From: Phycisphaerae bacterium
GTDB lineage: Bacteria; Planctomycetota; Phycisphaerae; Phycisphaerales; SM1A02
Length of the DNA: 46,419 bases
Reading direction: 5' to 3'
NCBI GenBank assembly: GCA_018701395.1
Contig: JABIWU010000032.1
Coordinates: forward strand, 1 to 46,419
Positions 1 through 46,419 of this stretch are shown in pieces. The position numbers and the translations under genes are program-made. Numbering within the stretch: position 1 is the stretch's first letter; each line of letters opens with the position of its first letter. The notes beneath the pieces are model-generated. The model did not search any database. It saw only the letters and a list, made by a program, of their open reading frames with translations, and was not told the DNA's origin.

Positions 1-732
1 CTGGATGCCAGCCTCCATTAACCGTTTGATGCCAAGTTGTGCTGGCTTTGATTTTTGTTCGCCTAAAATTGCTGGCTCTACGATGTATGTCAGCGCAACA
101 AAACATGTTGACTCGGGTCCTTCTTCGTATGCGAGTTCACGAAGTGCTTCGATATAGAAACCGTTTTCATAGTCGCCTACTGTTCCGCCGACTTCGACGA
201 AAACAACATCCGCTTGCTTGCCGTTTATGCCACCGTTTATGGCGAGTTGTCGAAGTCGTCGCTTTACTTCACCTGTAACATGCGGAATCATTTGGACATC
301 TCTGCCAAGGTAGCCGCCAGCACGCTCGCGAGTAAGAATTTCAGTATAAATTTGACCAGCAGTTGTGAAATTCGCATGGGATAGATTTAAATTGAGAATT
401 CGCTCGTATGTACCAAGATCCATATCTGTTTCTGTGCCGTCATCGAGAACAAAGACTTCGCCATGCCTGAATGGATTTAGTGTGCCGGAATCAATATTGA
501 GGTATCCCTCAAGTTTGACTGGCGTAACGCTCAGCCCCTTGTCTTGGAGTAATTTTGCAAGCGAGGAGCTGAAAATCCCTTTTCCAAGCCCAGACATGAC
601 TGTTCCAAGGACAACGACATAGCGCGTATGACCATGCATATAGCCTTCTGGTATCGGAGAGTAGAATTCTGTGGAATCGGTACTTTTGCCGAATTGACTT
701 AAAAACGTTTCGTTGGAATCTTGGGTGGGCAT
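1..732 (-). CDS. pyrG: CTP synthase, N-terminal part (truncated by window edge)
   Basis: This is the amidoligase half of CTP synthase, which makes CTP from UTP, ATP and glutamine in the cytoplasm. About 244 residues are visible. They include the P-loop SGLGKGIFSSSLAKLL, then LNPFRHGEVFVLDDG and the switch-like stretch ending in GTYERIL, all characteristic of the family. The C-terminal glutaminase domain lies beyond position 1. The start is uncertain. ATG 732 has a TACAAT box five bases upstream, with TTGGAG 17 bases further up. ATG 747 is in frame and slightly longer. ATG 639 (MHGHTRYVVV) has AGAAGG just before it and matches the usual family N-terminus best. The gene diverges from kdsB, whose enzyme consumes CTP; pyrG beside kds genes is a common arrangement in Gram-negative bacteria. 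Confidence 0.95.
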   Translation of the reverse strand, partial: MPTQDSNETFLSQFGKSTDSTEFYSPIPEGYMHGHTRYVVVLGTVMSGLGKGIFSSSLAKLLQDKGLSVTPVKLEGYLNIDSGTLNPFRHGEVFVLDDGTETDMDLGTYERILNLNLSHANFTTAGQIYTEILTRERAGGYLGRDVQMIPHVTGEVKRRLRQLAINGGINGKQADVVFVEVGGTVGDYENGFYIEALRELAYEEGPESTCFVALTYIVEPAILGEQKSKPAQLGIKRLMEAGIQ

Positions 733-737
733 TCCAG

Positions 738-766
738 ATTGTAGCATGGAGTGTACTTTACTCCAA
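738..766 (-). promoter_or_regulatory. Predicted pyrG promoter
   Basis: On the minus strand a TTGGAG hexamer (761-766), a 17-base spacer and TACAAT (738-743) precede ATG 732 by five bases. If used, transcription would begin at or next to the start codon. The -35 match is poor, so the call rests mainly on the -10 box and its spacing. Confidence 0.35.
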
Positions 767-875
767 GTAGATATTGCAATTAATATGAAAAGTAGAACTT
801 TAGGACGCCCATCTTGGGAGTGTCTTCACTATTTTGGTGTCAGATACCATGTACACACTGAGTTCATCCCATATA

Positions 876-881
876 TATAAT
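876..881 (+). promoter_or_regulatory. Predicted -10 box of kdsB (leaderless)
   Basis: A perfect TATAAT ends six bases before the kdsB ATG at 888. A -10 box normally lies six or so bases from the transcription start, so the mRNA would start at the A of ATG. No clear -35 box is seen. The same geometry recurs at eight other genes in the window. Confidence 0.5.
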
Positions 882-887
882 GTGAGG

Positions 888-1571
888 ATGGATAAAAAAG
901 TTGTTGCAGTTATTCCTGCGAGAATGGACTCATCGCGATTTCCCGCAAAAATGATTGCGGATGCATCAGGAAAACCTCTGATTCAGTATGCTTGGGAAGT
1001 TGCAAACAAGGCACAATCGGTGACCGAGGTTTACATTGCGACTGATTCAGAGGAAATTGCAACTCGGGTCCGCGCATTTGGGGGCGAGGTCATCATGACT
1101 GGAATACATCCAAATGGCACAAGCAGAATTGCTCAGGCAGTCCAAGATTTAAATTGTGATTTAGTTGTCAATATGCAAGGCGATGAACCAGAACTTGACC
1201 CCATAGTCATTGATAAAACTGTTGAGATTATTGGCGATTCCGTGATGGCTACAGCGGCTTGTGCTTTGCAATCAGATGAAATAGAAAATGTTAATGTTGT
1301 GAAAGCGAAAATTGAAGGCGATTTTGCGATTGATTTTTCTCGCCTTTCTGAAAATGATTCGTTAAGGCACATAGGATTATATGTGTATCAACTATCTTTT
1401 TTGCAAACATATGTAGCAATGCAACCAACTCAAAATGAAATCGGCAGGAAACTCGAACAAATGCGAGCGATTGACAACGGGTACTCGATTGCAGTTGCAA
1501 TAGTTGAACCACAGCCCGGCGGGATTGATACTAAAGAACAATACGAAGAGTTTGTCGCAAGGCTAGGTTAG
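888..1571 (+). CDS. kdsB: 3-deoxy-manno-octulosonate cytidylyltransferase (CMP-KDO synthetase)
   Basis: KdsB activates KDO with CTP to give CMP-KDO for lipopolysaccharide inner-core synthesis. The 227-residue protein has the nucleotide-binding signature IPARMDSSRFPAK (residues 9-21), the metal and nucleotide motif NMQGDEPE (about 95-102) and a late LEQMRAIDNG block where the family has LEQLR. It is slightly shorter than the usual 245-250 residues. The frame stays open upstream to 834, but ATG 888 (MDKKVVAVIPAR) matches the family start and sits six bases after a TATAAT box. Its presence implies a KDO-containing outer membrane. It diverges from pyrG and converges on the TPR gene that ends at 1623. 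Confidence 0.95.
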   Translation: MDKKVVAVIPARMDSSRFPAKMIADASGKPLIQYAWEVANKAQSVTEVYIATDSEEIATRVRAFGGEVIMTGIHPNGTSRIAQAVQDLNCDLVVNMQGDEPELDPIVIDKTVEIIGDSVMATAACALQSDEIENVNVVKAKIEGDFAIDFSRLSENDSLRHIGLYVYQLSFLQTYVAMQPTQNEIGRKLEQMRAIDNGYSIAVAIVEPQPGGIDTKEQYEEFVARLG

Positions 1572-1601
1572 CCGTAGGCTCTGACATAGGCGTATTGCTA
1601 C

Positions 1602-1624
1602 AAGGTCCTTTTTAGGCCTTTATT
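1602..1624. terminator. Weak hairpin between convergent kdsB and TPR gene
   Basis: AAGGTC (1602-1607) can pair with GGCCTT (1615-1620), with one G-U wobble and a T-rich loop. It lies between the stop codons of two convergent genes. A second small hairpin, GGCTA/TAGCC (1561-1573), overlaps the kdsB stop. Neither has a convincing T-tract, so a terminator role is tentative. Confidence 0.25.
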
Positions 1625-3077
1625 AGTCGAGTTTTTTAACAAGTGCGTCAAGTTCTCGACGACAATCTCGGATGTCGCGATAGGAAATATCTTTTCGCGC
1701 AATCCCAGAACAAATATCCATTGCTTCTTTTGCTAAATCGATGTTGCCATCTGCTTCAGCTTTCTTGGCAAGTGACTGCATTAAATCATAACGAAGTGAA
1801 AGTTCTGTATCGTTGTCACTGCCTGCAAGTGCCTTGATAGATTCTTTAAATTCACTAACGGCTTCTGTATACCAGCCCTCTGAAGCAAAGCATCGCCCAA
1901 GTTCTTGTCCAGCTCGAACACGCAAGCGTGGCTCGTCTTTCGCTTTTTGAAAACATTCCATTGCCAAATTTGTGTCACCGTCTTGTATCGCTAATTCGCC
2001 AAGTTGGAATCGGATTTTTCTGTCGGTTGGATAATTCGAGGCACGTTCTTGGTATTCTTGCTTTTTAAATGAGTTAAGTTCAGCAACAGACGAATCATAT
2101 TTTTCTTGCAGCGCTTCATCAGGACTCGAGGCAAGTTTTTCTTCTAATTGTACAATTTGATAAGCAGCCATTGAAATTTTGATATCAGCAGCTTCCATCC
2201 TGAAGCGGTATTGTTTTGTTGCTTTGAAGCCGTGCATCAAAACTTGAAACGCTAATTTAGTATTTTCAGGCGAGGCATGTTTCTTTAAAACTTTTACGTA
2301 TGCAGAGACGGCATCAGGCGAATTTGGGTTTTCTTCTAATTCTTTTTTAGCACGAGCAATAACTCGCTCTGCACTTCCAGCAGAACCAGCAAGAGATTCG
2401 TCTTCTTCTAGTTCGCGCTGCTTGTCGATATCCTTGACGAATTTTTTGAATCCACCTTCTTCGGTTCCCATTTGGTCGTAGCCACCTTCCGTCATTGCTC
2501 GCTCTGCAGCTAATTCGTTTAGGGCTCTTTCTAGCACCGCATCATCAGGCTTAGCTGCAAGTGCAGCTTGTCCAACTTTTATTGCTTGATCCCAAGCGCC
2601 TGCGGATTGGAATAATTCCATAAGGGATTTGAGTTCTTTAAAGGTTAGGGCCTTGCCATCTTTTGAAGCAAGTGAGAGCAGTGTGTCTGCCATTGCAGCA
2701 CCAAAGTCGTTTTGTTCAGCATTAACTGCAGCAGAGACAGCTTTCATGGCGTTCTTTGCATTCATGACATCGTGCCACCAAACAAAAAGAGCAGTTACAA
2801 ATTTGTCGATTTCAGTGGAACCATCGACTTGTTTTATTTGTTTATTTGTAGCCTTGTCGCCACCACGGTTGTAGTACGTTGTGGCGATTTGTAGCACTTC
2901 TTTGTGAATGGAAACATCTCGTGGGTCAAGTTTAAAACCACTTGCAAAAAAGGCAAATGCTGACTCAAAGTTGTGGCTTTCCGCCATTTGTCGAGCTCGA
3001 TCAAACCAAGCGCTCGCTTTCTCTGGATCAGGTAGGAATATTTCTGTAGATTTTGATTTTTTTCCAAATAGTGCCAT
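1623..3077 (-). CDS. Tetratricopeptide-repeat protein of unknown function
   Basis: This 484-residue protein is soluble, with no signal peptide or membrane span. It is highly charged and rich in Ala, Glu and Lys. Helical repeat pairs with TPR character are visible near residues 20-60 (ASAWFDRARQMAESHNFESA), 160-200 and from 340 to the end (IRFQLGELAIQDGDTNLAME; GRCFASEGWYTEAVSEFKES). The central part looks coiled-coil-like. TPR arrays usually act as protein-binding scaffolds; no partner can be named. ATG 3077 has GGGGA about nine bases upstream and a TAGAAT box at 3105-3110 on the minus strand. The gene is divergent from def and may share a control region with it. I do not recognise a specific family. 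Confidence 0.8.
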   Translation of the reverse strand: MALFGKKSKSTEIFLPDPEKASAWFDRARQMAESHNFESAFAFFASGFKLDPRDVSIHKEVLQIATTYYNRGGDKATNKQIKQVDGSTEIDKFVTALFVWWHDVMNAKNAMKAVSAAVNAEQNDFGAAMADTLLSLASKDGKALTFKELKSLMELFQSAGAWDQAIKVGQAALAAKPDDAVLERALNELAAERAMTEGGYDQMGTEEGGFKKFVKDIDKQRELEEDESLAGSAGSAERVIARAKKELEENPNSPDAVSAYVKVLKKHASPENTKLAFQVLMHGFKATKQYRFRMEAADIKISMAAYQIVQLEEKLASSPDEALQEKYDSSVAELNSFKKQEYQERASNYPTDRKIRFQLGELAIQDGDTNLAMECFQKAKDEPRLRVRAGQELGRCFASEGWYTEAVSEFKESIKALAGSDNDTELSLRYDLMQSLAKKAEADGNIDLAKEAMDICSGIARKDISYRDIRDCRRELDALVKKLD

Positions 3078-3094
3078 AGCAGTGAGTCCCCGAA

Positions 3095-3113
3095 GGTTAG
3101 CGTTATTCTAACC
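3095..3113. promoter_or_regulatory. Inverted repeat between divergent TPR gene and def
   Basis: GGTTAG (3095-3100) and CTAACC (3108-3113) form a perfect 6-base inverted repeat with a 7-base spacer. It overlaps the predicted minus-strand -10 box TAGAAT (3105-3110) of the TPR gene. Such a site could be an operator, but a chance palindrome cannot be excluded. Confidence 0.3.
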
Positions 3114-3131
3114 GAGTAGCAACGTCTGCGG

Positions 3132-3137
3132 TAGAAT
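3132..3137 (+). promoter_or_regulatory. Predicted -10 box of def (leaderless)
   Basis: TAGAAT ends six bases before ATG 3144. No Shine-Dalgarno sequence lies between. This suggests that the def-fmt-queA-mur run starts as a leaderless message. Confidence 0.45.
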
Positions 3138-3143
3138 GATTTG

Positions 3144-3659
3144 ATGCCAGTCGACCCAAATACCTTAATGCTAGTCTCTTATCCAGACCCAATTTTGAAG
3201 AAAATGGCAAAGGAAATTGACCCCGAAGACAAAAATGTGCAAGCAGTTGCAAAAAAAATGATTGAAATCATGTTCGAGGAAAATGGCCTAGGGCTTGCAG
3301 CGCCACAAGTTGGTCTTTCTTGGCGGCTTTTCGTTACTCGTGTCCCAGAAGACGAGGAAGTAGGCATCGCTTGGCTCAACCCAACATTAGAAGTTGTTTG
3401 TGACAAAACTGAAATCGACGAAGAGGGGTGTTTAAGTTTGCCTGAAATACGAGGTGGTGTTCGTCGCCCAATCGGAATAAAAATTTCTGGTCATGACTTT
3501 GACGGGAAGAAAATGTCTGCACAGAGCGACAAATTTATTGCACGGATTTGGCAACATGAAAATGACCATCTTGATGGTGTTCTCATTACGGAAAAAATGT
3601 CTGCGATGGATCGACTAGTGAACCGTCGACGTATACGAGATCTTGAGCGAGCAAGATGA
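3144..3659 (+). CDS. def: Peptide deformylase
   Basis: Def removes the formyl group from N-terminal methionine of nascent proteins. All three family motifs are present: GLGLAAPQ (residues 48-55), EGCLSLP (94-100) with the metal-ligand Cys96, and QHENDH (137-142) with the two His ligands and catalytic Glu. Length is 171 residues, normal for the family. The frame opens with TTG 3141, but the adjacent ATG 3144 is preferred because it lies six bases after a TAGAAT box. The stop overlaps the fmt start (ATGA), so the pair is translationally coupled. Together they form the formylation/deformylation module of translation initiation. Confidence 0.97.
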   Translation: MPVDPNTLMLVSYPDPILKKMAKEIDPEDKNVQAVAKKMIEIMFEENGLGLAAPQVGLSWRLFVTRVPEDEEVGIAWLNPTLEVVCDKTEIDEEGCLSLPEIRGGVRRPIGIKISGHDFDGKKMSAQSDKFIARIWQHENDHLDGVLITEKMSAMDRLVNRRRIRDLERAR

Positions 3660-4555
3660 AGATTTTATTCTTAGGTTCAGGCGAATTTGGTTTACCAACG
3701 TTGAAGCGCCTCGTGGAAGTGCACGATGTTGTCGGCGTTGTCACATCCCCAGATCGAACTGCGGGAAGAAATCGCAAGCCAACTTCAACGCCAATTGGAA
3801 CATGGGCTGAAGAAACTGGACTTCATCTATTAAAAACAGACAATGTAAATACAAACGACATGCTCACAACAATTGCAGAACTTCAAATAGACGCGATGGT
3901 CGTGATTGCATTTGGTCAAAAACTTTCTAACGAACTTATCAATGCCCAGCGAACCATGAACTTACACGCATCGTTATTACCGAGGTGGAGAGGTGCGTCG
4001 CCCATCAATGCCGCTGTGGTGAATGGGGATTCCACAACAGGAGTAAGTGTCATTACACTTGCTCAAGAAATGGATGCTGGACGAATTCTTGGTCAAGTAG
4101 AAACCTCAATTGGAGAAACCGAAACGGCAGGGGAATTGCATGACCGCTTGTCACTACTTGGACCAGATTTAATTTTGGAAGTGCTTGCAGGAAACGACGA
4201 CGGCGATTTGCAGGACGAGTCTCTCGTCACGTATGCATCAAAACTTTCAAGAAATGATGCGTTATTGGATTTGACAAACGATTCTGAAACTGTTGCACGA
4301 ACAATTCGAGGTCTTTCGCCTTGGCCATGTTGTCATTTGATTATTTGCGGTGTTGACTGCAAGATTTTACGAGCAATTTCCAATACCAATAGTGGAGTTG
4401 TTGGCGAAGTCTTGGAAAATGGTTCAATTGCTACGGGCACGGGGAGTATTGAGATTTTAGAGATGAAACCATCAGGAAGTAAAGCAATGTCGTGGAAAGA
4501 TTTTTGCAACGGTAGGTCGATTACTTCGGGGTGTACATGCGAGGTTCCCGAATGA
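3656..4555 (+). CDS. fmt: Methionyl-tRNA formyltransferase
   Basis: Fmt formylates initiator Met-tRNA using 10-formyl-tetrahydrofolate. The N-terminal catalytic domain has LFLGSGEFGLPTL at the start and the active-site block NLHASLLPRWRGASPI (residues 102-117), with the Asn and His. The catalytic Asp is in the EMDAG motif near residue 140. The C-terminal tRNA-binding OB-fold region begins after about residue 205. At 299 residues it is a little shorter than the E. coli enzyme. It overlaps def by four bases at its start and the next gene by four at its end (ATGA 4552-4555). Confidence 0.96.
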   Translation: MKILFLGSGEFGLPTLKRLVEVHDVVGVVTSPDRTAGRNRKPTSTPIGTWAEETGLHLLKTDNVNTNDMLTTIAELQIDAMVVIAFGQKLSNELINAQRTMNLHASLLPRWRGASPINAAVVNGDSTTGVSVITLAQEMDAGRILGQVETSIGETETAGELHDRLSLLGPDLILEVLAGNDDGDLQDESLVTYASKLSRNDALLDLTNDSETVARTIRGLSPWPCCHLIICGVDCKILRAISNTNSGVVGEVLENGSIATGTGSIEILEMKPSGSKAMSWKDFCNGRSITSGCTCEVPE

Positions 4556-5091
4556 ATTTCCGTACTGTTGCATTGACATTGTGGGATTTGCTTAAACAAC
4601 ACGAACCACCAAAGAAAGTAACGCCAAAAAATGTCAACAAAAAGGTTGCACCTAACCAACGTCCAATTCAAGCAAAATACGATGCTTTAGTTGTCAAAAT
4701 GAAAGATGCGTATGGTTTTCGTATTCGTAAATGGCGAACATCAATGAGTGGATGTGCATGGGAATTAAAAGATAAACACGGGGATATTTACCGAATGCTT
4801 GAATCGCCATATCCAAAAGGTCCTATGAGTTGTGCCATTTTTTTACACGAAGTCGGGCACCACGCAATTGGATTTCATACATATAAGCCACGTTGCTTAG
4901 AGGAATATTTTGCATGGGAGTGGTCACTTGCTGCTATGAAAGCAAACGATATTAACATTACCGCCAATGTTTTAAAGCGTCGAGATAACGCTCTGCAATA
5001 TGCCGAGGCAAAAGCATTGCGACGAGGCTTAAAAAGAGTGCCGGTAGAACTTGAGCCGTTCATACCTGCTCAATATAGGATTGCATCGTGA
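4552..5091 (+). CDS. Small HExxH putative metalloprotein in the def-fmt-queA run
   Basis: This is an unrecognised 179-residue protein. It has a basic N-terminal third followed by a zinc-peptidase-like helix, IFLHEVGHHAIGF (residues 96-108), with HEVGH at 99-103. Fourteen or more residues later comes an acidic helix EEYFAWEWSLAAM (117-129) that could supply a third metal ligand, as in gluzincins and ImmA/IrrE-type proteases. There is no signal peptide or membrane span, so it is probably cytoplasmic. The frame is open from 4531, but ATG 4552 overlaps the fmt stop (ATGA). It also overlaps queA at its end (GTGA), so it is translated as part of the operon. A role in N-terminal processing is tempting but unproven. 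Confidence 0.75.
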   Translation: MNFRTVALTLWDLLKQHEPPKKVTPKNVNKKVAPNQRPIQAKYDALVVKMKDAYGFRIRKWRTSMSGCAWELKDKHGDIYRMLESPYPKGPMSCAIFLHEVGHHAIGFHTYKPRCLEEYFAWEWSLAAMKANDINITANVLKRRDNALQYAEAKALRRGLKRVPVELEPFIPAQYRIAS

Positions 5092-6152
5092 CGATTTCTA
5101 TTACGCTAGAAGATTTAGAATACGATTTGCCAAATGATTGCATTGCAACCCATCCGGTTTCTCCGCGATCATCTGCAAAATTACTCGTAGTTAAAAATGG
5201 GACTTTTCTGCATAAAACTGTTTCGGATTTAGCATCATTGTTGCCTAAAGACGCTTTGTTAGTAGTTAACGAAACGGCGGTGTTGCCTGCACGTTTTAAA
5301 ACGAGTCGGGCAATAACTGGCGGCAAAGGAGAGGGTCTCTTTTTGAAACAGCACGGTTCAATTTGGGAAGTTATGCTCAAAAGCAATGGAAAATTGCGAA
5401 AGGGTGTTCTTTTAGAATTGCAAAATGATATTCAGTTGGAATTGCTTGAGCGAGTTGGCAAAAATTGGATGTGTACTTGCAGTGATTCGCGTGATGCAAG
5501 AGAAATTTTACAAGAGATTGGAACAACACCGATTCCGCCATATATTTTAAGCGCACGTGGCGATTCAAAAACGGACGATTTGCAAGACAGAGAGCATTAC
5601 CAAACGGTGTATGCTGATACAACTCAGAATTTTTCTGTGGCTGCTCCTACTGCAGGATTGCATTTCGATGAACAATTACTCTTGGAATTAGAAACTAAGG
5701 GAATCCAGCGGGTGCCAGTTACCTTGCATGTCGGTCCTGGCACTTTCAAGGGCATTGAGACGCCAACAATTGAAGAACATGAAATGCACGAAGAGAATTG
5801 GGAAGTCTGCCAAGCATCGTTGGATGCAATAAAAGAAGCAAAAGTGGCAGGAAGGCCAGTGATTGCTATTGGTACAACTTCAGTTCGTACATTGGAATCG
5901 TTGCCTCCTCTGAGTGAATGGCCTGAAAAAGGTGGTCTTTCCGGTGCAACGAACTTAATGATTACCCCACCGTATGATTTTGACCTCGTTGATGGGATGT
6001 TAACCAATTTTCACTTACCTAAATCAACATTGCTAACACTTGTTGCCTCGATGCTTGGAATGAACACCCTCAAATTGGCGTATGCAGAAGCGATCAGGTC
6101 AGGGTATCGATTTTACAGTTACGGCGATGCTATGTTTTTCCTTTCGCAATAG
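5088..6152 (+). CDS. queA: S-adenosylmethionine:tRNA ribosyltransferase-isomerase
   Basis: QueA transfers and isomerises the ribosyl part of SAM onto 7-aminomethyl-7-deazaguanine at tRNA position 34, giving epoxyqueuosine. Diagnostic blocks are TPIPPYI (147-153), SVAAPTAGLHF (183-193), HVGPGTFKGI, IAIGTTSVRTLESL and a C-terminal stretch ending MLTNFHLPKSTLL. Length is 354 residues, typical of the family. The start is GTG 5088, overlapping the preceding stop (GTGA), which supports coupling. Other queuosine genes are not in the window. Confidence 0.96.
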   Translation: MTISITLEDLEYDLPNDCIATHPVSPRSSAKLLVVKNGTFLHKTVSDLASLLPKDALLVVNETAVLPARFKTSRAITGGKGEGLFLKQHGSIWEVMLKSNGKLRKGVLLELQNDIQLELLERVGKNWMCTCSDSRDAREILQEIGTTPIPPYILSARGDSKTDDLQDREHYQTVYADTTQNFSVAAPTAGLHFDEQLLLELETKGIQRVPVTLHVGPGTFKGIETPTIEEHEMHEENWEVCQASLDAIKEAKVAGRPVIAIGTTSVRTLESLPPLSEWPEKGGLSGATNLMITPPYDFDLVDGMLTNFHLPKSTLLTLVASMLGMNTLKLAYAEAIRSGYRFYSYGDAMFFLSQ

Positions 6153-6161
6153 CCCAAAGTC

Positions 6162-7664
6162 ATGTATCCTGTAACTGCACGGATGCACACGCTACAAACA
6201 CTAATTGAAGGACTCGATGCACGGATAGAAGGCGAACAATTTGCCTCATCTGTGAGCAGTGTCGTGCAACACTCAGAAAGAGTTGTAAAGGGATCTTTAT
6301 TTATTGCTCGAAGTGGCGTTCGCAGAGATGGCGCAGCTTTTATTGATGATGCAATTTCTAAAGGTGCTGTTGGTATTGTCTGTACTCCTGATGTAGCAAC
6401 GACATTACGACATAAAAATATCACAGTAATTGAAACGTGTGACCCATGCAAAGTTGGCGCAGTTATTGCGGAACGATTTCATGGAAACCCCTCTAGCAAA
6501 TTAAAACTTGTAGGCGTCACAGGTACAAATGGGAAGACGACGATTGCTTGGCTTATCAGGCATTTAGTGTCTTCTTCTGGAATAAAGTGCGGAATGTTGG
6601 GGACAATTGTTTGTGATGACGGTGTTGCAACTGATACATCTACTTTGACGACTCCGAGTTTCTGTGACATCGGTTTAATTTTGCATTCAATGGTTGACAA
6701 TGGTTGCAAAGTTGCGGTGATGGAATGTTCAAGCCACGCTCTTGACCAAGGGAGAGTTGCAGCACTAGATTTTGACATCGGCGTGTTTAGTAATTTGTCT
6801 GGCGACCATCTTGATTATCATGGTTCTGCGGATTCTTATTTGCAAGCAAAAATGCGATTGTTTGACTTGGTTTCTGAAACAGCAATAATAAATATGGACG
6901 ACCCAGCAAGTTGGTCGGTTGCTGATTGTACTTCTGCAAAAGTGATTTCTTGCAGGATAGAAAGTGATGCTTCGAACGCTTGGGTTGAAATCCTTGAAGA
7001 GAAAATCGATGGCTCGGATATTCGCTTGCATGGAGCTTGGGGAATAATAGAATTAAATTTACCGTTACTCGGTCGGCATAATGCAATAAATGCTTTGCAA
7101 GCAGTCGCAGTTGCATTTTCACTTGGAATTACAAAAGAAGCAATTGCTGATGCACTTGCTACGGTGCTCGCGCCACCAGGTCGACTCGAACGTGTTCAAG
7201 CAGGTAAAACGGCGGTGTTTGTTGATTTTGCACACACAGACGACGCACTCGAACAAATGCTTTGGTCTGTCCGACATGTTCTGCCAGAAGGTGGCAAGTT
7301 GCACGTAGTTTTTGGTTGCGGAGGCGATCGAGATGTGTCAAAACGCCCGCGAATGGGTCGGATTGCATCCACGGTTGGTGATGTTGTATATGCAACAAGC
7401 GATAACCCTCGAAGCGAAAATCCAGAAAGTATTTTAGACCAAGTTCTTTCTGGGGTGCCAAAAGATAGGTCAAAAAAAGTACACCGGATTGCAGATAGAA
7501 AATGCGCGATACAAACTGCGATTCAAGCAGCGAGGCAATGTGATGTTGTTGTCATTGCTGGCAAAGGGCATGAGAAAAATCAAATCTTGAAAGACAGGGT
7601 CATTCCATTTGATGATGTGCAAATTGCAGCAGATGCGATTGCAAATCGGGAAATTATGGTGTGA
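6162..7664 (+). CDS. murE: UDP-MurNAc-L-Ala-D-Glu:meso-2,6-diaminopimelate ligase
   Basis: MurE adds the third amino acid to the peptidoglycan stem peptide. It shows the Mur ligase P-loop GVTGTNGKTT (118-127), the DHLDYHGS block near 215, the carbamylated-Lys region YLQAKMRLF (Lys230) and FAHTDDALEQML near 356. The substrate-selecting motif is DNPR (414-417), which in characterised MurE enzymes indicates meso-diaminopimelate rather than lysine. This gives direct sequence support for DAP-type peptidoglycan. ATG 6162 is given as the start; ATG 6183 (MHTLQTLIEG) fits homologous N-termini about as well. The stop overlaps murF (GTGA). Confidence 0.95.
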   Translation: MYPVTARMHTLQTLIEGLDARIEGEQFASSVSSVVQHSERVVKGSLFIARSGVRRDGAAFIDDAISKGAVGIVCTPDVATTLRHKNITVIETCDPCKVGAVIAERFHGNPSSKLKLVGVTGTNGKTTIAWLIRHLVSSSGIKCGMLGTIVCDDGVATDTSTLTTPSFCDIGLILHSMVDNGCKVAVMECSSHALDQGRVAALDFDIGVFSNLSGDHLDYHGSADSYLQAKMRLFDLVSETAIINMDDPASWSVADCTSAKVISCRIESDASNAWVEILEEKIDGSDIRLHGAWGIIELNLPLLGRHNAINALQAVAVAFSLGITKEAIADALATVLAPPGRLERVQAGKTAVFVDFAHTDDALEQMLWSVRHVLPEGGKLHVVFGCGGDRDVSKRPRMGRIASTVGDVVYATSDNPRSENPESILDQVLSGVPKDRSKKVHRIADRKCAIQTAIQAARQCDVVVIAGKGHEKNQILKDRVIPFDDVQIAADAIANREIMV

Positions 7665-8983
7665 GTTTTACAACCGGTCAATTAGTAAAGTATGTACACG
7701 GCAATTTGCTTGGCGATTCAGAAGTGTGCTGTATTGGCGCAGAAATAGATTCGCGTCGCCAATTGGCAGGCAAAGTTTTTTTTGCATTGAAGGGTGAGCA
7801 AACAGACGGGCATGATTTTGTACAGAGCGCAGTCGAAAATGGTTGCGCAGCAATTGTAGCAGAGCGTTTTTGCGCCGCAAATGTACCAGTTGTTGTTGTA
7901 GAAGATGCAAAAAATGCATTGTTTCAACTTGCAGTGGCGAGGCGAAATGAAATGCAGTTTGATGCTGTTATTGCTGTCACAGGATCTGTCGGCAAGACGA
8001 CTACTAAAGACATTCTCGCGTGTTTGCTCGGTGAAAAAGTTGCAGCATCAATGGATAGTTTTAACAATGATCTTGGAGTGCCCCTTACCATACTTGACGC
8101 TGAACACGCAGATTATTTGGTTGCAGAAATTGGTGCAAATGCAATTGGTGAAATTGAACCACTCGCATCCCTAGCTCGACCAGATATTGCGATAATAACT
8201 TCTATAGAAAAGGCCCATCTAGAGGGTTTTGGTGACATGGAAACGGTACTTCGGGAAAAGGGCAAGTTATTGCAAGCGGTTCCTGCTTCTGGTTTTGTCA
8301 TCGTCCCAGATTCGATTGATGTCTCAAGTCTTGCTATTTCGGCATCGATTGTTCGAGTGGGAATGAGCGATTCTGCAGATGTGCAATTGAAAACAGGAAT
8401 TGACTGCAATGGATTTGCAACCGTTTCTATTGACGGGAACAGCGCCACGCTCTCTTTACTTGGGGAACATAACGCTATGAATGCAGCCCTTGCAGTCATT
8501 GCTGTTTCAAAAACAAATCGAGGATTAGCAATTTCAGAGTTGCTTGCGTTAGCAACAAATGCAATTCCTGCGAAAGGGCGACTTGCTACTACGGTAGTAG
8601 ACGGCATTTCATTTGTAAATGACGCCTACAATGCTAATCCTGCATCTATGCGTTCTGCTTTGCAATTATTCAGTAAAATGCAAGCAAAACGCAAGGTTCT
8701 TGTACTTGGAGATATGCTCGAACTTGGAGAAAGTTCGCACTGTGAGCATCGCTCTCTTGTTTCATGTATCGAAAACGCAAATGCAGAGGTTGTTTTTCTT
8801 GTTGGTGACGAGATGAAAGCAGCATCGAGCGTTGGTGCATCAATCCAACTCGATGTAAGCGATCTTGATTCTATTGTTCCGTTATTGAAGCGAGATGATC
8901 TTGTGCTTCTCAAAGGATCGCGAGGGTTGCGATTAGAACAAATTATTGATTTAGTTCAACAAACAAAAGTTTTAGAGCACTAG
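7661..8983 (+). CDS. murF: UDP-MurNAc-tripeptide:D-alanyl-D-alanine ligase
   Basis: MurF adds D-Ala-D-Ala to UDP-MurNAc-tripeptide, completing the pentapeptide precursor. It has the N-terminal substrate-binding fold with VFFALKGEQTDGHDF (39-53), the P-loop VTGSVGKTTTK (106-116), the NNDLGVPLT block and NDAYNANPASM in the C-terminal domain. Length is 440 residues, normal for the family. The start is GTG 7661 within the murE stop overlap. The order murE-murF-mraY is that of the classical dcw cluster. Confidence 0.95.
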   Translation: MSFTTGQLVKYVHGNLLGDSEVCCIGAEIDSRRQLAGKVFFALKGEQTDGHDFVQSAVENGCAAIVAERFCAANVPVVVVEDAKNALFQLAVARRNEMQFDAVIAVTGSVGKTTTKDILACLLGEKVAASMDSFNNDLGVPLTILDAEHADYLVAEIGANAIGEIEPLASLARPDIAIITSIEKAHLEGFGDMETVLREKGKLLQAVPASGFVIVPDSIDVSSLAISASIVRVGMSDSADVQLKTGIDCNGFATVSIDGNSATLSLLGEHNAMNAALAVIAVSKTNRGLAISELLALATNAIPAKGRLATTVVDGISFVNDAYNANPASMRSALQLFSKMQAKRKVLVLGDMLELGESSHCEHRSLVSCIENANAEVVFLVGDEMKAASSVGASIQLDVSDLDSIVPLLKRDDLVLLKGSRGLRLEQIIDLVQQTKVLEH

Positions 8984-8990
8984 ACGGCGA

Positions 8991-8996
8991 TATACC
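8991..8996 (+). promoter_or_regulatory. Possible internal -10 box before mraY
   Basis: TATACC ends six bases before ATG 9003 and matches the -10 consensus at four positions. The spacing equals that of the other predicted leaderless starts. This is the weakest member of the set because mraY could simply be co-transcribed with murF. Confidence 0.25.
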
Positions 8997-9002
8997 TTTT
9001 AC

Positions 9003-10172
9003 ATGCTTTATAATTTGTTGCAATATATGGATGAATGGCTCGACAGCGTTGGGCTTTATTCTTTTCTTCAAGTCTTATACCAACGTGAATTCCGCGCATT
9101 TACTGCGGTCGTCGTTGCATTCTTTATAGTCATTTTACTTGGCAAGCCTCTTATTCGGATGCTAATCAAAAAGAAAATTGGCGATAGGGCGGAGTTTAAC
9201 CAAGATGAATTAAATGCACTCATGAAAAGCAAAGAGAACACTCCAACCATGGGTGGGGTGTTGCTGATGGGTTCGGTATTTATTACGACAATACTATTCG
9301 CCGATTTATTTAATCAATATGTTCAGTTGTTGCTTGTCGTGATTGTAATGTTTACAGTTCTTGGTGGATCTGACGATTATTTGAAACTGGTTGCAGCGCA
9401 CCGTGAAGTAGGGTCTCGTGACGGCTTGTATCGCTGGGAAAAAATACTATTTCAGTTTGGTATTGGTGCGATAGTTGCCGTTATGGTTTGGCAATATGCG
9501 GGAGATAGTGATTCGGCTCGTTCTCTTACTCTGCCATTTATGAAGACGTATATTCCAGGGATGGAGACACTGACGCTGTCTCCGAATGTAATCATTTTGG
9601 GGTTCGGAGTTTTCTCTTTGATTGCAATTTTTATGGTGATGTTGATGTCAAACGCAGTCAATATCACTGATGGGCTTGATGGCCTTGCGCCTGGAACCGT
9701 GACAATCGCTAGTTTTGCAATGATGGCGTTATGTTACATCGCGGGTTCTTCTGAACATGCTGGGGTGTTATTAATGCCGTACGTTGAGGGATCTGCTGAG
9801 ATGATGGTTGTTGCCGGCGCAACAGCGGGTGCTTGCTTAGGATTTCTTTGGTTTAATTGTCATCCCGCACAAGTTTTTATGGGCGATACAGGTTCGATGC
9901 CACTTGGAGGCTTGCTCGCGACAATCGCGATAATCATTAGGCAAGAATTTTTACTTCTTATCATCGGCGGCGTATTTTTAATGGAATTCGGCAGCAGTTT
10001 TTTACAAATTGCATACTTCAAGGCAACGAAGGGTAAGCGTATTTTTAGGTGCGCACCAATACATCATCACTTCCATCGCAAAGGTTGGTCTGAATCACAG
10101 GTTGTAACGCGCTTTTGGGTACTTGCAGTTATTTTTGCAATGATCGCACTTGTTTCAATCAAAATGCGCTAA
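9003..10172 (+). CDS. mraY: Phospho-N-acetylmuramoyl-pentapeptide transferase
   Basis: MraY transfers phospho-MurNAc-pentapeptide to undecaprenyl phosphate, giving lipid I on the inner face of the membrane. The 389-residue protein has about ten hydrophobic segments. Family signatures are TPTMGGVLL (residues 79-87), the Asp-rich loop NITDGLDGLAPG, the NCHPAQVFMGDTGSMPLGG block and the APIHHHF motif near the C-terminus. It lies 19 bases after murF and is the last gene of this plus-strand run. The usual following dcw genes (murD, ftsW, murG, murC) are absent here, and the next gene converges. Confidence 0.96.
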   Translation: MLYNLLQYMDEWLDSVGLYSFLQVLYQREFRAFTAVVVAFFIVILLGKPLIRMLIKKKIGDRAEFNQDELNALMKSKENTPTMGGVLLMGSVFITTILFADLFNQYVQLLLVVIVMFTVLGGSDDYLKLVAAHREVGSRDGLYRWEKILFQFGIGAIVAVMVWQYAGDSDSARSLTLPFMKTYIPGMETLTLSPNVIILGFGVFSLIAIFMVMLMSNAVNITDGLDGLAPGTVTIASFAMMALCYIAGSSEHAGVLLMPYVEGSAEMMVVAGATAGACLGFLWFNCHPAQVFMGDTGSMPLGGLLATIAIIIRQEFLLLIIGGVFLMEFGSSFLQIAYFKATKGKRIFRCAPIHHHFHRKGWSESQVVTRFWVLAVIFAMIALVSIKMR

Positions 10173-10194
10173 ACGAATTCAATTATTCTGGAGG

Positions 10195-11346
10195 TCAGTT
10201 GATTGCAGTTTCAAGGTTAACAACCGTATTAGCCAGATTCGGCGCTTTTTTGAAGCGGTGTTCTCTAAGCATCGAAATTAAGTGCGCCATGTCGCCATGA
10301 ACAGGTGCTGTAAACTCAACCGGTTTATCTGAAATGGGGTGTGTAAAAGCTAGGTATGCAGCGTGAAGAGCTTGACGTTTAATTACGAAATCGGTTCGTG
10401 GAAGTGAAAACGGCACTCCTCGAGGGACGATGTTCCCAACTTTTAAATGTTTGCCACCATAGATATCGTCGCCAACAATCGGGTACCCCAAGTGTTGTAA
10501 ATGCAACCGAATTTGATGTGTTCTTCCAGTTTTTAAATCCAGTTCTAAAAGTGTAAACCCGTCGTAGATTTCTCTAACATGATAAATTGTAACGGATGGT
10601 TTTCCGGTGTCATCCCAGCGGACCGCGTACCCATCACGCTTTGTGGGATGTTTTCCAAGAGGAACATCAATGCAATCTGTAAGCGGTTCAACCTCTCCGT
10701 GTACAACGGCAAGGTATCGCTTCCGAGTTTTTCGTTGTTCAAATTGTTTCCCTAGCCGCCAGTGTGCTGTGTCAGTTTTTGCTGAAACCATTACGCCTGT
10801 CGTATGCCGATCGAGCCGGTGCACAACGCCTGGCCTTGCGAACTCTTCTCCAACGGAGGACAATTCGCCACTGCTTACGTGCTGATAGTGCCAAGCAAGT
10901 GCATTGATGATAGTGCCAGATTTATTCGACCGAGCAGGGTGGACGATGATGTCATCATCTTTGTTGATAACGATTAGGTCGGCGTCTTCGTGGATGATTT
11001 TTAATGGGATGTCTTCCGCTGGAATGTCCGATGAAGGCGGGGGTGGCAAAATCACTTTGACAACGTCATGCTTTTTTAATTTAGTAGACCCTTTTGGTGT
11101 TTTGCCATTCACTAAAACCATTTTTTCCTCAATGAGCCGTTTTAAACTAGTTCGAGAAAGGAATGGGATTCGTGTTGCAAGGTAACTATCAAGACGTCGG
11201 TTTAAATCGCGGGATATTGTAAATGTCGCTTGTACAACTGCTTCTTCTTCTGAGTTTTGGTTTTCGTATGCGCGAAATAGTGCATCGCTATCGATGTTAC
11301 CTCCGCCGTCAAGTATTTCTTTTGACTGATCATTAGGCGTACGCAT
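10195..11346 (-). CDS. rluD: RluD-family 23S rRNA pseudouridine synthase
   Basis: The enzyme isomerises uridine to pseudouridine in 23S rRNA. An N-terminal S4 RNA-binding domain (about residues 43-100, RRLDSYLATRIPFLSRTSLKR) is followed by the synthase domain. That domain carries the catalytic motif HRLDRHTTG (176-184, Asp179) and the later signature LKTGRTHQIRLHL. At 383 residues it is longer than E. coli RluD because of an acidic N-terminal leader of about 40 residues. It lies 19 bases after the membrane TPR gene, so the two are probably co-transcribed. The exact target uridines cannot be read from sequence. Confidence 0.9.
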   Translation of the reverse strand: MRTPNDQSKEILDGGGNIDSDALFRAYENQNSEEEAVVQATFTISRDLNRRLDSYLATRIPFLSRTSLKRLIEEKMVLVNGKTPKGSTKLKKHDVVKVILPPPPSSDIPAEDIPLKIIHEDADLIVINKDDDIIVHPARSNKSGTIINALAWHYQHVSSGELSSVGEEFARPGVVHRLDRHTTGVMVSAKTDTAHWRLGKQFEQRKTRKRYLAVVHGEVEPLTDCIDVPLGKHPTKRDGYAVRWDDTGKPSVTIYHVREIYDGFTLLELDLKTGRTHQIRLHLQHLGYPIVGDDIYGGKHLKVGNIVPRGVPFSLPRTDFVIKRQALHAAYLAFTHPISDKPVEFTAPVHGDMAHLISMLREHRFKKAPNLANTVVNLETAIN

Positions 11347-11365
11347 TATTGCACATTACTGCACA

Positions 11366-12121
11366 TTATTCACTATCGGTAGTGGGCACGTTGGTGATGG
11401 AATCGATTGCAGGGTTGACTGGAACTTCTTCACGGATTGTAATTTGATTATTTCTTGCAATTACTTCTGCGTCACTTGGTAAAACAATAGTTTCAGAAAG
11501 TGATGCAAGCGTTTTAATTCTGCTTCTCGCTTGGTCCGCAAGGGCAGGGTACTGTGCGCCACTTCGATCTATTACGTTGGCGTAATATTTTTCAGCCGTT
11601 TTTAAGTCGCCACTTGCTTCCGCAACAGCAGCACGACCATTTAATGCACTGATTGTTAGAAGTGTTGATGCGCCTGATTTGTCGTCAAGTCCAATTACTA
11701 TTGCGTATAAATTATCAGCTTTTTCAAGGTAGAAAGTTTTGTCTTCTGCAGCAAGTGGTGTCACAATTTCAACGGTACTTCCAATTGCATTTCCTGAAAT
11801 GATCGATTGTAAATAAGCATCTGCCGCACTGAGAAGCCCGAGTTGTTGTATTGAATCGACATCAGAATATGATTTTGCTACATCTTCATGGGATGCAGGA
11901 AGGCCTGATGCTTGGGCTTCAAGAAAAGCGATCCACGCTTCTGCGCGGTGCGCAATTGTGCCTTGTTGGTATCGCACGAAGAACAAGTAGCCAGCAATCA
12001 CAATCATGATAATTAGGAGATAACTTGGCCCCTTTGTTTTTAGCCATACTACGAAATCTTCATTTACTTGGCTATCAGATAGATCGGCTGTTTGAATATC
12101 TTTTAAACGGTCTTTGTCCAT
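11366..12121 (-). CDS. Membrane-anchored TPR-like protein (YfgM-like architecture)
   Basis: This is a 251-residue protein. It has a cytoplasmic N-terminus of about 30 residues, one transmembrane helix (YLLIIMIVIAGYLFFV, about 34-49) and an extracytoplasmic helical region. A TPR-like pair, NGRAAVAEASGDLKTAEKYYANV, lies near 160-182. The one-TM-plus-TPR layout resembles the YfgM/TPR_21 family, which associates with the SecYEG translocon and periplasmic chaperones. I infer that resemblance from architecture only. The ATG has AAAGGAA about seven bases upstream. It is upstream of the rluD-like gene in an apparent operon. Confidence 0.7.
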   Translation of the reverse strand: MDKDRLKDIQTADLSDSQVNEDFVVWLKTKGPSYLLIIMIVIAGYLFFVRYQQGTIAHRAEAWIAFLEAQASGLPASHEDVAKSYSDVDSIQQLGLLSAADAYLQSIISGNAIGSTVEIVTPLAAEDKTFYLEKADNLYAIVIGLDDKSGASTLLTISALNGRAAVAEASGDLKTAEKYYANVIDRSGAQYPALADQARSRIKTLASLSETIVLPSDAEVIARNNQITIREEVPVNPAIDSITNVPTTDSE

Positions 12122-12235
12122 GTCATAATTCCTTTAAGAATTTGACATTCTAGCATAGAACTGAGGGTGAGGCTGATGCTCACTTCGCGGCTCTTTTTTG
12201 AAGCACGAAGTTAAATAACTGGAACTATATCTTCG

Positions 12236-13192
12236 TTATTTTAGATGCAACCGGTCAAGTGCATTCTGCATTTGAAACAGGCAAGAAGCTAAATATCTTG
12301 GGTCGCCTTCAGATTGCATGAATGCAGGAGCTGTTGCAGCAAGTAACACCCTACGAACATCAACAAGGTTGTTGTAGTCGTCATCCACACGCATGCCAAG
12401 TTTTTTTCTCGCAGCCGCCATCGTTGGGACTGGTTTTGTAGATTTAAGACGAGATTTATGACCCCAAAGCTGGCGTTCAAGGTAGACAGCATCTTCTATC
12501 CAATGCCCTGCATGAACTTCAGCTAAGTCAATTAGGGATACCTTGGCACTCCGGGCATTGTCTCGACACATTGCGTTTGCAAAATGCAAATCGCCGTGAA
12601 GCCATTGGTCAATTCGTCTACCACGCCAAACTTCCAAGAGCGAGCCCAATTTTTTTGTAAGAATCGAATGGGATTTTTTCCATGAAGATTCATTTGCAAT
12701 GTGATTTTCTTTTACGCTTTTCTTGGCTTGTGTTAAAAGAGAACTCCAATCTTCAAGTCTTCCTGTTTGGTCAACCTCAAATCTGGATGCAGAAAGAGTG
12801 AATTGTGCGGCGGCATTGGCAATACGTTCGATGTTAGAATCTTCCCAATGTTTGCCAAGTGGTCCTACTGGGAAACGTTCAATTATCATCCAAGTTAAAT
12901 CATATCCATTGAGTTTCTCGCCACTGGCAAAAAGTGTTGGAACGACGCTTTCTGGAATTTGCAATTTTCGTGTCCACTGTAATTCGCATTGGTTCACCGG
13001 AAGTTTTATGACGACTTCTAAAGATACATCATCGTCAGTCCACGTAGCAAAACCTGTAGCAGCACCTCCTCGTTGCCAGTCCGTGCGAAACCAGTGTATT
13101 TTGTCAACGCGATTATTTGTTTGTTTTCTAAGAGCTGGTTCAAGAGAACTAGCTAGAGAAGATGGAATACTGCTCGTGGCAGATTCAATCAT
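12236..13192 (-). CDS. Aminoglycoside/choline-kinase-like phosphotransferase
   Basis: This 318-residue protein has a protein-kinase-like fold of the APH family. The catalytic Brenner motif is QWLHGDLHFANAM, and the metal-binding Asp follows in VSLIDLAEVHAGHWIEDAV. An N-lobe stretch, DVSLEVVIKLP, could hold the ATP-binding Lys. Family members phosphorylate small hydroxylated molecules such as choline, sugars, aminoglycosides or homoserine; the substrate here is unknown. The frame is open from TTG 13222, but ATG 13192 has GGAG eight bases upstream and is preferred. It is divergent from the HAD gene and is followed by the TPR gene after a 114-base gap. Confidence 0.75.
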   Translation of the reverse strand: MIESATSSIPSSLASSLEPALRKQTNNRVDKIHWFRTDWQRGGAATGFATWTDDDVSLEVVIKLPVNQCELQWTRKLQIPESVVPTLFASGEKLNGYDLTWMIIERFPVGPLGKHWEDSNIERIANAAAQFTLSASRFEVDQTGRLEDWSSLLTQAKKSVKENHIANESSWKKSHSILTKKLGSLLEVWRGRRIDQWLHGDLHFANAMCRDNARSAKVSLIDLAEVHAGHWIEDAVYLERQLWGHKSRLKSTKPVPTMAAARKKLGMRVDDDYNNLVDVRRVLLAATAPAFMQSEGDPRYLASCLFQMQNALDRLHLK

Positions 13193-13299
13193 GCTTGATT
13201 CTCCAATAGATCTTTCACACAATTAGAGTAAGGTAAAACAGAGAATGAGGCAAGTCTTTCCTTCTAGGGGTTGCCTTAATTGCCCTTAGAACATAGTTT

Positions 13300-14181
13300 A
13301 TGGCGGTGAATACACTGCAATGGGATGTTTTAGTACTCGATTTAGATGGAACACTATTGTGTAGCCAAGGCGCAGTCTCAGACCAAAATCTACATGCACT
13401 AGATGTTGTTCGTGACCATGGTGTTGAAGTAGTTGTGGCTACTGGTCGATGTTTTGCGGAAAGCAAACATATTTTGGAAACCATAAACCATATTGGCGCC
13501 AGCATTACTGCTGGCGGTTCGCAATTAACAGATCATTATGGAAATGTAATTGCAAGAGATGGTGTCGACGCTTCAATTGTAAGCGAGGTCACAAAAAAAG
13601 TAGTGGAGTACGGTCATCGTTCGTTGCTATTAAAAGATGCAACAACTTGTGACGCGCAATATGTATTAGTTGGTGATGCGGCATTGCATGAGGCATCAAC
13701 GTGGTGGTTTGATTCACACGAAGTTTCAATTGTCGAAGTGAATACTTTTGAAGAGGACCCGTGGCCTGAGCACACGATGCGTGTAGGTGCGGTCGCAAAT
13801 GAATCTTGTTTAATTCCAATTGCAAATGAACTTAAAATTTCACTCGAAGGTCGAGCAAAAATGCAACATTGGTCGGCTGTGACTTGTTCAGAAGCGACTG
13901 GTTCCTCGACACATTTGCTTGAAGTGTTTGGAAGTCAAGTTAATAAATGGACGATGTTGAAGCATCATCTAGGCGATTCGATTGACAATGCACGGATAGT
14001 TGCAATTGGTGATGGCTTGAATGATGTCGAAGTTCTGCAAGAGGCAGGATTGTCAATAGTTATGGAAAATGCAAATGAGCATGTTCAACAACATGCTGAT
14101 GTTCTTGCTGGGCATCACAATGAGCACGGGTTTGCCAAGGCAATGCGTCGATGGATTATCCCGGTGGAATCAAAGAGATGA
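13300..14181 (+). CDS. Cof-type HAD-superfamily phosphatase
   Basis: This 293-residue cytoplasmic hydrolase shows HAD motif I DLDGTLL (14-20, nucleophile Asp14). The type IIB cap follows, and motif IV is GDGLNDVEVLQEAG near residue 240, as in Cof/YbiV sugar-phosphate and pyridoxal-phosphate phosphatases. The conserved Lys (motif III) is probably in the VNKWTMLKHHL stretch. A TAGAAC hexamer ends seven bases before ATG 13300, a possible near-leaderless promoter. The stop overlaps the next gene's start (ATGA), so the two are coupled. The substrate is unknown. Confidence 0.9.
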   Translation: MAVNTLQWDVLVLDLDGTLLCSQGAVSDQNLHALDVVRDHGVEVVVATGRCFAESKHILETINHIGASITAGGSQLTDHYGNVIARDGVDASIVSEVTKKVVEYGHRSLLLKDATTCDAQYVLVGDAALHEASTWWFDSHEVSIVEVNTFEEDPWPEHTMRVGAVANESCLIPIANELKISLEGRAKMQHWSAVTCSEATGSSTHLLEVFGSQVNKWTMLKHHLGDSIDNARIVAIGDGLNDVEVLQEAGLSIVMENANEHVQQHADVLAGHHNEHGFAKAMRRWIIPVESKR

Positions 14182-17100
14182 AATCTGAAATAAAAAAGCG
14201 AACGGGCGCGCATGAAGTCTGGCCAATCCAGTCAATTTTGAATGGCGTTAAAGGAATACACGACAAGTGGTTGCTGTTTGCGCCTGATTGCGAACCATTT
14301 TATGCTGAAGTTTCAACCAATTCGTCGTTTAGAAAAGTACCATCAGCCCAGCGCGGGTTAACTCTCGCAATTGAGTCTGGGAAACCATCGTTGGTTTTCG
14401 TACCAAATCGACAATTAGCTTCAGTACTGTCTATTGCTAGAGATGTAACACTACGTTCGCCAGTAGTGCTGGTCGTAGAAGATCATCCAGTACTTGCGCC
14501 ACAATTATTGCCAAGAGAATGCGCTAAGTTGGCGGGCTTGTCAATCATAGAGCCATGCGACTCGACCGAAGTTGCATTTTGCACAAACGCTGCAGCTTTA
14601 TTTTCAGTTTCAACGAATAAACCAATTGTGTTATTGATGCACCACGGACTATTAGCAAGCGCAGCATCTGAAGAACAAATTGACAATTCTATTCTTCAGC
14701 CAAGAACTCCAAATGTTGAAACTTCTACACCGTTGCATTTAGGAAGACGATTAGAATTAAATAGGCAAAGAACGTTACCAAGCCCAGGCGAGCAAGTTGA
14801 AGTTGGATTCGTAACTGTAGGTGGTTCTGATTTATCTCTCAAATATCTCGTGTGTGAATTGCAACTTCTTGGTCGAGTTCCAATGTTAAACATTCGTCTT
14901 GTTCACCCAATTGATTCGGTTCCTGTAGAGCGAATGTTAGCTAGGTGTAGACATGTTGTTGTACTAGAGCCTCGTCCTGGCGAGATTGAACAAGAAATTA
15001 TTAGCATTGCGCAATCAATGCGTCGAGAGGGTCGTGAAGTAGCATCCATTTGGGGCAAGGAATTGCCACCTTCTAATCCAGAACAATTGCCTGTTCACGT
15101 CCCTGTTAATTCGATTCATCCTTCAGTGGTTGCGCGGCTTACGCAACATTTGTTGCATGAAGTTTCACCTTCGGCAAATATTGGTGAGCAATTACTGCAA
15201 AGTTATTCGTTGCTTGATTTAGAACCAAAGAAGCGAAGCTCTTTTGGCACAAATGGAGCTTTAGAATTGTTACGCGAAATGTCTCTTCGTGTGCTTTGTG
15301 CTAGCGATTCAACGAAGCAAATTGTGCTTGATGGCGAAATGAAAAAAGATGGTGACGGCGGAACAATTTTGGTTGAAACTTGGGGCGAGGACCGATTTTT
15401 GGAAGATGGAATCAACGTTATCAGAGATGCGGTACTTCGAAAAGAAACGAGAATCATTCTTGTCTGGCGAAATTTTGAAATTGGAAATGCCTTACTAACG
15501 TTAATTGATGCAGTGTTGCCTACAAAAAATGATGATGGCAAACATGTTATTGAAGTAAAGATTGATCAAGGCGAAGAAGTTGATAATGCAATCGAACTTG
15601 CAAGTACACGAGAAGGCGTAAGTGTCATCATCGTTAAAGATGGAGAAGAACCACGGTTTGACCTGCAAAGATTAGAACATGTAACCCGGAACATTGACCA
15701 AATTGGTTTTCGGCAACAACATGCAATTGTTATTCCTATGGAGCAATTAACCCCTGTAAGAATAGTTCCATTTGACCCTTGGAAATCAAAAAATACGACT
15801 ACTGCGATGCCGCTTGAAACTTCAATTTCAACTCGATGGCTTAAGCCAGAATATCGTAGATGGAGAATTTCACTTCGTCCAATTTTAGAGCGAGTGGAGG
15901 TAACACGAAGTAAACCGCCTGTGCGAGTCGTTATAAATAGTTCTGTTGGTATTACACCACCCAAAGCAATTCATGCTTCCGCACCATCGTGGCGAGTTCA
16001 TATCGCTGGCTCGCGTGGTGATCAGCCGGGCGTCGTAGGGGGCATTCTTATTAATGCAGGGATTGAAATGGGGCATGAAATACGGGTGCAATGCAACAAT
16101 CGATTCGTCGGCCCAGGCAGAAGAGCATGGTCGCAACTCTTGTTTACAAGAAAGCAGAATGCAAATGCATACAAGCCCTTGCTCGGGACAATTCCATGGG
16201 GCGAGGCGGATGTTTTACTTGGATGGGATAGAGAAGAAGTTATTCGCTCGCTCGATCAAAAAGGGAATTTGCGAATTGGTTCACGGGATAGAACATATGC
16301 TGTTGTAAATTCAGATCCTCTTGAACACCAGACAGAACTCATTGACGATAATGGGAATACTACTTCGTTAGATATTGATTTTCTCGAACAAAGTTGCAAA
16401 AGTGACTCGATAAACATTCAGGGCTTCGCTTCTCTTGCGAGGTACAGATTTCACAATGAACGATTAGGTGATGTTGTACAACTTGGAGTTGCATTTCAGC
16501 TTGGTTACATTCCAGTTACTGTGGATGCAATTAATGTGGCTGTTCTCAAAGCCGAACATGCTGGATTTGCTCGTAGTATCGAAGCATTTGAATTTGGAAG
16601 GCAGATTGCTTGCGATTCGCAATCAACAAGGAGAGCAAAAGAAGAATCGCAAATTGACTTGGAACGACTGGAGAAAAGGTGTGTTCGCGACTTAATAAAA
16701 GAAGGTCGTCGGGGTATTAATAAGTCGATTATTGTAAATCGGCTATTACGACAATGCAGACAATCACTGCCTGGCCTTTATGAAAGCATCGATGGTCGTC
16801 AATCGGCAATTGATTTGATTAACGCAATACGCCGCTGTATGCTTTGGGGCGGCGAGGAAGTTGCAAATCGATATGTGACGTTATTGTGCCAAGTGTATGT
16901 AATTGATTCTGCAGAAAACGGAAGGGCGTTAACAAGAAATGTCATTTTGCCTTTGGCTGAAGCAATCTTGATTCACGAACCAATCTATCTTGCTCGATTA
17001 GCAAGAAGTCCAGAGATTGTCAGGCGTATTCGAAAACGTTTAAATGTTCAGAACTCACGTGGTGATATTTTGAAACGTCGCTTTTTATCTAGAATTAGGT

Positions 17101-17381
17101 TGCGTCTATGGAATTGGTCTTTTCAACTTGATTTGCGAACGAGTGATTGGTCTTCTTTTGTCGTAACAACAGTTGGTATTTTTTTCCCAAGGCGTTGGAG
17201 AGGACACCGTCGTGATAGGGCAGTTCGAGAATTGGTTGTGCATGCAGTTACAAGCGCAGTGAATTCAAAAGAACAATACGATGTGTGGGTAAATAAATTT
17301 CAATTGCTAAATCAATTAGCATTAGATAGTAAAATGCATTCAACATCAATTGATGAAATCCAACGGATTATTCAGTCGTAA
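14178..17381 (+). CDS. Degenerate fused indolepyruvate:ferredoxin oxidoreductase-like protein
   Basis: This 1067-residue protein resembles the large fused IorA-IorB enzymes. Residues about 50-190 match the N-terminal pyrimidine-type domain in outline (AQRGLTLAIESGKPSLVF; VLVVEDHP; a later IIEPCDSTE). Residues 220-300 resemble the transketolase C-like domain (MLNIRLVHPIDSVPVERML, HVVVLEPRPGEIEQE). Residues about 604-790 resemble the POR-gamma domain (HIAGSRGDQPGVVGGILINAG). The C-terminal 250 basic residues resemble the extension of proteobacterial fused enzymes. I cannot find the TPP-binding GDG...N segment or any CxxCxxCxxxCP ferredoxin motif; residues 370-540 replace the expected TPP domain. 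It may be a non-catalytic or repurposed relic, although the frame is fully intact. ATG 14178 overlaps the HAD stop; ATG 14151 is an in-frame alternative. Confidence 0.6.
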   Translation: MKSEIKKRTGAHEVWPIQSILNGVKGIHDKWLLFAPDCEPFYAEVSTNSSFRKVPSAQRGLTLAIESGKPSLVFVPNRQLASVLSIARDVTLRSPVVLVVEDHPVLAPQLLPRECAKLAGLSIIEPCDSTEVAFCTNAAALFSVSTNKPIVLLMHHGLLASAASEEQIDNSILQPRTPNVETSTPLHLGRRLELNRQRTLPSPGEQVEVGFVTVGGSDLSLKYLVCELQLLGRVPMLNIRLVHPIDSVPVERMLARCRHVVVLEPRPGEIEQEIISIAQSMRREGREVASIWGKELPPSNPEQLPVHVPVNSIHPSVVARLTQHLLHEVSPSANIGEQLLQSYSLLDLEPKKRSSFGTNGALELLREMSLRVLCASDSTKQIVLDGEMKKDGDGGTILVETWGEDRFLEDGINVIRDAVLRKETRIILVWRNFEIGNALLTLIDAVLPTKNDDGKHVIEVKIDQGEEVDNAIELASTREGVSVIIVKDGEEPRFDLQRLEHVTRNIDQIGFRQQHAIVIPMEQLTPVRIVPFDPWKSKNTTTAMPLETSISTRWLKPEYRRWRISLRPILERVEVTRSKPPVRVVINSSVGITPPKAIHASAPSWRVHIAGSRGDQPGVVGGILINAGIEMGHEIRVQCNNRFVGPGRRAWSQLLFTRKQNANAYKPLLGTIPWGEADVLLGWDREEVIRSLDQKGNLRIGSRDRTYAVVNSDPLEHQTELIDDNGNTTSLDIDFLEQSCKSDSINIQGFASLARYRFHNERLGDVVQLGVAFQLGYIPVTVDAINVAVLKAEHAGFARSIEAFEFGRQIACDSQSTRRAKEESQIDLERLEKRCVRDLIKEGRRGINKSIIVNRLLRQCRQSLPGLYESIDGRQSAIDLINAIRRCMLWGGEEVANRYVTLLCQVYVIDSAENGRALTRNVILPLAEAILIHEPIYLARLARSPEIVRRIRKRLNVQNSRGDILKRRFLSRIRLRLWNWSFQLDLRTSDWSSFVVTTVGIFFPRRWRGHRRDRAVRELVVHAVTSAVNSKEQYDVWVNKFQLLNQLALDSKMHSTSIDEIQRIIQS

Positions 17382-18408
17382 TCTGGTTGTATTCTCTTTT
17401 GAGTTGTCCGCAAGCAGCTGAAATATCTCTTCCGCGGCTTGCGCGAATATGTGTATTTACACCGGCCTTTACTAGAACTTCTTGAAACCGTCTTACTTGT
17501 TCAGTTTTTGGTCGTACGTAATCTAACTCTGGAACTTCGTTGTATCGAATTAAATTTACATTGCATCGCAACGTTTTGCAAAGACCTATTAGCTCTTTAG
17601 CTTGAGCCGACCGGTCATTGACTCCGCCTAAAAGCAAATACTCAAGTGTAATTTCGCGCCCAGTTGCATCAAAGTAATTACTGCATGCTTTTAGAATGTC
17701 TTCTATTGGCGAGAAGCGAGCCCAAGGGATTAACTCTTTACGAAGTTCGTCATTGGGGGCGTGTAAACTTAATGCAAGGGTTACGGGAATGTCAAAGTTT
17801 GCAAGTTTTTCAATTGCAACAGGTAGCCCAACAGTTGAAACTGTGATTTTTCTTGCGCCTATTCCTAGTCCCCAAGGGGCGTTGAGAATGCGAATGGCTC
17901 GAGTCACGGCAGTATAATTTGAGAGTGGCTCGCCCATTCCCATGAAGACAATATTTGTAATATCGTCGGCGCCAAGCGCCATGACTTGTTCGACGATTTG
18001 CCCAACATCTAGACTGCCTTCTAATCCGCCCATTCCCGAAGCACAAAACGTACACTTGACTGGGCAGCCAACTTGGCTTGAAACACAAGCAGTGTGCCTG
18101 CCTTTTGTAGGAATCATCACAGCTTCTGTCTGTTTCTGGCCTGTGTCCCACGAAAGTAGTTTTTTAATGGTTCCATCGGATGCTTTTTGGGTTTTAACGC
18201 ATTTTGATCTGCGGAAAAACAGTCGCTCTTCAAGCAATAGCCGTTTCTCTTTTGAAATATTTGTCATCTCGTCTACTGAAGTTACTTGTTTTTTGTAAAT
18301 CCAATCAATAACTTGCTTACCTGCAAATGTTGGCAATCCTATTTCTGCGATAAGAGCATCAACGTCACGTGGGAACAATTCTAGAGCATGTACTTTTGAA
18401 GTATTCAA
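17368..18408 (-). CDS. rlmN: 23S rRNA (adenine-2503-C2)-methyltransferase
   Basis: RlmN is a radical-SAM enzyme that methylates A2503 of 23S rRNA and A37 of some tRNAs. The cluster motif CPVKCTFC gives Cys115, Cys119 and Cys122 in the expected C-x3-C-x2-C spacing. The preceding QVG and following ASGMGGLEGSL are typical, as are GMGEPLSNY and SLHAPNDELRKELIPW. Length is 346 residues. The start is TTG 18408, overlapping the ispH stop (TTGA). The last 14 bases overlap the convergent oxidoreductase-like gene. Confidence 0.95.
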   Translation of the reverse strand: MNTSKVHALELFPRDVDALIAEIGLPTFAGKQVIDWIYKKQVTSVDEMTNISKEKRLLLEERLFFRRSKCVKTQKASDGTIKKLLSWDTGQKQTEAVMIPTKGRHTACVSSQVGCPVKCTFCASGMGGLEGSLDVGQIVEQVMALGADDITNIVFMGMGEPLSNYTAVTRAIRILNAPWGLGIGARKITVSTVGLPVAIEKLANFDIPVTLALSLHAPNDELRKELIPWARFSPIEDILKACSNYFDATGREITLEYLLLGGVNDRSAQAKELIGLCKTLRCNVNLIRYNEVPELDYVRPKTEQVRRFQEVLVKAGVNTHIRASRGRDISAACGQLKREYNQITTE

Positions 18409-19376
18409 AGTGGATATCCTTCAACGGTTAAGTTTTTTGATTTTAAAAATGTGTTGAGGGATGCTGGCATTGAAAATGTCATTGCTTCGTCAAAGTCATA
18501 ATCGCCTTCGAGTATGCCATCGTATTTTTCAGTGAGATGTGTTATGAGTTCTGAAACTAAATGGTCAGGAGCGCTAGCACCCGCGGTGATAAGAATTGAA
18601 TGTACGCCGTCAAGCCAGGACGGGTTTATTTCAGTTACATCGTCGAGCAAATAGGACTTAGTTCCTGCTGTTTCTGCTATTTCTGTTAGCCGAAGTGAGT
18701 TAGAACTATTTTTACTTCCTACTACTAATACCAAGTCGACATTTGCGGCATCTTCTCTAACTGCATTTTGTCTATTTGTCGTTGCATAACAAATATCATC
18801 TGAAGGAGGTGCGTGGATTTCAGGGAAGGCAATGCGTAGAGCAGAAATAATAGTTTCGGCATCGTCGGTGCTTAAAGTGGTTTGAGTGAGATAAACTAAT
18901 TTAGTTGCATCTTCAATTTTCAGAGAATGGATATCGTCTATGGATTCAACAATTTGAATTGCATCTGGTGCTTCGCCTTGTGTTCCAACAACTTCTTGGT
19001 GGTTCTTGTGGCCTATCAATAAAATTTGCCATCCTCGTTTTGCATATCGAATTGCCTCCGCATGCACTTTAGTTACCAAAGGGCATGTTGCATCTATACA
19101 AGTAAGATTCCTGTCATTTGCAAGTTTTTTGATTTCTGGGCTTACGCCGTGGGCGCTGAAAACAACTACAGAATCTTTTGGTATTTCAGCAATGTTCTCA
19201 ACGAAGACCGCTCCTCGCTCACGTAGTCGATAGACAACGTGGCGGTTGTGAACTATTTCATGATACACGTATAATTTTTCATCATTGCCGATTGCATCAA
19301 GAAGCATATCTACAATGTCAACAGCCATGCGAACACCCGCACAAAACCCCCGTGGGTTTGAAAGTTTGATTCGCAT
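18405..19376 (-). CDS. ispH: 4-hydroxy-3-methylbut-2-enyl diphosphate reductase
   Basis: IspH is the last enzyme of the MEP isoprenoid pathway and yields IPP and DMAPP. The three Fe-S cysteines are visible as Cys12 in GFCAGV, Cys98 in ATCPLVTKVH and Cys196 in ICYATTNRQ. The HEIVHN, VGSKNSSNS and ITAGASAP motifs are also present. Length is 323 residues. ATG 19376 lies six bases after a TACAAT box on the minus strand. It is translationally coupled to rlmN. Confidence 0.96.
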   Translation of the reverse strand: MRIKLSNPRGFCAGVRMAVDIVDMLLDAIGNDEKLYVYHEIVHNRHVVYRLRERGAVFVENIAEIPKDSVVVFSAHGVSPEIKKLANDRNLTCIDATCPLVTKVHAEAIRYAKRGWQILLIGHKNHQEVVGTQGEAPDAIQIVESIDDIHSLKIEDATKLVYLTQTTLSTDDAETIISALRIAFPEIHAPPSDDICYATTNRQNAVREDAANVDLVLVVGSKNSSNSLRLTEIAETAGTKSYLLDDVTEINPSWLDGVHSILITAGASAPDHLVSELITHLTEKYDGILEGDYDFDEAMTFSMPASLNTFLKSKNLTVEGYPL

Positions 19377-19382
19377 AGGTGT

Positions 19383-19388
19383 ATTGTA
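19383..19388 (-). promoter_or_regulatory. Predicted -10 box of ispH (leaderless)
   Basis: TACAAT on the minus strand ends six bases before the ispH ATG, with no Shine-Dalgarno sequence between. The same spacing is seen upstream of eight other genes in this window. Confidence 0.45.
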
Positions 19389-19424
19389 CGGGAAGGCTTA
19401 ACTTCTAGCGTAAGTTGGCGATTT

Positions 19425-21509
19425 TCATTGCTCTTTCATTTGCAAGGATTGCCAAAGAAAAGCGTACACGTCTGCCGTTTCGTCAATCCGAAGATGCGTG
19501 GGTTTACCTGCACCATGTCCTGCCCTGGTTTCGATACGAATTAACACGGGGTTAGCGCATGCTTGAGCATATTGAAGTTCAGCTGCAAATTTAAAACTGT
19601 GTGCAGGGACAACTCTGTCGTCGGTGTCTCCAGTTGTAACCAATGTTGGAGGGTAGCAAGTCCCTTTTATTAGATTGTGGTAGGGGGAGTATTTAAATAA
19701 ATGTTTGAACATCGTTGCATCTTTAGGATCACCATAGTCGCTAGTCCATGCCCATCCAACAGTAAAGAGCGGGAATCGCAACATGTCCATTACACCAACT
19801 GCGGGCAAGCAAGCACCGAAGAGGTCAGGTCGCTGTGTCATGCAGGCACCGACAAGTAAACCGCCATTACTTCCACCTTGTATCGCTAGTTTATTTGAAT
19901 TCGTCCATTTTGCACGGATTAACCATTCACTGCATGCGATAAAGTCGTCGAATACTTGTTGTTTATTCTCAAGCATCCCACCCTCGTGCCATGTTTTGCC
20001 ATACTCACTTCCACCCCGGATGCATGCAACGGCAAGTACACCTCCCATTTGAATCCAAGTTGCTCTTGAAGCAGAGAAGCGCGGCAAGATTGCAATGTCG
20101 AAGCCGCCGTACCCATACTGAAGTACAGCGTTGTCTCCATTAAGCACAACATCTTTACTTGCAACAATAAATAGTGGAACGAGCGCGCCGTCGGTGCTTT
20201 TTACAAATTCTCTTCGAACTACAATGGAGGATAAATCAATTGGAACTTCAGATTCCCAACATAATGTCGTTGCTCCATCTTCTAAGTCAAGCGAATATAT
20301 TGAAGGGGGTTGGTTGTAACTTGAATATGACCAATACACTGTTTTGTCTTTTGCATCGCCATTAAAACCGGATGCTGTTCCAATGCCGGGTAGCTTGACT
20401 TCGTATAACAAATTGCCAAGCAAGGAATGTACGGTTGCTTTAGATGAAGCATCTTCAAGCCAAGAACATGTGATTTTCCCGCCAACAATATCAGCACTTC
20501 TTAGAATATTTTGTTGTTCAGGAAGCACAACGGACCATTTTGGATTTTCTGAATCAAAATGTACAGAAATTAATTTCCCATTTGGAGCATCACGGTCTGT
20601 TTTGAACCAAAGCGTATTGCTCATTCCGCCAATAAGGGAAACTTCCGCATCAAAATCTGAAATTAACCAGTGCAGTTCCTTTTCGTTTGGTCCTTTGACG
20701 AGCACAGCGTTGTTTGATGAAGTGCCAATATTTACTGAGATAACAAGCCAGCCACCGTCTTTTGTAACACTTGCATTGTAGAAACGGTTTGGATGATCCT
20801 TATCATTGTAAACAAGTGTATCTTGAGATTGCTCTGTGCCAATGCGGTGAAACCAAAGTTCAGAAGCGTCTGTTGTCTTGATATGACCTTCACTGTCTGA
20901 GTCTGGGTAACGAGAATAAAAATATCCAGATTCATCTGGTAACCACGACGGCGAATCATTTTTAATGTCGCGAATCACTTCTGGAAGGAGTTCGCCACTG
21001 TTTAAATCTTTTGCATACCAAGTCGACCAGTCTGAGCCAGCATCTGAAATACCCCACACTAAGTAGTTTCCTTCTGGGCTAGGACTGTACATTGAAAGTG
21101 CTTGTGTTCCATCTTCTGAAAACAAGTTTGGGTCTAGCAATACTTTTTCAATTGTTGTTGGAGAATCTCCTGTGTAAATAACACTGTGGTTTTGCAATCC
21201 TGTATTTCTAGATTGGAACCAACGACTGCCACGATGAAACGGTAAGCCATGTTTTTCATAGTTCCATGCCTTCGTCAGTGTTTCTTTTATGTATGGACGT
21301 GTTTCTATTGAATCTAAATATTGCCGAGTAATAGTATTCTCATCTTGTACCCACATCCGAACTTCGTTACTCTCGCGGACATCTTGTTCAAGCCATCTAT
21401 AAGGATCGGCAACTTCAACACCATGTAGTGTCTCAACTATATCTCCTCGATACGCCTCTGGATATTGGATTGGTGCAATGGTGAATAGACTTGCAATGAT
21501 TAAAAGCAT
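19425..21509 (-). CDS. Prolyl oligopeptidase (S9A serine peptidase), probably secreted
   Basis: This 694-residue enzyme cleaves short peptides after proline. It has the N-terminal family stretch VEVADPYRWLEQD (about 30-42), then a beta-propeller region to about 430 and an alpha/beta-hydrolase domain. The nucleophile is in GGSNGGLL. The Asp is in TTGDTDDRVVP and the His in RAGHGAGKP, all correctly ordered. A short hydrophobic N-terminus (MLLIIASLFTIA) suggests export. The ATG lies three bases after the map stop, making it the last gene of the hutU-hutI-map-peptidase run. Peptide breakdown would feed amino acid catabolism, including histidine. Confidence 0.93.
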   Translation of the reverse strand: MLLIIASLFTIAPIQYPEAYRGDIVETLHGVEVADPYRWLEQDVRESNEVRMWVQDENTITRQYLDSIETRPYIKETLTKAWNYEKHGLPFHRGSRWFQSRNTGLQNHSVIYTGDSPTTIEKVLLDPNLFSEDGTQALSMYSPSPEGNYLVWGISDAGSDWSTWYAKDLNSGELLPEVIRDIKNDSPSWLPDESGYFYSRYPDSDSEGHIKTTDASELWFHRIGTEQSQDTLVYNDKDHPNRFYNASVTKDGGWLVISVNIGTSSNNAVLVKGPNEKELHWLISDFDAEVSLIGGMSNTLWFKTDRDAPNGKLISVHFDSENPKWSVVLPEQQNILRSADIVGGKITCSWLEDASSKATVHSLLGNLLYEVKLPGIGTASGFNGDAKDKTVYWSYSSYNQPPSIYSLDLEDGATTLCWESEVPIDLSSIVVRREFVKSTDGALVPLFIVASKDVVLNGDNAVLQYGYGGFDIAILPRFSASRATWIQMGGVLAVACIRGGSEYGKTWHEGGMLENKQQVFDDFIACSEWLIRAKWTNSNKLAIQGGSNGGLLVGACMTQRPDLFGACLPAVGVMDMLRFPLFTVGWAWTSDYGDPKDATMFKHLFKYSPYHNLIKGTCYPPTLVTTGDTDDRVVPAHSFKFAAELQYAQACANPVLIRIETRAGHGAGKPTHLRIDETADVYAFLWQSLQMKEQ

Positions 21510-21512
21510 AAA

Positions 21513-22337
21513 TTAGTTTCCGATAATGTAGGGAAGGTCGTGTAGACCTTCAGTTAAATCAATGGGTCCATCTGCACCAATCAAAATATCTGCTTCATAA
21601 TGCACGCTCATAGAGTGGTCGGCTGAAAAAATTGGCCATGAACCTCTTGCATTTTCAATCTGTCCCGTTCCAACCGCGAGCATTGGCTCTACTGCAACAA
21701 GCATGCCTTCTTCAAAAGTGCGCCAAGCATCTGGCCATTCAGAAGGGTGTGCAGGAACTACATTTGAAATAAAAGGCGGCGTATGAAGCGACTTTCCATA
21801 GCCATGCCCACCAAGACCTCTAATGAGGTGGAAGCCATACTCTTTTTCAGCAACATTTTGAACTGCTTTTGCAAAATCCATTAATGGCCGATTTGGTTGC
21901 ATCGCTGCAACGCCTGCTGAAAGAGATTCTCTACCCGCTTCCATTAGTTTCATATTTTCTTCACTTGTTTCTTCAATCGCCCACGTCCAGGCGGCGTCAC
22001 CAATCCATCCTTGATGTGTTACGCCAATATCAATAGAAACTAAATCACCAGGTTCGATGGCTCTCTGGCTCATTGTGTGTGTCCCATGGACAATGCAATC
22101 ATTTATAGATAAACAAGATTGGCTTGGGAAGGGAGGTTGCCCTGGGATTCGATATTTATAAAAAGCACTTTTGCATTTTAGTGAACGCAGTTTTTCGCCC
22201 ACAAAAGAATCAATTTCAGGAAGAGTAACTCCGGCACGTAAAAAATCAGTCAACGCTTTGTGTACTTCGAGAACAAATTGCGCTGATATCTTTGCGGCTT
22301 TAGCATCATTTTTATTTATGAGTGGAATTGTTTTCAT
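21513..22337 (-). CDS. map: Type I methionine aminopeptidase
   Basis: Map removes N-terminal methionine from proteins. The five metal ligands are recognisable: Asp in SIDIGVT, Asp in GWIGDAAWT, His in GLGGHGYG, Glu in VAVEPMLA and Glu in SVHYEADI. The conserved substrate His lies in CIVHGTH. Length is 274 residues. It starts with an ATGA overlap with hutI and is followed closely by the peptidase. Its place in a hut operon, away from the usual ribosomal or adk neighbourhood, hints at a second, accessory map copy, but that cannot be tested here. Confidence 0.93.
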   Translation of the reverse strand: MKTIPLINKNDAKAAKISAQFVLEVHKALTDFLRAGVTLPEIDSFVGEKLRSLKCKSAFYKYRIPGQPPFPSQSCLSINDCIVHGTHTMSQRAIEPGDLVSIDIGVTHQGWIGDAAWTWAIEETSEENMKLMEAGRESLSAGVAAMQPNRPLMDFAKAVQNVAEKEYGFHLIRGLGGHGYGKSLHTPPFISNVVPAHPSEWPDAWRTFEEGMLVAVEPMLAVGTGQIENARGSWPIFSADHSMSVHYEADILIGADGPIDLTEGLHDLPYIIGN

Positions 22338-23605
22338 GACTCATCCTCAATTTCCATCTCTCCGTCCGTTAGTAGATGCACAATTTCACCCTTGATAGAA
22401 ACAAGTAAAGGTCCGCCTGCTGCAATATGCCATGCTAAATCACGCTCATCATCACATTCGAGAAGTTGCAAGTCTGCATGTTTTCCAATTTCTAAACTGC
22501 CAACTTTGTCTTGTAAATTTAAAACGCAAGCAGCATTGATAGTGGCGGCTGTAATTGCTTCTGCAGGAGTGAGACCAAGTCTTCTACACGCAAGTGAAAT
22601 TGCAAATGGCATTGATGGGCTAGGAGCAGAGCCTGGGTTGTAATTAGTCGCGATTGCAACCGCGCAACCAAGGTCGATAATTTCTCGACCACGTGCGTAA
22701 CGGTCATGCAAGCAAAAACCACTAGTTGGTAATAGAACGCCAATGGTGTTGCTTTCTGCAAGAAGTTTTAATTCTTCATTAGTTGAATGCTCAAGATGGT
22801 CGACACTTCTTGCACCAAGTTCGACTGCACGGGCGAGCATGCCTAAAGAATTAAATTGGTCGACATGTGCACGAATTGGACAATTGAGTTCGATTGCTTT
22901 TTTGAATAATTTTGTTGTTTCGTCAAGTGACCATGCGCCTTGTTCGCAGTACGCATCGCATGTAATGTTCGGGAACTCTTGCACAACTGCAGGCAATGTT
23001 TCGTGAATGACGATGTCGGTGAAATTTTCTTGTTCTGGATCAATAGCATGCGCACCAAGAAAAGTACCGACGATTATTTGTGGTACATCTTGTGATGCAT
23101 CGTGGATTGCACGAAGCATTTTTAATTCGCTTTCAGTCGTTAGTCCATATCCACTTTTAATTTCAATTGTTGTTGTTCCAAGTGATGCCATTAAACCAAG
23201 CCGACCAAGAACATCGATGCATAAATCTTCTTGGCTCGATTCTCGAACGGCGCGTACTGTTGACATTATGCCGCCACCTTGTTCTAGGATTTCTAGGTAG
23301 GAAGTGCCTCGCAAGCCAAGTTCGAATTCTTCAAGTCTGCTGCCCGCCCAACAGGCGTGCGTGTGGCAATCGACAAAAGAGGGCAATACTACTCGTCCAT
23401 TTGCATCTACGACTGGAACATCTGGATGCGAATTGATAAAATCTTCATCTGGTAATCCCTCTGCGATGAATTCGATAATGCCATCTTTCACAGCAATAAA
23501 ACCATTTTGGATGATTCCTAAATCGTTCATCACTTCTTTTTTGCGAGGAGCATTTTCGCCTGCAAGTGTAAGGATGCGGGCGTTGACGATGATGAAACTA
23601 CTCAT
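22334..23605 (-). CDS. hutI: Imidazolonepropionase
   Basis: HutI hydrolyses 4-imidazolone-5-propionate to N-formimino-L-glutamate, the third step of histidine degradation. It is a 423-residue amidohydrolase with the metal motif [12 protein letters not shown] (His81 and His83), followed by [12 protein letters not shown], typical of HutI. Further metal-site blocks are [16 protein letters not shown] and DHLEHS. It overlaps hutU (ATGA) at its start and map at its end, so it is translated within the run. Confidence 0.95.
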
Positions 23606-25281
23606 GCGTTACTCTTTTGCATTGGGATATTTACATTTTGTTCTTTTGCACATTGAATGGCTTCTTTATAGCCAGCATCTACATGTCTGAAAATACCCAT
23701 CATTGGGTCATTTGTAAGCACTCGTTTTAATCGGGCATCTGCTTCAGTTGTTCCGTCTGCAACAATGACTTGACCTGCGTGTTGCGAGTAACCGATGCCA
23801 ACCCCGCCACCATGATGGAAGCTAACCCAACTGGCACCGCTTGCGATGTTTAATGCAAAGTTAATAAGTGGCCAATCGCTAACAGCGTCGGTGCCGTCGA
23901 GCATGCCTTCGGTTTCACGGTTAGGGCTTGCGACACTGCCGCAGTCCAGGTGGTCTCTCCCAATAACGATTGGAGCGGAGACTTCGCCTGAGCGAACCAA
24001 TTCATTAAAAGCAAGACCTGCTTTGTCACGTTCTCCAAGACCAAGCCAGCAAATTCGGCAAGGTAACCCTTGGAATGCAACGCGGTCTTGCGCCATAGTA
24101 ATCCAGCGTTTGAGTGATTCATCTTCTGGAAAAAGTTTAAGAATAACTTCATCCGTTTTCTTAATATCTTCAGGATCGCCAGAAAGAGCGCACCAACGAA
24201 ACGGTCCTCGCCCACGGCAAAATTGAGGGCGAATATATTCAGGTACAAATCCTTTGAAATCAAATGCGTCGTTGACGCCGTTGTCAAAAGCTCGTTGTCT
24301 AATATTGTTTCCGTAATCAAATGTTTTCGAGCCCTGTTTCATGAACCAAAGCATTAGCTTGACATGTTCTGACATTGTTGCAACGGAAAGATCTGTGTAT
24401 TGTTTAGGATTACTCTGGCGCAATGCATCTGCTTCTTCACGACTCATTGACGTGGGGTAATAACCAACGAGAGGGTCATGCGCGGATGTTTGGTCAGTTA
24501 AAATTTCAGGGATTATGTTGCGTTCTTTTAGTCGTGCAAGTAAATCGACGATGTTGCCAACGAAACCAACTGAAATTGCTTCACTAGAAGCAGTCGCTTC
24601 AAGTGCTCTGTCGATAGATGGATCTAAATCTTCAAAAATTTCATCAAGGTATCTATCGTGGACTCTTTTTTCTAATCGTTCAATGCAAACATCTGCAATG
24701 AGACAGGTACCGCCGTTCATTGTAACAGCGAGGGGTTGCGCACCACCCATTCCGCCGCAACCACCAGTAACGGATAAAGTTCCAGCTAGGGAACCGTTAA
24801 AATGTTGTCGAGCACATTCTGCAAATGTTTCAAACGTGCCTTGTAAAATTCCTTGAGTTCCGATGTAAATCCAAGATCCAGCAGTCATCTGTCCGTACAT
24901 CATTAGATCGCGAGCTTCAAGGTCGTCAAAAACTTCTTGTGTTGCCCAATGAGGAACTAAATTGCTGTTAGCGATAATGACGCGAGGCGAATCGACGGTT
25001 GTTGTTGCAATACCGACTGGTTTGCCAGACTGCACGAGTAAAGTTTCATCTGGCTCAATTGACTTTAACGATGCAATAATTGCATCGTACGATTCCCAGT
25101 TACGAGCTGCTTTGCCTCGCCCTCCATAGACAACAAGATTCTCAGGGCATTCTGCAACTTCAGGATCGAGATTATTCATTAACATTCGCATCGCGGCCTC
25201 GGCTTGCCATGATTTACAACTTAGTTTGGCGCCTCTTGGAGCTGTAATGGTTCGTTTTTGATCTGTAGTATGCAATGCCAT
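23602..25281 (-). CDS. hutU: Urocanate hydratase
   Basis: HutU adds water to urocanate to give imidazolone propionate, using a tightly bound NAD. Length is 559 residues, as usual. Visible blocks are [25 protein letters not shown], the NAD-binding [15 protein letters not shown], and [20 protein letters not shown] with the active-site region. It is the first gene of the hutU-hutI-map-peptidase run. A TAAAAT box lies nine bases before the ATG on the minus strand, giving a possible very short leader. Confidence 0.97.
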
Positions 25282-25362
25282 AATTTGTCGATTTTATCCT
25301 CGATAGCCTATCTCTGCACAGTGTAGAATGAAACAAATTAATGAAGAACAAGGAGTTTTACT

Positions 25363-26169
25363 ATGGCTATGCAAGCTGAAATTTCAATGGAACCAATCAC
25401 AGCAGGAACATTTTGTTGGAATGAGCTCGCTGTACGAGATGTAGAAAAAGCTGGAGCGTTTTATACTGCTTTATTTGGTTGGACGGTAGATACTTGCGAC
25501 AATGGGGCGATGCCGTATACCTTGTTTAAGATGGGCGATTTTCCTGTTGGTGGCATGATCCAGATGGATAGTGACTGGCCAGAAGATGTTCCACCGCATT
25601 GGGGTTGTTACATCTCGTCTGATGATGTCGACGCGATGGCAGAAAAAGCAACGGAACTTGGTGGTACGCTCTGCTGTGGACCACAAGAAGCAGGGGATGA
25701 AGGTCGTTTTGCAGTGATCGCTGATCCAACTGGTGCAGTCATTAGTATCTTCAAAGGCGGCGATGGTAAGAATCCACAAGGGCATGGGTCTTTTTGTTGG
25801 AATGAATTGTTGACGAACGACATGGACAAAGCCAGTGACTTTTATACGAACCTCCTTGGCTGGAAGGCTGAACCTACCAAAACAAGTGCAGAGCCCTATA
25901 CCGTTTTTATGAATGGTGAAACATGGGCTGGGGGAATGATGAAAATGCATTGGGAAGGCCAGCCGACATGGCTTGGTTATGTCAGTGTTGCAAGCGTGGA
26001 TGAAACAACCGCAAAAGCAGTTGAGCTCGGTGCAACTGTTTGTGTAGAACCAGCAGACATTCCCGGCATTGGACGATACGCTGTATTTACCGATCCTGGA
26101 GGAGCAACTATTGCAGCCTTTACCGGACTTTCGGAGTGTTGTAGAGACGGAAACGGCTGTTGTTCTTAA
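25363..26169 (+). CDS. Two-domain VOC (glyoxalase-like) protein
   Basis: This 268-residue cytoplasmic protein is made of two tandem vicinal-oxygen-chelate domains (about 14-130 and 140-255). Each begins with a matching phrase, FCWNEL.....KAG.FYT.LFGW and FCWNEL..DMDKASDFYTNLLGW. It resembles the CFP30B-type hydroxylase-like VOC family rather than true glyoxalase I. The substrate is unknown. The C-terminus is Cys-rich (ECCRDGNGCCS), unusual for the family and possibly metal- or redox-active. AAGGAG lies seven bases before the ATG, and a TAGAAT box at 25324-25329 gives a conventional leader. Confidence 0.85.
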   Translation: MAMQAEISMEPITAGTFCWNELAVRDVEKAGAFYTALFGWTVDTCDNGAMPYTLFKMGDFPVGGMIQMDSDWPEDVPPHWGCYISSDDVDAMAEKATELGGTLCCGPQEAGDEGRFAVIADPTGAVISIFKGGDGKNPQGHGSFCWNELLTNDMDKASDFYTNLLGWKAEPTKTSAEPYTVFMNGETWAGGMMKMHWEGQPTWLGYVSVASVDETTAKAVELGATVCVEPADIPGIGRYAVFTDPGGATIAAFTGLSECCRDGNGCCS

Positions 26170-26188
26170 CATAATCAAGAAGAAAATC

Positions 26189-26216
26189 TTGACTATTAGT
26201 TGGCTGTGTGTATTTT
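26189..26216 (+). promoter_or_regulatory. Predicted promoter of first FG-GAP gene (leaderless)
   Basis: TTGACT (26189-26194), a 16-base spacer and TATTTT (26211-26216) precede GTG 26223 by exactly six bases. This is the only leaderless candidate in the window with a good -35 box. It also favours 26223 over the upstream GTG 26208 as the start. Confidence 0.5.
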
Positions 26217-26222
26217 AAGTAT

Positions 26223-28274
26223 GTGAAAATCTATTTTATCCATTTGATTTGTTCTATTGGAATTTGCTCTCAAATATTTGGTGATCTTCGATTTGAAGAG
26301 CCAATGGTATTTCCCGCTGGTGGAGTTTCTACTGGGGCATTTCCAAGTGATTTTGACAATGATGGCGATATTGATTTTGCAATTGCAAGCAGGGAAGATA
26401 ATTCGGTAAGAATCTATTTGAATGACGGTACAGGTACATTCAGCGATCCGTTGTTTGTGGAAACCGGTGTAAGCCCGAGGTATGTTGAGGGAGGAGATTT
26501 TGATAATGATGGCGATGTGGATCTTTGTACTTCTGACTTTGGTAGTGACACAGTTTCTGTGTTACTAAATGATGGTGCTGGGATTTTTACACTCGCGGAA
26601 CAGTACGAAGCGTTTAAGCCATCATTTCTCTGGGTCGACGACATAGATTCTGATGGAAAAGACGACATCGTAGCCTTGCATTTGAATAGCGAAGACGCCA
26701 ACCCCGACCACCATCCTGGCGTTGTTTTTCCCTTGTACGGAAATGGTGATGCAACATTTACTCAGGGAGCAATTGTATTTACGGGTGCCTTGCCTCGTGG
26801 TGGGGCGTCTGATGATTTAAACGGTGATGGGCAGCGAGATATTGTGACTGCAGATGTGTATTCAAGGACTATTTCGGTCATTCTTTCAAAAGGAAACCGA
26901 GAGTGGGATGAAGCAATAGAAATACCCGTACCAGACGGAACACCTAGGTATGTTTCTTTGGGCGATTTTGATAATGACGGGGATGTCGATATTGCATCGT
27001 TAGATAAACTTTTTGGTTTTTTTTCTATTCTGCTGAACGATGGAAATGCTATTTTTACGCTTCATGAAACAATAAAGGTAAGTGATTCTCCACATTCAAT
27101 GCAACTAAAAGATGTTGACCAAGATGGCGATATTGATTTCGTAGTAGCCCACGCTGCTTCTGAGTCTCAGTTTATTTTGTACAACAATGGAAACGCAAAC
27201 ATTGAGAGTATGCAAATGCTAACAATACCAGGGGGAACCGCAGAAGTTAAGCTCGCTGACTTTAATGCAGATGGCATGTTCGATATTCTTACTGCGAATG
27301 TTAATGTTTCAGCTAATGGAGCAACGGTATTGCTGCAACGCGAATGTCTAGTATGCGCCGGAGTAAGAAGTGCCGTAGATGTTTGTCCTCCAATTACTGC
27401 AGATTTAGAATTTTTCCTTGACTCTTACTCAAGCATTGAAGTGCAATTAGAGGGAAATTCAATCGCGGGTAATTCACTGAGTTATATTGTTACTTCCATT
27501 CCAGAAACGGGAAACGTAAAAGATGCCAATGGGAATCGAATCACTCATGTGCCGTATTATCTACCCGACAATAAAATTACATTTGCTTCGGTCTATGGTT
27601 TCGTTGGATTAGAAACGATGACGTATATGGTCAATGATTGCGTTGCTTCAGAGGAATCTACAGTTTTGTTTCATGTAGATGTTTCCTTTCCTGATGAATG
27701 CAACTCCGTGCTCGAAGTGTTTAATGGGGAAACGCAGTTCTCAACTCTGAACGCGACCGACTCTTTAGATCCGTTTGATGTAACGCAGTGTTTACAACCT
27801 GGTTTAGGCGAGATGCGAAAGGATATTTGGTTTAGTTATTTTGCTTGTGAAGAAGGGCAACTCACTGTTGACTTATGTGGATTGGTCGAGTTTGAAGCAG
27901 CAATGGTTTTGTATAAAGGCAGTTGCTGCGAGTTAGAACAAATTGCATGTAGCAGTGATACAGAGAAATGTAACGGGGATGTAACCATTTTTATTGACAG
28001 TGTTGAAGCAGATACAGAGTATTTCATTCGAATTGGTGGCGTAGATGAATCCTCCAGTGGCGATGGGATAGTTGCAATCACCGGACCATCTGTCAATTGT
28101 ATTTTTACATGTTTTGGAGACTTGACACACGATGGTTCTGTAGGCGTATCTGACCTTCTTTTAGTAATAGACAATTGGGGAGTTTCATGTGGTGACGCAG
28201 ATCTCTCCCAAGACGGCTTTGTGAATGTAGTAGATTTGTTGACGATAATCAGTGTTTGGGGCATATGTGATTGA
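26223..28274 (+). CDS. Secreted FG-GAP/VCBS-repeat protein with C-terminal dockerin-like tail
   Basis: This is a 683-residue exported protein. The signal peptide is roughly VKIYFIHLICSIGICSQIFG. About seven FG-GAP/VCBS repeats follow to residue 380, each with a calcium loop such as DFDNDGDIDFA. Next comes an Ig/cadherin-like segment (about 395-490), then a PPC-like domain (DIWFSYFACEEGQLTVDLCG). The tail is two dockerin-type calcium loops, GDLTHDGSVGVSDLLLVIDNW and DLSQDGFVNVVDLLTIISVW. Such tails are frequent in Phycisphaerae, where their binding partner is not established. GTG 26223 fits both promoter spacing and signal peptide; the frame is open from GTG 26208. The likely role is adhesion or polymer binding. 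Confidence 0.85.
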   Translation: MKIYFIHLICSIGICSQIFGDLRFEEPMVFPAGGVSTGAFPSDFDNDGDIDFAIASREDNSVRIYLNDGTGTFSDPLFVETGVSPRYVEGGDFDNDGDVDLCTSDFGSDTVSVLLNDGAGIFTLAEQYEAFKPSFLWVDDIDSDGKDDIVALHLNSEDANPDHHPGVVFPLYGNGDATFTQGAIVFTGALPRGGASDDLNGDGQRDIVTADVYSRTISVILSKGNREWDEAIEIPVPDGTPRYVSLGDFDNDGDVDIASLDKLFGFFSILLNDGNAIFTLHETIKVSDSPHSMQLKDVDQDGDIDFVVAHAASESQFILYNNGNANIESMQMLTIPGGTAEVKLADFNADGMFDILTANVNVSANGATVLLQRECLVCAGVRSAVDVCPPITADLEFFLDSYSSIEVQLEGNSIAGNSLSYIVTSIPETGNVKDANGNRITHVPYYLPDNKITFASVYGFVGLETMTYMVNDCVASEESTVLFHVDVSFPDECNSVLEVFNGETQFSTLNATDSLDPFDVTQCLQPGLGEMRKDIWFSYFACEEGQLTVDLCGLVEFEAAMVLYKGSCCELEQIACSSDTEKCNGDVTIFIDSVEADTEYFIRIGGVDESSSGDGIVAITGPSVNCIFTCFGDLTHDGSVGVSDLLLVIDNWGVSCGDADLSQDGFVNVVDLLTIISVWGICD

Positions 28275-28302
28275 ACTACGTTTTTTTATCGGTCAATAAA
28301 AC

Positions 28303-28319
28303 ATGCCATTAGGCATCTT
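28303..28319 (+). terminator. Weak hairpin after first FG-GAP gene
   Basis: ATGCC (28303-28307) pairs with GGCAT (28312-28316) across an ATTA loop and is followed by CTTT. It lies about 30 bases after the stop. The stem is only five pairs, so termination would be weak. Confidence 0.3.
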
Positions 28320-28381
28320 TAAACAGTATATAAGCCGTTAAAACTTGACTTTACGTATGTTTGAAGTACAGTAGAGTGGCA

Positions 28382-30283
28382 ATGCGAAATTATAAAAAGA
28401 TTAACTCTGTTGGTACAGCAACACTAATCGTTGCTTCATTGCTTACTACTTTTGCATATGGAAAACCTACAACACGCGCAGATTTAAAACTCAAGCAGTT
28501 GCCACATACTCTTCCACTCGTTGGAACATCAAGTTGGCAATTGCAAAATTTTCCAGTTGTTAGCGGGCAAGGGCATGAAAATCATCGTGGTTCTTCATGG
28601 TGTGACTATGACAATGACGGCTTCCTTGATTTGTATCTAGCACACTTTGGTGTGTTTGACCCAAATATTGAATACAGCGGGAGTCCAAATCAATTACTGA
28701 AAAATGTTGGCGATGGCGACTTCGTCGATGTTACCACGACTGAATTGGCCATTGGCGATGACCTCACCCATCATGCTGCTTGGGCAGACATGAACAACGA
28801 TGGTTTGCCAGATTTATTTGTTGGTCAATCATCGAATTTTGGTACCGATCAAAGTTATTTATTGCGTCATACTGAAGTTGGTGAATTTGAAGAAATAACA
28901 AACGGCGAGCCTCTAGCAATGTACGGTATCTCACCTCGTGGGGTTACATGGGCTGACGTGGACTCCGATGGTCTTGTTGATCTTTTTATAACAAATTCAG
29001 GTGGTGATGATTTACGAAATCGTTTAATGATTAATAATGGGGATGGAACTTTTGAAAGATTGGAAAATTCCGCTCTTGTCGCACAGGGTGTTGAAGGCAG
29101 AGGCATCGCTTGGTCTGATTACAACAACGATAATCTTCCAGATGTCTACATTTGCGCTGGATCAGAGGACAACTTAGATCAAGCGGGTAGAACAAATGCA
29201 CTCTTTAAAAATAATGGAGATGGCACTTTTACGAATGTGGGAGAGGAAGCTGGAGTCGCAGATTTACGTCATGGTCGAGGGGTAGCATGGGGTGACATAA
29301 ACAATGATGGATTTATGGATATCCTTGTGGGTAATCAAGTGGGTTCAGATATTGGTGGGCAAAACCGCTTATTCCGTGCAAATGGAGATGGTACTTATGA
29401 AGATATTTCAGATTCTTCTGGTATTGTTGAAAATAAACGAACTCGCTGCGTATCAATGGCTGATTATGATAACGATGGTCTTATTGATCTCTACACAGTT
29501 CAGTTTGGTAGCTTGCTTCCTCCGAACCGGTTGTACCATAACAACGGTGATGGTACGTTTGCAGAAGTAGCTCAAGGCACGCAAGCAATCGGAACTTTCA
29601 ATGGTGATTCAGCAACATGGGCCGACTACGATAATGATGGATGGATTGATCTTTATTTGGTTGGGGGTAGTTTAAGTGTTCCAGGTATCGGTCAAAATTT
29701 ATTACTAAGAAATACAAACCACAACGGAAATCATTGGATCGAATTTGAACTTTGTGGAACAATATCGAACAGAACAGCCATTGGCGCTCGAGTAACAGTT
29801 GTACGAACAAATTCAGATGGCGTTGTTAGTAGCCAAATACGTGAAGTACAGAGTGGTAGTGGTTATAACTCCCAACACATGCTTAGAACACATTTTGGTT
29901 TGGGTGACAGTGAAGTAATTGATGAAGTTACAGTTCGATGGCCATCAGGAATGGTGCAAACTGCGACGGATGTTGCAGTTGATCAAATTATCCGTGTAGT
30001 TGAACACCACGAATACGCAACTGATTGTAATCGTAATTGCGTTGCAGACGTGTCAGATATAGAAACAGGTACTAGTGCTGATGCTGATGGTAATGGTATT
30101 CCAGACGAGTGTGAATGCCGTGCTGACTTTAACAACAATGGTGAAGTTGAAATTAATGACTTTCTGATTCTCTTTGCCTACTGGGGTGCATCGGGGCCTG
30201 AAGCGGATCTGACAGGCGATAACACAGTTGATATCCAGGACTTACTAGTCTTAATCATAAGCTTTGGACCATGTCCAAACTGA
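28382..30283 (+). CDS. Secreted FG-GAP/ASPIC-UnbV (CRTAC1-like) protein with dockerin-like tail
   Basis: This 633-residue exported protein has a signal peptide (VGTATLIVASLLTTFAYG). At least six FG-GAP repeats follow, with loops such as DYDNDGFLDLYL and DINNDGFMDILVG. An ASPIC/UnbV domain (about 450-550) contains RTAIGARVTV and VTVRWPSGMVQ. Next comes a DCNRNCVADVSDIETGTSAD...NGIPDECE phrase that is recurrent in planctomycete secreted proteins. The tail is two dockerin-type loops, DFNNNGEVEINDFLILFAYW and DLTGDNTVDIQDLLVLI. ATG 28382 is chosen over TTG 28361 because the signal peptide follows directly. A TTGACT box lies at 28345-28350. It is likely a paralogue in domain style of the preceding gene. 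Confidence 0.87.
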   Translation: MRNYKKINSVGTATLIVASLLTTFAYGKPTTRADLKLKQLPHTLPLVGTSSWQLQNFPVVSGQGHENHRGSSWCDYDNDGFLDLYLAHFGVFDPNIEYSGSPNQLLKNVGDGDFVDVTTTELAIGDDLTHHAAWADMNNDGLPDLFVGQSSNFGTDQSYLLRHTEVGEFEEITNGEPLAMYGISPRGVTWADVDSDGLVDLFITNSGGDDLRNRLMINNGDGTFERLENSALVAQGVEGRGIAWSDYNNDNLPDVYICAGSEDNLDQAGRTNALFKNNGDGTFTNVGEEAGVADLRHGRGVAWGDINNDGFMDILVGNQVGSDIGGQNRLFRANGDGTYEDISDSSGIVENKRTRCVSMADYDNDGLIDLYTVQFGSLLPPNRLYHNNGDGTFAEVAQGTQAIGTFNGDSATWADYDNDGWIDLYLVGGSLSVPGIGQNLLLRNTNHNGNHWIEFELCGTISNRTAIGARVTVVRTNSDGVVSSQIREVQSGSGYNSQHMLRTHFGLGDSEVIDEVTVRWPSGMVQTATDVAVDQIIRVVEHHEYATDCNRNCVADVSDIETGTSADADGNGIPDECECRADFNNNGEVEINDFLILFAYWGASGPEADLTGDNTVDIQDLLVLIISFGPCPN

Positions 30284-30294
30284 ATTGCGTAGCC

Positions 30295-31791
30295 TTATGT
30301 AAGCAAATTTTCTATGGCAGCGATATCGTCTGCAGGTGAACGGTCACAATTTCTTTCTGGAACTACTTCGCGAACTTTAGCATGCATCTTTTCTACGCCG
30401 TCACCACTTCTTAGGGGACGGTGGTGGTCAAGTGCATCGCAGCCGACAAGAATTTCACAAGCGATAACGGATCGGCATAACTTTATTGATTGCCTGAGCA
30501 TTAGCGCAGCGGTCGCGCCCATCGAGTTGTAGTCTTCGATACCAGCAGAAGTGGAAATATTTGAAACACTTGCAGGCATACTGAGCGTTCTTAATTCTGC
30601 ACAACATGCAGCAGTCGTGTATTGCACAATCATCAACCCACTTTCAAGACCTGGGTTACATGCCATGAAAGCAGGTACATCATTATGCAAATCGCGCGCA
30701 GATAAAATCCATTCTAAACGCCTGTCCGCTATGCCTGCAATGTGGCAAAGTGCAATTCGTAATTCATCCATGGAAATAGCAAGCGGCATTCCATGGAAAT
30801 TACCGCCAGAAAGAATTTCATTATCATTTGGAAATACAAGTGGGTTATCTGTAACGGCGCCAAGTTCGGCAGAAATTGTTCCAGTTACTCTGGCAATTGC
30901 TTCAATCGATGCGCCTAATACTTGTGGTGAACATCTGAAACTGTAAGGGTCTTGCACTCTTGGATCATTTTCACCATGAGAAGTCAAAATTGTTGAACCG
31001 CGAAGATGTTCTCGTATGCTTGCCGCGACAGTTAGTTGCCCGCCTTGCCCGCGCGCTTCGTGTATTCGGTTATCTAGAAATGTGCTCGTTGCTTTCGCAG
31101 CATCTATTGACATTGCAGTTGCAATAACAGCGACTTCACAAATCAAAGCGATGTCACCAAGTGCGATTGCCGCGATGGAAGCCATGAGATGTGTGCCGTT
31201 AATTAAGGCGAGCCCTTCTTTTTCTGCGGGGACAATTGGGGTAATGCCTGCGGCCGCCATTGCGGCTTTTCCTGGCATTTCTTTTTCACCAAGTATTGCG
31301 CTTCCTTCACCGCAAAGAACAAGGGCAAGGTGCGCCAGTGGAGCTAAATCACCAGAAGCACCGACGGAACCGCGTGATGGAATTTTTGGTGTGACTCCTG
31401 CATTAAGCATTTGTACAATTGTTTCTGCAACAATCGGTCGAGCACCACTGTGTCCTCTGCAGAGACTTGCAGCAAGAAGTAGCATCATTCCTCGAACGAT
31501 TTCACCATCGAGTGGATCTCCAACGCCTGCTGCGTGGGAGCGAAGAATATTCATTTGAAGTTCATCTAATTTTTTATGCGATATGCTTGTTGTCGAGAGT
31601 GCTCCAAAACCTGTATTGATTCCATAGGTCGGAGAACCAGATTTTATTCTGTTTTCAACAGTTTCCCGAGCTGAATGCATTAATGAAGTAGCGGTTTCGC
31701 CAATTTCAACACGGATTCCTTTTCGAGCTACAGCTGTAACTTGTGGCCCAGTTAGTTGTCCACCATCTAAAATAAGCGATTCTTGTTCCAT
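30295..31791 (-). CDS. hutH: Histidine ammonia-lyase
   Basis: HutH deaminates histidine to urocanate, the first step of the pathway completed here by hutU and hutI. The self-forming MIO cofactor tripeptide Ala145-Ser146-Gly147 is in GSVGASGDLAPLAHLAL. YGINTGFG (56-63) and QDPYSFRCSPQVLG are also diagnostic. Length is 498 residues. It is separated from hutU by three plus-strand genes. ATG 31791 lies six bases after TAAGAT on the minus strand, which suggests its own leaderless promoter. Confidence 0.97.
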   Translation of the reverse strand: MEQESLILDGGQLTGPQVTAVARKGIRVEIGETATSLMHSARETVENRIKSGSPTYGINTGFGALSTTSISHKKLDELQMNILRSHAAGVGDPLDGEIVRGMMLLLAASLCRGHSGARPIVAETIVQMLNAGVTPKIPSRGSVGASGDLAPLAHLALVLCGEGSAILGEKEMPGKAAMAAAGITPIVPAEKEGLALINGTHLMASIAAIALGDIALICEVAVIATAMSIDAAKATSTFLDNRIHEARGQGGQLTVAASIREHLRGSTILTSHGENDPRVQDPYSFRCSPQVLGASIEAIARVTGTISAELGAVTDNPLVFPNDNEILSGGNFHGMPLAISMDELRIALCHIAGIADRRLEWILSARDLHNDVPAFMACNPGLESGLMIVQYTTAACCAELRTLSMPASVSNISTSAGIEDYNSMGATAALMLRQSIKLCRSVIACEILVGCDALDHHRPLRSGDGVEKMHAKVREVVPERNCDRSPADDIAAIENLLT

Positions 31792-31797
31792 TTCTAC

Positions 31798-31803
31798 ATC
31801 TTA
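31798..31803 (-). promoter_or_regulatory. Predicted -10 box of hutH (leaderless)
   Basis: TAAGAT on the minus strand ends six bases before ATG 31791 and matches the -10 consensus at four positions. GGTAAG could alternatively be read as a very weak ribosome site. Confidence 0.35.
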
Positions 31804-31876
31804 CCGCTAGAGGATGACCTCGGGTGGTTAAGAACAATTTCATGTGTGAAAAGCACTATGGAGAATACAGATTGAA

Positions 31877-31882
31877 TATAAT
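31877..31882 (+). promoter_or_regulatory. Predicted -10 box of membrane protein gene (leaderless)
   Basis: A perfect TATAAT ends six bases before ATG 31889, so the predicted first transcribed base is the A of the start codon. No -35 box is obvious. Confidence 0.5.
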
Positions 31883-31888
31883 GCTCGT

Positions 31889-32710
31889 ATGGACGCATGG
31901 ATAAAAACGGGATTAGTCTTAGTCGCAATGGCTGTGGTTGGATTTGTAGGATCTTGGGAGGCATCAGGTCTCTTTTCAGTTCGTGGCGGTATTGGACCAA
32001 CAATTTTACAAGCACAGTCCCCAGTCTCGGCAGTCATTTCAGTTGTGCTCACAGTTGCGGTCGCTTCAATAATTGGCGGATTTATTGGTCGAGTTACAAC
32101 GACAGCCACTGGTATGTTTATCCTTGGGTTTGCGCTTTTTGCAATGGCTATGAAACTTGAGGGCATCGAAGCCTTCATTTATAGCGAAGCAAATGTAAAA
32201 CTTCTTATAGTTGAAGCATTCTGCATGAGTGTTCTAATTTTTATAGCAACAAAGTTGGTCTTTGCAATTAGTGGACCTTTAAAAGATGTACGACAATCTG
32301 AGTCAGAAGACAAGACTAGTATTTGGAAAACTATTTTCATTTCTCTCTCAATCATTCCAATTGTTTATGTTGTAGCAATAACACCAATGCGAGGTCAAGT
32401 TATTGGCGCAGTAGCATTTGGCGGAGTTGTCATCGGGTTCCTCGCTAGGCAATTCACCCCGACACTTCAGCCGCATATTTTCTATGCACTTCCGATTGCC
32501 GCTGGTGGGCTTGGATACTTTTTAGGAGACATGTTTTCGCCAATTTCAGATGTCGCATTTGTACAAGGGACAGTATCATCTTTGCTTTATCCGATGCCGA
32601 TTGAATTTGCCAGTGGATTAATCATAGGCCTCTCAATCGGTTTGGGCTGGGCTGCATCTCTTGCTGAAAAACAGGACGACTTACAGAATCCATTAAAGAT
32701 TGACGTATGA
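31889..32710 (+). CDS. Polytopic membrane protein of unknown function
   Basis: This 273-residue hydrophobic protein has about seven predicted transmembrane segments, near residues 5-25, 43-65, 70-90, 105-127, 145-165, 167-190 and 237-255. A short charged cytoplasmic or periplasmic loop (KDVRQSESEDKTS) lies near 130-145. Gly/Ala-rich helices give no recognisable transporter motif. It starts at ATG 31889, directly after a TATAAT box. Its stop overlaps a 45-residue ORF, which in turn overlaps the transglutaminase-like gene, so the three appear to form one coupled unit. No function can be assigned. Confidence 0.75.
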   Translation: MDAWIKTGLVLVAMAVVGFVGSWEASGLFSVRGGIGPTILQAQSPVSAVISVVLTVAVASIIGGFIGRVTTTATGMFILGFALFAMAMKLEGIEAFIYSEANVKLLIVEAFCMSVLIFIATKLVFAISGPLKDVRQSESEDKTSIWKTIFISLSIIPIVYVVAITPMRGQVIGAVAFGGVVIGFLARQFTPTLQPHIFYALPIAAGGLGYFLGDMFSPISDVAFVQGTVSSLLYPMPIEFASGLIIGLSIGLGWAASLAEKQDDLQNPLKIDV

Positions 32711-32844
32711 ATAGAATGCGTATAAAAATAGCAAGTGAATGGTATCCAAGCAAACAAATGCATTCTCTTGTTGTGTCTATGGAATATGTAGATGTAGTTA
32801 CGAATATGTTTGTCTTGAAGGTTGAGGAACTTGCTCTATGTTAA
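32707..32844 (+). CDS. Small coupled ORF, 45 residues, unknown
   Basis: A short frame begins with ATG 32707 inside the preceding stop (ATGA). It ends at TAA 32844, seven bases inside the next gene. The predicted peptide starts MNRMRIKIASEWY and has no membrane span or known motif. Overlap at both ends is the arrangement expected for a translated link in a coupled operon, but a frame this short could also be a passive bridge that delivers ribosomes to the next start. Confidence 0.4.
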   Translation: MNRMRIKIASEWYPSKQMHSLVVSMEYVDVVTNMFVLKVEELALC

Positions 32845-34328
32845 TTGCAACCGCATTGGTTATGGCATGTTTTAGTGGCGAGCGCTTAGAAGCAGCATTA
32901 GAAAAAGCGGGAAGTAATCGCAGTGAACTTCAAACAGTTTTAACTCATTACGCTGAAACAGGGGAAACGCAAAAGCATGCTGCTGCGTGTTTTTTAATTG
33001 AGAACATGGCGGGGCATAATTACACAGAGTTAGTTTTTTTTGATTCAGATGATGAGCCAGTTGAATTTGATTCATTGTCATTTGAAAATTACGATGAAGC
33101 TTCTGAAGCGATGAATAAAATTGAAAAAGCTCGCGGGGAAGTCCATTATGGACGGGGAAAAATTGTTGAAGACACGCAGTTTATTTCAAGTGCTTACCTG
33201 ATTGAAAATATTGATTTGGCATTTCAAAGTTGGCATACGAACCCGTGGTCAAAAGATTTATCATTCAAAGATTTTTGCGAATACGTTTTGCCGTACCGAG
33301 GTAGTAACGAGCCAGTGGAATCATGGCGAGGCGAATTGATGGAGCAATTTGCTGGGCTTGAAGCAGAAATGAATGACCCAACCGATGCTAAAGAAGCGGG
33401 GCGCTTACTGGAACAACGGGCAAATGCAATTATTGGTTTCGACCCTATTTTCTACTTACATCCAACTGATCAAGGATTTGCTGAAATGAAACAACGAAAA
33501 ATGGGTCGTTGTGAAGATATTACAAATATGCAAATTTATGCAAGACGCGCAGGTGGTGTAGCAGTGGCAAGTGACTACACGCCTTACTGGGCAAAGTCAG
33601 GGAACAATCACGCTTGGAGCGTTGTCATCGGCGCAGATGGGAAAGGATATTCCCCAATTGGAGGCGTCGCGGCTAAAGTGTATCGTAAAACATTTTCTGA
33701 ACAACTCGATTCCCTCGGCGCTAAACTAAAGGAAGGCGAAAAAGTTCCACGTTGGTTGAAGGGAAAGTACTACAAGGATGTAACTAAAAGTTACGTGACG
33801 ACTTCTGATGTTCAAATTGAAGTGCCCAAAAGTGATGAGCGTTTTGCGTATCTCAGCGTGTTTAATTCTGGCCACTGGAAAGCAATTCAATGGGGAGAAA
33901 TTAAAAACAATACAGTTCTGTTTGATGCAATGGGAAGGGACGTTCTGTATCTTCCTTCCTTTTATGTTGGCGAAACAATTCAGCAGGCGATTTCGCCATT
34001 CATTTTGTACAAGGATGGTTCGATGCGAAGCATTGCTACTAGTGGAGATACCGTGCGTGTTTCGACAAGTGAATCAACAGATAGTCAAGTTACGTATGAG
34101 GGGATGACAGATGAGTCGGTAGCAGTTCCATTGAAAGTGGGTAAACAGTACGAACTTAAAGAATGGGTTGACGGTTCTTGGAAGCAATTAAAAATTGCAA
34201 CAGGCACAGACCAGCCGATGGAATTTGATTCGCTTTCATCTAATGGCTTGTACTGGCTCATTGAAGTTGAAGGTGATCGCGAAGAACGACCATTTACAAT
34301 TGAAAAAGGCGAAATCCTTCGTTGGTAA
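32838..34328 (+). CDS. Transglutaminase-like (papain-fold) protein, probably exported
   Basis: This 496-residue protein has a short hydrophobic N-terminus (MLIATALVMACF), consistent with export and perhaps lipid attachment at Cys11, although the lipobox is poor. After an alpha-helical region, a transglutaminase-like core holds the catalytic Cys225 in MGRCEDITN and His258 in NNHAWSVV. The Asp is probably supplied shortly after (GADGKGYSPIG). The last 200 residues are beta-rich. This family resembles secreted transglutaminase-like proteins of Bacteroidetes and Planctomycetes; these may be proteases or amidases. It follows the membrane protein and the small ORF. A hairpin terminator lies directly after the stop. 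Confidence 0.75.
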   Translation: MLIATALVMACFSGERLEAALEKAGSNRSELQTVLTHYAETGETQKHAAACFLIENMAGHNYTELVFFDSDDEPVEFDSLSFENYDEASEAMNKIEKARGEVHYGRGKIVEDTQFISSAYLIENIDLAFQSWHTNPWSKDLSFKDFCEYVLPYRGSNEPVESWRGELMEQFAGLEAEMNDPTDAKEAGRLLEQRANAIIGFDPIFYLHPTDQGFAEMKQRKMGRCEDITNMQIYARRAGGVAVASDYTPYWAKSGNNHAWSVVIGADGKGYSPIGGVAAKVYRKTFSEQLDSLGAKLKEGEKVPRWLKGKYYKDVTKSYVTTSDVQIEVPKSDERFAYLSVFNSGHWKAIQWGEIKNNTVLFDAMGRDVLYLPSFYVGETIQQAISPFILYKDGSMRSIATSGDTVRVSTSESTDSQVTYEGMTDESVAVPLKVGKQYELKEWVDGSWKQLKIATGTDQPMEFDSLSSNGLYWLIEVEGDREERPFTIEKGEILRW

Positions 34329-34329
34329 C

Positions 34330-34350
34330 TACGATCCCGCATCGTATTTT
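34330..34350. terminator. Hairpin terminator between convergent genes
   Basis: TACGAT (34330-34335) pairs perfectly with ATCGTA (34341-34346) across a CCCGC loop and is followed by TTTT. It starts just after the transglutaminase-like stop (34328) and before the end of the convergent kinase gene (34363). Confidence 0.55.
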
Positions 34351-34362
34351 AAAAGTTTCATC

Positions 34363-35277
34363 CTAAATTTTTGTGATTAGTTTGAATTCGTTCATTCTAG
34401 AATCGAGTTCTGCGCGTGATGTTGAACAAAGACCATCCAATCCAAACGAACCTAATGTAAAGGATGCGGTAACAGTTCCCCACGCCATGCTTTCCTGCAT
34501 TGTTTTAAAGTCAAGTTTTCCAGACGACGCAAGAAATCCCATGAAACCACCTGCAAAACTGTCGCCTGCTCCAGTTGGGTCAATAACGCCTTCAAGTTCA
34601 AGTGGGAATGCTGGCACAACAGCAACGCCATCTTTGTGAACGAGAACTGCGCCGTGTTCTCCTTTTTTGACAATGACAAAACTAGGTCCCATGTTAATAA
34701 TTTCACGTGCAGCTGAAATTGGATTCTTGATTTCTGTAAGTTGTTCCGCTTCCGAATCGTTAATGATTAATCCATCAATCTCTTTAAACAAAGCGAGTAA
34801 TTCATCTCTAGCAATGTTAATCCAGAGATCCATTGTGTCAGCAACAGCAAGTTGTCGATTTGGAAATTTATGTAGTAAATCCAACTGCACGCTTGGATGT
34901 GAATTGGCTAAGAAAATAATTCGACTGTCACTGTACGAATCTGGAACCTCCGGTGGAGCTTCTTCGAGGACTCCAAGCTCTGTAAATAGCGTTTCGCGTT
35001 GATTCATATTGTCAAAGTACCGACCACCCCAGGCAAACGTTTTTGATTCGCTCCGTCGTTCTAGACCTTCAAGGCAAAGCCCGTCAATAGATTCAAGAAG
35101 TGTAGCGTGATTGTCTGGCCAGTCGCCACCAACAGCGCCGACTATTCGAACGGGCTGATGATGGAATGCAGAAGCTGCTGCAAAATAAGCACATGAACCG
35201 CCCGAGACTTTTTCCGCTTTGGCAGATGGTGTGTGTACTGTGTCAATTCCAATTGTTCCTGTTACTAGTAATGGCAT
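34363..35277 (-). CDS. PfkB-family sugar kinase
   Basis: This 304-residue ribokinase-fold enzyme has the N-terminal GG motif in VSGGSCAYFAAASAF (25-39). The C-terminal signature is DPTGAGDSFAGGFMGFL, which holds the anion hole and catalytic Asp. The substrate is unknown. It follows murQ by eight bases, so a role in phosphorylating a sugar from cell-wall recycling is possible but not shown. A perfect TATAAT overlaps the murQ stop codon and ends seven bases before this ATG, so it may also have its own near-leaderless promoter. Confidence 0.88.
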   Translation of the reverse strand: MPLLVTGTIGIDTVHTPSAKAEKVSGGSCAYFAAASAFHHQPVRIVGAVGGDWPDNHATLLESIDGLCLEGLERRSESKTFAWGGRYFDNMNQRETLFTELGVLEEAPPEVPDSYSDSRIIFLANSHPSVQLDLLHKFPNRQLAVADTMDLWINIARDELLALFKEIDGLIINDSEAEQLTEIKNPISAAREIINMGPSFVIVKKGEHGAVLVHKDGVAVVPAFPLELEGVIDPTGAGDSFAGGFMGFLASSGKLDFKTMQESMAWGTVTASFTLGSFGLDGLCSTSRAELDSRMNEFKLITKI

Positions 35278-35284
35278 GTGTAGA

Positions 35285-35290
35285 ATTATA
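35285..35290 (-). promoter_or_regulatory. Predicted internal -10 box of pfkB-type gene
   Basis: TATAAT on the minus strand contains the TAA stop of murQ and ends seven bases before the kinase ATG at 35277. It may allow expression independent of murQ. Confidence 0.35.
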
Positions 35291-36176
35291 GTGCTGCGCG
35301 AAGGTTTCCACCTGCGCTTGTCAGTAATTGTGTGGCTGTTTTGTTGTCTACGTTTTGCTTGTGCATAAGAATTGCGACTTTTACTTCATTGTGTGCTGCG
35401 GCAAGAAGTTCGGCTGCGTCTTCGCGACTAACTTCACAGATTGAAGTGACAATTCTAATGGCTCGATCATGTAGTTTTGTATTACTTGCTTTAAGGTCTA
35501 CCATCTTATTACCGTAGACTTTCCCCAATCTCGTAAACAAGGTTGTTGTGATGATATTGAGTGTAAGTTTTGTAGCAGTGCCTGCTTTTAATCTGGTTGA
35601 GCCAGTTAAAGGTTCGGCCCCAGTTTCAAGAGCAATTTCAAAATCAGCAATATTTTGAGCAGGACTGCACGTTAAAAATCCAGTAACTGCGCCTCGTTGC
35701 TTTGCTAATGCTATTCCACCAATAACCCATGGTGTTGTTCCACCAGCTGCAATGCCAAGTGCAACGTCTTTATCTGATAGTGCAATGCGATCAAATTCCA
35801 AAGCAATTCCGTTTAGATCGTCTTCTTTTGCTTCTGAGGAAGTTCGAAGTGAAGCGTCTCCACCAGCAATGATGCCGATTATGGTTTCTGGTAGCGATTG
35901 AAAAGTTGGAGGACATTCAGCCGCATCAAGAACGCCCAATCGACCTGAAGTTCCGCACCCAAAATAAATGAGTCTTCCTCCATCTTTAATTTTTGGGATA
36001 AGAGTTTCTATAAATGCAGCGATATCTTCCGACGCGTTTTGTACTGCTTGTATAGCTTGCATATGATCGTTGGCAAGAATGGAAACGCATTCGCTTGTTG
36101 AAAATAAATCTAATTCAGCAGTTGCGGTATTGCTTTGTTCTGTTGTTAGGTGTCCTCTATCTTCTGGCAATGGCAT
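35286..36176 (-). CDS. murQ: N-acetylmuramic acid 6-phosphate etherase
   Basis: MurQ cleaves the lactyl ether of MurNAc-6-phosphate to give GlcNAc-6-phosphate and D-lactate in cell-wall recycling. The SIS-domain signature GCGTSGRLGVLDAAECPPTF lies at residues 73-92 and contains the catalytic Glu region. ITGSTRLKAGTATKL-like sequence follows further on (EPLTGSTRLKAGTATKLTLN). The protein ends in the UBA-like tail. The frame runs upstream to 36248 through a palindrome, but ATG 36176 gives the normal length (296 residues) and sits six bases after TACAAT. Confidence 0.95.
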   Translation of the reverse strand: MPLPEDRGHLTTEQSNTATAELDLFSTSECVSILANDHMQAIQAVQNASEDIAAFIETLIPKIKDGGRLIYFGCGTSGRLGVLDAAECPPTFQSLPETIIGIIAGGDASLRTSSEAKEDDLNGIALEFDRIALSDKDVALGIAAGGTTPWVIGGIALAKQRGAVTGFLTCSPAQNIADFEIALETGAEPLTGSTRLKAGTATKLTLNIITTTLFTRLGKVYGNKMVDLKASNTKLHDRAIRIVTSICEVSREDAAELLAAAHNEVKVAILMHKQNVDNKTATQLLTSAGGNLRAAL

Positions 36177-36182
36177 TCCACC

Positions 36183-36188
36183 ATTGTA
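36183..36188 (-). promoter_or_regulatory. Predicted -10 box of murQ (leaderless)
   Basis: TACAAT on the minus strand ends six bases before ATG 36176. The spacer towards any -35 box is occupied by the nested palindrome at 36191-36240, which could therefore act as an operator. Confidence 0.45.
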
Positions 36189-36190
36189 TT

Positions 36191-36240
36191 GGGGACTGTC
36201 CCCTTTTGTGACTTTCACAAAAGGGGACAGTCCTCGAGGA
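36191..36240. repeat. Nested palindrome (REP-like or operator) upstream of murQ
   Basis: A perfect 19-base inverted repeat has arms at 36193-36211 and 36215-36233 and a 3-base loop. Each arm contains a second palindrome, GGGGACNGTCCCC (36191-36203) or its near-copy on the other side. It is followed by the 10-base palindrome TCCTCGAGGA (36231-36240). The whole lies between the HU terminator and the predicted murQ -10 box. It resembles the REP-type palindromes mobilised by RAYT transposases, but no RAYT gene and no second copy occurs in the window. Confidence 0.7.
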
Positions 36241-36246
36241 ACTGAC

Positions 36247-36278
36247 AAAAAAAGCGCCCTGCAAGGCAGGGCGCTTTT
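36247..36278 (-). terminator. Strong intrinsic terminator of HU-like gene
   Basis: GCGCCCTGC (36254-36262) pairs perfectly with GCAGGGCGC (36266-36274) across a 3-base loop. The stem is extended by four A-T pairs. On the minus strand the stem is followed by seven T residues (36247-36253). It lies 25 bases after the HU-like stop and separates that gene from murQ. Confidence 0.92.
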
Positions 36279-36302
36279 CTAAAAACTATCTAAATTAAAG
36301 TA

Positions 36303-36665
36303 TTAGACCATTTCTTTCAATGCTTTCAAAGGTGTAACTTTGACAGCTTTGCGTGCTGGTTTAGCAGGAATGTCACGGAATTCTTTAAGTAGTGGAAGCC
36401 AAACGTTCTTTCGTGCTGGACGCTTTGCAACGAGTTTCTTTTTAACTTTCATAAGTCCAGGAACAGTGAAGACACCTGGGCCTCTGTTACCGAGATCTTT
36501 TTTGATCATTTTTGACATGCAGTCAAATACTGATGCAACTTCTTTTCGAGTCAAACCAGTGTCATTTGAAATGTCACTCATGATTTGTGTTTTTGTGCGA
36601 GGCTTAACTTCAGTTGTTTTAGCGCTCTTTTTTGCTGTCTTTTTCTTGGTTTTCTTTTTGGCCAT
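36303..36665 (-). CDS. HU/IHF-family DNA-binding protein with Lys-rich N-terminus
   Basis: This 120-residue basic protein begins with a roughly 25-residue Lys/Ala/Thr tail (MAKKKTKKKTAKKSAKTTE). An HU-like fold follows (TKTQIMSDISNDTGLTRKEV), and the beta-arm region ends in a KRPARKNVW phrase where HU has the GRNPQTG arm. A second basic stretch closes the chain. HU proteins bend and compact DNA. The eukaryotic histone-H1-like tail is known in some planctomycetes and other bacteria. AAGGA lies ten bases before the ATG. It is transcribed alone, ending in the strong terminator at 36247-36278. Confidence 0.85.
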   Translation of the reverse strand: MAKKKTKKKTAKKSAKTTEVKPRTKTQIMSDISNDTGLTRKEVASVFDCMSKMIKKDLGNRGPGVFTVPGLMKVKKKLVAKRPARKNVWLPLLKEFRDIPAKPARKAVKVTPLKALKEMV

Positions 36666-36851
36666 GGAATTTGAATCCTTTCATTGGTCCAACTCGTTAT
36701 GTGCTCTCCCGCCAACACTGGCGATTCAAACTGGCACGTGGAAAGTGAAATGTAACTCTTTTACGAGAACATGACAACCGTTTGCACAGTAAATTACAGT
36801 GTTTTTTTAAAAAATGTAGAAAAAGAACAACTTTTTTAGAAAGTGTGAGAA
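36666..36851. other. Intergenic region between gmd and HU-like gene
   Basis: This 186-base region holds the HU leader. It includes a CGCCA/TGGCG hairpin at 36710-36723 and A/T tracts near 36809-36838. No gene is seen. The T/A tracts after the gmd stop may help termination, but no strong stem precedes them on the minus strand. Confidence 0.5.
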
Positions 36852-37829
36852 TTACTTTTTGATTTTTGGATAATTCTCATCGCTTTCAACCATGTCATCC
36901 ATCAGTGTTTCGAACGTGTATACAGGATTCCAATTTAGTTCTTTTCGAATCTTAGTTGAATCGCCCTTGAGATCGTGCAATTCTTCAGGTCTGAGATATC
37001 GTTTATCGAGCACGTAATAATCTTCGTAGTTCATACCAAGTTTACTAAACACATAATCGCAGCAGTCGCGGACACTATGCGAAACTCCGGTGGCGCAAAC
37101 AAAATCGTCAGGCTTGTCTGCTTGCAAAATCATCCACATCGCCTCAACATAATCTTTAGCATGACCCCAGTCACGGCGAGCATCGAGATTACCCATCCGT
37201 AATTCGGTTGCTTCTCCGCAAGCGATTGCGATGGCACCCTTTACGATCTTGCTTGTGACGAAGTTGGAACCACGACGAGGGGACTCATGATTAAACAAAA
37301 TACCATTTGAGATGAACATATCGTAGGAGTGACGGTAATTTCGAGAAATATTGTACCCAAACACTTTCGCACAGCCGTACGGGCTTACTGGGAGCATGGT
37401 TGTGGACTCTCTTTGGAAACCATCGTCATCAATGCAGTTGCCGAACATTTCAGAAGAAGATGCTTGGTAGATTCGAGCATGAGGAGAAACAAGTTTCACA
37501 GCTTCAATGACGTTCAATACACCGTTAGCAACTGCTTGCACGGTATAAAGAGGAACATCGAAACTAATTCGAACGTGTGATTGTGCCGCAAGGTTATAGA
37601 CCTCATCTGGCTGGACCTTTTGCATAATTGAAATCAAAGAGGACAAATCAGTCAAATCGCCGTAATAAAGATTCAATTGTCCAAATACAGAATCAAGACG
37701 TGCAGTTTGGTTTTCAGCTACGGAGTTTCGTTTTAGGATGCCATGCACTTCGTACCCTTTTGAGAGTAAGAATTCAGCGAGGTATGACCCATCTTGGCCG
37801 TTTATTCCGGTGATAAGTGCTTTTTTCAT
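36852..37829 (-). CDS. gmd: GDP-mannose 4,6-dehydratase
   Basis: Gmd converts GDP-D-mannose to GDP-4-keto-6-deoxymannose, the first step towards GDP-L-fucose. It is a 325-residue extended SDR enzyme with the NAD(P)-binding GINGQDGSYLAEFL (8-21), the YNLAAQSHV motif and the catalytic Ser/Glu in SSSEMFG. The YxxxK pair is in YGCAKVFGYN. NHESPRRG and GNLDARRDWGHAKDYVE are typical of GMD. Its start overlaps the end of the fcl-type gene (ATGA), and the next enzyme of the pathway is encoded by that partner. Confidence 0.96.
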   Translation of the reverse strand: MKKALITGINGQDGSYLAEFLLSKGYEVHGILKRNSVAENQTARLDSVFGQLNLYYGDLTDLSSLISIMQKVQPDEVYNLAAQSHVRISFDVPLYTVQAVANGVLNVIEAVKLVSPHARIYQASSSEMFGNCIDDDGFQRESTTMLPVSPYGCAKVFGYNISRNYRHSYDMFISNGILFNHESPRRGSNFVTSKIVKGAIAIACGEATELRMGNLDARRDWGHAKDYVEAMWMILQADKPDDFVCATGVSHSVRDCCDYVFSKLGMNYEDYYVLDKRYLRPEELHDLKGDSTKIRKELNWNPVYTFETLMDDMVESDENYPKIKK

Positions 37830-38728
37830 GATCGAACGTCTTTCTTATTTGCTTTGTACCAGTCAATTGCTTTTTTAAGACCATCTTGGATGGATGTGAA
37901 TTCAAAATCAGGCATGTGTTGTTTTAATACGCTGTTGTCAGATGGTTTTTTAAGTTGTCCATCTGGGTAAGAAGCATCGTAGACAATAGCACCTTCAAAG
38001 CCCATAACTGTGGCTATTTCTTGCGCAATAGTGGAGATTTGAACTTCTTCGTCTGGCGACATAATAAATGGAACAGGTGAATCATAGTTATTGAGTACCC
38101 AAGTGGCTACTTCGGCTACATCGCCTACGTACATGAACTCTCTCCATGGTTTTCCAGAACCCCAAATAACGAAATCTGTATCTTGCTCCATGGCAGTTTC
38201 ACATTTTCGAATCAGGGCAGGAATTACGTGGCTATTCTCTAAATCAAAATTATCATGTTGGCCGTAAATGTTGCATGGTATTACAGTTACGAAATTGCAA
38301 CCGTATTGGTCTCGGTATGCTCTACTTTGCACATCAAGCATTCGTTTTGCATACGCATAGGCATAATTAGAAGGGTGTGGCTCGCCGTTATGTATTTGGT
38401 CTGCACTTAGTGGGTAGGTTGCATCATCTGGGAAGACGCATGTACTCATAAAAGAGACCATTTTAGTAACGCCACATTTGCGAGCCGCTTCAAGAACGTT
38501 TGTGTTGAGAATCATATTGGCGTAGAAGAATTCGCCGAGTTGTTCCATATTGGCTTTGATTCCACCTACTTTCGCAGCACAGTGAATGATTTCAGTCACA
38601 TTATTTGCTTGGATATATGCAACGGTTGCGTCAAGATCCATCAGATCCAAAGTGTTCCGAGTTGGTTTTAAGTCAGCTTCAATAGCTGAACCAACGAGAC
38701 CTCTTCCGCCGGTCACGAGTAAAGACAT
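37826..38728 (-). CDS. fcl: GDP-L-fucose synthase
   Basis: This epimerase-reductase converts GDP-4-keto-6-deoxymannose to GDP-L-fucose. The 300-residue SDR protein has the Rossmann motif VTGGRGLVGSAI (5-16), then AAKVGGIKANM, STCVFPDD and the YxxxK pair in YAYAKRMLDVQ. GSGKPWREFMYVGD is characteristic of the family. It is upstream of gmd and overlaps it by four bases. AGGA lies eight bases before the ATG. Fucose would feed surface polysaccharide made with the neighbouring glycosyltransferase. Confidence 0.94.
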   Translation of the reverse strand: MSLLVTGGRGLVGSAIEADLKPTRNTLDLMDLDATVAYIQANNVTEIIHCAAKVGGIKANMEQLGEFFYANMILNTNVLEAARKCGVTKMVSFMSTCVFPDDATYPLSADQIHNGEPHPSNYAYAYAKRMLDVQSRAYRDQYGCNFVTVIPCNIYGQHDNFDLENSHVIPALIRKCETAMEQDTDFVIWGSGKPWREFMYVGDVAEVATWVLNNYDSPVPFIMSPDEEVQISTIAQEIATVMGFEGAIVYDASYPDGQLKKPSDNSVLKQHMPDFEFTSIQDGLKKAIDWYKANKKDVRS

Positions 38729-38791
38729 ACGGAATTCCTGTTCAAGTTTGCTGTATTGCGTTGCATAATTGGGGTAAGTGGAGTTGGTATA

Positions 38792-40015
38792 TTATTCGCT
38801 ATTAGCAAGTTCAAGTACATCAAAGTACGCTTGTCCCGATTTTTCTATCGTGTATTTCGTTTCGAGGAGGTCCCGGGCGCGTTTTCCCGATTCCTTTGCC
38901 TCAGAGGGATTTTGCATGAGCGAACGAACATAGGCAACGAATCCGTCCGAGTCTGAAATTTCAAACCAAGCGCCAATGTTGTTTTGCTCGATAATTGGTC
39001 GCAATTCAGAATGGGGAGTTGAAAACGCAATAATTGGTCTGCCAACAGAGAGGCATGTATAGAGTTTCGATGGAAAACTTATACCATCAATGCCTTTTGC
39101 AATAGTTACGATGAGCGCGTCGCAACAATTAAGCGCATCGTTGAATTCTTCTTGGGGTGTATAAGGAAGGAGGAGCGTATTGGTCAATCCACGCTCTTTA
39201 ATTTGTTGTGCAATTTTGTCTTTCCCACCGCCTGCGCCGGTTATGACAAGGCGAAAATTCTCGCCGAGTAGTTGTTGAGCGCCTTTCAAAATCATGTCAA
39301 ACTCATAGTAAAGACCAAGGTTTCCAGAATACAGGACAGTAAATGGTTCAACCAAATCGTATTTTTTCGCGAAGTTGCTTTCTTCTTTTAGTTTAGGTGT
39401 TAAGTCTGCTGGATCGGCCCAATTTGGGATGACATGTACTCGATCTGGATCGGGTCCATAGTTATTCACGACAAGGTCTTTTGCAGCTTCGCTTAAAACG
39501 ATAATTTGGTTCGCTCGGCGATACATAATTTTGTTGCACCATTGCCAAAAGCGGTCGATGATTCCACCCGCTTTAATTTTGCCAAGCCAAACTGCAATCT
39601 CTGGATATGAGTCATGCAGGAGCACGACGTATTTGTGTTTGAAAAGAATGGAGATAAATCCGCCAACAAAACCAAGGAAGGGTGGATTCGTCGTGTATAA
39701 AAACACTTTGCCTTTTTGTTTTGGCAAAACATGAAAAAGTGTAAGCGGCACCATGAAGCTTATAATGTTGACGAGCCGTCCGACGATGTTGTCTTTGCTA
39801 AATCGCGTGACATTCATACGTAAAGTTTTGACACCGTTTCGCGTTTCTTTACGAGGACATTCTTCCCAAGATTCAGGCGGACCATAGGATGGCCTACAAG
39901 TTACGACTGAAGTGTCCGCGCCTAGATCAGAAATTTTTTCAGCCAATTCAAAAAGTAAATGTCCAGAAGATGCTACATCTGGAGCGTAATATTGATTCAA
40001 AATAACGACCTTCAT
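38792..40015 (-). CDS. GT4-family glycosyltransferase
   Basis: This 407-residue protein shows the GT-B layout. The N-terminal domain starts KVVILNQYYAPDVASSGHLL, typical of WcaI/WbuB-type transferases. A linker near 190-210 (VIPNWADPADL) follows, and the C-terminal nucleotide-sugar domain contains FTVLYSGNLGLYYEFD and a late E-x7-E region near GISFPSKLYTCLSVGRPIIAF. It probably adds a sugar to a lipid-linked glycan on the cytoplasmic face. It lies upstream of fcl-gmd (63-base gap) on the same strand, suggesting one surface-glycan unit. Donor and acceptor are unknown. Confidence 0.9.
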   Translation of the reverse strand: MKVVILNQYYAPDVASSGHLLFELAEKISDLGADTSVVTCRPSYGPPESWEECPRKETRNGVKTLRMNVTRFSKDNIVGRLVNIISFMVPLTLFHVLPKQKGKVFLYTTNPPFLGFVGGFISILFKHKYVVLLHDSYPEIAVWLGKIKAGGIIDRFWQWCNKIMYRRANQIIVLSEAAKDLVVNNYGPDPDRVHVIPNWADPADLTPKLKEESNFAKKYDLVEPFTVLYSGNLGLYYEFDMILKGAQQLLGENFRLVITGAGGGKDKIAQQIKERGLTNTLLLPYTPQEEFNDALNCCDALIVTIAKGIDGISFPSKLYTCLSVGRPIIAFSTPHSELRPIIEQNNIGAWFEISDSDGFVAYVRSLMQNPSEAKESGKRARDLLETKYTIEKSGQAYFDVLELANSE

Positions 40016-40060
40016 CTATTATTGGATGGTAGCACGATTTTGGAGAATGCGTCTTAACAT

Positions 40061-40069
40061 GGGGGGGGG
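40061..40069. repeat. Nine-G homopolymer tract
   Basis: A run of nine G residues lies in the 103-base divergent region between the glycosyltransferase and the beta-helix gene. A run of seven C residues lies just beyond the other end of that gene (41179-41185). Long G tracts can slip during replication, but this one is not in a coding frame. Confidence 0.85.
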
Positions 40070-40089
40070 AGCATATTGGGTTTTATTTC

Positions 40090-40111
40090 GGGCAATATGA
40101 GGGCAATATGA
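40090..40111 (+). repeat. Two tandem 11-base repeats carrying a -10-like box
   Basis: GGGCAATATGA occurs twice in direct succession (40090-40100 and 40101-40111). Each unit contains the start of a TATGAx hexamer. The second copy ends at the predicted promoter box of the next gene. GGCAA/TTGCC (40102-40116) also forms a small hairpin. Confidence 0.8.
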
Positions 40112-40112
40112 T
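40107..40112 (+). promoter_or_regulatory. Predicted -10 box of beta-helix gene (leaderless)
   Basis: TATGAT ends six bases before GTG 40119, matching the spacing found at other predicted leaderless genes. The tandem duplication just upstream may have created or moved this box. Confidence 0.4.
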
Positions 40113-40118
40113 TGCCTC

Positions 40119-41159
40119 GTGATTTTTTATATGCATACTATTATGTATATGTTCCGCCACATGCTTATCTCTTTGTTCCTAACAAGTACAACACTTGCTA
40201 CCACGTGGACTGTTGATGATGACGGTAAGGCAGACTTTGACAACATTCAAGCAGCGGTAGATGCTGCAAGTAATGGTGATGAGATTGTTGTGATGCCAGG
40301 GACGTATACAAGCAGTGGCAGTTATGTCGTCAATATGAATGGCAAAGAGGTTTTACTCAGAAGCAAAGAAGGTCCACAAACGACTATAGTCAGCGGTCAG
40401 AATCAGCGAACAGTCTTCTTCTGCGGAAGTGGCGTAACGCTCTCAACAATAATTTCAGGATTTACAATCACCCAAGGGTCTGGGAGTCAGGGTGGAGGTA
40501 TCAGATGTGAAGTGTCATCGCCAAGAATTGAAAATTGCCGTATTGTTAATAATTCTGCAGGCCATGGGGGAGGAGTTGCTTGGCTAGGTCCAAGCACCGA
40601 TATGGGAGAGATTGTCAACTGCGTATTCAAAAATAACGAAGCGTTTAGTCATGGCGGCGCTATTTTTTGTGATATGGGAAATTTCTGGGTGACTGATTGC
40701 CTTGTCCGTGACAATATCGCAAACATCACCGGTGGAATTCATGTGTATTGCTGCAGTGTTGGCCTTGTGAATACCGCTGTGTGCTCAAATACAAACGGAC
40801 AAACATACGGCACTCTAGAAAATGACGATTGCTTGATATCCGAAACATGCGAAAGTGGTTGCGGGGATATCAATGGCGACAACATAGTGAATGTAGGAGA
40901 CTTATTAATCATCATCAAAACTTGGAACACATCCGACATAGATGGCGATGTAACACTGGATGGGATTGTTGATGTGGAAGATATACTCTTCATTGTTTCT
41001 GCTTGGGGTAACGATTGCTCTCCACCGCAACTTGCCGCTTGTTGTTTTGGCGACATGAAGTGGGGTTGGTGCGAATTCATAACTGAAGAAGAGTGCAATT
41101 CCGCAGGCGGCTGGTACATGGGTGACGGTACAGACTGCGGTTCTGTTTCTTGTTTTTAA
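40119..41159 (+). CDS. Secreted parallel beta-helix protein with dockerin-like and Cys-rich tails
   Basis: This 346-residue exported protein has a signal peptide ending near STTLA (about residue 27). It begins with the WTVDDDGKADFDNIQAAVDAA motif of planctomycete right-handed beta-helix proteins, then helix rungs (ISGFTITQG, GGGIRCEVSSPRIENCRI, GGAIFCDMGNFWVTDCLV) to about 225. Two dockerin-type loops follow (DINGDNIVNVGDLLIIIKTW and DVTLDGIVDVEDILFIVSAW). A 38-residue Cys-rich unit, AACCFGDMKWGWC...GDGTDCGSVSCF, closes the chain. GTG 40119 is chosen on promoter spacing; ATG 40131 and 40143 are alternatives. The likely role is a surface or secreted carbohydrate-active or binding protein. Confidence 0.85.
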   Translation: MIFYMHTIMYMFRHMLISLFLTSTTLATTWTVDDDGKADFDNIQAAVDAASNGDEIVVMPGTYTSSGSYVVNMNGKEVLLRSKEGPQTTIVSGQNQRTVFFCGSGVTLSTIISGFTITQGSGSQGGGIRCEVSSPRIENCRIVNNSAGHGGGVAWLGPSTDMGEIVNCVFKNNEAFSHGGAIFCDMGNFWVTDCLVRDNIANITGGIHVYCCSVGLVNTAVCSNTNGQTYGTLENDDCLISETCESGCGDINGDNIVNVGDLLIIIKTWNTSDIDGDVTLDGIVDVEDILFIVSAWGNDCSPPQLAACCFGDMKWGWCEFITEEECNSAGGWYMGDGTDCGSVSCF

Positions 41160-41361
41160 GAGGCATGCTCAGATTGTGCCCCCCCTCGATGGTCCTATTT
41201 TTATTTTGCATAGAACCATAGTCTGCTTTTTTCTAAGCCGATTGCTTGATTGATTTTTGGTAAACTTCCGGTTCGCGAATTGAGGCTCTGTTTTCACTTT
41301 TGTTGATATGTAAACAGAAATTCATCTAAACAGTTTGCTTATATAAAAACAGGAGAGCTAC
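41160..41361. other. Intergenic region upstream of YceI gene
   Basis: This 202-base region is the longest gene-free stretch. It holds the C7 tract (41179-41185), an imperfect 10-base hairpin (41189-41198 with 41210-41219) followed by a T6 tract, and the YceI ribosome site AGGAG near 41351. No RNA gene is recognisable. Confidence 0.5.
41189..41230 (+). terminator. Possible terminator after beta-helix gene
   Basis: ATGGTCCTAT (41189-41198) pairs with ATAGAACCAT (41210-41219) with one mismatch. A run of T residues starts about seven bases later. Placement after the 41159 stop fits a terminator, but the distance to the T-tract is long. Confidence 0.35.
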
Positions 41362-41946
41362 ATGTTTCTACTTAAATTAATCGCACTTCCATTATTTTTT
41401 GGCCTCTCTATGCTCACTACAGCACAAGAAGTAGAACCAGTCAACGAAAGTGCATTTCAAATTGATTCAGTCCATTCAACTGCAATTTTTAAGGCGCACC
41501 ATTTAGGCGCAGGCATGTTTTATGGTCGCTTTAACGATGTGACAGGCACCATTCAAGTCGACAATGGGATGCCAGTCTTTGCAGTTTCAATTGCTATCGA
41601 CAGCGTCGATACAAATAGCACAAGATTAGATGGACATCTGAAGAGCCCCGACTTTTTTAATGCAGTGGAGTTTCCAACAATGATGTTTAAAAGTAATTCA
41701 TCAACATTAATTGGCGGCAAAACGTATGAAGTTATTGGTGAAATCACAATGCATGGCATCACAAAGCCCTTGACTGTGCAGATGGTTAAAACAGGACAAG
41801 TCAAAAATCGAAGAGGTGAAATGATTGGGTATGAAACCGAGTTCAACCTAGCACGGTCTGACTTCGGTATGCTGTACGGCATAGAAGGCGGTTCCCTCAG
41901 TGATGAGATTAAAGTTATCGTTGCACTTGAAGCTGTGAGAAAATGA
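41362..41946 (+). CDS. YceI-family periplasmic lipid-binding protein
   Basis: This 194-residue protein has a signal peptide (LKLIALPLFFGLSMLTTAQ) and the YceI lipocalin-like fold. Family phrases are FQIDSVHSTAIFKAHHLG (about 32-49), GTIQVDNG, DGHLKSPDFFNAVEFPTMMF and GEITMHGITKPLTV. YceI proteins bind isoprenoid or amphipathic ligands in the periplasm. AGGAG lies seven bases before the ATG. The stop overlaps the next membrane-protein gene (ATGA), so the two are coupled. Confidence 0.93.
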   Translation: MFLLKLIALPLFFGLSMLTTAQEVEPVNESAFQIDSVHSTAIFKAHHLGAGMFYGRFNDVTGTIQVDNGMPVFAVSIAIDSVDTNSTRLDGHLKSPDFFNAVEFPTMMFKSNSSTLIGGKTYEVIGEITMHGITKPLTVQMVKTGQVKNRRGEMIGYETEFNLARSDFGMLYGIEGGSLSDEIKVIVALEAVRK

Positions 41947-42773
41947 ATCTAGTAGATATCCTGCAATTTATTGGGATACCTGTTCTAGTTGCGTCTTTGG
42001 TTATGGTTTTCAGTTGGAAGTTTCTTCCTGGAATACGTGTGCAACCACTTGGCGCTTTGATTGCAGTAGGTGCATCAAGTGTAATCGCATTTAGTTTACA
42101 AGAAGGTATTCCAAACATTCCTCCATCACAAAAATGGCATTGGTTAGTAGTAACGGTCGCCCTTGTTTCTTTGTGTGCTTGTCTTTATCCATTATGTAGA
42201 AAGTTCGATGAACGTATAGTTTTGCAGGCGACGATTGCTGGAATTATTGCAGCAGTTTTGATGCAATTTCCTTCCCAATCAGGTTTCATGATTCGTTGCA
42301 TTGTTTTTTTAATGGTTTTAGTTGTTAGCATTAGTCTTCGGCGTTTTACTATTCCGCCATGGCATATGTTCGTTGTATCGTGGCTCATTCTTGCAGGGTT
42401 ATCTATTTTGGCATTGCAATCAAGTTTTGCAAAACTAGCTTTTTACGCTGGCGCAATGTCCGCAGTTGCTGCTTCAATGTGTCTATTGCAACTGCTAAAA
42501 CCACGCGAAATAAAAAGTATACAGATGATTTTTGGTGTACTCATTGTGGGGTGTTCATTATGTGGATTTGCATACGATCAAAATGAGACCGTTTTTAAAT
42601 TAGCATGGTTCCTTCCTATGGTGGGGTTGCCAGTTTCAGCTATTGTCTATTTGTTGCTGAAACATCCTAAAAAAAGAGCACTCATTTCGCTTGCAACCGT
42701 TTTTGTATTGGTAGCAACTTCGGTACTCGTCTCTGTAGTTGGATCTGCTCCGGCAGATGAGATGTGGCCTTGA
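41943..42773 (+). CDS. Polytopic membrane protein of unknown function
   Basis: This 276-residue hydrophobic protein has about nine membrane segments spread from residue 8 to 268. The intervening loops are short, such as RKFDERIV and LKPREIKS. No transporter or enzyme motif is recognised. ATG 41943 overlaps the yceI-type stop, which suggests a functional link with the periplasmic lipid-binding protein, for example in isoprenoid or redox-lipid handling; this is inference from coupling only. It is convergent with the aminotransferase gene 64 bases further on. Confidence 0.75.
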   Translation: MNLVDILQFIGIPVLVASLVMVFSWKFLPGIRVQPLGALIAVGASSVIAFSLQEGIPNIPPSQKWHWLVVTVALVSLCACLYPLCRKFDERIVLQATIAGIIAAVLMQFPSQSGFMIRCIVFLMVLVVSISLRRFTIPPWHMFVVSWLILAGLSILALQSSFAKLAFYAGAMSAVAASMCLLQLLKPREIKSIQMIFGVLIVGCSLCGFAYDQNETVFKLAWFLPMVGLPVSAIVYLLLKHPKKRALISLATVFVLVATSVLVSVVGSAPADEMWP

Positions 42774-42837
42774 AAATACTCGTGCTACGACTACAAGGTA
42801 TGCAAGGTAAACGCATCCTATCTGCGCATCGTTGTAA

Positions 42838-43740
42838 TTAAGAGATGACTGACGTTCCGCATTCTGTAACAAGGGTTTTGAATAATTCAGTAAGTCGCAA
42901 TGTCATTGGTCCAATTGCACCTGAGCCTATTATTCGACCATCAACTTTTGTGACACAAGCAAGTTCGCCCATAGTTCCAGTGCAAAAACACTCGTCTGCT
43001 CTATAGAGTTCTGCTTGGGAACAATCTTTAACTATAAGATCGATAGTATGCTCGTTGCATAAATCAATAACAACTTGCCGAGTAACACCTTCAGGACAGG
43101 CAATCGCCCTAGAAGTAAATACGACGTCATCTTTGACAAAGAAAAGATGTGTTGCATTTGTTTCTGCAATAAATCCGCGAGCGTCAAGCATCAATGCATC
43201 ATCAGCGCCTGCTGCATTTGCTTCAATTTTCGCCATAATTGATTGGATTAAATTGCAACTATGGATTTTTGGATCGAGCGTGTCGGGCGTAAATCTTCGA
43301 ATCGAAGAAGTGACAAGCGAAATCCCAGATGTGTCATAGACAGGACTCTTAAATTCAGCAAGGACAATGAGCGTATTTCCATCTTGGTTAAGTCTTGGGT
43401 CCATCCCACTTGTAATTTTCTTTCCTCGAGTAAGCGTGAGCCTAATATGTACCCCGTCGATCATATTGTTTGCTTGAAGTGTTTTTGCAATTTCAGAAGT
43501 TAGTTCTTCATTGCTTGGGATATTTTCAAAAGCCATTGCCTTGGCGGAGTCCCTTAGACGATTCAGATGTTCTTCAAGTTTAAAGATGCGTCCGTTGTAA
43601 AGTCTAAGACCTTCCCAGACACCGTCACCGCCTTGCACGACGGAATCAAATGGGCTTATGCCGGCACTATCTCTATGAAAGAGTTCTCCGTTGATATTGA
43701 TTTGTAAATCGTTGTTTCGAGTATCAAATGTTTGGAGCAT
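42838..43740 (-). CDS. Class IV PLP aminotransferase (BCAT/D-amino-acid transaminase-like)
   Basis: This 300-residue enzyme has the fold-type IV PLP domain. SPFDSVVQGGDGVWEGLRLY spans about 29-48, the PLP Lys is probably Lys158 in LDPKIHS, the ETNATHLFFV loop lies near 193, and CTGTMGEL near the C-terminus binds phosphate. It may act on branched-chain or D-amino acids; specificity is not readable. The frame is open from 43794, but ATG 43740 has AAGGA eight bases upstream. It overlaps the end of the sulfotransferase-like gene by 17 bases, so the two proteins are made together. Confidence 0.88.
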   Translation of the reverse strand: MLQTFDTRNNDLQININGELFHRDSAGISPFDSVVQGGDGVWEGLRLYNGRIFKLEEHLNRLRDSAKAMAFENIPSNEELTSEIAKTLQANNMIDGVHIRLTLTRGKKITSGMDPRLNQDGNTLIVLAEFKSPVYDTSGISLVTSSIRRFTPDTLDPKIHSCNLIQSIMAKIEANAAGADDALMLDARGFIAETNATHLFFVKDDVVFTSRAIACPEGVTRQVVIDLCNEHTIDLIVKDCSQAELYRADECFCTGTMGELACVTKVDGRIIGSGAIGPMTLRLTELFKTLVTECGTSVIS

Positions 43741-44476
43741 GTTCTTTTCCTTCTGGCGAGATCTTATGCGCAGCGAGTTCTTCGTAGAGGTCAATACATT
43801 CTAAGCATACTTTTTCAAAAGCAGGGGGTACTTCTTCATCTTTAGGCATCCATGGTGCAAATCCAGTTGAAGATTCAACAGATGCATACCAATGAGGTGC
43901 CCATACCCCGTCGCTCTCTCGTTTGCCAGAAGGCCATGAGAGCATTTGTTTATAGAAGGGAATAGCGAGCTTCTTACATAGTGTGCGGAGCATTTGTTCT
44001 GGCTGCTGAAGAATATCTTTGCTATCGAGAACGAGTGGTAATGTGCCCGTTGCCTTTTGAACAAAGTTGAAGAGTTTAAGTTGTTGAGGCAAACCAGTTT
44101 CTTCAATAGTTGGATTTGGAATCGTTCTAAGTAAACTCGTCATCATTTCTCTTGGATGGCGAATAAGGAATACATTTGTAACTTGAGAGAGCCAATCACG
44201 AGTAATGTTTGGCAGCAAGTGGTGCGTCATGTGCTTTTGGTAAAACACACTTTCACTACATGGTCCTACAAGTTCTTCTACAACTTTTTCCCAATTCGAT
44301 GCATGGTGTGTAAGAATTGCATCTCGTCCTGGATGATCAAGCCCTGTTACTTTTAAATAATGAGCGTAGAAGGGTTCATCAGAAACAATTGTGTCAGGTC
44401 GATTCTCCCACGAACGCATCATTGCAGTTGAAATGTTTCTAGGTCCAGACCAAGTAGCGATGCGGAGAGTATTCAT
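43724..44476 (-). CDS. Sulfotransferase-like P-loop protein paired with aminotransferase
   Basis: This 250-residue protein has the sulfotransferase-type nucleotide-binding start TWSGPRNISTAMMRSW (8-23), where the GPRNIST segment replaces the PAPS 5'-loop. A second phosphate-binding block, FLIRHPREMMTSLL, lies near 123-136. The rest matches sulfotransferase topology in outline (DEPFYAHYLKVTGLDHPGRD; DGVWAPHWYASV). Real PAPS use is uncertain; the family has no firmly known reaction to my knowledge. The stop lies inside the aminotransferase gene. In plants, from memory, the same two domains form one polypeptide. Confidence 0.8.
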   Translation of the reverse strand: MNTLRIATWSGPRNISTAMMRSWENRPDTIVSDEPFYAHYLKVTGLDHPGRDAILTHHASNWEKVVEELVGPCSESVFYQKHMTHHLLPNITRDWLSQVTNVFLIRHPREMMTSLLRTIPNPTIEETGLPQQLKLFNFVQKATGTLPLVLDSKDILQQPEQMLRTLCKKLAIPFYKQMLSWPSGKRESDGVWAPHWYASVESSTGFAPWMPKDEEVPPAFEKVCLECIDLYEELAAHKISPEGKEHAPNI

Positions 44477-44482
44477 TTGTGC

Positions 44483-44497
44483 AGGATAACTTATCCT
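44483..44497. promoter_or_regulatory. 15-base palindrome upstream of sulfotransferase-like gene
   Basis: AGGATAA-C-TTATCCT is a perfect inverted repeat 7 bases before the start of the sulfotransferase-like gene. On the minus strand it overlaps the end of a TATAAG box. Position and symmetry suggest an operator. Confidence 0.35.
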
Positions 44498-44657
44498 TAT
44501 AGGTAGGTGGTCGCTGTTTTTGATATGTGTATGTGCTCAGACAGTCGGCGTTTCTGAAAAATTAAAGGGCAATGGTATCGTTGGTGCTGATGATTTACTT
44601 CTATTGATGCTTCTTGGGAACATTCTCTGTAAACAATTTGGGTACACTTCTTTTTAA
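44490..44657 (+). pseudogene. Relic of a dockerin-like secreted protein gene
   Basis: In the 194-base divergent region before the Gfo/Idh gene, one frame stays open from 44490 to TAA 44657 and reads ...SLFLICVCAQTVGVSEK. It then reads LKGNGIVGADDLLLLMLLGN (44562-44621). The second phrase matches the calcium-loop-plus-helix half of the dockerin-like tails elsewhere in the window. The first resembles a signal peptide. No ATG start, no repeats and no second loop remain. It is best read as a deletion remnant, although a chance match is possible because the segment is short. Confidence 0.4.
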
Positions 44658-44670
44658 GAGGAGTGTACAA

Positions 44671-45990
44671 ATGCACATCACAAGAAGAACGTTTGTTAAA
44701 ACAACTGCTACCCTTCCATTTATATCATCTTTAAGTTACGGTCGGATACTTGGTGCAAATGATCGATTGAATGTTGCATTCATTGGCACTGGCGGGATGG
44801 GCACATCGCACGCAAAGAATTTGGCAGGACGTGTTGAACAGGAAAATGAAACTATCACACATGTTTGCGATGTCTACAACCGCCGGCTCAATGCTGTTGC
44901 GAAGATCACTGGCGCAATTCCAACATTAGAATATAGAGAAATCCTCGATGCAGATGATGTTGACGCGGTTGTGATTTCAACGCCAGATCACTGGCATACG
45001 AAGATGGCAATTGAAGCGATGGAAAGTGGCAAGGACGTCTACGTTGAAAAGCCACTCTCGCACACAATTGAGCAAGCGCTCGAATGCCGTGATGCCGTTC
45101 ATCGAACGGGACGAACCTTGCAAGTTGGTCCGCAGGGCACCAGCAGTGGTCGCATTTGGGCGGCACAAGATGCGATTAGCAAAAACTTAATTGGCAAAGT
45201 GAGTTGGTCTCAAGCGTCCTATTGCAGAAACAGTCGTGGCGGGCAGTTTAATTGGCCAATTGATGCAGATGCTGGGCCACACCAAGCGAAAGATCATGAT
45301 GGCTATGTTTGGTGGGACAGATGGCTTGGTCATCAATGGAACCTTGCACCAAAGATAGATTGGAATGCCGACCACTTCTTTAGGTTTAGAAAATACTTGG
45401 CTTATAACGGCGGGCTTGCAACCGATTTGTTGTACCACCGGCTTGCGCCATTTTTGCGAGCAATTGAAGGGGCTAACGGCGCATACCCATCAAGGGTTGT
45501 TGCATCTGGTGGCACGTATCTTGAAAAAGATGAACGAGATATTCCAGATACCTTCCTTATGGTCGCGGATTATCCAAATGAACATTCAATAGTCCTTGCA
45601 AGTGTCATGACAAACAGCGAAGGATTGCCAACGGTGATTCGCGGGCAACACGCAACGATGTTTGTCGACGACGGACCAAAAGTTGTTGGACAAGGAACTT
45701 GGGAAGAGGAATTCAAGGCAAAAAGCGGAGGCGAGATGGAAGTCATGCTAACGCCACATGAGCGCCGTGACCATATGGGTAATTTTCTTGATGCAATTCG
45801 AAATGGCGATGAACTTGCATGCAATGTTGATCTTGGCTGCTCGACAATGGTTGGCATTAAGATGGCAGTCGATGCCTTGCAGCAAGACAAAGTGCTTCGC
45901 TGGAATGCAGAAGATGAAAAAGTTGTTTCGTCCTCTGAATCTTCAAAACAAATTCTTGCGGGGTTAGCGCTACCATCCTTTGCGTGTTGA
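44671..45990 (+). CDS. Tat-exported Gfo/Idh/MocA-family oxidoreductase
   Basis: This 439-residue protein has a twin-arginine signal (ITRRTFVKTTATLPF). A Rossmann domain follows with FIGTGGMGTSHAKN (about 36-49), then STPDHWHTKMAIEAMESGKD and the EKPLSH motif, as in planctomycete Gfo/Idh/MocA enzymes. These enzymes oxidise or epimerise sugars using NAD(P). The frame is open from 44614, but ATG 44671 has AGGAG eight bases upstream and gives the Tat signal at the N-terminus. One base separates its stop from the sulfatase start, so both belong to one carbohydrate-degradation unit. Confidence 0.93.
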   Translation: MHITRRTFVKTTATLPFISSLSYGRILGANDRLNVAFIGTGGMGTSHAKNLAGRVEQENETITHVCDVYNRRLNAVAKITGAIPTLEYREILDADDVDAVVISTPDHWHTKMAIEAMESGKDVYVEKPLSHTIEQALECRDAVHRTGRTLQVGPQGTSSGRIWAAQDAISKNLIGKVSWSQASYCRNSRGGQFNWPIDADAGPHQAKDHDGYVWWDRWLGHQWNLAPKIDWNADHFFRFRKYLAYNGGLATDLLYHRLAPFLRAIEGANGAYPSRVVASGGTYLEKDERDIPDTFLMVADYPNEHSIVLASVMTNSEGLPTVIRGQHATMFVDDGPKVVGQGTWEEEFKAKSGGEMEVMLTPHERRDHMGNFLDAIRNGDELACNVDLGCSTMVGIKMAVDALQQDKVLRWNAEDEKVVSSSESSKQILAGLALPSFAC

Positions 45991-45991
45991 T

Positions 45992-46419
45992 ATGAAAAAA
46001 GTTTGTTTTCTAATTAGTCTTTTCTTTGTTCTGGGATGTCAAACAAAAACCCCCGAACGGCCAAACGTCGTATTCTTTCTTGTGGACGACCATGCATTGA
46101 AAGCAGTAAGTAGTTACGAAGGCTCTCTCATAGAAACTCCCAACCTCGATCGCATCGCAAACAACGGGATGCGTTTTGATGCGGCGTGTGTTACCAATGC
46201 AATTTGTGCACCTAGTCGTACAGTTATTCTGACGGGAACGCATAGTCACATCAATGGCGTTGTAGATAACGGTTCCCGATTTGACCCTTCTCAGCCGACA
46301 TTTCCACTTCTTATGCAAGAAGCGGGATACCAAACTGCAATGATTGGAAAATGGCACCTGAAATCAAATCCAGTTGGTTTTGATTACTGGGACATTTTGA
46401 ATGGTCAAGGTCAATATTA
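45992..46419 (+). CDS. Sulfatase lipoprotein (C-terminus beyond window)
   Basis: This is the first 142 residues of an arylsulfatase-type enzyme. The signal peptide ends in the lipobox VLGC (Cys16), so it is probably a lipoprotein. Metal-binding Asp32 and Asp33 lie in FFLVDDHAL. The formylglycine motif is CAPSR (residues 72-76), where Cys72 would be oxidised by an anaerobic or FGE-type maturase. GKWHLK follows, as in the family. The coding frame runs off the right edge. It sits one base after the Gfo/Idh stop, consistent with desulfation of marine polysaccharide or glycan. Confidence 0.93.
   Translation, partial: MKKVCFLISLFFVLGCQTKTPERPNVVFFLVDDHALKAVSSYEGSLIETPNLDRIANNGMRFDAACVTNAICAPSRTVILTGTHSHINGVVDNGSRFDPSQPTFPLLMQEAGYQTAMIGKWHLKSNPVGFDYWDILNGQGQY

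Follow-up and report, generated by a model that had tools for sequence, protein, structure and literature searches.

A sulfotransferase gene paired with a lysine-less aminotransferase-like gene in Planctomycetota and other bacteria

What might a sulfotransferase and a protein of the class IV aminotransferase family do together? The question is raised by a contig of a Phycisphaerae bacterium (JABIWU010000032.1; the 46,419 nucleotides analysed are called the window throughout), for which a preliminary description had noted that a sulfotransferase gene runs into a class IV aminotransferase-like gene. Both genes are indeed present, in this order and with 17 bases in common; they and their products are referred to here as ST and AT. 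The relevant features, in window coordinates, are as follows.

43724-44476, minus strand: ST gene, 250 amino acids; Pfam PF19798 Sulfotransfer_5, E 1.4e-54
44426-44449, minus strand: ST residues 10-17, SGPRNIST, 5'-phosphosulfate-binding-type loop; P12, R13, S16 and T17 invariant in 30 rows
44135-44161, minus strand: ST residues 106-114, R-x-P...S, 3'-phosphate-binding-type motif; R106, P108 and S114 invariant in 30 rows
43748-43752, minus strand: AAGGA, ribosome-binding-like motif of the AT gene, read from the sequence, 7 bases before the ATG
43724-43740, minus strand: overlap of the ST end and the AT start, 17 bases
42838-43740, minus strand: AT-like gene, 300 amino acids; PF01063 Aminotran_4 (class IV aminotransferase), E 1.3e-45
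43558-43560, minus strand: Arg61 codon, PLP phosphate contact position, together with Thr220 and Thr256; all three present in 67/67 homologues of the phylum sample
43261-43263, minus strand: His160 codon at the position of the Schiff-base lysine, placed by alignment to IKSLNY of 5cm0; 7z79 has Asn, its chain position 174, in this column
43162-43164, minus strand: Glu193 codon, contact position for the PLP pyridine nitrogen; Glu in 67/67 homologues of the phylum sample

The overlapping locus and its sulfotransferase half

In the list of open reading frames, AT starts at an upstream TTG (43794). The ATG at 43740 is preferred because the whole stop-free AT frame of a close relative (locus L006 of genome G004) comprises only 300 codons, and because Met1 is nearly invariant across 46 rows. 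Since the AAGGA motif sits within the coding end of ST, translation of AT is probably coupled to that of ST. The nearest plus-strand genes encode a YceI-like protein, a protein without a Pfam match that appears membrane-like by eye, and a Gfo/Idh/MocA oxidoreductase, and they do not suggest a pathway. Two further observations concern the surroundings of the pair: the start of a sulfatase-like gene, recognized by eye at 45980-46417 (RPNVVFFLVDDH... CAPSRT), lies near ST and runs off the window, and positions 40119-41159 encode a protein that looks secreted by eye, with a dockerin match below threshold.

ST scores 185.3 bits against the Sulfotransfer_5 profile (curated cut-off 23.2), and its AlphaFold model (pLDDT 93.5) shows a predicted sulfotransferase fold, with the sulfotransferase of CurM as the best solved match (PDB code 4gbm; Z 14.8, rmsd 3.9, 217 residues aligned). 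We take residues 10-17 to be the 5'-phosphosulfate-binding-type loop and residues 106-114 to be the 3'-phosphate-binding-type motif; across the 30 rows, both phosphate-binding motifs of PAPS sulfotransferases are present. Judged by these motifs and the predicted model, the ST half belongs to the PAPS-type sulfotransferases. The sulfotransferases of CurM and of olefin synthase (4gbm, 4gox) share with it the Sulfotransfer_5 profile, the fold (Z 14-15) and the PAPS-type motifs, however, the identity is 15-16% and the window ST is a stand-alone partner of an AT-like protein. In the CurM pathway, sulfonation activates a hydroxyl group for elimination. An APS kinase, for PAPS supply, is present in the window's own genome. 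As a marker of the pair this enzyme was rejected, since it is strong in genomes with and without ST (22/22 close genomes with ST versus 15/19 without) and does not discriminate between them.

Histidine at the lysine site of a class IV fold

The description of the second gene as an aminotransferase stands in part. Its product has the class IV profile, and in the predicted model (pLDDT 88.5) the fold as well, the best solved match being a protein from Variovorax paradoxus (PDB code 7z79; Z 34.2, rmsd 2.2, 290 residues aligned); the phrase FDSVVQGGDGVWEGLR, to which attention had been drawn, is found in it. An ordinary aminotransferase is unlikely, because the catalytic lysine is absent. In an alignment with solved aminotransferases, the window AT reads DPKIHSCN where 5cm0 reads IKSLNY, the lysine of which we take to be the Schiff-base lysine for PLP, and His160 occupies that site.

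The same histidine is found in all 100 AT family rows, the window included, drawn from a GTDB contig set and close genomes; these rows include genomes reached twice, which leaves 92 distinct rows, and the GTDB collection, for which exact peptides (including one beside the His site) served as seeds and which was restricted to the best 80 of 205 loci, leans to close relatives. The AT pieces of two loci (L117 and L129) end short of the lysine site. A separate sample of 392 genomes of the phylum, gathered independently of these peptides, gave His in 67/67 AT homologues. An assembly or sequencing error behind His160 was rejected because the residue is the same in 100/100 rows. The neighbouring Lys158 was considered as a shifted lysine and also rejected: it varies in relatives (N, Q, V, R, H) and is thus unable to replace the missing one. 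Both class IV paralogues of the window's own genome (L002 and L003) retain Lys. A scan of viral contigs with AT as the query returned no relative.

The remainder of the cofactor cup is kept, with R61, E193, T220 and T256 unchanged in 67/67 homologues of the phylum sample. From the literature on E. coli BCAT and on D-AAT, we take Glu193 to be the contact of the pyridine nitrogen (N1) and the other three to be phosphate contacts of PLP. Compared with class IV BCAT and D-AAT structures (e.g., 5cm0 and 5e25), the window AT has the same fold (Z 32-33, archaeal BCATs), 37-40% identity, the phosphate cup and E193, but differs in the missing Schiff-base lysine and in having Gly or Asn in place of Tyr at 37 and His in place of Tyr at 98 of 5cm0. 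On sequence and predicted structure, the protein is therefore labelled 'aminotransferase-like' only, i.e., a class IV fold with the cofactor cup kept except for its defining lysine, since it is the Schiff-base lysine that is missing.

The closest structural match shares this peculiarity. 7z79 and the window AT belong to the same lysine-less clade (36% identity) and both keep the phosphate contact positions, however, 7z79 has Asn at the lysine site and Ser at the E193 position where the window AT has His and Glu. Relatives of 7z79 likewise adjoin the same ST subfamily, although the gene order in the 7z79 clade is AT then ST, unlike that in the window. PDB entry 9j32 is titled as the N174K mutant of the 7z79 protein, a title suggesting that the absence of the lysine had evidently caught its depositors' attention as well; our literature search found no paper on the Variovorax 7z79 protein.

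In a tree of 94 AT rows, 50 rows with His at the lysine site (H-type) and 14 with Asn (N-type) form one clade (SH-aLRT 99), within which the H clade has a support of 98 and the N clade of 99, apart from 30 K-type rows, all of which have Lys. The tree was built by a quick method without bootstrap from rows thinned by identity, and four trait columns, including the lysine-site and E193 columns, were masked. As H- and N-types form one clade in a tree rooted among the K-types, a single loss of the lysine is probable, with later divergence into two flavours. W42, H98, K108, E129 and C215 are common to both (49/49 H-type and 14/14 N-type rows, L205, on a very long branch, being excluded from these counts). 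Position 193 is Thr in 13/14 N-type rows and Ser in 1/14, and claims that need PLP chemistry with a protonated ring are weakened by this replacement of E193.

The excluded row is an observation in its own right. L205 (G036:C85:500-3500, about 738-1646, minus strand) encodes a divergent class IV member whose lysine site is occupied by His (RSHDNNQ) and which retains the Glu; a search for ST gave no match in the 3 kb around it and none in genome G036. By its sequence, L205 is possibly a third lysine-less lineage.

Pairing, fusion and exchange of partners

That the two proteins act together, as the preliminary description proposed, is well supported by the presence of ST in 67/67 genomes with AT and by natural bacterial fusions with the same domain order. 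Among 392 genomes of the phylum Planctomycetota, AT was found in 67, ST in 70 and both in 67, and AT without ST in none, with cut-offs of E up to 1e-75 for AT and up to 1e-15 for ST, and with N-types encountered only where ST led to them. Phylum and class names of the sampled genomes, here and below, are taken from relatives, and the Fisher test of co-occurrence in this sample ignores kinship. Each of the three genomes with ST only has its own particulars: G173 contains a 114-residue AT piece (73% identity) cut by the contig end before the lysine site, and in G111 and G438 an N-type AT lies directly upstream of ST. As for arrangement, ST immediately precedes AT on the same strand in 45 of the 67 pairs and lies elsewhere on the contig in 7 and on another contig in 15, one of the latter (G293) having in addition a cut AT piece beside ST. 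Since both genes are present also in the 22/67 genomes where they are not directly adjacent, the link between AT and ST is more than adjacency. The genomes searched are mostly fragmented assemblies.

In 41 close genomes, AT occurs in 21 and ST in 22, the extra ST (G010) lying at a contig end. Within the window's own genus (G000-G012), 6/13 genomes have AT and 7/13 have ST, the extra ST again being cut by a contig end; the pair is patchy there, as if gained or lost together.

Pairing extends beyond the phylum. The ST match is strong (E up to 2.2e-47) in 15 of 369 gammaproteobacterial genomes and only weak (24-34% identity) in 3, while lysine-less AT, searched with 7z79 as the query (E up to 1e-54), is present in 16, of which 15 have a strong ST. 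Conversely, all 15 strong-ST genomes carry a lysine-less AT, 3 of H-type and 12 of N-type, adjacent to ST in 12 cases and not adjacent in 3. G496 has a partial N-type AT and no ST match in the genome. Those class IV genes that were read from genomes with only a weak ST are K-type (3/3 in G708, 1/1 in G659 and 3/6 in G710, where one further match is a fragment short of the lysine site and two were not read); some gammaproteobacterial AT rows at first gave G through a shifted alignment and are counted as K, as in the tree alignment. A class of Bacteroidota (that of G441; 305 genomes) yielded 16 AT matches (E up to 1e-58), 13 of H-type and 3 of N-type, with ST at most 1.5 kb away in 15; the sixteenth (L260) was checked in that flank only. 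In the adjacent cases read, H-types have the order ST then AT, and N-types AT then ST.

The GTDB loci qualify the rule. ST lies in the fetched flank of 62 of the best 80 of 205 loci, and 7 of the other 18 genomes have it elsewhere (one weak, 27% identity), which leaves 11/80 for which no ST was detected in the genome at E up to 1e-3. In three of these (L084, L087 and L089) AT is within 20 bases of the contig start and a neighbour may have been lost; for the other eight, the sequence read extends 2.7 kb or more upstream. As these eight are not at a contig end, an H-type AT can, as far as the gene content indicates, exist without this ST or use another partner. Checked for co-occurrence in other genomes, the pairing is thus beyond chance and not refuted, with some genomes carrying AT without a detected ST.

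Neighbouring genes give few hints. A cluster of permease-like proteins occurs in the flank of just 16 of the best 80 of 205 loci and is therefore a weak hint to the substrate only; the two members scanned both match PF13520. A conserved third partner was rejected, as the neighbours vary. In five loci (L044, L046, L061, L072 and L078), whose genomes gave no Sulfotransfer_5 match at E up to 1e-3, a permease-like gene is directly upstream of an H-type AT, the neighbour in L044 matching PF13520; a permease in this position might point to the substrate. Five Phycisphaerales loci (L043, at 7158-7967, L034, L048, L053 and L065) have a gene of 265-273 amino acids between ST and AT, which in L043, the one scanned, gave no Pfam match and has ankyrin-like phrases by eye.

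In-frame fusions of ST and AT were found in two genomes (L113 in G319 and L114 in G344) of a single genus (g229). Each is 539 amino acids long from the Met before ST, and in the L113 frame Pfam places Sulfotransfer_5 at 60-292 and Aminotran_4 at 336-561. At the sequence level, this bacterial fusion is a natural Rosetta-stone case.

The trees of the two halves differ. In a tree of 78 ST rows, likewise quick, without bootstrap and thinned by identity, and excluding 17 STs for which no partner is known, the STs of the pair stand apart from distant PF19798 members (support 100), and N-paired STs nest within H-paired STs. Mixed pairs illustrate this: L116 (N) and L126 (H) have STs 56% and ATs 41% identical, and L118 (N) and L080 (H) have STs 61% and ATs 47% identical. 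On account of this nesting and the mixed pairs, the AT and ST trees are not congruent, and ST partners seem to have been exchanged between H- and N-types, as if the two types did the same job. Since ST lineages combine with either AT type, a strict mechanistic requirement for His160 and E193 is disfavoured.

Possible roles of the pair

The reading that we prefer, held tentatively and given somewhat less than an even chance on sequence and predicted structures, is that ST and AT constitute one two-part, PAPS-dependent enzyme whose AT-like half holds PLP, PMP or an adduct non-covalently. The two halves, fused in some bacteria, would associate physically in the others. With its lysine replaced by His, or by Asn in the sister clade, the AT-like half would form no normal internal aldimine and run no ordinary transaminase cycle; because the phosphate cup is kept, non-covalent binding of PLP or PMP, or else of a PLP/PMP-substrate adduct, is probable. 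The substrate of the pair would then be a single small amino or keto acid, its adduct held by AT and sulfonated by ST.

The main rival, a possibility that we regard with some doubt, makes the AT-like protein a non-catalytic partner. As a pseudoenzyme with an amino acid, a keto acid or PLP bound, it would position the substrate for ST or regulate ST. Loss of the catalytic lysine in every family member with the site read is what a pseudoenzyme would show, and the N-type has lost E193 too; H- and N-types also apparently exchange ST partners, as if the exact residue mattered little. However, His160, E193 and the cup are invariant in the H-type sample, as are the family-specific W42, H98, K108, E129 and C215, a degree of invariance that fits an active site better than a relaxed one. 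Retention of AT in some genomes without a detected ST also speaks against a mere accessory of ST.

A more specific form of the two-part enzyme, which we consider unlikely, is a new class of vitamin-B6-assisted sulfo-chemistry, in which AT would carry the PMP/PLP adduct of a keto or amino acid and ST would sulfonate that adduct, the system being split in most bacteria, fused in a few of them and possibly also fused in plants. The sulfonate could be placed on an oxygen, which would drive elimination, or on an enamine carbon, which would give a sulfonated amino acid.

Decidedly unlikely, and argued by analogy, is a PMP-dependent elimination or deoxygenation like that of ColD and E1, in which His160 would act as acid-base and ST would first convert a hydroxyl into a sulfate leaving group. 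CurM, the closest match of ST in both sequence and fold, offers a precedent in its sulfonation-then-elimination pathway. ColD, E1 and SpnQ are of fold type I, the aspartate aminotransferase fold, whereas the window AT is class IV by profile and predicted structure, and owing to this difference they provide an analogy only. In E1, ColD and SpnQ, dehydratases related to aspartate aminotransferases, a His that serves as base on PMP takes the place of the catalytic Lys (PMC8987622); the window family has the same Lys-to-His change with the cup kept. These enzymes act on sugar nucleotides and have no sulfotransferase partner, unlike the window pair, and in the N-type, whose partner is of the same ST subfamily, the two key positions are occupied by Asn and Thr/Ser.

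It is very improbable that the AT-like chain serves as the dead subunit of a heterodimer whose other subunit is a class IV paralogue with lysine from its own genome. The window's own genome does have two K-type paralogues, and a class IV match is found in 41/41 close genomes, but such matches occur in genomes with and without the pair, the gene that co-occurs is ST, and the cofactor contacts are kept in AT. Least probable, and rejected as an identity for AT because the lysine is missing, is an ordinary branched-chain or D-amino acid aminotransferase beside an unrelated sulfotransferase: AT does match BCAT and D-AAT profile models, but 20/20 NCBIfam matches listed are below the curated cut-offs, Lys158 is not conserved, and the two genes co-occur even when apart.

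The bacterial fusion invites comparison with plants. Plant branched-chain-aminotransferase-like proteins, a candidate counterpart, carry an N-terminal sulfotransferase-like domain in the same order, with a length close to that of the 539-amino-acid bacterial fusion, and presumably have His at the lysine site. Our literature search returned nothing on these fused plant proteins and, in the titles, abstract beginnings and passages covered, no paper on AT function and none linking PF19798 to an aminotransferase. A study that gathered plant sulfotransferases by nine Pfam numbers included PF19798 in this set; its available text does not contain the word aminotransferase (PMC12506393).

AT thus looks like a branched-chain aminotransferase by profile but lacks the defining residue of this chemistry; in the three bacterial samples, i.e., Planctomycetota, Gammaproteobacteria and a class of Bacteroidota, it goes together with a sulfotransferase. 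If the plant homology is true, the finding would also concern an uncharacterised plant protein. The ST-AT pair and its natural fusion offer a defined route to a reaction that would join sulfate activation with an aminotransferase fold.
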